Source of the DNA: Meridianimarinicoccus roseus | Lineage (GTDB): Bacteria > Pseudomonadota > Alphaproteobacteria > Rhodobacterales > Rhodobacteraceae | Direction of reading: 5' to 3' | DNA: 38,446 nucleotides | Assembly: GCF_003172915.1 (NCBI RefSeq) | Contig: NZ_QGKU01000016.1 | Coordinates: forward strand, 1 to 38,446 | In this document: positions 1 through 38,446 of the stretch, one piece after another | How the letters are laid out: the number at the start of each line of letters is the position of its first letter | Position numbering within the stretch: position 1 is the stretch's first letter | Translations under genes and position numbers: made by a program | The notes under the pieces: model-generated | Told to the model about the DNA's origin: nothing | The model's database searches: none | Seen by the model: the letters and a program-made list of their open reading frames with translations, nothing else

Positions 1-54
1 AGCGCAGCGCGCGGCCGGCGGTGACGCTGGCGGCCATCGCCGGTCTTCGGAGAA

Positions 55-79
55 GGTTCGGGTTGCGAAACCTGGAACC
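55..79 (+). other. Hairpin just upstream of the transposase gene
   Basis: GGTTC (55-59) pairs with GAACC (75-79) and GGTT (61-64) pairs with AACC (69-72). They close a GCGA (GNRA-type) tetraloop and are separated by a small internal loop. The hairpin ends 15 nt before the start codon, next to the GGAG ribosome-binding site at 85-88. It could dampen transposase translation from transcripts entering the element, as in other insertion sequences; that role is inferred. Confidence 0.4.
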
Positions 80-94
80 GAACCGGAGACGACG

Positions 95-1291
95 ATGACC
101 GACGATAGAATGACCCTGATGGAGCTGGTGGAGAAGTCCGCCGACGAGGATCTCGTCCGCGACATGCTCGCCTATGCCGCCGAGCGGCTGATGGAGATGG
201 AGGTCGAGGCTGCGACGGGCGCGCCAAAAGGAACGCGCACACCGGCGCGCACCACGCAGCGCAATGGATACCGCGAGAGAGGCTGGGAGACCCGCGCCGG
301 CCGGATCGACCTGGCGATCCCGAAGCTGCGCAAGGGCAGCTACTTCCCGAGCTTTCTCGAACCGCGCAGGACGGCGGAGAAGGCCCTCGTGGCCGTCATC
401 CAGGAAGCCTATGTGCACGGCGTCTCGACGCGCGCCGTGGACGATCTGGTGCGTGCCATGGGCGGGAGTGGCGTGTCTAAGAGCCAGGTGAGTCGGCTCT
501 GCGCCGAGATCGACGAGCGCGTGCTGGCATTCCTCACCCGGCCTCTCGAGGGCGCCTGGCCCTATCTCTGGCTCGATGCAACCTACATCCGGGTGCGCGA
601 GAACGGCCGGATCATCAGCCGTGCCGTAATAATCGCGGTGGCGGTCAACGGGGACGGCCGACGCGAGGTGCTCGGCGTCGCCACCGGCCCCTCCGAGGCG
701 GAGACGTTCTGGACTGGCTTCCTGCGCTCTCTCGCCGATCGCGGCCTGCGCGGCGTGAAGCTCGTCGTGGCCGACGATCACAAGGGGCTCAGGGCCGCAG
801 CCCGCCGAGTGTTCGATGCGACCCACCAACGGTGTCGCGTGCACTGGCTCAGAAACGCGCTCGCCCATGCCCCGGCCAAGAGCCGCACCGCCGTGGCCGC
901 AATGCTCAAGACGATCTTCGCCCAGGAGACCAAGGCCGAGGCGGAGACCCAGTGGGACGCCATCGCCGACGCCCTCCGTGAGAAGAATGACCGGCTCGGC
1001 GCCATGATGGACGCCTCCCGCGACGACGTGCTCGCCTACATGGACTTCCCCAGGGAGCACTGGGCGCAGATCAGCTCGACCAACCCGCTTGAGCGCGTCA
1101 ACAAGGAGATCAAGCGCCGTTCCAATGTCGTCGGGATCTTTCCGAACGACGCGGCCATCATCCGTCTGGTCGGCGCGCTGATGATCGAAACCAACGACGA
1201 GTGGGCCGTCGCGCGCCGTTACATGGGGCTGGAGTCGCTGGCCCGCATCACCGATACTCACAACGTCAGACTGCCCGCCGTGGCGACCTGA
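95..1291 (+). CDS. IS256 (Mutator-like) family transposase
   Basis: This 398-residue protein is the usual length for IS256-family DDE transposases. The catalytic acidic residues fall in recognisable contexts: D in [10 protein letters not shown] (about 161), D in VVADDHKG (about 228) and E in [13 protein letters not shown] (about 334). The CRVHWLRN motif before the third acidic residue is also typical of the family. The ATG at 95 has a GGAG ribosome-binding site 6 nt upstream. The frame is uninterrupted and all catalytic motifs are present, so the enzyme is probably active. It sits beside an AT-rich gap and marks the left edge of the gene block. Confidence 0.95.
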
Positions 1292-1798
1292 CCAACTCGA
1301 GCCTCTCCGAAGGCCGGCCCTCTTACACCACGCCGCGGGGCACTACCCACCGTCATCCTAATGTTCAAAGCACCGTTCTACACCGCCGCCCGAGTCCGAC
1401 AGAGCCTACGCTAGACCTTTGCGCTGCATGCACCACTGCCTGCGGCGCCATACCTGTCCAATAAGCGATGTTCACGGCAAAGCTGGAGACTGAAAAAGTC
1501 TTCGGTAAGCTAGGAAGCGGATATCATGGGCCGCGCGCAACCATAGCGGGGATGCAGTTGTCGATTCTCTCGGTTGAGCAAGTTTTCCAATCGAGTGTGA
1601 AGGGCCAGAAGCGGATTGAGATGACGACGGTAAAGAGAGTTCCAGACGGCGAGCAAATATATATAAACAATAGAATAAAAGAATTAGAATGGCTATCGTA
1701 TGGTTCGGCCAACCGCGGTCGAGACAGACGTGCTGTTTTGAGTGGGGGTAAACGCCTGCGGTAATGATGACGCAGCAGACAGCACGGCTGCGATGATC
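1292..1798. other. Gene-free gap with an AT-rich core
   Basis: These 507 bases hold no convincing gene. The stretch at about 1653-1692 is strikingly AT-rich (runs of ATATATA and AATAGAATAAAAGAATTAG) in an otherwise very GC-rich window. The 98-codon open frame at 1468-1764 has no ribosome-binding site and no recognisable sequence. The composition suggests DNA of different origin, perhaps brought in with the insertion sequence or left from an older insertion. Confidence 0.5.
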
Positions 1799-2743
1799 TC
1801 ATAACGCGCTTCTTGTAACCTCAGTCACGAAACGCTCCACGTCCGCACGGTCGCACAAGTCGGTATCCGGTGTCGTCACCGCCGACGCTGCGGCTGCCAC
1901 GCCCCAAGCGCAGGCGCTGACGGGGTCGTCCCCTCGGGACAGCGCCAGCGCAAAGCCGCCCACGAAACTGTCGCCCGCGCCCACCTTGGACACCGGTACG
2001 ACGACGGGTGGTCGCAAGAGGCCGCGCCAGTCCGGCGTGACGATCACCGTGCCCATCGCTCCTGCGGCGATCATAACGATCCTGCTCCCGGTGTCGCGGT
2101 GCAACCTACTGGCGTAGTCCGCGATGTCGTCCAGTCGCTTGAGCCGCGCGCCAGACAATTCCTGCGCCTCTTCGTGGTCCATGCGCAGCGCAAACAGTCC
2201 GGTGCCGGTCCGGGCCGCTGCCCGTAGCGCGGACCCGGAGGTGTCGAGAATGATGCGTCCACCGGCGGCCGCCACATTACGATTCAGGTCCACGAAGAAT
2301 GCGTCGGGCAGGCCGGGCGGGTAGGACCCTGAGGGGATCACCAGGGCGCCCGGCTCCAGCGCCTGGAGGATCGCGGCCCGCGCCGTTGCGCAATCACTCT
2401 CCGTCCAGTCCGGGCCCGGCATCATGAAGCGGTATTGCAGACCGTTCGCGGCATCCCTAACCGACAGTGACTGGCGGGTCGGATGGTCAACGCCCAGCCC
2501 GCGCAGGTCCAGTCCTTCGGCCCGCAGCGCGTTCGTCAACGCCATGCCTGTCGGACCGCCGAAGGCCAGGAGCGTCCGGCTCACCCCACCCAGATTTGCG
2601 ATGGCCCGAGAGACGTTCACACCGCCGCCGCCGGGTTGCACACGCGGTGCCGAACAGCGCAGCTTGCGATCCGGGATCACGGCGGGTGCCTCGGTCGACA
2701 GGTCGACGGCGGGGTTAACGGTGATGGTCAGGATCGCGGTCAT
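1799..2743 (-). CDS. pfkB: 6-phosphofructokinase, PfkB (ribokinase) family
   Basis: This 314-residue sugar kinase is expected to phosphorylate fructose 6-phosphate, or a related phosphosugar, with ATP. Its N-terminus closely follows E. coli PfkB: the KLRCSAP...PGGGGVNVSRAIANLGG region carries the first PfkB signature. KVGAGDSFVGGF near residue 258 is the second signature, with the catalytic Asp. The ATG at 2743 has an ACGAGG site about 7 nt upstream; open frame further upstream is noncoding extension. One oddity is that the ATP/Mg-contacting KPNxxE motif of the family reads RMDHEE here. A 1-phosphofructokinase or tagatose-6-phosphate kinase role is possible. There is no operon partner: the next minus-strand gene ends 242 nt upstream. 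Confidence 0.85.
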   Translation of the reverse strand: MTAILTITVNPAVDLSTEAPAVIPDRKLRCSAPRVQPGGGGVNVSRAIANLGGVSRTLLAFGGPTGMALTNALRAEGLDLRGLGVDHPTRQSLSVRDAANGLQYRFMMPGPDWTESDCATARAAILQALEPGALVIPSGSYPPGLPDAFFVDLNRNVAAAGGRIILDTSGSALRAAARTGTGLFALRMDHEEAQELSGARLKRLDDIADYASRLHRDTGSRIVMIAAGAMGTVIVTPDWRGLLRPPVVVPVSKVGAGDSFVGGFALALSRGDDPVSACAWGVAAAASAVTTPDTDLCDRADVERFVTEVTRSAL

Positions 2744-2985
2744 GGCACGCCTCGTGGGATCATGGACGCAGTTGCAGCATACCCGACGCTGCATCGCAAT
2801 CGCCGTGGGGCAGGGCAGGGCGCTCGGAAGGAGAAAAGACTGGGAGAGTGGATGAAGTGCCCCGGACCGGGCGCCGTCTCGCGGTTCCTTTGCGCCTTGC
2901 CTTTGACATGCCGCAGCGATCCGCTTCCATGACGTGGTTCCTCGGTCTCGCGAAAAATCTGCCGCGCGGGCCGCCGCCGCCGTCC

Positions 2986-3912
2986 CTACCTGTCCTGCCG
3001 GATATAGGCGCGGCCAAGAAAGCCGGGCTCCTGCTGCCGTGTGCGCGCGCGGCGGGACGCGGCGACCAGCACTGCGATGGTCAGCACGTAAGGCATCATA
3101 GCCAGCACATAAATCGGCACGTCGAGGCCAAGCGCCTGCAGCCGGGGAATGAGCGCTTGCGCCCCGCCGAAAAGCGCGGCGCCCGCGATGGCCCGCAGTG
3201 GCGACCATTGGACGAACACGACCAGCGCGAGCGCGATCCAGCCGCGTCCGGCGACCATACCCTCGGTCCAGATCTGCGCGCTACCTAGAGCGAGATAGCC
3301 CCCCGCAAGGCCGATAAGTGTGCTCCCTGCAACCAGCGCAACGCATTGCACCGCCTGTACGTCGACGCCCGCGCTGTCGGCGGTCGCCGGATCCTCCCCT
3401 GTTGCCCGCAGCGCAAGGCCGGTTCTGGTGCGATGTAGCATCCAGGCCAGCAACGCAGCTGCGGCGAGTGCGAGGTAGACCACCGCATCCTGCTGAAACA
3501 GCATTCGACCAACGAGTGGCCATTCCTTCAGCGGCCCGGGAAACGGAAGGTCCGCAAGACCCCGGAACGGCCTGTGCGCGAAATCCCGCCCCAGCACCAT
3601 CGACGTGCCAAGACCGATCGCCACGAGCGCCAGCCCTGCAGGGATCTGCGCTGCGCGGAACACAACGACCGCGATAATATAGGGCAGGGTGATGGCGACC
3701 GCGGCACCAGCCGCCAGTACCAGGGACAGGCCCGGTGCCAAACCCGAAAGGCAGGCCGCGGCGCCGGTCATGGCTGCAACCGCCATGACGCCTTCGACCC
3801 CGAGGTTAAGAACCCCTGCGCGCTCGCACAGCAGCAGGCCCAGCGACGCCAACAGAAGCGGGGTCATGAACCCGGGCAGGCTGCCTAGCCACGCGGTCAG
3901 GAACACGATCAT
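2986..3912 (-). CDS. BMP-type ABC importer permease (second permease)
   Basis: This 308-residue multi-pass membrane protein is of the BPD_transp_2 type that pairs with basic-membrane-protein (BMP) binding proteins, like the nucleoside importer permease NupC. It shows the family stretch ERAGVLNLGVEGVM (about 28-41) and the RATGEDPATADSAGVDV cytoplasmic coupling region. The start is the ATG at 3912, whose ATGA overlaps the stop codon of the preceding permease (3909-3911), so the two are translationally coupled. An upstream in-frame extension would run into the partner gene. It is the last gene of the importer operon. Confidence 0.88.
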   Translation of the reverse strand: MIVFLTAWLGSLPGFMTPLLLASLGLLLCERAGVLNLGVEGVMAVAAMTGAAACLSGLAPGLSLVLAAGAAVAITLPYIIAVVVFRAAQIPAGLALVAIGLGTSMVLGRDFAHRPFRGLADLPFPGPLKEWPLVGRMLFQQDAVVYLALAAAALLAWMLHRTRTGLALRATGEDPATADSAGVDVQAVQCVALVAGSTLIGLAGGYLALGSAQIWTEGMVAGRGWIALALVVFVQWSPLRAIAGAALFGGAQALIPRLQALGLDVPIYVLAMMPYVLTIAVLVAASRRARTRQQEPGFLGRAYIRQDR

Positions 3913-4973
3913 GGCGCAACCCTTCCCGCCAGCGCGATCCGGTAGGTGGTGGCGAACTGGCAAGTCACGAGGCACATCAGGAAGATGCCCTGGATCACCA
4001 GAACGATCCCCTCGGAAACGCCGTAGAACACTTTCAGCGACGCGCCTGCGCCGCTCAGACCGGCCATGAAAAGGCTGGCCACCGGGATAAGCAGTGGGTC
4101 GTTTCGGGCCAACGCCGCAATTACGATGCCGTTGAATGTCATCGACATGCCGACTGCCTGTGACAACCGGAACTCTGTGCCGGTCACGATCACACTGCCG
4201 GCAAGGCCCGCCGCGGCGCCACCGAGCAGGATTGAGATCAGCAGTAACCTTCCCGTATCGTATCCCAGTGCCCGAGCCGCACGCGGATTGTCACCGGCGA
4301 AGCGCGCCGCGAAGCCGAACCGCAGGCGGTGGATCATCAGGGCTGCGCTCAGCAGCGCTAGCACGGCGATGGGCAGGCCTGCATTGACATCGCCGAATCC
4401 GAACCGCGGAAGGCGCTCGGCCGCGTCGAAGATCGGTGAGGTTGGAAAATTGTGCGCCGGGTCGCCCATTGGTCCGAACAGAAGATGCTGAAGCAGCAGG
4501 AACGCGATGTTCGACATCAAAAGTGTCACGATCACCTCGCTTACGCCCGCTCGGATTTTCAGCAGCACGGGCAGCAGGATCCACGCCGCGCCGCCGATGC
4601 CCCCGGCCAGCAGCATCACCGGCAGCCGGAACGGACCTCCCAGATCGAGAAGGGCAACCGCGGTCGCGCAGATCGCGCCAAGCTGGACCTGTCCTTCGAT
4701 GCCGATGTTCCAGAATTTTAGCCGCAGGCACAGGGCCGCGGACAGGGCCACCAGCATCATAGGGGTGGCGATCGTCAATGTCCGGGCAAGCCCGGGGCCC
4801 GTCAGGAACACTTGCAGGACCAGCTCGTCGAACAGTGCCCCGGTCGGCACACCAGCCATGAGGAGAATCGCGACCGAAAGCGCCATCGCCAGAAGGATCG
4901 CGCCGGTGAAGGCGGCGGCCTGAAGCCCGGCCGAAACGCGGTCGCGCCGTTCGAGGGATACGCGTTCAAGCAT
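3909..4973 (-). CDS. BMP-type ABC importer permease (first permease)
   Basis: This 354-residue inner-membrane permease forms the transport channel with the gene immediately downstream. The KFWNIGIEGQVQLGA stretch (about 86-100) is the hallmark of NupB/RbsC-like permeases of the BMP importers. GDNPRAARALGYDTGRL (about 228-244) is the cytoplasmic coupling loop for the ATPase. The ATG at 4973 overlaps the ATPase stop codon (4966-4968) by 8 nt, and its own stop overlaps the next start. An uncharged N-terminal tail is followed by a first hydrophobic segment at about 20-42. Confidence 0.88.
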   Translation of the reverse strand: MLERVSLERRDRVSAGLQAAAFTGAILLAMALSVAILLMAGVPTGALFDELVLQVFLTGPGLARTLTIATPMMLVALSAALCLRLKFWNIGIEGQVQLGAICATAVALLDLGGPFRLPVMLLAGGIGGAAWILLPVLLKIRAGVSEVIVTLLMSNIAFLLLQHLLFGPMGDPAHNFPTSPIFDAAERLPRFGFGDVNAGLPIAVLALLSAALMIHRLRFGFAARFAGDNPRAARALGYDTGRLLLISILLGGAAAGLAGSVIVTGTEFRLSQAVGMSMTFNGIVIAALARNDPLLIPVASLFMAGLSGAGASLKVFYGVSEGIVLVIQGIFLMCLVTCQFATTYRIALAGRVAP

Positions 4974-6483
4974 GGCCGAGCATCAGTTCCCCAAGGTCTT
5001 CTCGGCTTGGCCGGGGCTGCGCGCCCGTGCTGATCCGTCCCCGGCTTATCACCGCGATTCGATCGGCAAGGCGCATTATCTCTTCCAGATCCTCGCTGAT
5101 CAGAAGAACACCCGCACCGCCGCCAACCGCGCGCAGCAACTCGGAGTGAACGAAAGCCTGTGCCGACACGTCCAGCCCCTGCGTCGGCGAATGGGCGACG
5201 ATCAGGCGCGCCGCAGGGTCCAGTTCGCGGGCCAGCACAACCTTCTGCGCGTTGCCGCCCGACAACAGACGTACCGGGCGCCGCCCGCCCCTTGGCGCAC
5301 CCGCGATGGCGAATGCGCCGATCAGCCGGTCCGCTCGGGCGCGAACGGCGGAGGGGTGCAGGGCCCAGCGGCCGAATTCGCCACGCTGCACCGCTGCGGC
5401 CACGAGGTTATCCGCAACTGGCATGTTCGGGGCTAGCGCGTCCTGCCGCCGGTCTGCGGGGACATAGCGGAGCCCGAGCGCACGTCGCGCCGCCACCCCT
5501 TCTTCCGACACCTGCCGTCCGTCGAGCCAGATCTGGCCTTCGGCGGGGCACAGTCCCAGGATCGCCTCTGCAAGCTCGCGCTGGCCGTTGCCGCCGATCC
5601 CGACAAGCCCGAGAATCTCTCCGGCATGCACCGTGAGGTCCACGCCGCGCAACGCCGGGACACCGTGCCGGTGCACGCTCAGCCCCCGTGCTTCCATAAG
5701 TTGCGCACGCCGCATCCGTTCGGGGCGCTCTGGCTCGGGCACGTGGTCGCCGATCATTGCAAGCGACAGGTCCGCGGCGCTGGTTTCGGACACGGCCACC
5801 CCGCCCATTACCATGCGCCCGCGCCGCAGCACCGACACGCGGTCACCCGCTGCCATTACCTCGCGCAGCTTGTGCGTGATCAGCACGATGGCCAGTCCAG
5901 CGCCCGCAAGATCCCGCATCAGGGCAAGAAGGCGGTCGGCCTCGGCATCGGTCAGAACGGCTGTCGGTTCGTCCAGCACAAGCATCCGTGCGCCAAGAAC
6001 CAGCGCTTTCAGGATCTCGATACGCTGCTGTTCGGCCATGGAAAGCCGCGCGACCGGTACGTCCAGCGGCGCCTCAAGACCGATCCGGGCCATCAGGTCC
6101 GTCGCGCGCCGGTCCACTTCGGACCAGGCAAGGTGACTGGCGGCAAGACGCAGGTTCTCGCGTCCGGTAAACGGTCCGACCAGCCGGAAGCTCTGGTGCA
6201 CCATGCCGATCCCGGCCCGCGTCGCCTGCGCAGGCGACCGGATCGCTGCCGGGGCGCCAGCCAGCACCACAACACCGGCGTCGGCCGCGTAGATGCCGTT
6301 GAGAACGTTCATAAGCGTGGATTTTCCCGCGCCGTTCTCGCCAAGCAGCGCATGTATTTCCCCGGCCCGGGCGTCGAAATCCACCCTGTCCAGAACCCGC
6401 ACCGCGCCGAAGGTCTTGGTGATCCCGCGCAGTTGGAGCGCGGCCGCCGCGCTGGCGGTGTCCTGCCTTGTCCGTTCTGTCAC
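4966..6483 (-). CDS. BMP-type ABC importer ATP-binding protein (two fused NBDs)
   Basis: This 505-residue tandem ATPase resembles NupA/RbsA. NBD1 (about 20-245) has a perfect Walker A (GENGAGKST), a degenerate signature (LSMAEQQ) and Walker B (MLVLDEPTA). NBD2 (about 260-500) has a degenerate Walker A (GIGGNGQREL), an intact LSGGNAQK signature and a Walker B reading LIVAHSPT with both acidic residues lost. One hydrolytic site is therefore expected, as in this family. I chose the GTG at 6483, 5 nt after the binding-protein stop, because it restores family length; the longer in-frame extension overlaps the upstream gene. The stop overlaps the first permease gene. Confidence 0.88.
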   Translation of the reverse strand: MTERTRQDTASAAAALQLRGITKTFGAVRVLDRVDFDARAGEIHALLGENGAGKSTLMNVLNGIYAADAGVVVLAGAPAAIRSPAQATRAGIGMVHQSFRLVGPFTGRENLRLAASHLAWSEVDRRATDLMARIGLEAPLDVPVARLSMAEQQRIEILKALVLGARMLVLDEPTAVLTDAEADRLLALMRDLAGAGLAIVLITHKLREVMAAGDRVSVLRRGRMVMGGVAVSETSAADLSLAMIGDHVPEPERPERMRRAQLMEARGLSVHRHGVPALRGVDLTVHAGEILGLVGIGGNGQRELAEAILGLCPAEGQIWLDGRQVSEEGVAARRALGLRYVPADRRQDALAPNMPVADNLVAAAVQRGEFGRWALHPSAVRARADRLIGAFAIAGAPRGGRRPVRLLSGGNAQKVVLARELDPAARLIVAHSPTQGLDVSAQAFVHSELLRAVGGGAGVLLISEDLEEIMRLADRIAVISRGRISTGAQPRPSREDLGELMLGHA

Positions 6484-6488
6484 GGGCT

Positions 6489-7583
6489 TCAGTTCACCGA
6501 ACCGGACACGCCCTTCACCAGGAAGTCCATGGACCATAGGCCGCCGTCGTCCAGTACTGCGCCTTCAGCGACCTTCACGGTACCGTCCTGTGCGACCACC
6601 GGGCCGGCGAAGACCTCGAAGGTGCCCGCTATGATCTGCGCCTGCCGGTCCTCGATCTGCGCGCGCACATCGGCGGGTACTGCGTCCGACAGAGGCGTCA
6701 GTCCGACGGTGCCTTCGGCCATGCCGGGGAAGGCGCCCCATTCGCTGGGCTCCCAGGTGCCTTCTACCAGCGCGGCCAGCGTCGGCAGCAGGTACTCCTC
6801 CCAGTTGAACTGGACCGAGGTCAGATGCCCGTTCGGCGCGTGTCGGCTCATATCGAGCTGGAAGCCGATGGACTTCGCGCCTGCTTCTTCCGCCGCGATG
6901 AACGGCGCCGCGGAACTGAGGTTGTTGCCGATCACGTCGTTGCCTTCGTCCAACAGTGCCTTCGTCACCTCGCCCTCGGCTACGGGGTCCCACCAGGAAT
7001 TGGTGTAGATGACCGTCGTTTCGATCTCCGGGTTGATGGACTGCGCCCCAAGGGCGAAGGCGTTCACGTCCCAGTTCACAACGCCGATCGGAAAGCCGGC
7101 GACGATGCCGATCTTTCCGGTCTGCGAAGCGCCTGCAGCTGCCATTCCGGCAAGGTACCAGGCTTGGTAGGTGCGGGTGTAGAAGCCTTCGAGATTGCCG
7201 GCGTTGGTCGCGCCCGAAGCGTTCACGAAGGCGACGGACGGATGCTGCGCCGCCGCTTCGAGAATGCCTTCAGAATAACCGTAGGTCGTGCCTACGATCA
7301 CGTTGAAGCCCCGTCCGACAAACAGGTCTATGGCGTTCTTCAGCGCGGTGGCCTCCTCGGGGATGCTCTCCACCGTGGCAATCGACACGCCGAGATTTTC
7401 CTCCACCGCGAGCCGCGCATTATCGAGCGCCTCGTTCCAGCCGCCATCGCGGGCCGTCGCCCCGTAGATAAATGCGATCTTTGGCGTGCCCTCGATCTGG
7501 AAGGCGAGGGCAGGCAGCGTAAGCAGCGCCGCCATTGCCGCCATAACGCTTCTGCGGGCCAGGCGGTTGGCAATCGTCGTCAT
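6489..7583 (-). CDS. BMP-family periplasmic substrate-binding protein
   Basis: This 364-residue binding protein of the basic membrane protein (Bmp/PnrA-like) family usually captures nucleosides or purine-like ligands. A signal peptide covers about residues 1-27 (ANRLARRSVMAAMAALLTLPALA), with twin arginines but no lipobox cysteine. It is therefore probably a soluble periplasmic protein rather than a lipoprotein. The mature part opens with the family pattern KIAFIYGATARDGGWNEA. The ATG at 7583 has a GGAG site 8 nt upstream. It is followed after 5 nt by the ATPase gene and preceded by the oxygenase gene in the same operon. The ligand cannot be read from sequence alone. Confidence 0.88.
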   Translation of the reverse strand: MTTIANRLARRSVMAAMAALLTLPALAFQIEGTPKIAFIYGATARDGGWNEALDNARLAVEENLGVSIATVESIPEEATALKNAIDLFVGRGFNVIVGTTYGYSEGILEAAAQHPSVAFVNASGATNAGNLEGFYTRTYQAWYLAGMAAAGASQTGKIGIVAGFPIGVVNWDVNAFALGAQSINPEIETTVIYTNSWWDPVAEGEVTKALLDEGNDVIGNNLSSAAPFIAAEEAGAKSIGFQLDMSRHAPNGHLTSVQFNWEEYLLPTLAALVEGTWEPSEWGAFPGMAEGTVGLTPLSDAVPADVRAQIEDRQAQIIAGTFEVFAGPVVAQDGTVKVAEGAVLDDGGLWSMDFLVKGVSGSVN

Positions 7584-7632
7584 GTCGGTGTCTCCTGTCG
7601 GTCGCGGGAAATTACGGGATCGCTGGGCGGGG

Positions 7633-8676
7633 CTATGCTTCGTCCCCGGTGCGATGCGCATAGGTGTCGTCGAAACGAGAGCGGATGTAGTCGCCTGCCG
7701 TGATCGGAGCATATTTAGCCGGCCGTTCCTGCGACTGGCACGAAGGCAGCACCTCGATCGTCTCCCGGCTGTTCACGCCGAAGAAGAATGGGATTGAATA
7801 GCGCCGCTTGCCGGTCTGGTTGATGGCGCGGTGCAGCGTCGACTGGAAATAGTCATTCGTCCAGCGCGCCATCATGTCCCCAACGTTCACGATGAATGCG
7901 CCCGGGATCGGTGGGGCCTGGATCCATTCGCCTGCGGAGTTGAGTACCTGCAAGGCCGGCTTGTCGTCGGTGCACAGAATCGTGAAACACTCGTAGTCCG
8001 AGTGCGCTCCGATGCCGATTTGCTTCTCTTCGGTGGCGGTAGACTGGTCGGGATAGTGTAGCACACGCATATGCGCCATCGGCTTGGTGATCTTGGGCAA
8101 AAAGAAGTCCTCCGGCAGTTCCAGTGCCAGCGCGAAGGCACGAAACACGCGCTCGCCGAAGGCGCGCGCAGCCCCGTGATAGGCGGTCAGCGGTTCGCGG
8201 AAATCGTCCAGTCCATCGGGCCACTGGTTCGGCGCATAGCCAAAGACTCCGGCTGCGACGTCCGGGTCGTCCGCAGGGAGGTCAAGCGCGAGATCGAAGC
8301 CCTCATGCAGATCGCCCTTGTTCTCTGGGTCGGTATTCTCGCCCAGAAGCGGGGTGTAGCCGCGCATCGCGTCCGACTTCTCGACCGAAATTGCCTGTTT
8401 GCGGTCAAGGGGCAAATCGAAGAAGCGGTGCGCTGCGTCGAAGGTCGCGTCTATGATGGCCTGCGGCACCCCGTGGTTTCTGGCGTAGAAGAAGCCGACT
8501 TGGGTGCAGGCATTGCGCACGGCTTCGCCGACCGCGTTGCGGGCGGCCGGGTCGTCCCCGCGCATCGGTCCGAAATCGATGACCGGAATACTGTCGAATG
8601 CGGGTTGCGACGCCTCGAGGCCGCCCGAGAAGAAGGCGCGCGGGCCGTTGCCCGTCATGACAGTCGATTCACCCAT
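7633..8676 (-). CDS. 2OG-Fe(II) oxygenase, isopenicillin N synthase-like family
   Basis: This 347-residue cytoplasmic non-heme iron dioxygenase is expected to couple 2-oxoglutarate decarboxylation to hydroxylation or demethylation of a small molecule. The iron triad is H225 and D227 (AHSDYECFTIL) plus H282 (STLHRAIN), and the 2OG-binding RxS is R292-Y-S294. The N-terminal DIOX_N part begins with IPVIDFGPM. The ATG at 8676 has a strong GGAGG site 7 nt upstream. It is the first gene of the operon with the BMP importer, so its substrate is probably the imported compound. Thymine-7-hydroxylase-like chemistry on a nucleobase is one plausible role, unproven. Confidence 0.85.
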   Translation of the reverse strand: MGESTVMTGNGPRAFFSGGLEASQPAFDSIPVIDFGPMRGDDPAARNAVGEAVRNACTQVGFFYARNHGVPQAIIDATFDAAHRFFDLPLDRKQAISVEKSDAMRGYTPLLGENTDPENKGDLHEGFDLALDLPADDPDVAAGVFGYAPNQWPDGLDDFREPLTAYHGAARAFGERVFRAFALALELPEDFFLPKITKPMAHMRVLHYPDQSTATEEKQIGIGAHSDYECFTILCTDDKPALQVLNSAGEWIQAPPIPGAFIVNVGDMMARWTNDYFQSTLHRAINQTGKRRYSIPFFFGVNSRETIEVLPSCQSQERPAKYAPITAGDYIRSRFDDTYAHRTGDEA

Positions 8677-8704
8677 GCCTTGCCTCCGCAATCTGTTGCA
8701 GCGC

Positions 8705-8733
8705 CAGTTTTGCGGGCCGACGCGCTCAGTCAA
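8705..8733 (-). promoter_or_regulatory. Possible promoter of the oxygenase/BMP importer operon
   Basis: On the minus strand TTGACT (8733-8728, 5 of 6 matches to the -35 consensus) lies exactly 17 nt before AAACTG (8710-8705, a weak -10). It is about 29 nt upstream of the oxygenase ATG. A small palindrome, TTCAC-n4-GTGAA at 8775-8788, lies farther upstream and could be an operator. Confidence 0.35.
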
Positions 8734-8786
8734 CAAGGTTAACGCGCCGGAGGCTGTCGTCGGTAGAAAAAATGTTCACTCATGTG

Positions 8787-8813
8787 AAAAATGCCTGCTT
8801 TGGCGGCAGGCAT
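8787..8813 (-). terminator. Rho-independent terminator after apbE
   Basis: ATGCCTGC (8791-8798) and GCAGGCAT (8806-8813) form an 8-bp perfect stem with a 7-nt loop. Read on the minus strand, the stem runs into TTTTT (8791-8787). It lies about 50 nt past the apbE stop codon and separates the redox operon from the oxygenase/importer operon downstream. Confidence 0.75.
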
Positions 8814-8865
8814 GGCTTTGGCCTTTTAACCGGGCGGTGCGACTCGGGTGGCGGGCCCGATCGCC

Positions 8866-9831
8866 TCAGCCTGTTGCCACCGCATCCGTCGCAAACAGCG
8901 GCCCGATCCCAAGGGGCGTTATGCCCGCGCTATCGCCGCGCAAGAGGAACAGGGCGTCGAGCCCGGTTTGTGTTGCAAGCGCCGCGCCCCTTTCCGGGCC
9001 GAGCACCATGAGCGCCGTCGCCCAGGCATCGGCTTCGGCACAGGTGCGGGCCACGACGGTGACGGAGGCCGGCGACGCGATCAGCGGCGCGCCCCGCCTC
9101 GGGTCCATCGTGTGCGACAGGCGGCGCCCCTGCACCTCGACCCAGTGACGGTAGTCGCCGGAGGTCGCGACGGCGGCATCCTGAAGCGCGAGGATCGAAT
9201 GCGGCGTCCGGCGCTTGGCGTCCGGCGCCTCGACCGCGATGGTCCAGGCTTCGCCGTCCGGCCGGAGGCCCAATGCACGCATCTCGCCATCGATCCCGAC
9301 GAGTCCATCTGAAATCCCATGATGGCGCAGGGTCTCGGCGAGCCGGTCCACGCCATAGCCTTTGGCGATGCCGTTGAGGTCGAGTTTCAGGGCTGCGGCC
9401 TTGCGCACGTGATCGCCGTCGAACTCCAGAATTTCATGCGCCGGGCGGCGCGAGGCGGCCATCGCGGTGCGGATGCCATCCGGCGCGGCGTCCCCGGGCC
9501 CGAAGCCCCAGGCCGTCACCGCGTCGCCCATGCCAATGTCGAACGCCCCGCCCGAGGCGCGCCCGATCTCGAGGCCGAGGCGCAGGACCGCAGCCAGTTG
9601 CGCGGGCACCGCCACCCATTCTCCCAGCGGCGCCGCGTTGAGCCGCATCAGGTCACTGTCCGGCTTCCAGGTCGACATCTGCCCGTCCACCTCGTCCACG
9701 GCCGCCTGCAGCGCCGCGCGGATCGGGGCCGGGTCGAAGTCCGGCTCCGCGAAGAACGTGGCCTGCCAGCGCGTGCCCATGGTCGGGCCGTTCAGGGCGA
9801 CCTTCACCCATTCAGTAGACATCTTCGACAT
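8866..9831 (-). CDS. apbE: FAD:protein FMN transferase (ApbE), without export signal
   Basis: This 321-residue ApbE enzyme covalently attaches FMN from FAD to a Ser/Thr of target proteins. Visible family features are MGTRW near residue 18, LDLNGIAKGYGVD (about 160), the ATSGDYRHW stretch with SHTMDPRRG, and the metal-site region ADAWATALMVLG. The ATG at 9831 has GGAGG about 6 nt upstream, and an in-frame stop at 9847-9849 rules out a longer protein. The enzyme therefore has no signal peptide or lipobox, unlike the usual periplasmic ApbE lipoproteins. It overlaps the reductase gene by 20 nt. The nearest candidate acceptor is the DUF2271 protein two genes upstream. Confidence 0.9.
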   Translation of the reverse strand: MSKMSTEWVKVALNGPTMGTRWQATFFAEPDFDPAPIRAALQAAVDEVDGQMSTWKPDSDLMRLNAAPLGEWVAVPAQLAAVLRLGLEIGRASGGAFDIGMGDAVTAWGFGPGDAAPDGIRTAMAASRRPAHEILEFDGDHVRKAAALKLDLNGIAKGYGVDRLAETLRHHGISDGLVGIDGEMRALGLRPDGEAWTIAVEAPDAKRRTPHSILALQDAAVATSGDYRHWVEVQGRRLSHTMDPRRGAPLIASPASVTVVARTCAEADAWATALMVLGPERGAALATQTGLDALFLLRGDSAGITPLGIGPLFATDAVATG

Positions 9832-12016
9832 ACCGCCCCTCCGCCTTCAGAAGCGCTGGCGTCAGCCCGGCCGGTGCGAGGATCTCGGCCAGCGCATCGG
9901 CCACGCCGGCGGCCATGTCGCGCCCGCCACAGACCATCACGCGCGCCCCGTTGCGAATAAGGTCTGCGACCTGGGCGGCCTCGCCCCGCAGCGCGTCTTG
10001 CACGTAGTGCGGACGCGCCCCGCGCGAGACGGCCGTGACCAGCTGGGTCAGACGCCCCTCGTCCTGCCAGCCGGGGATTTCCTCGCCGTAGAAGAAATCG
10101 CTGCCCGGATGCCGCATGCCGAAGAACAGATGGATTGGCCTGCGACGCGCGTTGCCGCGAATGAAGCCCGCAAGCGGTCCGATGCCGGTCCCCGCGCCGA
10201 TCAGGATCAGTGGTGCCTTGCCGCGACCGACGCGGAAGCCGGGGTTGCGGCGGAGGAAGGCGGCCACCGTGTCGCCAGGCTGCAGCGCCGTGAGCTGCCC
10301 CGAACAGAGTCCGCCGGGGTGCTTCTTGACCACGATCTCGACGAAGCCGTCGCGGCGTCCGGAGGCGAGCGAATAAAGCCGCGGGACGGCGCCCCCTTCG
10401 GGCAGAATGCCGATCAGGTCGCCCGCCTGAAACCGGGCGAACCCGCACCCGAGCAGCCGTTGCCAGAGCGAGGCGCGCGGAAGCGCGAAGCGGAGGATGG
10501 CGGTCGGGGCCTGCACCTCGGCGCCGTAGTCGCGTCGCGAGACGACGGTCAGCGTGGTCGCTTGCGGCTGGACCGGCTGATGCGAAAGTTCGAGGTCGAT
10601 CCCGAGAGCGTCGCCGAGTGCGCGGCCCCAGCGCGCAAAATCCTGCGGTGATTGGCGGTCGATCGTGCCCTGCGGCAGAAGTTCGGGCCAACCCCTCGCC
10701 TGCGCCGCCGCCGCGACGGACTTGGCGAAGGCGCAATAGGCCGGAAAGCTGCGGTCACCAAAGCCGAGTACGGCAAGAGGAATGTCGGGCGCGCGGCTCG
10801 GGGTGTTCAGCCGGTCGAGGAAGCCCTTCGCCGTAGCGGGGGCAGCCCCGTCGCCATAGGTCGCAGCGAGCAGGATAATCCGCTCGGCACGGGCATAACG
10901 CTGTGGCGCAAAGCCCGACATCGGTCCGACATGGACACTCTGCCCGGCTTGGGTCAGTGCGGCGTGAAGCGTCGCGGCAAAGCCCCAGGTGCTGCCACCC
11001 TCACTGCCCACGAGCAGGATCGTCTCGGCGCGGCCTGCGGGCTGATTGCCCCGGATTCGCGGCCGACCGCGCCGCCCGGCGAGCCAGACCAGCACGCCGG
11101 TCGCGCCCATCGCGGGCACGCCGAGCGCCATCAGCCCGAGAACGAGTCCCAGCGTCGCCGCACCCTGTCCGGTGTGCAGCATGTAGATCGTTTCCGAGAC
11201 GCGCTCCCAACCTGTAAGGTCGGCCCAGGCTAGGAGGGCTCCGTCGCCCTGATCGAGATATCCGGTGCCCCGGTCGGTCTTGAGCGTGAACATGTCTGTC
11301 GCGTCGCCGGGATAGGGAAAGCTCAGCTCGCGCAACTCGGCGACGGGCGTCTGCCGAAGCGTGGGCATCCGGCCCGGCGCGAACCCGGTCTCTCCACTGG
11401 CTTCAGTGGCGGCCGGCAGGATACCCCCGTCCGGCAGGAGATCGAAGGTCGACGCCGTCATCCAGAGGGCTGTCGTGGACGACAGCACGAGGCCAATGAC
11501 AGCGATCCGGGCGATCTCGACGTGCAGCCTGCCCGCGAGCGGACCGCGCAAGTGCGCGAACCAGTGTCGCCAGCCGCCCGCGCGCCGCGCGACCAGCGCC
11601 GCGCCGGAAAGCGAGAGGATCAGCATGGCGGCAGCCCCGGCGGCCATGGCGATGCGCCCGCCGTCCCCGAGGAACAGCGAACGGTGCAGGTTCGTAAGCC
11701 AGCGCTGCGTCTGGTTCGGGTCGGCCGAGGCCACGCCCTCACCCGTCGCAGGGTCGATCACGGCGGCACCTGGCGCGCCCTGATCGAACCAGTAGGCGGT
11801 GATGCGACCCGAAGGTGCGCGCCGGATCTGCTCGACGCCCGGATAGTTGGCCTGGATGCGGTTCGCGAGGGCGGCGACGGTCAGCGTTTGATCTGACTGC
11901 GGCGCGGCGATGCGCTCGGCCACGGGAAAGACCGACAGCGCCGCGCCGCTGAGGCTCAGGACGGTGACGAGCGCGAGGGCCAGAAGACCCGGCCAGCGAT
12001 GGAGTGCACGGATCAT
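9812..12016 (-). CDS. PepSY membrane / flavodoxin / FAD-NAD(P)H reductase fusion
   Basis: This 734-residue inner-membrane reductase has PepSY-associated transmembrane segments at about 10-32, 122-144, 168-190 and 285-312, with periplasmic PepSY-like loops between. A cytoplasmic flavodoxin-like domain follows at 332-475 (FMN loop GSEGGSTWGFA). It ends in a sulfite reductase/CPR-type FAD-NADPH module at 490-734: RLYSLAS at 546, GGLCSGQL at 568, LIGAGTGIGP at 605 and an aromatic C-terminus EDVY. It should carry electrons from NADPH across the membrane to a periplasmic acceptor. The ATG at 12016 follows a GAGGAG site and lies 12 nt past the DUF2271 stop; a GTG at 12031 is an alternative. The 3' end overlaps apbE. 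Confidence 0.88.
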   Translation of the reverse strand: MIRALHRWPGLLALALVTVLSLSGAALSVFPVAERIAAPQSDQTLTVAALANRIQANYPGVEQIRRAPSGRITAYWFDQGAPGAAVIDPATGEGVASADPNQTQRWLTNLHRSLFLGDGGRIAMAAGAAAMLILSLSGAALVARRAGGWRHWFAHLRGPLAGRLHVEIARIAVIGLVLSSTTALWMTASTFDLLPDGGILPAATEASGETGFAPGRMPTLRQTPVAELRELSFPYPGDATDMFTLKTDRGTGYLDQGDGALLAWADLTGWERVSETIYMLHTGQGAATLGLVLGLMALGVPAMGATGVLVWLAGRRGRPRIRGNQPAGRAETILLVGSEGGSTWGFAATLHAALTQAGQSVHVGPMSGFAPQRYARAERIILLAATYGDGAAPATAKGFLDRLNTPSRAPDIPLAVLGFGDRSFPAYCAFAKSVAAAAQARGWPELLPQGTIDRQSPQDFARWGRALGDALGIDLELSHQPVQPQATTLTVVSRRDYGAEVQAPTAILRFALPRASLWQRLLGCGFARFQAGDLIGILPEGGAVPRLYSLASGRRDGFVEIVVKKHPGGLCSGQLTALQPGDTVAAFLRRNPGFRVGRGKAPLILIGAGTGIGPLAGFIRGNARRRPIHLFFGMRHPGSDFFYGEEIPGWQDEGRLTQLVTAVSRGARPHYVQDALRGEAAQVADLIRNGARVMVCGGRDMAAGVADALAEILAPAGLTPALLKAEGRYVEDVY

Positions 12017-12027
12017 GGCCCTGCTCC

Positions 12028-12498
12028 TCACATGTCGTAGGCGAAGCTGGCGACGTAGCGGCGCCCGCGCATTGGCGTGCCCGCGCCTGTCGTCGTGAGC
12101 GGGACGGCCACCTCGTTCGGGCTGTCGCGCATGTCTTCGACGGCCGCGTCGATGTGAAGGGTGTAACCTGCGTCGAAGAGCGCATCGGCTAGGTCGAGCG
12201 TGATCTCGAGCGTACGGCCCCCGCCGACGCTGGCGCCGGTAATGCCGTTCACCTGCGCGGTATCGCCGCCAGTGGCGCGGTACCAGTCGCTCAGATGCTC
12301 GTAGTACTTCGACTTGCCACCGGCCATCCAGAGACTGCCGACATAGGCGCCCGAGGTGTCGGTGACGTAAAGCGCGAGGTAGGCCCCGTCACCGCCGTAA
12401 TTGTTGAGCGTCGTGGTAAGCGTCACCGGCCGTGCCATGGCCAGGCCGGGAAGCGTCAGCGCCGTGGTCAGCGCGAGCGTTGCGAGGAGGGATTTCAT
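12028..12498 (-). CDS. Exported DUF2271 protein, candidate FMN carrier
   Basis: This 156-residue protein has a Sec signal peptide (about 1-22, cleavage after LAMA). The mature part matches the DUF2271 pattern with GGKSKYYEHLSDWYRATGG. VNGITGASVGGG contains TGAS at 87-90. That resembles the (S/T)GA(S/T) sequence ApbE uses for threonine flavinylation, with an Asp a few residues upstream (D79). Given apbE and a flavoprotein reductase in the same operon, a periplasmic FMN-carrying electron acceptor is a reasonable inference. The ATG at 12498 follows an AAGGA site, and the gene lies 37 nt after the Asp-run gene. Confidence 0.8.
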   Translation of the reverse strand: MKSLLATLALTTALTLPGLAMARPVTLTTTLNNYGGDGAYLALYVTDTSGAYVGSLWMAGGKSKYYEHLSDWYRATGGDTAQVNGITGASVGGGRTLEITLDLADALFDAGYTLHIDAAVEDMRDSPNEVAVPLTTTGAGTPMRGRRYVASFAYDM

Positions 12499-12535
12499 AG
12501 GGTTGATCCTTGTTCTGAGAGGGCTTCGGAGAGGC

Positions 12536-12901
12536 TCAGTTCTGCTTGACCTGCGGCGGAGCACCGTTCCCGAAGAGACCGTTCTGCGGAGGGGCGACCG
12601 TGCCGGCGGGCGCGGGATTGCGGGCGGCACCACGGCAATCGTCGTCATCATCATCATCATCATCGTCGCAGTCATCATCGTCGTCGTCGTGACCGCGACG
12701 CGAGCCGTCCCGCCAGCGGTCGTCATCGTCGTCGTCATCGTCACTTGCGAGAACGAGCGGCATGGCTTGCGAGGCGTCATCGAAGAGCGCGGCAATGGGT
12801 CGAAGGACGTCGGACGGGGCTTGCATCGCACTCCAGGCGGGGACGCCGATCGCCGCGGTCAACGCCGTTGTCGCTGCGAGAAGTGTCAGGGTCTTTTTCA
12901 T
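12536..12901 (-). CDS. Secreted poly-aspartate protein
   Basis: This 121-residue protein has a clear signal peptide (MKKTLTLLAATTALTAAIGV, cleavage near residue 25). Its central segment is dominated by aspartate runs: 8 at 54-61, 6 at 72-77 and 10 at 79-88, with Cys at 78 and 89 bracketing the longest run. The tail is Pro/Gly/Asn-rich. No family is recognised. The acidic runs suggest binding of Ca2+, Fe or another cation in the periplasm. The GAC/GAT runs form a trinucleotide microsatellite in DNA. The ATG has AAGGAG upstream, and the gene is preceded by the tandem-repeat operator shared with the response-regulator gene. Confidence 0.8.
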   Translation of the reverse strand: MKKTLTLLAATTALTAAIGVPAWSAMQAPSDVLRPIAALFDDASQAMPLVLASDDDDDDDDRWRDGSRRGHDDDDDDCDDDDDDDDDDCRGAARNPAPAGTVAPPQNGLFGNGAPPQVKQN

Positions 12902-12945
12902 GGCAGGGTCTCCTTTCGTCTGCTGAGGGCAATCTGGAGACCCGA

Positions 12946-12995
12946 CCTGAGGCCTTCCTGACGCGCCCGCGATTCCCGCTTCAGCTTGCCGTCAG
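12946..12995 (-). promoter_or_regulatory. Four-half-site operator upstream of the poly-Asp gene
   Basis: Reading toward the gene: CTGACG (12995-12990), CTGAAG (12984-12979), GTCAGG (12962-12957) and CTCAGG (12951-12946). Each pair is offset by exactly 11 bp, the two pairs point in opposite directions, and 16 nt separate them. The last half-site ends 44 nt before the ATG at 12901. The outer arms also form a 10-bp inverted repeat (12954-12963 with 12990-12999). The same arrangement precedes the response-regulator gene. An 11-bp tandem offset is the usual geometry for OmpR-family regulators. Confidence 0.7.
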
Positions 12996-13010
12996 GAAGA
13001 GAGCGGCTTC

Positions 13011-13045
13011 CGAAAGAAAAAGGCCCCGCCCGTGAGGGCGAGGCC
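13011..13045 (-). terminator. Rho-independent terminator after the cytochrome b561 gene
   Basis: On the minus strand GGCCTCGCCC-TCAC-GGGCGGGGCC (13045-13022) forms a near-perfect 10-bp hairpin with a 4-nt loop. It is followed directly by a T-rich run (TTTTTCTTTC, 13021-13012). It lies 43 nt past the cytochrome stop codon and just before the poly-Asp operator, so the PepSY/cytochrome transcript and the poly-Asp/apbE transcript are separate units. Confidence 0.85.
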
Positions 13046-13087
13046 GAGTAGGGCCGAAGGGACGGTCGGCCTTGGGTATGAGTGCGA

Positions 13088-13759
13088 TCAGGCGATGTCG
13101 CCAGGACCGGGAGCGCGCTTCTCGCCAGTCACCATGGCACGCGCGAGGTTCTCGTGGTGGCGGAAGGAGGCCAGAACGACCCCCGCAACATGCAGAGCGG
13201 CCAACAGCAGCATCAGGTTGGCGAGCGTCTCGTGAACCTCTTTCAGCTGATCTTCGCCCCGGCCGCCTTCAGCATGTTCGTATTCGCCGCCATCGTCGTC
13301 TGCCCAGGCGGGTGCCACAATCTGCGGCATGGCAGGCAGCATCGCCAGACGCGACTCGTCCTCCATCAGCCAGCCGGTGAAGGCCGTGCCCGAAAGCGTA
13401 ACCAGCAACGCCACGATCATCGCCGCGCCCGCCGGGTTGTGGCCCATGTAGCGCCGCTCACGCCGCCGGGTCATGTCCCCGAGATAGGCAAGCGTCTCGC
13501 CGGGGCCTCTCAGGAACTGGGCGAAGCGCGCGTAGCGGCTGCCGACGAGGCCCCAGAGCAGGCGGAAGGCCACCAGACCGGCGACGACATAGCCCGCGAC
13601 CTCATGAACTGTGTCCAGCTCTTCCGCCGAGAGCCATGCCACCGCGAACGCCGCGACAAGCCCCCAGTGGAACACGCGGACCAGCGGATCCCAGACCTGG
13701 ACCTTGCTGCTCGGCCCCGTGTTTGTCTCTGGGGCCTTGTGTGAGATTGCGTCAGTCAT
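13088..13759 (-). CDS. Cytochrome b561-type membrane protein
   Basis: This 223-residue inner-membrane diheme cytochrome b has about four transmembrane segments (30-47, 54-72, 110-130, 177-196). Candidate heme ligands are H31 (VFHWG), H52 (TVHEVAGY), H107 (MGHNPAG), H176 (EVHETLANL) and H190. An acidic insert, DDDGGEYEHAEGGRGED, sits in the periplasmic loop before the last helix. It probably passes electrons between quinol and a periplasmic partner. The ATG at 13759 is placed 5 nt after AGGAGG; the ATG directly before it would be too close to the ribosome-binding site. The start overlaps the upstream PepSY gene by 8 nt. Confidence 0.88.
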   Translation of the reverse strand: MTDAISHKAPETNTGPSSKVQVWDPLVRVFHWGLVAAFAVAWLSAEELDTVHEVAGYVVAGLVAFRLLWGLVGSRYARFAQFLRGPGETLAYLGDMTRRRERRYMGHNPAGAAMIVALLVTLSGTAFTGWLMEDESRLAMLPAMPQIVAPAWADDDGGEYEHAEGGRGEDQLKEVHETLANLMLLLAALHVAGVVLASFRHHENLARAMVTGEKRAPGPGDIA

Positions 13760-14084
13760 CATAGCCTCCTTCGCGATCCCGGCCTCGATCCTGATCGTGC
13801 CGATCGTCGTCTTCCTCGTCCTCATACTCGAACTCGACCACCTCGAGCGTGGCCGGATGAACGGTCACCTCGATCCGGCGCCCCTCGGCATCCCGGCCGT
13901 CGATCTCGTAGCAGCCGTCGTCGATCTTGATCCGGCGCACCGTCCAGCCGTTCTCTTCGGCCAACCGGGTGACGGCATCACGCGGTTGCCAGTCAGCCAT
14001 CGGCACATAGCAGTCGTCATCCGCCAGCGCGACGCCGACCGGAAAGACCGCGAGAAAGCCGATAATTGTCAATGTCTTCTTCAT
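13752..14084 (-). CDS. Small exported PepSY-domain protein with acidic tail
   Basis: This 110-residue protein has a signal peptide at 1-21 (MKKTLTIIGFLAVFPVGVALA). A single PepSY-like fold follows at about 30-88 (VTRLAEENGWTVRRIKIDDGCYEIDGRDAEGRRIEV). Two cysteines (25, 58) could form a disulfide. The tail beyond residue 86 is rich in D, E, R and H. PepSY proteins of this size are often periplasmic modulators of sensor kinases or redox partners. The ATG has a GAGGAG site upstream, and the gene is divergent from the response regulator, sharing a 144-nt intergenic region with the operator. It overlaps the cytochrome gene. Confidence 0.85.
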   Translation of the reverse strand: MKKTLTIIGFLAVFPVGVALADDDCYVPMADWQPRDAVTRLAEENGWTVRRIKIDDGCYEIDGRDAEGRRIEVTVHPATLEVVEFEYEDEEDDDRHDQDRGRDREGGYDD

Positions 14085-14135
14085 GGGCCAAACTCCTCGC
14101 CAAGGCCATCTTGACTCAATGCATGCACGGCGAAG

Positions 14136-14185
14136 CTGACGGCAGCCTGAAGGGTGATAGCCCGGCGCGTCAGCTTCGTGTCAGC
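14136..14185 (+). promoter_or_regulatory. Four-half-site operator between PepSY and response-regulator genes
   Basis: CTGACG (14136-14141), CTGAAG (14147-14152), GTCAGC (14169-14174) and GTCAGC (14180-14185) form two opposed tandem pairs. Each pair is offset by 11 bp, with 16 nt between pairs. The last half-site ends 43 nt before the response-regulator ATG. The arms also create an 11-bp perfect inverted repeat (14131-14141 with 14168-14178). The arrangement matches the poly-Asp operator in order, spacing and distance to the gene. It is probably the autoregulatory site of the response regulator, and it can also act on the divergent PepSY/cytochrome genes. Confidence 0.7.
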
Positions 14186-14228
14186 CAGACGCATCATGAA
14201 GGGTCATAGGAAAAGGACGGAGACGAGG

Positions 14229-14888
14229 ATGCGGATCCTGCTGATCGAGGACGATACGGTTCTGGGGGCTGCAGTGCGCGACCAGATCGCAGCGGATGGC
14301 CAGTCGGTAGATTGGGTGACGCGCCTCGATGCGGCCGGCGATGCGGTGAAATTCACGTCCTACGACCTGATCCTGCTCGACCTCATGCTGCCGGACGGTC
14401 GCGGGATCGGGTTCCTCAAGGGTCTCCGCGCGCGAGGAGAGGTTACCCCGGTCATCATCCTGACTGCGCTCGATCAGGTGTCCGACCGGATCGAGGGGTT
14501 GAACGCCGGCGCCGACGACTATCTCGTGAAGCCATTCGACCTTGCGGAACTGTCGGCGCGGATCGGGTCTGTCGCTCGACGCTACAGCGGCAACCCGAAC
14601 CCCATCGTGACCCACGGGCCACTTGAAATCGACCTTGCCGCGCGCAGCGTTCACCGGGACGGCAAACCGGTGCAACTGACCGCGCGGGAATGGGCACTGT
14701 TCGAAGCCTTCCTTGCACGCCCCGGGCAGCTTCTTTCGAAGGCGCAACTGGAGGAGAAGCTCTACGCCTTCGACGCCGAGGTGGAGAGCAACACCATCGA
14801 AGTCCATGTCAGTCGGCTGCGCAAGAAGCTGGGGAGTGCGGTCATCGAGACCGAGCGCGGCATGGGCTATCGGCTGGGTCGGCCATGA
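14229..14888 (+). CDS. OmpR-family response regulator (QseB/PmrA-like)
   Basis: This 219-residue regulator has an N-terminal receiver (1-115): acidic pocket E7-D8-D9, phospho-acceptor D51 (LILLDLMLPDG), and K in YLVKPF. The C-terminal winged helix (about 125-219) carries TAREWALFEAF and the recognition-helix region SNTIEVHVSRLRKKLG. I chose the ATG at 14229 because MRILLIEDD is the canonical receiver start and GGAG lies just upstream; the in-frame extension from 14154 runs through the operator. The stop overlaps the kinase start (ATGA). It probably binds the four-half-site elements described here. Confidence 0.93.
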   Translation: MRILLIEDDTVLGAAVRDQIAADGQSVDWVTRLDAAGDAVKFTSYDLILLDLMLPDGRGIGFLKGLRARGEVTPVIILTALDQVSDRIEGLNAGADDYLVKPFDLAELSARIGSVARRYSGNPNPIVTHGPLEIDLAARSVHRDGKPVQLTAREWALFEAFLARPGQLLSKAQLEEKLYAFDAEVESNTIEVHVSRLRKKLGSAVIETERGMGYRLGRP

Positions 14889-16243
14889 GGTGGCCGGCCA
14901 GCCTTCAGGCGCGGCTTGGCCTGTCGCTCGGGGTCGGGCTGACGGTGCTATGGCTGCTGGCAGCGACGGTGACGGCCGTGATCGTCCGGGACGAGTTGGA
15001 CGAGGTCTTCGACAGCGCGCTGCGGGAAACGGCCGAGAGGATCCTGCCTCTGGCCGTGACCGATATCGTCGGCCGGGAAGATCAGGGGATCACGCAACGC
15101 CTCGCGCCTATCCGCGAACACAACGAATTCTTCACCTATCTTGTGCGGGATGCCGAAGGGCGCATCCTTTTGCAGTCGCACGCGGCTGACCCTGCGGTTT
15201 TTCCGCCGTGGGACGGACCCGGGTTCCGGCAGACCGCCACCCATCGGCTCTACAGCGACGCTGCGCTTCAGGACACGATCCGCATCACCGTCGCCGAGCC
15301 GCAGGCGCATCGCATGTCGGTGGCCCGCGAAATCCAGATGGGCCTTGGCCTGCCACTTCTGGTCGTCCTGCCCGTCGCGCTGGCCGCTATCGTGCTCGCC
15401 GTTCGCTTCAGCCTCCATCCGCTGCGCCGGTTCCGCGCTCGGTTGGAGGCGCGCGGCGCGCGGGATCTGTCGGCGGTTCCTGCAAGCGATCTGCCGACGG
15501 AGATCGGTCCGCTGGCGGCGACGCTGAACGGCCTACTGGCCCGGCTGCGCGACGCGTTCGAGGCCGAGCGCAGCTTTGCCGCGAACGCGGCCCACGAGTT
15601 GAGAACGCCGCTTGCCGGCGCCATCGCGCAGGCGCAGCGCCTGAGGGCTGAGACCAGCGACCCTGCAACTGACGCGCGGGCCGCGGAGATCGAGGCGACA
15701 CTCAAGCGCCTGACCCGACTATCCGAACGCCTCATGCAGCTCGCGCGGGCCGAAGGCGGACGGCTGCGGATGGACCGAAGCGCGGACCTGAAGGCGATTG
15801 CCCGCGTCTTGGTGGACGATCTTGAACGCACCGGTGCGGAGGGCCGTATCGCGCTTGCGCTGCCAAGGACAGCCGTCATGTCCGATATCGACCCCGACGC
15901 CTTCGCCATCCTGTGCCGCAACCTCATGGAAAATGCGCTTCGTCACGGAGCTGAGAACACGACGGTCGACGTCACTTTGACCGCAGACGGGCTGCTTTCT
16001 GTCGCGAACGACGGCCCGGTCCTGCCACGCGACACTCTCGACCGCCTGACGGCACGCTTCGAACGGGCGAACGCAAGCACCGATGGCAGCGGGCTTGGCC
16101 TTGCCATCGTCGCGGCCATCGCGGAACGGATCGGGAGTTCGCTCGTTCTGAAATCGCCGCGACCTGGTGGATTTTCCGGTTTCGAAGCATCGCTCAGGTT
16201 GCCGACCGATGACCTCGGGTCCGGGGTTGGGGGCGACGCGTAG
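14885..16243 (+). CDS. Sensor histidine kinase partner of the OmpR-family regulator
   Basis: This 452-residue inner-membrane kinase has TM1 at about 12-34, a periplasmic sensor region at about 35-150 and TM2 at about 152-174. A HAMP-like linker follows, then the dimerisation/phospho-acceptor box FAANAAHELRTPLAG with H237. The catalytic domain has N-box NLMENALRHG and G-box DGSGLGLAIV. The ATG at 14885 overlaps the regulator stop. The organisation matches QseC/PmrB-type kinases that sense periplasmic cations or envelope stress. The periplasmic products of the divergent genes (PepSY protein, poly-Asp protein) are candidate signal modulators. Confidence 0.92.
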   Translation: MRWPASLQARLGLSLGVGLTVLWLLAATVTAVIVRDELDEVFDSALRETAERILPLAVTDIVGREDQGITQRLAPIREHNEFFTYLVRDAEGRILLQSHAADPAVFPPWDGPGFRQTATHRLYSDAALQDTIRITVAEPQAHRMSVAREIQMGLGLPLLVVLPVALAAIVLAVRFSLHPLRRFRARLEARGARDLSAVPASDLPTEIGPLAATLNGLLARLRDAFEAERSFAANAAHELRTPLAGAIAQAQRLRAETSDPATDARAAEIEATLKRLTRLSERLMQLARAEGGRLRMDRSADLKAIARVLVDDLERTGAEGRIALALPRTAVMSDIDPDAFAILCRNLMENALRHGAENTTVDVTLTADGLLSVANDGPVLPRDTLDRLTARFERANASTDGSGLGLAIVAAIAERIGSSLVLKSPRPGGFSGFEASLRLPTDDLGSGVGGDA

Positions 16244-16290
16244 TCCGCGACAACGACGAGGCTCCGGCCCAAAGCCCGGACCCGAGCCTC
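16214..16290. terminator. Overlapping hairpins between convergent genes
   Basis: Two alternative stems can form. CTCGGGTCCGGG (16214-16225, inside the kinase 3' end) pairs perfectly with CCCGGACCCGAG (16275-16286). GAGGCTC (16258-16264) pairs with GAGCCTC (16284-16290), with an inner CCGG/CCGG. They lie between the kinase gene (stop 16243) and the convergent membrane-protein gene (stop 16312). Neither stem is followed by a clear T-run, so a bidirectional terminator is only a guess. Confidence 0.35.
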
Positions 16291-16311
16291 CCTAGCGGCA
16301 CATGTCGGTAT

Positions 16312-17280
16312 CTACGGCTGCGGGTCAGCTCGCGCCGGGATGTTGGCACCGCGCGGACCAACCCAGAACAGGACCAACCCCGGTAGGACAGACACGGCGA
16401 AGACAAGGCCGAACGCAATGCTGCTGGCCAGCCCGCCACTGGCGCTTGCACCCGCCAGCGGCAGGAGCGCCGCCGCCGCTCCTTCGCGCAGCCCCCAGCC
16501 CGAGAGCGAGATCGGGATCACCATCGCGAAAAGGATCAGCGGCACCAGCGCCGCTACTGCCGCCACCGTCAGGTCCACGCCGACCGCGCGGGCGCAGAAC
16601 GCGAAGGCGGCAAGGTTGCACACAGCGGTTCCAAGGCTCAGTGTGGCTTGCGCCGCCAGCAGGCCCCGCCCCGACAGCACGGTGCCAAGCGCCCGCCATA
16701 GACCGGTCAGGCTGCGCCCGACCACACCGGGTAGGTTTGTCGCCGCCCGAAACCCGGTCGGCAACGCGATGCCTGCGATCACGAAGCCCGCCAGCGGGCC
16801 CCGCAGGGCGTCAGGCCAGTCGATCCCACCGGGCACGAGGCTCGTTGCGACAAAGGCTGCGGCGAATATCGCGAAAACCGCGGCCTGCCCGGCAAGCCGT
16901 TCGAACGCCACCGCCTGTCCCGAGGCCAGAAGCCCGGCTTGCCCACGGTTGCGGTAGGCTCTACCGGCATCACCGATCATGCCGCCGGGCAGCGTCTGGT
17001 TCACGACTTGACCGAGGTAGTAGTCGCGGATCGCGTGCGCGGTGCCGAACCTGACGCCAAGCCGTGCCGCCGTCAGTTGCCATCGCAGGGCCGACAGAAG
17101 CGTTTGCAGCGTCAGCGCCGCAAGTGCAAGCGCCAGCCATGAAGGGTCCGCTGCGGCTAGGCTTCGTACTGCGGCGGGCCCGTCGACCGTGCGCCAGAGC
17201 AACCCGAGGCATCCAAGCGCCACGGCCACTTGGAACCCGGTCCAGATCCGCGCGCGCCACCTGCCATCCGCACGGATCAA
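16312..17280 (-). CDS. LPG synthase/UPF0104-type polytopic membrane protein
   Basis: This 322-residue protein has about eight hydrophobic segments and the family hallmarks of the lysylphosphatidylglycerol-synthase transmembrane domain (AglD2-like): LSALRWQLTAARLG, YLGQVVNQTLPGGMIGDAGRAYRN, AVAFERLAGQ and PISLSGWGLREGAAA. There is no C-terminal aminoacyltransferase domain, so it is a stand-alone flippase-like or lipid-handling protein. The start is probably the TTG at 17280, whose TTGA overlaps the upstream stop codon; a downstream GTG is possible. It is the last gene of the overlapping lipid/envelope operon. Confidence 0.82.
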   Translation of the reverse strand: MIRADGRWRARIWTGFQVAVALGCLGLLWRTVDGPAAVRSLAAADPSWLALALAALTLQTLLSALRWQLTAARLGVRFGTAHAIRDYYLGQVVNQTLPGGMIGDAGRAYRNRGQAGLLASGQAVAFERLAGQAAVFAIFAAAFVATSLVPGGIDWPDALRGPLAGFVIAGIALPTGFRAATNLPGVVGRSLTGLWRALGTVLSGRGLLAAQATLSLGTAVCNLAAFAFCARAVGVDLTVAAVAALVPLILFAMVIPISLSGWGLREGAAAALLPLAGASASGGLASSIAFGLVFAVSVLPGLVLFWVGPRGANIPARADPQP

Positions 17281-18902
17281 CTGCTGCTGCCCCGCGCCGC
17301 TGGAGTGCTGAACGTGTCGAGAATCAGGTCCCGCATCTCATTCATCGGTCGGGGCGGGGTCGCAGCGTCGGGCAGCAACCCGGCGCTCCAGCCCCAGTCT
17401 TCCGCGCGCTCCACGAGATGCTTTGGTCCGATCAGGTGCACAGGTACATCGGTGCGGTCGTCCAGTGCGACGAAACCGGCGGCCTGGTGATCGCCGAGCA
17501 CGAGGATCAGCGGCGCATCGCCTGCCTGCCGAGCGACGTAGTCGAAGACCGCGCGCAGCGCATAGTCCACGGCCAGCCTGTATTGTTCGCGAACGCGGTC
17601 GCGGTCGCGCCATACAACTTCCGGTGGATCACCGGCCGCGGCCATGTCGTTGAATACCGTTCCATCCCCGATCACGTCCCACGGCACGAGTTCGGGGACC
17701 GGCACCCAGGGCGCGTGCGACGATCCCAGCGCGACTTGCGCGAACAGCGGGCGCGCGTCCGGGTCGCCCAGCAGCTTCCGGTCGAGCGCGGCCAGCGTGA
17801 ACTGGTCCGGCATCGTCACCCAATTGAATGGCGCGCCGCGATATCCAAGCTCGGCCGCGGGCAGCACCACGTCGAACCCCATGACCGCCGATTCCGGCCA
17901 GTCGAGGGTGATTTGCGGCATCACGGCAGCGGTTCGGAACCCGGCATCGGCGGCGATGTGGAACAGCGTGTGGCGGCCGCTGGCCAGTGCCGCGCCATAG
18001 CTGGCCTGGTTATCGATCCACAGGCCGTTGGCGAAGGTCGCATGGCTCAGCCAGCTTTGCCCGCCGCGCGTCGGTGCGCTAAGGAACCCGGACCGCGTGG
18101 CAAGGCCCAGATCGACCAGCCGCTCTTCGGCGGCGGCCAGCGTCGCCCGGTGGGTGCCCGCGTAAAGTGGCGTGTCAAGGCTCGCGCGACCGTAGCTTTC
18201 GACGAATATGACCATAACGTCCCGGTCGATCCGGTCTAGCAGGCCCCTGCGCCCGGCATACGGGTCGCGCGTCGCGGCCTTCGCGAAGGCGCGCAGATCC
18301 GCGAAGGTTTCGCGCGCCATCGCGATCCGTTCCACGCCCACGCGGGCTGTGAAGGCTGTGCCGGGGACGGTCGCCGGAGCGTCGAAACGGCCAAGGTCCT
18401 GCGCGACATCCGCGGCCACAATGCAGGCGCCAAGCACGGCCGCCCCCGCGGCGATCCGTGCGCGGTCTGGCGCAAGGTTGAAGGCCGCCCAGACCCCGGT
18501 TGCCCACCAAAGTGCTGCGGCCGCGGCGGCCAGTGCAGCCAATGCGCCCAGCACGGCCGCTGCCGCCAGCGCCGGGCCGATCGCGCCGGTCATGACGTTC
18601 AGCCCGGCACCGATCAGCGCGATGTCGGTAACCGGGTTGAAGCCGCGCCCCAGCGCCATGATCATTCCGATATCGGCGAGCTTGAGTACCGAGACCGCCA
18701 ACAGCGCGCCAGTCAGCGCGGCGCGGACCCAAAACGTTCCGTGCCGCTTGCCCAACGCCAACAGAGCAAGCAAGATCGCGGGCAATTCAAGTGGCAGAAC
18801 GGCAAGCGCACCGGGCGCTATCAGTCCGGGATGACTTGGCAGCACCAGCACGACGTGCAGCACTGCCGCTGCAAGCAGAAGTCGCAAGGCGGTGGCTGTC
18901 AT
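17277..18902 (-). CDS. LtaS/EptA-like alkaline-phosphatase-superfamily membrane enzyme
   Basis: This 541-residue protein has five or so N-terminal transmembrane helices (about 1-175) and a periplasmic catalytic domain annotated generally as sulfatase-like. Active-site residues fit phosphoglycerol or phosphoethanolamine transferases rather than sulfatases: E235 (VIFVESYG), T278 as nucleophile (SAPTRGGQS), SSHAPW and the metal ligands in LGDHQ. No C/S-x-P-S-R sulfatase motif is seen. It probably transfers a phospho-head group from a phospholipid to an envelope acceptor. The ATG at 18902 overlaps the CDP-alcohol transferase stop (ATGA); its own stop overlaps the next gene (TTGA). Confidence 0.82.
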   Translation of the reverse strand: MTATALRLLLAAAVLHVVLVLPSHPGLIAPGALAVLPLELPAILLALLALGKRHGTFWVRAALTGALLAVSVLKLADIGMIMALGRGFNPVTDIALIGAGLNVMTGAIGPALAAAAVLGALAALAAAAAALWWATGVWAAFNLAPDRARIAAGAAVLGACIVAADVAQDLGRFDAPATVPGTAFTARVGVERIAMARETFADLRAFAKAATRDPYAGRRGLLDRIDRDVMVIFVESYGRASLDTPLYAGTHRATLAAAEERLVDLGLATRSGFLSAPTRGGQSWLSHATFANGLWIDNQASYGAALASGRHTLFHIAADAGFRTAAVMPQITLDWPESAVMGFDVVLPAAELGYRGAPFNWVTMPDQFTLAALDRKLLGDPDARPLFAQVALGSSHAPWVPVPELVPWDVIGDGTVFNDMAAAGDPPEVVWRDRDRVREQYRLAVDYALRAVFDYVARQAGDAPLILVLGDHQAAGFVALDDRTDVPVHLIGPKHLVERAEDWGWSAGLLPDAATPPRPMNEMRDLILDTFSTPAARGSSS

Positions 18903-19651
18903 GCTCGACGCTGCCACAGCCAAACCACGTCGCGGGCAAAGGACCACAAGAGTGCCCCCGCGGTCACCGGCACCAGCAACGTTGCCGTCAGCGGCGGAAG
19001 GACCGGGGCCTGCAATGCGACAAGGCCGCCGATCTGGAGCACGCAGACGGCCTTACGTCCAAGCCGGTCGGGCAGGGGGCGCCGTATCCATGGCAGCGCA
19101 AGCCCGGCGGCTGCGAAGGCATAGCGCGGCAGGCCAAGCAGCACCGCCACAAGTCCGTACTCCGCGCCGAACGCCGCGTTCAGGGCCAACACGAAAGCCA
19201 GTCCCGCGTCGACTTCCATGTCGAAGCGAGCTCCGAACGCGGACACCCGGTTTTGCCGCCGCGCAAGCCAGCCGTCTATCCCGTCGAGTGACAGGGCGAA
19301 TGCGCCGACCGCGAAGATCGCCCAGCTTGGTCCTGTCGCCGTCACCAGAGGGGCGACCAGTGCCGCCACACAGACAAGGCGCGCCAAAGTCACGAGGTTG
19401 CACAGACCGAGGCTAGGGTGCGGGTAGTCGCGGTCCAGCAGAATGGCCGTAAGGGCAGCTGCGGCGGCATAAAGGCCCAATGCGGCCCCGATCGGCCAGG
19501 GGGCAGCGCCGACCAGCGATGCCGAAAGTATGGCGACGCATATGCCGCCTACGACCGCCGCGCGCAGGAATTCCGCCGCCGGGCGGAGAGGGCTGCGCAG
19601 TGCCGTTACGGAACGGACGGGGCGGATCGTGTCATGGTTTACAAGGGACAT
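18899..19651 (-). CDS. CDP-alcohol phosphatidyltransferase family protein
   Basis: This 250-residue inner-membrane enzyme transfers a phosphatidyl or similar group from a CDP-activated donor to an alcohol. The complete CDP-alcohol motif is present: D123, D126-G127, A130-R131, G140, D144 and D148, in the spacing DxxDGxxARx8GxxxDxxxD. Six or so hydrophobic segments flank it. The head-group alcohol cannot be told from sequence; glycerol phosphate, inositol phosphate and serine relatives all share this motif. It is the first gene of the operon, starting at the ATG at 19651. TTGACT at 19685-19680 (minus) may be part of its promoter. Confidence 0.85.
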   Translation of the reverse strand: MSLVNHDTIRPVRSVTALRSPLRPAAEFLRAAVVGGICVAILSASLVGAAPWPIGAALGLYAAAAALTAILLDRDYPHPSLGLCNLVTLARLVCVAALVAPLVTATGPSWAIFAVGAFALSLDGIDGWLARRQNRVSAFGARFDMEVDAGLAFVLALNAAFGAEYGLVAVLLGLPRYAFAAAGLALPWIRRPLPDRLGRKAVCVLQIGGLVALQAPVLPPLTATLLVPVTAGALLWSFARDVVWLWQRRA

Positions 19652-19741
19652 TTGTAACAGTTTAGTGCAACCTCGCCACAGTCAAGCTGCGTGGGTATGC
19701 TATGTGTGTGGTGCCCCCGCAGCCGATCCTGCGACCGACGC

Positions 19742-20821
19742 TCAGGCGTTGCGCGAGGCCGAGTCCGTGGTCCCCGTTCTGCCCGTCATCCCGGTCGATC
19801 CCCGCGCTATAAGCCGGGGCGCAGGCGGCTCGGCGCTGCCTTGCGCCGCGCCGGTGTCGGCACCGCCGTCAATCGCGCCGATGAGCATACGTGTGGCGAG
19901 CTGAGCGACCCGGTCAAGCTTCAGATCGAGCGCGGTCAGCGCCGGCATTTCACTGCGCGCGCGGATGCCATCATACCGGGTTGCGACCTTGACGCGGTCC
20001 GGTACGCCTAGGCCCGCCGTGCGCAGTGCCTGCATTACGCCTGTCGCCATCGCGTCGATCGGCACCAGCACGCCGTCGATGTCGTGACCGTCGCTAATGT
20101 GACGCAGCAGGGCATCCCTTGCCCCGCGCTCGGCGTCCGCCTCGGGCAGGGAGATGACGGTTGGCTCCAGCCCAGATGCGGCACAGCGTGTCAGGTACAC
20201 CTCGCGGAACGCCGCGTTCGAGGCGCGAGCGCTTTCTCCGATCACCAGTGGAAAGCGCCGCGCGCCCCGTTCGGCGAGATGGTCAAATAGCAACTCCGCC
20301 ATGACCTTGTAGTCCAGTTCCACGGCAAGGGGTGGGCGGTCGCCAGCAGGGCCGATCACAACGGTGGGCACACCGCGCGCGGCCAGAACCGCAAGGAAAG
20401 GGTCGCGGGCTTCCGGTTCGACAAGAATCGCGCCGTCGAAGGCGATCGTCGCGAGTGCGGTTGCCGGATCCTCAATCGGCGGAACCAGCAGCAGCGCGAC
20501 GTTGCTTTCCAGCGCAGCGATCGCGGCAGAAGCCGCCAGCTCCATCAGAAAACCCAGCCGAGACGGCCCGGCCGCGACCGCCGTCGGCATGGAGGAGAAG
20601 ATGGCGATGGTGCCGGCCCGCCCGGTGCGCATCCCGCGGGCCGCGAGGTTGGGCACGTAGCCCAGCTTGGCGATGGCGCTGGTGATCCGTTCGCGGGTGG
20701 CTGCATCCACCGGCCGCTTGCCGCTCAGCGCGTTGGACACCGTGCCGGCGGAGACCCCGGCGAGCCGCGCGACATCCTTGACCGTCGCCCGCCGTCTGAG
20801 TGGCTGTGTTCCGGTTGTCAT
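19742..20821 (-). CDS. LacI-family transcriptional regulator
   Basis: This 359-residue repressor has an N-terminal helix-turn-helix (about 12-58, VKDVARLAGVSAGTVSNALS) and a hinge-helix region (PNLAARGMRTG). The periplasmic-binding-protein-like effector domain spans about 65-335. The C-terminal tail is Thr/Gly/Ser-rich. It is divergent from the arylsulfotransferase/importer operon and most likely represses both through two nearby TAAAACGTTTTA-like sites. The effector is unknown but probably relates to the imported compound. Confidence 0.9.
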   Translation of the reverse strand: MTTGTQPLRRRATVKDVARLAGVSAGTVSNALSGKRPVDAATRERITSAIAKLGYVPNLAARGMRTGRAGTIAIFSSMPTAVAAGPSRLGFLMELAASAAIAALESNVALLLVPPIEDPATALATIAFDGAILVEPEARDPFLAVLAARGVPTVVIGPAGDRPPLAVELDYKVMAELLFDHLAERGARRFPLVIGESARASNAAFREVYLTRCAASGLEPTVISLPEADAERGARDALLRHISDGHDIDGVLVPIDAMATGVMQALRTAGLGVPDRVKVATRYDGIRARSEMPALTALDLKLDRVAQLATRMLIGAIDGGADTGAAQGSAEPPAPRLIARGSTGMTGRTGTTDSASRNA

Positions 20822-20907
20822 TCAATTCCTGCCTTTTTACTGTGCAGTCCGTCGGCATTTGCGCCCATTCGCGATACCAAAGGCAGAAACTGCTCTGCCC
20901 CTCTAAA

Positions 20908-20960
20908 TAAAACGTTTTAACGGCCGCGCAAGCAAGGCTAGCTTGAGTTAAATCGTTTTA
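20908..20960. promoter_or_regulatory. Two LacI-type operators in the divergent intergenic region
   Basis: A perfect 12-bp palindrome, TAAAACGTTTTA (20908-20919), and a near copy, TAAATCGTTTTA (20949-20960), both have the central CG typical of LacI/GalR operators. Their centres are 41 bp apart, about four helical turns, which would allow cooperative binding or looping. The second site ends 21 nt before the arylsulfotransferase ATG, where bound repressor would block its promoter. The first lies 86 nt upstream of the regulator gene, which suggests autoregulation. Confidence 0.75.
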
Positions 20961-20981
20961 GTGCAGACTCACGAGGCCAGA

Positions 20982-22121
20982 ATGCTCGATACCGCAGCCG
21001 AAGCGCACAAGGCTAACACCCCCAGCCAGATCACGTTGGCGCGGCGCAGGCTCGGTCTGACTGCGTTCGATCCGTCGGCCAGCGCGGGGGGCTTCACGGT
21101 CTTCGCGCGCCAGACCGGCGGCGGCGTGGTGGACATGGTGGATATCGAAGGGCGGACCACGCACCAGTGGCACATGCCGGTGCGGCCCGGTCGGGACGCG
21201 GTGATCCTGCCGAACGGCAACCTCGGCTACAATGGCAGCCACGACACCTCGGCCGCGCTTTATCCGGCATGGGATCTTTGGCACGGCGGCGATTTTTATG
21301 AAGCAACCCCTGCCGGCGAAATCGTATGGCGGCACGAGGACATCTTTCACCACCACGACGCACAATGGCTGTCGAACGGTAACCTTCTCTATACAGTCGC
21401 GGCGGAATTACCGGCCCATCTGGCAAAGCGCGTGACCGGGGGCGATCCGCGCAAGGACGGGGCCGACGGGACCGTGCAGTCAGACATCGTGCGTGAGGTG
21501 GACCGAAGTGGCGCGACGGTCTGGGAATGGAAGATCTGGGATCACATCGACCCGGCTGACCTGCCCGTGCATCCGATCTTCGACCGGCGCCACTGGCCGA
21601 TGATCAATGGTGTGTCGGAAACAACGGACGGGCTGGTGCTGATGAGCTTGCGCACCACTTCGGGCGTGATCGCGGTGGACAAGGCAACGGGCCGCATCGT
21701 CTGGCACGCCGGGCCCGACGTTGTGGCCCAACAACACACGCCGATTCGGATGGAAGGCGGGACCATTCTCGTTTTCGACAACGGCAACATGCGGCCCGGA
21801 TCGTCAAACCCGTTCTCGCGCGCGCTGGAATTCGACCCCTCCACGATGGAAATCACCTGGAGCTACACCGACCCCAACGCGCCCAGCTTCTTTTCGCCCT
21901 TCATGGGCAGTGCGCAGCGGCTTTGGAACGGGAACACGCTGATCTGCGAAAGCGCCTTCGGCCGCCTGTTCGAGGTCACGCCGGAGGGGCTCACCGTCTG
22001 GGAGTACGTCATTCCGGAATTCGCGGAATACCCCGCGCCGCTGAACCGCTTCATTGGCGGGTCGCACAACACCTGTTTCCGGGCCCATCGCTACACGGCC
22101 GAGCAGGTCGCATGGCTGTGA
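20982..22121 (+). CDS. Arylsulfotransferase (ASST)-like beta-propeller protein
   Basis: This 379-residue protein shows the repeated propeller-blade pattern of the ASST family (for example DMVDIEGRTTHQWHM, ATPAGEIVWRHED, DRSGATVWEWKIWDHIDP). It has His-rich loops (HHHDAQWLSNGN) of the kind that supply the catalytic histidine in arylsulfate sulfotransferases. There is no signal peptide, unlike E. coli AssT, so it is probably cytoplasmic. I prefer the ATG at 20982, with GAGG 8 nt upstream, over the GTG at 20961, which abuts the operator. It overlaps the permease gene by 10 nt. It may act on a sulfated or sulfonated compound brought in by the adjoining importer. Confidence 0.78.
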   Translation: MLDTAAEAHKANTPSQITLARRRLGLTAFDPSASAGGFTVFARQTGGGVVDMVDIEGRTTHQWHMPVRPGRDAVILPNGNLGYNGSHDTSAALYPAWDLWHGGDFYEATPAGEIVWRHEDIFHHHDAQWLSNGNLLYTVAAELPAHLAKRVTGGDPRKDGADGTVQSDIVREVDRSGATVWEWKIWDHIDPADLPVHPIFDRRHWPMINGVSETTDGLVLMSLRTTSGVIAVDKATGRIVWHAGPDVVAQQHTPIRMEGGTILVFDNGNMRPGSSNPFSRALEFDPSTMEITWSYTDPNAPSFFSPFMGSAQRLWNGNTLICESAFGRLFEVTPEGLTVWEYVIPEFAEYPAPLNRFIGGSHNTCFRAHRYTAEQVAWL

Positions 22122-22930
22122 CCGACCGCGACCCGGCCCCAGTCGCCACGGAGCGCAGGGGTACGGCGCGGCTCGGGCAGGTGCTGTCGGCGGGACTGCC
22201 GCTGGTGTCCTTCGCTTTCATTCTCGGCCTGTGGTCGCTGGTCGGCTTGTCGGGCGCCGTTCCGGAAGCGATCTTTCCTGCGCCCTGGTCCGTGTGGTCG
22301 GCGACTGTCGAGATGTGGGGCAACGGCACCTTGCAGACCGATCTCGCAAAATCGCTGGGCCGGGCCGGGGTCGGTTTTTCCATCGGCACCTCGCTGGGCG
22401 TGCTGCTGGGTTTGCTGACCGGGCGGGTGGCGCTGGTGCGCACGCTGCTCAACCCGTTCCTGAACATCCTGCGCCCGATCCCGGCGATCGCGCTGGTGCC
22501 GGTGGCCATCGTATGGTTCGGCATCGGCGAAGGATCCAAGTATTTCGTCGTGTCCTACACCGTGTTCCTGACCGTGTGGTTCAACACTCATCACGGTATG
22601 CAATATGTGCCGGAAACTTATCTGCGTGCTTCCCGATCGCTCGGGGCCAGCCGGTTGCGCGAATTCCTGACCGTCGTGATCCCCGCCGCCGCCCCGCACA
22701 TCTTCGCGGGCATCCGGCTAGGTGTCGCGCTGGCCTTCCTCAGTCTTGTCGCGGCGGAGCTTTCGGGCGCGTCCTCGGGCATCGGCTTCCGACTTCAGGA
22801 AGCGCGCCAGTATGTGCGCACAGACCGGATGTTCTCCTTGTTGATCATTCTCGGTGTGCTTGGGGCGCTGGCGGACATGGTTGTTCACCGCATCGGCCGG
22901 AAACTCGTCCATTGGGAGCAGGGTTCATGA
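22112..22930 (+). CDS. ABC importer permease, SsuC/TauC-like
   Basis: This 272-residue inner-membrane permease of the BPD_transp_1 fold pairs with nitrate/sulfonate/taurine-type importers. Six or so membrane segments are visible. The cytoplasmic coupling motif reads RASRSLGASRLREFLTVVIPAAAPHIFAGIRL (about 172-203), the EAA loop. RPIPAIALVPVAIVWFGIG before it is typical of SsuC/TauC. The ATG at 22112 overlaps the upstream stop. The gene's own stop overlaps the ATPase start (ATGA at 22927-22930). Confidence 0.9.
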   Translation: MAVTDRDPAPVATERRGTARLGQVLSAGLPLVSFAFILGLWSLVGLSGAVPEAIFPAPWSVWSATVEMWGNGTLQTDLAKSLGRAGVGFSIGTSLGVLLGLLTGRVALVRTLLNPFLNILRPIPAIALVPVAIVWFGIGEGSKYFVVSYTVFLTVWFNTHHGMQYVPETYLRASRSLGASRLREFLTVVIPAAAPHIFAGIRLGVALAFLSLVAAELSGASSGIGFRLQEARQYVRTDRMFSLLIILGVLGALADMVVHRIGRKLVHWEQGS

Positions 22931-23718
22931 CGCAGACCCCGAAGGGCCGGGTGGAGATCGACGACCTCGTGATCCGATTCAAGGGACGGCAGGGGTCCGT
23001 GACCGTGCTGGAGCGCACCCGCCACGTGCTGGAGCCGGGGACTTTCACCGCGCTGATCGGCCCTTCCGGCTGCGGCAAGTCCACGCTGATGAACGCCATC
23101 GCCGGGTTCGTGGAACCAGCGGAAGGGGCGGTGCGGCTGGATGGCCGGTTGATCGATGGCCCGTCCCCCGAGGTCGGCGTGATCTTCCAGCAATACGCCC
23201 TTTTCCCGTGGTTCACCGCCCGCGACAACGTCCGCTACGGACTCAAGCAGTTTGGCCTGCCGCGCCGCGAGGAGATCGACCGCGCCCGCGCCGCGCTGGC
23301 GGAGGTCGGGCTGGAGGCCCATTCCGACAAGTATCCTCAGCAGCTTTCGGGAGGCATGAAGCAGCGCGTCGCCATAGCACGCACCTTCGCGGTGGAACCC
23401 AAGGTGCTGCTGATGGACGAACCCTTCGGCGCGCTGGACGCGCAGACCCGTCTCGTGATGCACGACCTGCTTCTCGGCATCTGGCGCAAGCACAAGACGA
23501 CCGTGCTGTTCGTCACCCATGATGTCGACGAGGCGCTTTTGCTTGCCGACCATGTGCAGGTCATGAGTCAGGCGCCCGGTCGGCTGGTGCGCCACTACCC
23601 CCTGACGCAGCCGCGGCCCCGTGCGCTTGGCCGGTCTGGGCCGGAATTCCTGCAAATGCGCGAGGACATCCTCGGGCTGTTGCATCCCGATACCATCCAC
23701 ACAGACACGTCCATCTGA
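22927..23718 (+). CDS. ABC importer ATP-binding protein, SsuB/TauB-like
   Basis: This 263-residue ATPase carries Walker A GPSGCGKST (about 46-54), Q-loop FQQYALFPW, signature LSGGMKQR, Walker B VLLMDEPFGALD and the switch histidine in FVTHDVDEAL. These are the exact forms seen in nitrate/sulfonate/taurine importers. The start ATG at 22927 overlaps the permease stop. It should power uptake through the adjacent permease, and the binding-protein gene follows 11 nt later. Confidence 0.93.
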   Translation: MTQTPKGRVEIDDLVIRFKGRQGSVTVLERTRHVLEPGTFTALIGPSGCGKSTLMNAIAGFVEPAEGAVRLDGRLIDGPSPEVGVIFQQYALFPWFTARDNVRYGLKQFGLPRREEIDRARAALAEVGLEAHSDKYPQQLSGGMKQRVAIARTFAVEPKVLLMDEPFGALDAQTRLVMHDLLLGIWRKHKTTVLFVTHDVDEALLLADHVQVMSQAPGRLVRHYPLTQPRPRALGRSGPEFLQMREDILGLLHPDTIHTDTSI

Positions 23719-23729
23719 AGGAGATCCCA

Positions 23730-24701
23730 ATGAAGACCCTTTCCCCGCTTGCTCCTCTCGCGCTTGCCGGCTCGCTTCTATCGCCGATCAGCGCCGACGC
23801 GGAATCGCTGACCTTCGCCTGGACGCCGAACCCGCAGACCCCTCAGGTCGATATCGCCATAAAGAACGGCTATTTCGAAGAGGCCGGCCTCGATATCACG
23901 TTCGTTGCTTTCAACACTGGACGCGAAGGCTTCGAGGCGATGATCGGCGGGCAGGTGGACATCACCTTCATGGCTGAATTCCCCGCCGCCGTGGGCGCGC
24001 TGACAGGGCAGGACTTCGCGGTGATCGGTGATCTTGCGCGCTTCACAGGCAGCCGGGTGATCGTCAACACCGAGTCTGGAGCGGTGGACGAACCGGCCGA
24101 TCTTGCAGGCAAGCGGATCGGCACCACCATCGGCACCAACGTGAACTTCTACCTCGAAGAGATTCTGGCCGGGGCAGGCGTCAGCGCCGAGATCGTCGGC
24201 GCAGCCCCGCCGGATCTCGTCCCCGCCCTTGCGCGTGGCGATCTGGATGCGATCGTGCCTTTCCCGTCCTTCTACGCCGCCGCCCGCGACACGCTCGGCG
24301 AAGCCTATGGCGAACTGCGCGCACCCGGTTACCAGGTGCATTACATCCTCGCCGCCACCCCGGAGATGACAGGCCCGCGTTCGGACGTGCTGGACGCGTT
24401 CATGGCAGCGCTTGCGCGGGCAGATTCCGACGTCGCCGCCGATCCGGAAGCCGCCATGGCAGCGGTCAGCGCGTCGATGCAGGGCGCCGTGTCGACCGAC
24501 GCTCTCGCCACCATGTGGCAGGACGTGGATATCGGCCTGAAGCTCGATACTGGGCTGGCCGAGCTTCTGGTGGCCGAAGCCGACTGGGTACTATCGAAGG
24601 GCGTTGTCCGGGGCGAGGCTCTGACGTTGGATCAGATGCTGTCGGTCTTTGCACCGGCCGCGCTGGCCAAGGCGGCACCAGGCGCCGTCGATCTTCCCTG
24701 A
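23730..24701 (+). CDS. ABC importer substrate-binding protein, NMT1/SsuA-like
   Basis: This 323-residue periplasmic binding protein has a short signal peptide (about 1-24, ending SADA). The mature N-terminus, FAWTPNPQTPQVDIAIKNGYFEEAGLDITF, fits the NMT1/THI5-like group that binds sulfonates, taurine, aromatic sulfonates or pyrimidines. AAATPEM and DLAGKRIGTTIGTNVNFYL are further family regions. The ATG follows an AAGGAG site. Together with the SsuC/B-like genes and the arylsulfotransferase it suggests uptake of a sulfonated or sulfated ligand, which remains unproven. Confidence 0.88.
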   Translation: MKTLSPLAPLALAGSLLSPISADAESLTFAWTPNPQTPQVDIAIKNGYFEEAGLDITFVAFNTGREGFEAMIGGQVDITFMAEFPAAVGALTGQDFAVIGDLARFTGSRVIVNTESGAVDEPADLAGKRIGTTIGTNVNFYLEEILAGAGVSAEIVGAAPPDLVPALARGDLDAIVPFPSFYAAARDTLGEAYGELRAPGYQVHYILAATPEMTGPRSDVLDAFMAALARADSDVAADPEAAMAAVSASMQGAVSTDALATMWQDVDIGLKLDTGLAELLVAEADWVLSKGVVRGEALTLDQMLSVFAPAALAKAAPGAVDLP

Positions 24702-24829
24702 CGGCGGGGCCGGACTGGTCCCCGATCGACGTCCCTAGTCCCCTATGCGTGACCTGCCGCGCCCGCGGCGCTAGGCTTGTCCGGCGCGGGCGCGCTGACC
24801 ACCGATAGGGGTGGAAAAAGGGGGGCAGC

Positions 24830-25612
24830 ATGACATTCGCCATCATCGGAAACGGGGCCATCGCGGGCTACGTGATCGGCGCGCTTGGTCGGCGCGGCCA
24901 CAGCGTTGCGGCGAAGATCGTGCGGACGGCCCCGGCGCCGGAAGGCCCGGTTGCGCCGGTTCGGGTGACATCGGTGGCCGATCTGCCGGAGAGCGTGCGC
25001 CACGTCATAGATTGCGCGGGCCATCCGGGGCTGGTCGCGCATGGGGAACGGGTGCTCCGGGCGGGACTGGACCTGACCACGCTTTCGTTGGGGGCGCTGG
25101 CCGATCCTGCGCTGGCGGACGCGCTGTCCCGGGCGGCGGAGGCGGGGCAGTCGCGGCTCTTTCCCGCTTGCGGGGCGATCGGTGCGCTGGACGCGCTGAC
25201 GGCGGCACGGATCGGGCGACTGGACCGGGTGACCTATGTCGGGCGCAAGCCCCCGGCCGGATGGGCGGGCTCCGCCGCCGAAAGCGTGCTGGACCTTGCC
25301 GCAATGGGTCCGGCGCCGGTGACGCATTTCCGCGGCACCGCGCGCGCGGCCGCCGTCGCTTTTCCGAAGAACGCCAATGTGGCGGCGGCTGTCGCGCTGG
25401 CCGGGCTGGGCTTCGACGCTACGCAGGTCGAACTGATCGCCGACCCCTCGGCAGCACGAAACATCCACGAGATCGAGGCCGAGGGTGAGTTCGGCCGCTT
25501 CGCCTTCCGGATCGAGGGCGACGCCTTGCCTGACAATCCGCGTTCTTCCGCATTGGCTGCCATGAGCGCGGTTGCGACTGCCGAACGGGCGCTGTCGCGG
25601 GTGGTCATCTGA
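24830..25612 (+). CDS. L-aspartate dehydrogenase-like oxidoreductase
   Basis: This 260-residue NAD(P)-dependent enzyme belongs to the aspartate dehydrogenase (NadX/ASPDH) family, which interconverts aspartate and iminoaspartate or oxaloacetate. The Rossmann start is FAIIGNGAIAGYV. Family landmarks are PACGAIGALDAL (about 112-123, GAIGxxDAL), FPKNANVAAAVALAGLG (about 180-196), the active-site His in NIHEIEAEGEFG and the closing NPRSSALAAMSA. No quinolinate-synthesis genes are nearby, so a catabolic amino-acid role is as likely as NAD synthesis. A G-rich ribosome-binding site precedes the ATG. A 128-nt gap separates it from the importer. Confidence 0.82.
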   Translation: MTFAIIGNGAIAGYVIGALGRRGHSVAAKIVRTAPAPEGPVAPVRVTSVADLPESVRHVIDCAGHPGLVAHGERVLRAGLDLTTLSLGALADPALADALSRAAEAGQSRLFPACGAIGALDALTAARIGRLDRVTYVGRKPPAGWAGSAAESVLDLAAMGPAPVTHFRGTARAAAVAFPKNANVAAAVALAGLGFDATQVELIADPSAARNIHEIEAEGEFGRFAFRIEGDALPDNPRSSALAAMSAVATAERALSRVVI

Positions 25613-25637
25613 CCGCACGCGCCGTTGCGGCCGCCCG

Positions 25638-26489
25638 CTAGCCGAAGGCGTCGGCGATCCGGTCCAGGGCGCGGCGGACCTGCGGCAATGCGCGGTCGGC
25701 GTCATGCGTGACCAGCCACTGGTCATGGGCCAACTCCTGGATGTCAGTCCCGGCGCGCTGCAACCCCGCCGCCTTGTCGCCGATGAAGGTGGGCAGCACC
25801 GCCCGTCCGGCTCCCCTCAGGGCGAGATCGAGCGCAATCCGCGGCGTATCGGTTTCAACCGCGATCCGCGCGCCGCAATGCCCGGCGACCCAGCGGGCCG
25901 ACGGTGTATCGGCGCGTACCATGATCCAGCGGTCGGGGGCACCCGGCGCGGCGAAGGGTGCGAATGCGACCGGGCGCAGCCGCCGCCCGGCCAGCCCTGC
26001 CTCAAGCGGCCTGCGGGCGCGAAAGCCGATGGCGGCCTCGCGCCGCGGGATCGACAGCAGATCCTCGCCTTGCAAAAGCCGCACCCGAAGGTCAGGTGGT
26101 TCACCGGTGATCTCGGGCAGGTGCGCCGTCAGGGCCAGCATGGTCCAGGTCCCGGCAGTGATCCGAACCGGCGCCAGCGCATCGCCCGGGGCGGGCCCCG
26201 TGGCGCGAGCGATGGCCATCTCGGCGGCATGTAGGTCGTCGCGCAACTTCTCGCCCTCGGCCGTCAGCGCATAACCATGCGTGCGTCGGACAAACAGGTC
26301 GCGCCGCAACGAGCGTTCCAGCGCCAGCATCCGCCGCCCCAGCGTCGGCGCGCTCGACCCGGTCTCTCGCGCGGCGGCGGACAGACCGCCATGGCGCGCG
26401 ATGGCGAGAAAGGCGGCAAGATCGTTCCAAGAGACACCGCCCGTACCGCCGACCGCGGCGCCGTCCAGAGAGATCTTCTTTTCACCCAT
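25638..26489 (-). CDS. LysR-family transcriptional regulator
   Basis: This 283-residue regulator has an N-terminal winged helix-turn-helix (about 19-78, WNDLAAFLAIARHGGLSAAA then SSAPTLGRRMLALERSL) and a shortened LysR substrate domain. The gene is divergent from the aldo/keto reductase, its likely target, and convergent with the aspartate dehydrogenase-like gene, with stop codons 25 nt apart. The start codon lies only 11 nt from a good extended -10 element, leaving almost no 5' leader. Confidence 0.87.
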   Translation of the reverse strand: MGEKKISLDGAAVGGTGGVSWNDLAAFLAIARHGGLSAAARETGSSAPTLGRRMLALERSLRRDLFVRRTHGYALTAEGEKLRDDLHAAEMAIARATGPAPGDALAPVRITAGTWTMLALTAHLPEITGEPPDLRVRLLQGEDLLSIPRREAAIGFRARRPLEAGLAGRRLRPVAFAPFAAPGAPDRWIMVRADTPSARWVAGHCGARIAVETDTPRIALDLALRGAGRAVLPTFIGDKAAGLQRAGTDIQELAHDQWLVTHDADRALPQVRRALDRIADAFG

Positions 26490-26500
26490 GAAATGGTCCG

Positions 26501-26509
26501 ATCATATCA
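26501..26509 (-). promoter_or_regulatory. Extended -10 promoter element for the LysR gene
   Basis: On the minus strand TGATATGAT (26509-26501) joins an extended TGn to TATGAT (5 of 6 to the -10 consensus). It sits 11 nt before the ATG. A transcript starting about 7 nt downstream would have a leader of only about 5 nt with no room for a ribosome-binding site, so translation may be leaderless. Confidence 0.4.
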
Positions 26510-26594
26510 TGTCGTTCCGTACAGTTTCGCCCGTCGCTAAGCTTGGTTCAAGCGCAACCTGCGCCGATCCACATATACGCGAGGCAAACCTGCA

Positions 26595-27683
26595 ATGGCC
26601 GATACAGCGACCATCCCCCGCCCAATTTCGCTCAATTCGCTCGGACGCGCGGGGCCGATTGTGTCCACGCACGCGCTTGGTACGATGACCTTCGGCGCTG
26701 AAACCGACGAGGCCGAAGCCCACCGGATGCTCGATCTTTTCGCGGGTCGTGGCGGCACGCTCATCGACACCGCCGATGTCTATTCCGGCGGCGTGTCCGA
26801 GGAGATTATCGGCCGTTGGGGCCGTGCCCGCGGCGGCATGGCCGACATGATCGTGGCCACCAAATGTCGCTTTGCCCCGCCAGCAGGTAGCCGCGGCGCC
26901 GCGCGCCGGTCGGTTCTGCGCTGCGTCGAAGGGAGCCTGTCGCGGCTTGGGACCGATGCCATCGACCTTTACTTCGTACATGGCTGGGACAAGGACACCG
27001 ACCCGGTCGAAACCCTGCGCGCGCTTGGTGATCTGGTGACCGCCGGGAAGGTCCACCATGTCGGCTGGTCCAATGTTACCGGCTGGCAACTGGAACGAAT
27101 CTGCGCCACTGCCCGCGCCGAGGGGTTGCCGGTCCCGGTCGCGCTGCAGCCGCAGTATTCGCTGCTCGACCGGGGTGTGGAATGGGAGGTGCTGCCCTGT
27201 GCGCTGGAAAACGGGATCGGCATGACGCCGTGGTCACCGCTGGGAGGCGGCTGGCTGACGGGCAAGTACGGGGCGGGGGCGCGACCGACCGGCGCGACCC
27301 GGCTGGGCGACGACCCTGAGCGGGGGCTAGAGGCCTATGACCGGCGCAACACGGCGCGTACTCATACAGTGCTTGGTGCTGTGCGGGCCGTCGCGGCGCG
27401 GCACGGCAGGCCGATGTCGCATGTCGCGCTGGCCTGGCTTCAGGCACGCCCCGGGGTCGCTTCGCTTCTTCTGGGCGCGCGCAGCGCGGCGCAACTGTCG
27501 GCGAATCTCGATGCCGCGGGGCTGTGCCTGCCGCCCGAGGACATGGACGAATTGACCCGCGCCTCCGCGCCCGGTCTTCCGGATTATCCCTATGGTTTCG
27601 TGCAGGACTGGTCCGGCGTGAGTCATTGGGACCGGCTGGGCACAGGGTGCGCAGGCAGCGGCGGTTCCGCGGATCCGATCTGA
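26595..27683 (+). CDS. Aldo/keto reductase
   Basis: This 362-residue NADPH-dependent carbonyl reductase is of the aldo/keto reductase barrel fold. The catalytic tetrad is visible: D58 and Y63 (LIDTADVYSGG), K90 (IVATKC) and H129 (LYFVHGWD). QPQYSLLDRGVEWEVLP and TPWSPLGGGWLTGKY are typical of the AKR11/13-like bacterial group. It is divergent from the LysR gene in a 105-nt intergenic region. The substrate is unknown. Confidence 0.92.
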   Translation: MADTATIPRPISLNSLGRAGPIVSTHALGTMTFGAETDEAEAHRMLDLFAGRGGTLIDTADVYSGGVSEEIIGRWGRARGGMADMIVATKCRFAPPAGSRGAARRSVLRCVEGSLSRLGTDAIDLYFVHGWDKDTDPVETLRALGDLVTAGKVHHVGWSNVTGWQLERICATARAEGLPVPVALQPQYSLLDRGVEWEVLPCALENGIGMTPWSPLGGGWLTGKYGAGARPTGATRLGDDPERGLEAYDRRNTARTHTVLGAVRAVAARHGRPMSHVALAWLQARPGVASLLLGARSAAQLSANLDAAGLCLPPEDMDELTRASAPGLPDYPYGFVQDWSGVSHWDRLGTGCAGSGGSADPI

Positions 27684-27713
27684 CCTCGGGCGGATGCAGC
27701 AACGCGCCACCGG

Positions 27714-28729
27714 TCATACCGGGACGAGGTGATTGTCCCACGCGCACTGCATACGGCCCAGCGGCGCCGCCGTGCCGTCGCGCAGCGCGATCAGCCCGCC
27801 AAATCCGTCGCTGGCCAGAAAGCCGTCTGCGCGGGGTGCAAGCCCGCACACGTCGGCGCGCGACACCGGCCCACGGAACGCGCCCTCGGACGAGAAGCGA
27901 TGCACCCACCTTCCGCGGGTCGAGGTGATCGCCAATTACCGGCCATCGCCGCCGAAGGCTATGCTGCCCGCGTAGCCTTGCATCGCCAGTTCGTCCGCCA
28001 GTGGCGCCTTCGCCAGAAGCGGCGCTGCGCCGGGCCGGTGCAGTCCCAGAAGCGGCGGCGCGCTGCCCGGTGCGCCCTCCTATTGCATCGCGAAGGCCAC
28101 CAACCCCGTCGCGTCGCACCGCCAGATGCCGGATGGAGTTCTGCCTTAGCGCGGGGGCCACTTCCAACCGGTCGGCGATACGACCCGAGAGGTCGAGATA
28201 TGCGAGGTTCGGCCGCATCGTGCCAAGGTTGAGCTTGCGGCGATCCGACCGATCGATGGCGATGCCGCCATTTGTAACGATCAGCAGGTCGCTTCCAGGC
28301 ATCAGGCGCAAATCGTTCGAGCCAAGCCCCCCGGGGGGTATTTCGCCGCGCCCGGCATAGGCTGAGGCAACATCCCAGACGCCGATCATCCCGTCGCTCG
28401 TGGCCGTTGAACAGACGTCCCCAGGGCAGGGGCAGGTCGCGGAGCGCCGTCCAGCGCACGCAATCCAGGACAAGGGCGAAGGCACCGGGTCGGCGCGGGA
28501 AGGCGGCCGCCTCGGCGCGGATCGGGTGGGCGGCTCCGGCGTGGCCCCGTGCAGTCATCGGCACGCGAAACGTGGCCGCACCGGACGCTGCAAGGCCGAA
28601 TAGGGCGAAACTGCCTCTCGGCTCGCGCGCGGCGGCAAGGCAAAACGGGTTGCCGACATCTGCCCAGCCGATGTGGGGGGCGGCTCCGGCTGCCAGCAGC
28701 GCGGCCGGGAACCTCCGGCGCGTGGTCAT
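27714..28729 (-). pseudogene. DUF1513 (Tat-exported, iron-uptake-linked) pseudogene
   Basis: The start MTTRRRFPAALLAAGAAP is a Tat signal like that of intact DUF1513 proteins. Later family stretches appear in other frames: GMIGVWDVASAYAGRGEIPPGG and TMRPNLAYLDLSGRI in a second frame, then SRADVCGLAPRADGFLASDG and the conserved ending CAWDNHLVPV in another. At least two frameshifts are needed to join them. A stop (TAA, near 27943) breaks the last segment, and about 20 codons appear to be missing near 28380-28400. DUF1513 genes usually follow imelysin genes in iron-uptake clusters, as the remnant upstream suggests. The gene is not functional. Confidence 0.75.
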
Positions 28730-28732
28730 GGC

Positions 28733-29112
28733 TCAGTCTCTGTCCTGGACGTTGAAACCGGGGCAAGCCCCAGCGGCGTTCCGAGCTAGGCGCGTATCGA
28801 CGCGTCCAGCGCCACCACCGCCTGTTGCAGCGCTTCTACGCGCAGGCGTGCGTCGGGATCGGTCACCTCCCCGAAGGCTTGATCATCCATCCGTGCCGCT
28901 GCGGCCCGGACTCGGGTCAGTGCCGCGTCGGTCCGGGGCAGGACGTGATCGGCAAGCGCCGCGGCAAGGTCGCGGGCGGCTTGGGCGGTCAGCACGACGT
29001 GGCGCAGGCTGCGCCCGGACCGCCGCGCCTCGGCGCGGGCGGGGCTGGGAAGCTCGAACCTGCCTATCGGGCCGCCAATGCGCTGCGCGGTGGTGATTTC
29101 CAGCGATGACAC
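28733..29112 (-). pseudogene. Imelysin (peptidase M75 family) C-terminal remnant
   Basis: The stretch IGGPIGRFELPSPARAEARRSGRSLRHVVLTAQAARDLAAALADH resembles the C-terminal half of imelysin-family (IrpA/EfeO-like) periplasmic proteins. The reading frame is broken by a stop at 28786-28788. The natural C-terminus, PGFNVQDRD, is found one frame over, ending at 28733, just before the DUF1513 start. The N-terminal half is absent. Gene order imelysin then DUF1513 is the standard arrangement, which supports the identification. Confidence 0.6.
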
Positions 29113-29171
29113 GATTTTTGTGTAGAAGCGCCCGCACGGCTTCGGTCCGGGTCGCGGGTCACGACCAGATA

Positions 29172-29195
29172 CGCCGCCGACGCCGGTCGGCGGCG
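29172..29195. terminator. Strong GC hairpin downstream of the dioxygenase gene
   Basis: CGCCGCCGAC (29172-29181) and GTCGGCGGCG (29186-29195) form a perfect 10-bp stem with a 4-nt loop. It lies about 64 nt past the dioxygenase stop codon on the minus strand. No T-run follows in that direction, so termination is possible but not assured. Confidence 0.35.
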
Positions 29196-29258
29196 AGACA
29201 AGGAAAGAAAATACCGGCAGCCCGCTTCTGTCCGGGCCCCGCGGTGCGCCGCGCCGTA

Positions 29259-30386
29259 CTAGCCCGCCGCGCGCCGCAGCACGCGTAGGCGGCTGTCCCA
29301 GTCGCCCCGATCAACATAGGCACCGCGCAGGTGCCTCAGGCCGGTGGCCGGGTCGAATGCCTCGCGGCCATGCAGCACGCGCCGATTGTCGAACACGACC
29401 ATCTCGCCCGGTGCGAGCCGCAGCGCAATGCGGTAGGCCGGATCGCGCGTCATGGTCATGAACAGCCGGTAGGCGCGGTAGAAGCCCGGCATCGCCTCGG
29501 ACGGTAAATCCAGGATGTCGGCGATATGCGCGTTGAAGCAGATCTCTGTCACGGCGCCCTCCGCGTCGCGGGTCAGGACCGTCTTGCGCGCACGAATGTC
29601 CGTGTCCGTGTCATGGAAGCGGAACGGCACCGATACGCTGCAAAGGATCTCGAAGGCATCCGGGTCGGCTGCGGCCAGGTCCGCGGCCACGGCTAGTCCG
29701 TCGCAGAAGATGGACCCGCCACCGGCGGCTGCGTTGGCGATGCAGTGCAGGAACTGGAATCCCGGCGGCAGTTCCTGGTTCGTCAGATCGGTGTGTAGCG
29801 GTAGCGCGTCGGCGGTGTAGGCCAGGTTGTTCGGATCAGCCTTCGAAACGACGTCGAAAGTGCGCCCGAAATTCGTTTCGCGCAGGTGGCCGATGCGGCG
29901 CGCAAGCGCGATGCCCGCGCCTGCGTCGTTGGGCAGCCCATGGACGATCGACAGCCCGTATTGCTTGGTCACGGCCAGCCAGTCCGCCAGCGCGCCGTCC
30001 TGCTCCGCGATGGCGTCTGCCGCGCGGCGCGGCGGGCCGACCGTGCCATTATCTGCGCGCAGGTCGCCGCGCCAGGCGATCCGGTCCACCGCCGCGGCGT
30101 CCGGCCGCCGCTGCCCGGGGCGGTTCGCCTTGAGCCAGTGAAGGTCGAAGTGGCTCGGTGCGTCGCTGTCGGGCCAACGCAGCACGAGCGCATCGCCGTC
30201 GATCGCAATATCGCTCGGAGCGATTTCCAGCGGCACGCCGGTCAGATCGAAGGCGCGCTCGCCGGTGGTCGGGTGAAAGCCGGCCGGGTCGGTGTCGCGC
30301 AGCCACAGATGGGGAAAGGTCCCGCTGATGCCGTCAGGCCAGCGGATCACAAGGCCGCCGTCGCAGGCGGTCAGGATAGGGTGCAT
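29259..30386 (-). CDS. Gamma-butyrobetaine/trimethyllysine-type 2OG-Fe(II) dioxygenase
   Basis: This 375-residue protein has an N-terminal GBBH-like domain (about 5-90, IRWPDGISGTFPHLWLRDTDPAG) and a TauD-type catalytic domain. Iron ligands are H198 and D200 (LPLHTDLTNQELPPGFQ) and H339 (RRVLHGREAF); 2OG is probably bound by R354 (HLRGAYVD). It resembles carnitine-pathway hydroxylases. The N-terminal zinc-binding cysteines of the mammalian enzyme (WLRDNCxCxxC) are replaced by WLRDTDPAG. The ATG at 30386 has GGAG 6 nt upstream. It is intact though surrounded by remnants, with no transporter partner in view. Confidence 0.85.
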   Translation of the reverse strand: MHPILTACDGGLVIRWPDGISGTFPHLWLRDTDPAGFHPTTGERAFDLTGVPLEIAPSDIAIDGDALVLRWPDSDAPSHFDLHWLKANRPGQRRPDAAAVDRIAWRGDLRADNGTVGPPRRAADAIAEQDGALADWLAVTKQYGLSIVHGLPNDAGAGIALARRIGHLRETNFGRTFDVVSKADPNNLAYTADALPLHTDLTNQELPPGFQFLHCIANAAAGGGSIFCDGLAVAADLAAADPDAFEILCSVSVPFRFHDTDTDIRARKTVLTRDAEGAVTEICFNAHIADILDLPSEAMPGFYRAYRLFMTMTRDPAYRIALRLAPGEMVVFDNRRVLHGREAFDPATGLRHLRGAYVDRGDWDSRLRVLRRAAG

Positions 30387-31159
30387 GGGAGTTCTCCGTC
30401 GAATGGAAGGGACTGTTTGTTCAGTTGCGGGCGGTCCGACCCGGGCGAGGGGGCGGCCACCAGGCATGGACCTTCGCATGGGGATGGCCCGGACATCTTC
30501 CGATCACGGTGTTCATAGCCCTGCCAGCAATGCATGGGGGCAGGGAGCCCGACAAGTCCTGTCGGCCGCGCGAGTTGCCCGGTGGGGCCCGTCAGACGGG
30601 GGCCACCGCGGTGGCGGGCAGAGGCACCTCCGCGGGTGCCAAATCAAGCCGCGCTATCAGCGGCGGCGGGCGCGGGTTCAGCCCGGAGCGCGTCAGCTAC
30701 ATCCCGGCCTTGATGTGATGGGCGATGTCCCATTCCAGCAGCGCGCAGTCATGGCGCGTTGCGACCCAGCTATAGGATCCGTCGGCCATCCCGCCGCATG
30801 TAGGCTGGCAACAAGACAGGAGTTGATGTCCACGCTGGTCCGACGTGCTCGCCCGCATGAAAGGTAGAGCATCTCCGGCGCCCTTTCGGTGAAGCGCGTT
30901 TCGGGATGTCGGTGGGGAAAACACCTCAGCCTCGCTTACCGGCCCCGCAATCCCGGCTGTGCCGCCGTTGGCCTTGCGCCCAACCGCCGTGCGCAATGAC
31001 GCAGGCCGAAAGCGCTAGCTCAGGATCGGTCAGCACATCGAAGATCCGGCCGCTGTCCTAGCGCAGTCCGGTGACGGAGTCTCGGGGCGTACGGGTCCTT
31101 GCGGGCGCGATCAGCGGAGTTCGTCCCCGGGGGAATGTCAAAGGAAAGGGGGTCCATGA
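30387..31159. other. Gene-poor stretch without a recognisable gene
   Basis: About 770 bases carry only short, unsupported open frames. A minus-strand segment near 30700-30790 encodes YSWVATRHDCALLEWDIAHH, which looks like real protein sequence but ends quickly and I cannot place it. The rest shows nothing I recognise. Given remnants on both sides, it is probably decayed coding DNA. Confidence 0.5.
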
Positions 31160-31505
31160 GAAACTCCAGACTTGGATCGTTATACCGGCGGCGAAGGCGC
31201 CGGTGAGCGACAAGGCGATGTAGAGCGCGAAGACTGGCGTGCGCGCCAGCGCCCAGACCGCGCCCGGTGCCATGCCCTCGTCGATCAGCAGGCCCATCAG
31301 CGGGCGCTCAGCTTAACCATTCAGGTAGGCGTGCGCGCCCAACAACGTCGTCAGCGGGGTCAGCCCGAGCCCGCTTCCGCCGATCAGCTATGTGACGGTT
31401 TCCGTGGGGATCCAGGTCAGCATCAGGCTTTTCAAAAAGGAAGGCGAGCGCCAGCCACTTGGCAAGGAAGGCCGTGGTTAGCCTAAATGCGCGCAGGAAT
31501 GCGCC
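31160..31505 (-). pseudogene. YraQ/UPF0718-type permease C-terminal remnant
   Basis: Joining frames on the minus strand gives FLAKWLALAFLFE, then LMLTWIPTETVT, LIGGSGLGLTPLTTLLGAHAYLNG and GLLIDEGMAPGAVWALARTPVFALYIALSLTGAFAAG. This is the membrane C-terminal half of a UPF0718 (DUF318/YraQ) permease. There is a frameshift near 31435, in-frame stops after TETVT and AYLNG, and an apparent deletion of about 17 residues between MAPGA and VWALAR. The remnant begins directly after the MFS transporter stop. Confidence 0.6.
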
Positions 31506-31510
31506 GCGCC

Positions 31511-32875
31511 TTAGCCCCGGCCGGCTTGCGGATCGGGCGCGATCACCTCGATTTCCTCGTCCTGCTCGTCGTCCGCGTCTGCATCGCCAGCTCCGGCAGC
31601 TGCACCGGTGTTTTGGGCCGGTGCGCCCGCGCTCTCGCCCTCGGCCTGTTCCGCCGCCCAGGCGCCGGCGGCTTCGACCGCCACGGCTGATGCGGTCGGC
31701 AGGACGCCAAGGTAGCTCTCGGTCTCGCTTGTCGGTGCGCTCGAGCGCTGGGTCATCCGGTAGAGAGCATAAAGCGCAATGGCCCCGAAGGTCGCCGCCA
31801 GCACCAGCCAGAACGCGAACGGGCCCAAACCCTGCATCGCCCAGCCAGTCACCAGCGGGCCAGTGATCGCGCCCAGACCGAAGGTGAAGACAAGCCCGCC
31901 GGAGGCGGACGGCATGTCCTCGGGCGACAGAAAGTCGTTGGTGTAGGCGAGAAACAGCGCGTAAAGGGGCGTCGTCACGCCGCCGGCGACAAAGGCTGCC
32001 GCCATCAGCAGCCACAGATCGTCGCCGGTGAACCATCCGCCAATGCAGATCAACCCGCCCAGCAGCGCGGCCCCGAAAATCAGCTTGCGCCTGTCCATCC
32101 GGTCTGACAGCCAGCCCACCGGGTATTGCAGCACCAGCGCGCCCGCGAACAGCATCGCCACGAACAGCGAGATCTGCGAGGCGGTCATCCCGATTTGCGT
32201 GCCGAAGACAGCGCCCATGCCGGACTGAGTGGCATACACGCTGCCCAGTAGGAAAATGCCGATCGTACCGAGGGGCGAACTGACGAACAGCGAGCGTATT
32301 CCCATAGGACGTGCCACCTGCGCGGCAGGCACCGGCGTCACGGACAGCAGAATCGGCGCGAAGGACACCGACACGAGGATGGAGGCGCCGATGAACAGCA
32401 CCGAGGTCGCCGCATCGCCCAGCGTCAGCAGCGCCTGCGCGCCGATGATGCCGAGCGTCTGCGCGATCATGTAGGCGGCCAGCACCTTGCCGCGCGTCGT
32501 GTTGGTCGCCGCGTTGTTCAGCCAGCTTTCGGCGGCCACGTATATACCGGACATGCAGAAGCCGATCAGCAGACGAAGCACCGTCCAGGCCCAGGGCTCC
32601 GTCAGCAGCGGGAAGGCGATCAGGCCGGCGGACATGAAGCTTCCCAGCGCGGCGAAGACCCGCACATGCCCGACCCGCCGGATCATCAGAGGTGTCAGCT
32701 GCGCACCCGACAGGAACCCGACGAAATAGCCCGAGGTCACGATGGCAAGTTCGGCCGACGAGAACCCCTCGATCCCGCCGCGCAGGCCGATCAGCGTGAA
32801 ATGCATCCCGTTGCCCAGCATGATGAGAACGATCCCCAGAAGCAGGGCCCAGACCCCGGACAAGACGTTGATCAT
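31511..32875 (-). CDS. MFS transporter (YcaD-like)
   Basis: This 454-residue polytopic protein has 12 predicted transmembrane segments between about 8 and 390. The N-terminal half carries the IVTSGYFVGFLSGAQLTPLMIRRVGHVR region and AESWLNNAATNTTRGKVLAAYMIAQTLG. The second-half loop GWLSDRMDRRKLIF is the MFS-conserved D-R-x-G/R-R loop. A long acidic/Ala-rich cytoplasmic tail (about 405-454, DADADDEQDEEIEVI) is unusual. The substrate is unknown. The gene appears intact despite remnants on both sides. Confidence 0.88.
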   Translation of the reverse strand: MINVLSGVWALLLGIVLIMLGNGMHFTLIGLRGGIEGFSSAELAIVTSGYFVGFLSGAQLTPLMIRRVGHVRVFAALGSFMSAGLIAFPLLTEPWAWTVLRLLIGFCMSGIYVAAESWLNNAATNTTRGKVLAAYMIAQTLGIIGAQALLTLGDAATSVLFIGASILVSVSFAPILLSVTPVPAAQVARPMGIRSLFVSSPLGTIGIFLLGSVYATQSGMGAVFGTQIGMTASQISLFVAMLFAGALVLQYPVGWLSDRMDRRKLIFGAALLGGLICIGGWFTGDDLWLLMAAAFVAGGVTTPLYALFLAYTNDFLSPEDMPSASGGLVFTFGLGAITGPLVTGWAMQGLGPFAFWLVLAATFGAIALYALYRMTQRSSAPTSETESYLGVLPTASAVAVEAAGAWAAEQAEGESAGAPAQNTGAAAGAGDADADDEQDEEIEVIAPDPQAGRG

Positions 32876-33243
32876 GGTGCGTTCCCTTCATGTGGATGGA
32901 GTGGCGGGCTCAGTCTCGGGCCTTGCATGGGTGCGGCCTTCGCTGCGGTGCAGCAGCGCCGCATCGACACCTGTTTGCGACACTGAGGCTCTGTTCGGTG
33001 CCACCAAGGTGAACCGAGGATCTTTCTGCCGCGTCGGGCGCATCTGGCCGAAGCTGGGGCAGCGTGGCCACCGCCTAGCTTGAAGCGCAACCGGTCTGAA
33101 CGTGACACCTATCGCGGCGGCGGTCAAACTCCCGGTCAGCGCATGCGGTGTTGCGCTCTGAGCTGGGCTAACTGGGGCCAGCGCGGTGGTGGCGGCGTGT
33201 CGACAGCCTGATCAGCGCACGCGGCCGCTGGCTGCACGGATCA
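32876..33243. other. Gap with no recognisable gene
   Basis: About 370 bases between the MFS start and the next remnant. Only short open frames without ribosome-binding sites or familiar sequence are present. The promoter of the MFS gene must lie near its left end, but no clear -35/-10 pair stands out. Confidence 0.5.
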
Positions 33244-33600
33244 TCAAGACGGGTGTTGCGCCCGTGCGGCGATTACGGGGGATCGGATGGCGGCGGGGCG
33301 CGGAGCGCCCATGAAAGCGCGCTCGGCCGCGAACGGCGCGACATTGGCCATTCGGGCCACGTTCCGCTGGTGGATATAGTCGAAGCACGGCACCCCCGCC
33401 CGCTTCGGGTCGTTCAGAAGGTTCAGGTTGGCACCGCCCGTCATCCCGGTAAGTGATGCCAACCGTGTCGCAGTCGCCTTGATCAGGGTCCGGCTTTCAG
33501 CGTTCCGGGGCGCGCGGCATCCTCACCAACGCAAGAACCCGCCATCCTCGCAGTAAAGCTGCCACTTGGGATGGCCAGTGGTCCCGACACTGCAAGCCGT
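33244..33600 (-). pseudogene. Unrecognised protein remnant
   Basis: One minus-strand frame reads TTGHPKWQLYCEDGGFLRW, then a stop, then TLIKATATRLASLTGMTGG, NLNLLNDPKRAGVPCFDYIH and NVARMANVAPFAAERAFMG. The residue choice looks like genuine protein, and a stop codon interrupts it near 33540. I do not recognise the family. It fits the pattern of decayed genes in this region. Confidence 0.35.
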
Positions 33601-33748
33601 CTGCATGGCTTGTCCCTTCCGCTGTCCGGACTCAAGCGTCACCGGCTTTCTAGAGGCGCTGTTAAGACCGTGACGGGCTGGCCATGTTGCCTATGCAGGT
33701 CAGACGGTCAGGCCGACCGTCGGCCAGAACAGCCAGTTCGGCGGAACG

Positions 33749-34000
33749 CTAGTGGATCACGCCGCCCCGGGCCAGTGCAACGAACGTGATGCCTGCCCGC
33801 AGCCCCGCCTGCAACAGTGCCAGAACCCGCTCAATTGGCCGAAACCGCCCAAAAAACCATCCTCCTACGGTGAAGTGTACAAGTGGTGCGGCTGCATCAA
33901 GCGCGCAGTGCATGATGCCGGGCAGCGCGGCCAGCATGGCATAGGCGAAGGCGAATGGTTGCGTGATCAAGGTCGCGCCCTCCCGCGGCGGGCGTGGTGC
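33749..34000 (-). pseudogene. Possible TRAP-type transporter C-terminal remnant
   Basis: The segment ITQPFAFAYAMLAALPGIMH, then LVHFTVGGWFFGRFRPIERVLALLQAGL, is hydrophobic. It loosely resembles the C-terminal tail of fused TRAP transporter permeases. It lacks any start and runs in from the GlxA remnant by an open frame. The assignment is weak. Confidence 0.3.
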
Positions 34001-34059
34001 GCCGAGTGCCCGGGGCCGCGTGGAAGACGATGCCAGCGAAGGAAGATGTGGGTAGTAGG

Positions 34060-35019
34060 TCAGTCTGGGATGTCGCGAACCGGCGCCACGCCGCGATTCT
34101 GTGCCCTGAATCTGGCGCGATATCCCGACGCGGAGGCGCCCGGTTGCCGTTGAAAGGTGCGGCGCATGCGCTTGGCGCTTCGGAAGCCCGTGCCCAGGCG
34201 ACCCATTCGATCCCCCGCCTTGCCGTCTCGAGCGCGATGTGGGGCGCCGGAACACGGACAGTTCCGACATGGCGGTGACCCTCGGTGGGGCGTCCGGCTG
34301 CGGTGCGATGTGCGGCAGTGCGGTGTTGATCGCCCGATCCTCGCCACGTTGCGCAAGAAGGTCTGCGCTGAATTGCGACTGTCCGCCGGGTCGGATCATA
34401 AGCATCAAGGTCAGCGGCGGCACCTCAAAAGCGATTGCGCGGCCCCAGTCCATTCTGATCGGCACCTGCGCAAGGTCCATGACCGCGGCCATACCTGCCG
34501 ATGTCCAGGTGTCGCCGTCGCGTCGGAAAAACACATCTCGGTCGCGCCGCATCTGCGGAAAACGCCTTTCAAGGATCAGAAGCCACCACAGGTGCGTTGT
34601 GGCGTGCCGTCCGACCGGCAAGCCGAGTTTGGACAAGATCATCGCGCCGTTGCAGATCGACCAAATCGCCGGGCGCTTGGCGCGGGCCGGAGCACGAAGC
34701 CCAGCAGTTCACGATCCCCATGCGCCGCGCCGTGCCCGCCGCCGACCATAACCGTGTCGATCAGTCTGGGGTCCGCCACCATCGCCGCGAAGACGCGGTG
34801 CTCTACCAGGCTCAGGGCGGACGTTGTCGGCTACTGCCCCGTTGTACCCACCGCGACGGTCAGGCGTTGGGACTCCAGCCCGTCTTGAAGAAGAAAGGAC
34901 AGGATGGAATTCAGCACCTCGGGCGGTCCGACCGCATCGAGGATAAAGACGTCCGGATTGGTGACCATTGCCACGCTGCGCTGGCGGGAGCCGGTGGAGT
35001 AGTTGGTTTCCGGCGTCAT
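34060..35019 (-). pseudogene. GlxA-family AraC regulator, multiply frameshifted
   Basis: The remnant spans about 320 codons, the normal length of GlxA-type regulators (DJ-1/PfpI-like domain plus AraC helix-turn-helix). Pieces in several frames are: start MTPETNYSTGSRQRSVAMVT with NPDVFILDAVGPPEVLNSILSFLLQ, ending at a premature stop; VMVGGGHGAA; then RHATTHLWWLLILERRFPQM, FFRRDGDTWTSAGMAAVMDLA, DWGRAIAFEV and RPGGQSQFSADLLAQRGEDR; and finally SAKRMRRTFQRQPGASASGYRARF in another frame. At least three frameshifts and a stop prevent expression. Such regulators often sit near methylated-amine or carnitine metabolism genes, which fits the nearby dioxygenase. Confidence 0.75.
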
Positions 35020-35158
35020 ATTCCGACATTGGCGCAAGGCGCGGAACTTCGGTTTGGACCAACACCCCACTTTCTTCGCCAACCTCGCCGCGATGCTGCG
35101 AGGCGTCGGCGTGCCGTGCCGCTCGCCCCGCGCAACTACAGCAGGCGGCACCATGGGG

Positions 35159-38100
35159 CTACCAGTCATGGCGGTCATGCGTTTCCATGAGGTCGGGCGC
35201 AAGCTCGGCATCGGGCACGATCATGACGTCCTCCGCCATCACGTCGTTTTCGTTTTCGGCACCGCCACTGTCTAGATCTGTCGCGCCTTCGGGCACATCC
35301 TCCGCCCAGCCGGGCGCTTCCGCCATATCGAAAAGGATCGGCTCTGGCTCGGCCGGGTCCGCATCAGGAACAAGCCCGACCGCGTCGGTGACCGTCAGCG
35401 TGATGCTGTCGGACAAGGCCACGGGCCGCCCGCTGCCTTCCGGCGGTGTCAACCGCACGGCCCAGTCGATCGCTCCGGTGAAATTCGGCGGCGGCGACAG
35501 TTCGACGACCGAAAGGTCCCAGTCGGTAACGTCCACGGGGCCGCCATCGGACAGCACGGCATCGGGACCGCCGATGACCAGCGTATCCGCTGGCAGTCCG
35601 GTGATCTCGATACGGTCCTGTGCGGGTATGTCTGGCGCAGGCTCCGCCGCCGGGGTTACGAGGCTACGCCCGTCGATCCCCGGACCTTCCCATTCCAGCT
35701 TCAGCCCGGCATGGCCGTAATTCTCGAAATAGCGCACTTCGATCTGGTGCGTGCCGGGATCGAGATCGACCTGCGCTGTCCGGGTGCGGAAGGAGTGCAG
35801 CCCATCATTGTCGAGCGCAGGGACGCCATCGACAAACAGCATTGCGCCGTCATCGGCACCAAGGTGAAACCTGAACTGCCCGCCTTCATCCACCGTCACG
35901 GCGCCGGTGATGCGCGCAGCGAAGGTGTCGGTCGAACCGCCTTCCCAGAAGCTGTTCCGGCTATTGGTATAATCGATGCCCTGAACGGTTTCGCTGTGAT
36001 CCGGCGTGCCGGTCCAGTCCACGTCATCGAGTTTACTCAACCGCGAGTCGAAGTCGAAATACTGCGCAGTGAAGCCCGGCTCGGGCGGCGGCACATCGTC
36101 GGTACCGATGGTGATGCCAAGTGCGACCATTCCGCCGTCCGTGATCGCCATCCCTTCTGCTGCGCGGACCGGTTCCGGGCCCTCGAGCCCCGGCCCTTCC
36201 CAGTGGAGCTGCAGGTCGGACCCGCCTTCTCGCCCGACGTGGCGCAGGTCGATGGCGTGCGCCCCCGGCTCCAGCGTAATTGTCCGCGTCGTGGCGCCTT
36301 CGGGGTCCGGCGCGACGATCTGTCCGTCGATCCGCAGCACCGCCGCGCCGTCCGGCGGCAGGTGGAACGTATAGCTGCCGCCCTCAGCCACATCGACATG
36401 GCCGGTCATCTGCGCTGCGGCTGGGATTGCGCCGACGGGCGCAGGGGCCGCCGATCCCCTTTCGGCCAGCGCCACATCGTCGGGCACCGCCTGCCAGTCG
36501 ACCGCGTCGGGATTCTGTGTGTCTGGCGGAACATTGTGGCGCGCGATGCGAAAACCCGACGTGATCCTGATGTCGGCGGTGTCCATGACGGTGAGTTCAA
36601 GCGTTTCGGTCACTCTTTCGCCGGCCGAGTCGGTGGCCGTCACCGCCACCCTGAGCCCGGCATCGGCTTGCACATCCAGCGTGGCCCAGTCGTGCAACTT
36701 CAGCACGCCGTCCTCGACCGTGAAGCGGGCATCGGATACGCTGAAACCGTGCATGTCCCAAGCGTCCGGATCGACGACGTCGAGGTGCCCTACGACAGCG
36801 CCGAAATCTGCAGCGCGGACGTTGACGTCGTCGATGTGCACGGACACTGGCGCGCGGTTGCCGTCGGTCACGCCCAGCGTGATCGTGTCATGGGTGACAT
36901 TTCCGCCTGCGTCGATCACTTCCAGCTTCAGATCGAAACTCGCCTGCTGCTCGAAGCTCAGCGTGGCGCCGTCCCGCAAGCGCAACTCATTGCCGACGAT
37001 CTCGAACGTGTCGTGGCTGACGGCGCGCCCCGCAGCGCCCACGAACCCGAAGCTCAGCGCGCCGCCCTCGGGGTCCATCGCGTCAAGCAGCCCCACGCGC
37101 GCCCCGCCCTCAAGTGTGTCCGCGACACTCTCGATATCCAGCGTGATCTCGGTCGGGGCCTCGTCCACGTCCAGCACGTGTATCGTCAGCGTTTCAGTCC
37201 TGCTCAGCCCTTCACTGTCGCTGACCTGCACCCGGATCTCGTGCGAGGCGACTTCTTCATGGTCCAATTCCGCGCCTGGCCGCAACCGGATCGTCGTCCC
37301 CTCGATCACGAAGCGCGGATCGTTCGCGGCGACGCCTTCGGAGTCCACGATCCGGTAGGTCAGCGTATCGCCCGCATCGGGGTCACGCCCCGTCAACGTG
37401 GCGACGACCGCGCCATCCTCTGCCGTTTCGAACACGGACACGCCGTCTGTGATCTGGCTGCGGTTGGCCAGCAGATGACCGTCGAGTTCGCTCACCTCCT
37501 GCGCGTCGAGCACGCCGTTCCATGACATAACCTCGGAAATCGTACCCTCGAACGGTATGTCGCCGGTGAACGGGCGCGCGGTGTGCGGCAGCACAGTGCC
37601 ATTGTTCAGATTGCCGACCCCGGCGGCGTCCGGATGGTTGTATTGCACCCCGACATGGTCGGCCCGGTCTACAAGCACCCCGTCGACATAGCCCGAGAAG
37701 AGCTGCCCCGCCGGGTCCGTATCGGTGGCGTCATGCACCAGCACAACGTTGTAGTAGGTTCCGGGCTCCGCCACGCCAAGCTTGAGCGCCTTGTGCTGGT
37801 GCCCCGTGTCCCATTCCGACCGGTTGTAGGCGAGACCCCAGAGCGTTGCTTCCCCGGTTTCCGGATCGGGCGCGATCGATAACGAATAGCCCCGGACGGT
37901 GCCGCCCTGTTCATAGATCATCTGCACACCGTCGACGGATGTGCCGGTCTCGAAGGACAGCGCGAAGGTCTTTTTCGGAAAGGTGCCGCGGTTCAGGTCG
38001 GCATTGCCCGAGATCTTGTATCCGTCCGAAGTGTTCGAAAAATCGAGTCCTGTTTCGTTCCCGGCCGGTGCCTTGCCGCTGAGATGCCCCGTGCTGCCCG

Positions 38101-38446
38101 CGCCGGACTTGTCCACCCAGGCGCCAGTAGCGGTCTGCCCTTCCGCGTCCGGCGCGAAATCGCCGTCCCTGTCCTGCCCGTCGAGCCACAGTACCAACTC
38201 GTCCGAGTTCGGAAGCTGGGTGGCCGAGATGGTCAACTCTTCCGGGGCCTCGTTGACATCCCCGACCCGGAGCGTGACGTCGCGATGGGTCTGGGCGCCC
38301 GCGGCGTCGGTGGCTGTGAGGCGCAGTGTGACGGCGGGCTCGGCCTCGGCATCGAGCGCCTGTCCCGGGCGCAGGCGGAGCCGCCCGTCCGCGATCTCGA
38401 AGCGGGGATCGTCGACGCCGAGCACGGGGGCGTCGCCCGCGTCGGG
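35159..38446 (-). CDS. Giant cadherin/LamG/PA14 surface protein, C-terminal part
   Basis: The frame is open to the window edge, so the N-terminus is missing; 1,095 or so residues are visible. In order: the end of a cadherin-like repeat (DPRFEIADGRLRLRPGQALD, then DVNEAP), a LamG/concanavalin-like domain (about 65-325, LVLWLDGQDRDGDF, MIYEQGGTVRGYS, GTISEVMSWNGVL), and three further cadherin-like repeats (about 330-615). Two PA14-like carbohydrate-binding domains follow (about 620-770 and 790-925, FHLPPDGAAVLRIDGQ and FRFHLGADDGAMLFVDG), then a C-terminal domain and an acidic tail ending ETHDRHDW. Many Asp residues suggest Ca2+ binding. It is probably a secreted or surface adhesin; no RTX repeats are seen in the visible part. 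Confidence 0.85.
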   Translation of the reverse strand, partial: PDAGDAPVLGVDDPRFEIADGRLRLRPGQALDAEAEPAVTLRLTATDAAGAQTHRDVTLRVGDVNEAPEELTISATQLPNSDELVLWLDGQDRDGDFAPDAEGQTATGAWVDKSGAGSTGHLSGKAPAGNETGLDFSNTSDGYKISGNADLNRGTFPKKTFALSFETGTSVDGVQMIYEQGGTVRGYSLSIAPDPETGEATLWGLAYNRSEWDTGHQHKALKLGVAEPGTYYNVVLVHDATDTDPAGQLFSGYVDGVLVDRADHVGVQYNHPDAAGVGNLNNGTVLPHTARPFTGDIPFEGTISEVMSWNGVLDAQEVSELDGHLLANRSQITDGVSVFETAEDGAVVATLTGRDPDAGDTLTYRIVDSEGVAANDPRFVIEGTTIRLRPGAELDHEEVASHEIRVQVSDSEGLSRTETLTIHVLDVDEAPTEITLDIESVADTLEGGARVGLLDAMDPEGGALSFGFVGAAGRAVSHDTFEIVGNELRLRDGATLSFEQQASFDLKLEVIDAGGNVTHDTITLGVTDGNRAPVSVHIDDVNVRAADFGAVVGHLDVVDPDAWDMHGFSVSDARFTVEDGVLKLHDWATLDVQADAGLRVAVTATDSAGERVTETLELTVMDTADIRITSGFRIARHNVPPDTQNPDAVDWQAVPDDVALAERGSAAPAPVGAIPAAAQMTGHVDVAEGGSYTFHLPPDGAAVLRIDGQIVAPDPEGATTRTITLEPGAHAIDLRHVGREGGSDLQLHWEGPGLEGPEPVRAAEGMAITDGGMVALGITIGTDDVPPPEPGFTAQYFDFDSRLSKLDDVDWTGTPDHSETVQGIDYTNSRNSFWEGGSTDTFAARITGAVTVDEGGQFRFHLGADDGAMLFVDGVPALDNDGLHSFRTRTAQVDLDPGTHQIEVRYFENYGHAGLKLEWEGPGIDGRSLVTPAAEPAPDIPAQDRIEITGLPADTLVIGGPDAVLSDGGPVDVTDWDLSVVELSPPPNFTGAIDWAVRLTPPEGSGRPVALSDSITLTVTDAVGLVPDADPAEPEPILFDMAEAPGWAEDVPEGATDLDSGGAENENDVMAEDVMIVPDAELAPDLMETHDRHDW

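Follow-up and report, generated by a model that had tools for sequence, protein, structure and literature searches.

A predicted four-half-site operator shared by a QseB/PmrA-type response-regulator gene and a neighbouring flavin- and haem-based redox operon in the Rhodobacteraceae

The stretch of Meridianimarinicoccus roseus DNA analysed here (38,446 nucleotides; the window) carries a two-component system beside a set of redox genes, and two copies of one elaborate repeat precede genes of both. What binds these repeats, and do they place the whole block under a single control? Element 1, on the minus strand, reads CTGACG GCAAG CTGAAG N16 GTCAGG AAGGC CTCAGG from 12995 to 12946 and lies 44 nt from the ATG at 12901, whereas element 2, on the plus strand, reads CTGACG GCAGC CTGAAG N16 GTCAGC TTCGT GTCAGC from 14136 to 14185 and lies 43 nt from the ATG at 14229. 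This direct reading of the sequence agrees with the first-pass annotation in the order of the half-sites, the 11-bp offset within each pair, the 16-nt gap and the distance to the start codon. The core motif common to the two 49-bp predicted operators (12947..12995, minus strand; 14136..14184, plus strand) is CTGA-N7-CTGA-N19-TCAG-N7-TCAG. Two features had gone unmentioned in that annotation. Element 2 is also 51 nt from the start of a divergent gene for a small PepSY protein (14084, minus strand), and the cores of each element are nearly palindromic, so that the motif matches on both strands.

Such exact conservation of spacing had been judged unlikely to arise by chance, and both the host genome and a survey of the family bear this out. 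A three-half-site pattern with exact spacing matched the genome (4,294,927 bases) at elements 1 and 2 and nowhere else, and the same pattern read backwards gave no match in that genome. With the complete four-half-site pattern and up to three mismatches allowed, the two elements matched with none (one on the other strand) and only two further places were recovered, each with three mismatches, against a single match for the control. Elements 1 and 2 are therefore the sole sites with no more than two mismatches to the motif in the 4.29-Mb genome. The bare pair CTGAMG-N5-CTGAMG (up to two mismatches) was rejected as uninformative, with 14 occurrences in the window against 12.3 expected; since this half of the element is common by chance, the evidence lies in the full four-site geometry. 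We then searched 295 genomes of the family, one per genus, for CTGA-N7-CTGA-N8..30-TCAG-N7-TCAG. The pattern was present at 119 places in 72 genomes (reversed control, two places), and the central spacing was far from uniform: N19 accounted for 86 places, N20 for 13 and N9 for 14, with the remaining 20 spacings together contributing six. One of these six (N30, in G308) coincides in part with an N19 place and results from an additional half-site in tandem; a redox-operon element with such a third half-site, 11 bp beyond the outer one, was noted at L119:4602-4661. The N19/N20 form was detected in 58 of the 295 sampled genera, about a fifth of those sampled in the family.

The gene downstream from element 2 (14229..14888, plus strand) encodes a response regulator with a receiver and a winged-helix output domain (PF00072 and PF00486, both over their cut-offs), and is followed by a gene for a QseC/PmrB-like sensor histidine kinase (14885..16243, plus strand; profile matches). 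Domain models and matches to PDB entries place the regulator in the OmpR/PhoB family, as had been proposed, and more precisely in its QseB/PmrA branch. The regulator scored best with the PmrA model (204 bits, for an NCBIfam cut-off of 330) and second with that for QseB (195, for a cut-off of 345), and the best model for the kinase was QseC (177 bits, for an equivalog cut-off of 475). The likeness to QseBC thus extends to both proteins at scores far below the equivalog cut-offs, and the regulator is a relative of PmrA and QseB rather than either of them. We consider that the elements are operators of this neighbouring regulator, that the gene-proximal dimer activates transcription in place of a -35 box with the help of the opposed distal dimer, and that three operons are driven by the regulator, namely its own, that of PepSY and cytochrome b561, and that of the redox genes; we estimate the probability of this reading at about 0.86. 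A phosphorylated dimer would sit head to tail on each CTGA-N7-CTGA pair, with the two dimers facing each other.

If this is so, the element should be conserved before orthologues of the regulator and of the redox genes, as the first-pass annotation had anticipated. Across the 295 genomes, the N19/N20 element and a gene for a DUF2271 protein, a member of the redox operon, were both present in 53, the element alone in five, DUF2271 alone in 11 and neither in 226, an association with a p value of about 2e-41, uncorrected for kinship. We then took all 68 DUF2271 places in these genomes, chosen blind to the element; a regulator orthologue is linked to 54 of them, including that of the window. The element was present upstream from the regulator in 52 of these 54 loci, with perfect cores in 40 and one mismatch in 12, and 50 of the 54 have it (zero or one core mismatch) upstream from the redox operon, no more than 650 nt ahead of DUF2271. 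The two linked orthologues lacking a standard element are those of L091 (71% identical) and L097 (about 55%); these two loci, together with L089 and L123, also lack the element before the redox operon, L089 and L123 having it upstream from the regulator instead. In L091, two opposed pairs are visible upstream from the regulator orthologue (3511-3575), separated by a much wider gap (about 35 nt from core to core), and one of the cores reads CTTA. In a larger set of 62 regulator loci, 61 matched with no more than one mismatch and 1240 shuffled upstream regions never fell below three; this set includes loci picked for their element, a bias that the DUF2271-chosen count was made to avoid.

A similar result was obtained with 80 named loci collected through their DUF2271 protein, a second set in which many members are near-identical and which overlaps with the first by kinship. 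The element was recovered in 78 of these loci, both misses (L169 and L208) lying at contig ends. Among the 74 loci with a regulator-like gene, it was present before the regulator in 73 and before the redox operon in 74, the one exception (L171) having a regulator-like gene with 55% identity. The earlier prediction of one regulon for the whole block is thus well supported by conservation upstream from the regulator and the redox operon. The operon for PepSY and cytochrome b561, which diverges from the regulator gene, should belong to the regulon as well.

Element 2 would serve both divergent promoters. The small PepSY_2 protein with an acidic tail (PF13670; 13752..14084, minus strand) is encoded together with a membrane protein of the cytochrome b561 family (13088..13762, minus strand; domain match). 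The cytochrome b561 gene is separated from element 1 by a hairpin resembling a Rho-independent terminator (13022..13045, minus strand), identified by pattern match alone, with two such hairpins found for 0.8 expected; its position upstream from element 1 indicates that the redox genes are probably a unit of their own.

The association with DUF2271 might suggest that the element is simply a marker of DUF2271 genes. This was rejected: the element tracks the regulator gene, not DUF2271. Eleven of the 64 genomes with DUF2271 lack the strict N19/N20 element. Two of these (G012 and G199) have elements with one mismatch, G141 has the wide-gap variant, and the regulator of G314 has diverged, with no clear element beside it; G242 stops at a contig edge, and the DUF2271 match in G154 is below the Pfam cut-off. 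A further four (G018, G236, G278 and G302) have no linked regulator orthologue in the stretch examined, and in the last (G090) a broken regulator frame abuts DUF2271, leaving no intergenic region. The abutting frames (L090:2500-2900) point to a deletion or an assembly fault. Of the 14 DUF2271 places without a linked regulator, five have a perfect element, five lack the regulator and the element alike, and four could not be judged (L090, with its broken frame, L094, at a contig end, and L096 and L098, with DUF2271 matches too weak to be scored). All five genomes with a perfect element also have the regulator: elsewhere in the genome in G282 and G309, and on another contig in G114, G149 and G125, where the contig carrying the element ends nearby. 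In G127 and G212, each with two DUF2271 loci, the element is confined to the locus bearing the regulator. Five genomes have the element and no DUF2271, four of which (G117, G144, G182 and G246) have the regulator; none was found within 7 kb in the fifth (G161). Beyond the family, 18 genomes besides that of the window passed the DUF2271 cut-off in a class-wide sample of 385. The three loci with a regulator orthologue (78-79% identical) all carry elements, whereas none of the 14 without one had an element at up to two mismatches, these regulator-less loci being distant in their redox genes as well; L136 also had none.

These distributions bear on the possibility that a DNA-binding protein other than this regulator recognises the element. 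Two N19 places (L078 and L135), with no regulator found in the stretch examined, would be compatible with such a protein, yet the element follows the regulator orthologue in 52 of the 54 linked loci and in all three outside the family, and it is similar to the PmrA box in its half-sites and 11-bp repeat. A related operator is, moreover, found with a related regulator clade. We therefore regard recognition by a different protein as very improbable. The distances involved also disfavour looping between the two elements, a looped complex having been one of the two arrangements suggested earlier from the opposed pairs. Elements within a locus are separated by 401 to 4869 bp, some loci have a single element, the redox locus of G282 retains its elements although about 29.6 kb separate it from that of the regulator (35,686 and 65,297 on C6), and the regulator and redox loci of G309 are on different contigs. 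Elements far from the regulator gene or on other contigs fit a protein acting at a distance, and make looping unnecessary.

Comparison with PmrA is instructive for the mode of binding. The best PDB matches of the regulator (8jo2 and 4s04) are to PmrA/BasR, of the same branch of the OmpR/PhoB family. In the part of the study consulted (PMC3973317), the PmrA box is described as a pair of hexamers with 5 bp between them and head-to-tail binding, position 193 is in contact with a base, and both H193 and H195 of PmrA are singled out as likely determinants of specificity. Direct hexamer repeats with this separation are likewise found here, twice per element, and N188 and H193 of the recognition helix are shared with the M. 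roseus regulator. The two systems differ in that H195 of PmrA is replaced by S, the half-site is CTGA(A/C)G rather than CTTAAG, two opposed boxes stand at a fixed spacing in place of one, and the regulator lies below the PmrA cut-off, as reported above. Variation in the helix is accompanied by variation in the site. In all loci encoding Y or F at residue 193 (5/5), the majority of inner half-sites end in a base other than G, a pattern seen in none of the 57 H193 loci, in which single half-sites not ending in G do nonetheless occur. Similarly, H at residue 196 accompanies an outer CTGAAG half-site in 3/3 loci, whereas A is the majority base at position 5 of the outer half-sites in 2/59 loci with R196. 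We had considered this covariation as independent proof of recognition, and demoted it: residues 193 and 196 each correspond to one change on the tree, so the covariation agrees with binding by the regulator without proving it.

We investigated whether the elements stand in a fixed register with promoter features. An alignment of 84 elements was prepared, from which six elements without an assigned neighbour gene and identical repeats had been dropped beforehand; the core positions being fixed by selection, the free positions alone count. At 12 nt past the final TCAG, an A is found in 93% of the promoters preceding the regulator (n = 43), in 98% of those preceding the redox operon (n = 41) and in 95% of those on the opposite side (n = 41). 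This A, which we take to be A-11 of the -10 hexamer of sigma-70-type promoters, probably marks the -10 element. The predicted hexamers in the window are CATGAA for the regulator promoter (14195..14200, plus strand; A at 14196), CAGATT for the redox operon promoter (12931..12936, minus strand; A at 12935) and CATGCA for the divergent PepSY promoter (14120..14125, minus strand; A at 14124). CAGATT is the commonest hexamer at the redox -10 position (17/41). On this register, transcription would start near +23, placing the distal pair at about -71 to -57 and the proximal pair at about -37 to -23, where it would replace the -35 box and aid RNA polymerase directly. In class II activation, the site overlaps the -35 box and keeps a constant distance from a conserved -10; such an arrangement is found here relative to a predicted start. 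A consensus scan of 12850-14300 identified no promoter-like site with a -35 box, a weak test given that shuffled sequences yielded only 0.2.

The same register weighs on two other interpretations. The regulator might bind to repress rather than activate, autoregulatory operators being frequently repressive; in all three promoter classes, however, the proximal pair covers the -35 region at a constant distance from the -10, as would be anticipated for an activator-dependent promoter, and we consider repression improbable, the preference for activation being drawn from geometry. It could also be argued that the inverted repeats form an RNA hairpin or attenuator, as the cores are inverted repeats and longer complementarity is seen in element 2 of the window. 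Against this, matching of the arms outside the cores averages 32% for the redox elements (n = 41) and 52% for the regulator elements (n = 43), where chance alone would give 25%, and transcription is predicted to begin downstream from the element, making an RNA structure scarcely credible.

The preferred reading, in which the regulator activates from the proximal pair, leaves the function of the distal pair to be explained. Divergent elements carry a mirror T at -12 in 95% of cases; the corresponding base is G in 56% of the one-sided redox elements. The distal pair is retained there: in the 40 one-sided N19 redox elements, its free positions are almost invariant (C5 100%, A9 95%, A16 92%, G17 100%), those of the proximal pair being more variable (e.g. 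C44 50%, G42 60%, G34 92%), and overall the distal pair is the more conserved of the two outside the cores. A pair kept where the mirror -10 has gone is unlikely to serve only an opposite promoter; conserved before the redox operon with no promoter to serve, it probably binds a second dimer required by the first. A second dimer aiding the first would be the simplest reading of the distal pair, and a tetrameric arrangement on the element, as the first-pass annotation had envisaged, is plausible. Alternatively, the proximal pair alone might activate, the opposed pair being a relic of a two-way promoter copied to the redox operon. The regulator and the redox operon do share one two-way element in L062, L068, L087, L103 and L125, and two of these loci, L068 and L087, are deep branches of the midpoint-rooted tree, in favour of such an origin; a relic should nevertheless decay, and the distal pair of the 40 one-sided elements is better conserved than the proximal one. 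We judge a relic unlikely, albeit the most serious of the alternatives to two cooperating dimers.

The 14 N9 places define a sister operator, 10 bp shorter (39 bp). Close to each of the 12 examined (in 11 loci, L069-L077, L139 and L140) is the gene for a regulator that belongs to another clade (36-41% identical) and has V or L at residue 193. PepSY_2 matches were present in four and cytochrome b561 matches in three of these 11 loci, and a conserved A is found at +13 in 21 of 24 sides of the N9 operators. Such regulators might function exclusively as pairs of opposed dimers, bound to a rigid operator with a length in whole DNA turns (about 49 bp here and 39 bp in the sister form), the far dimer being needed at one-way promoters too and the length, in addition to the half-site sequence, helping to separate sister pathways. 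We advance this generalisation tentatively, as somewhat less probable than its converse. The N9 and N19 operators provide a clean test case for insulation between related response regulators.

The operon preceded by element 1 begins with a gene for a poly-Asp protein (12536..12901, minus strand), for which no Pfam family exceeded its cut-off. It continues, on the same strand, with the DUF2271 protein (12028..12501; domain match), the translation of which contains a TGAS stretch fitting the [S/T]GA[S/T] flavinylation motif in the part consulted of PMC8238504, a fusion of PepSY_TM, flavodoxin and FAD-NAD(P) reductase domains (9812..12031; profile matches) and ApbE, of the FAD:protein FMN transferase family (8866..9831; domain match). 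ApbE, PepSY_TM and DUF2271 with its motif are the components shared with PepSY-like flavinylation systems, as outlined in the consulted parts of PMC8238504 and PMC11334425, from which the M. roseus operon differs in the fusion of the flavodoxin reductase to PepSY_TM. DUF4198, included in this comparison, gave no match among the ten proteins scanned here. Electrons may pass from a reductant to the flavodoxin reductase and the haem protein, and on to a periplasmic flavoprotein, to judge from these analogies. The regulator would in that case drive a flavin- and haem-based trans-membrane electron-transfer operon, tying such a module to a dedicated sensor.

Regulation is not treated in the consulted parts of the two papers on flavinylation. 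A similar redox gene set in Caulobacter is iron- and Fur-responsive, according to the part seen of PMC3751524, whereas that of M. roseus is linked to a two-component system. A small PepSY protein (13752-14084) encoded beside a regulator and kinase recalls the DbfQRS-type modules, including BqsS and PA2658 of P. aeruginosa, and the example of DbfQ indicates that such proteins can control the kinase, as described in the available part of PMC12714742. In the present arrangement, by contrast, the PepSY gene is transcribed divergently from that of the regulator, has a cytochrome b561 gene as its partner and is linked to the electron-transfer operon. As to the signal, a metal or redox cue would be our guess. 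A literature search judged by titles and the beginnings of abstracts returned no description of this operator, which apparently represents a new design for an undescribed regulon within a known kind of system. For this two-component system, the analysis delimits an operator to the base, and predicts three promoters and a small regulon.

A further element was observed before a similar-looking protein in two genera (L106:4014-4062, ORF 4106-4708; L134:1094-1142, ORF 424-1035), and may correspond to a fourth unit of the regulon; one of the two proteins had a weak Hemerythrin match (E 0.003, below the cut-off) and the other had none. Finally, the C-terminal tail of the poly-Asp protein, ARNPAPAGTVAPPQNG, is common to proteins encoded at the same place in other loci (L137:4463-4837, L086:6353-6730 and L106:4888-5262). 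The bodies of these relatives match PepSY_2 or align with proteins that do, so that either a PepSY_2 or an Asp-rich body is found over the same tail, as if the two had been swapped.
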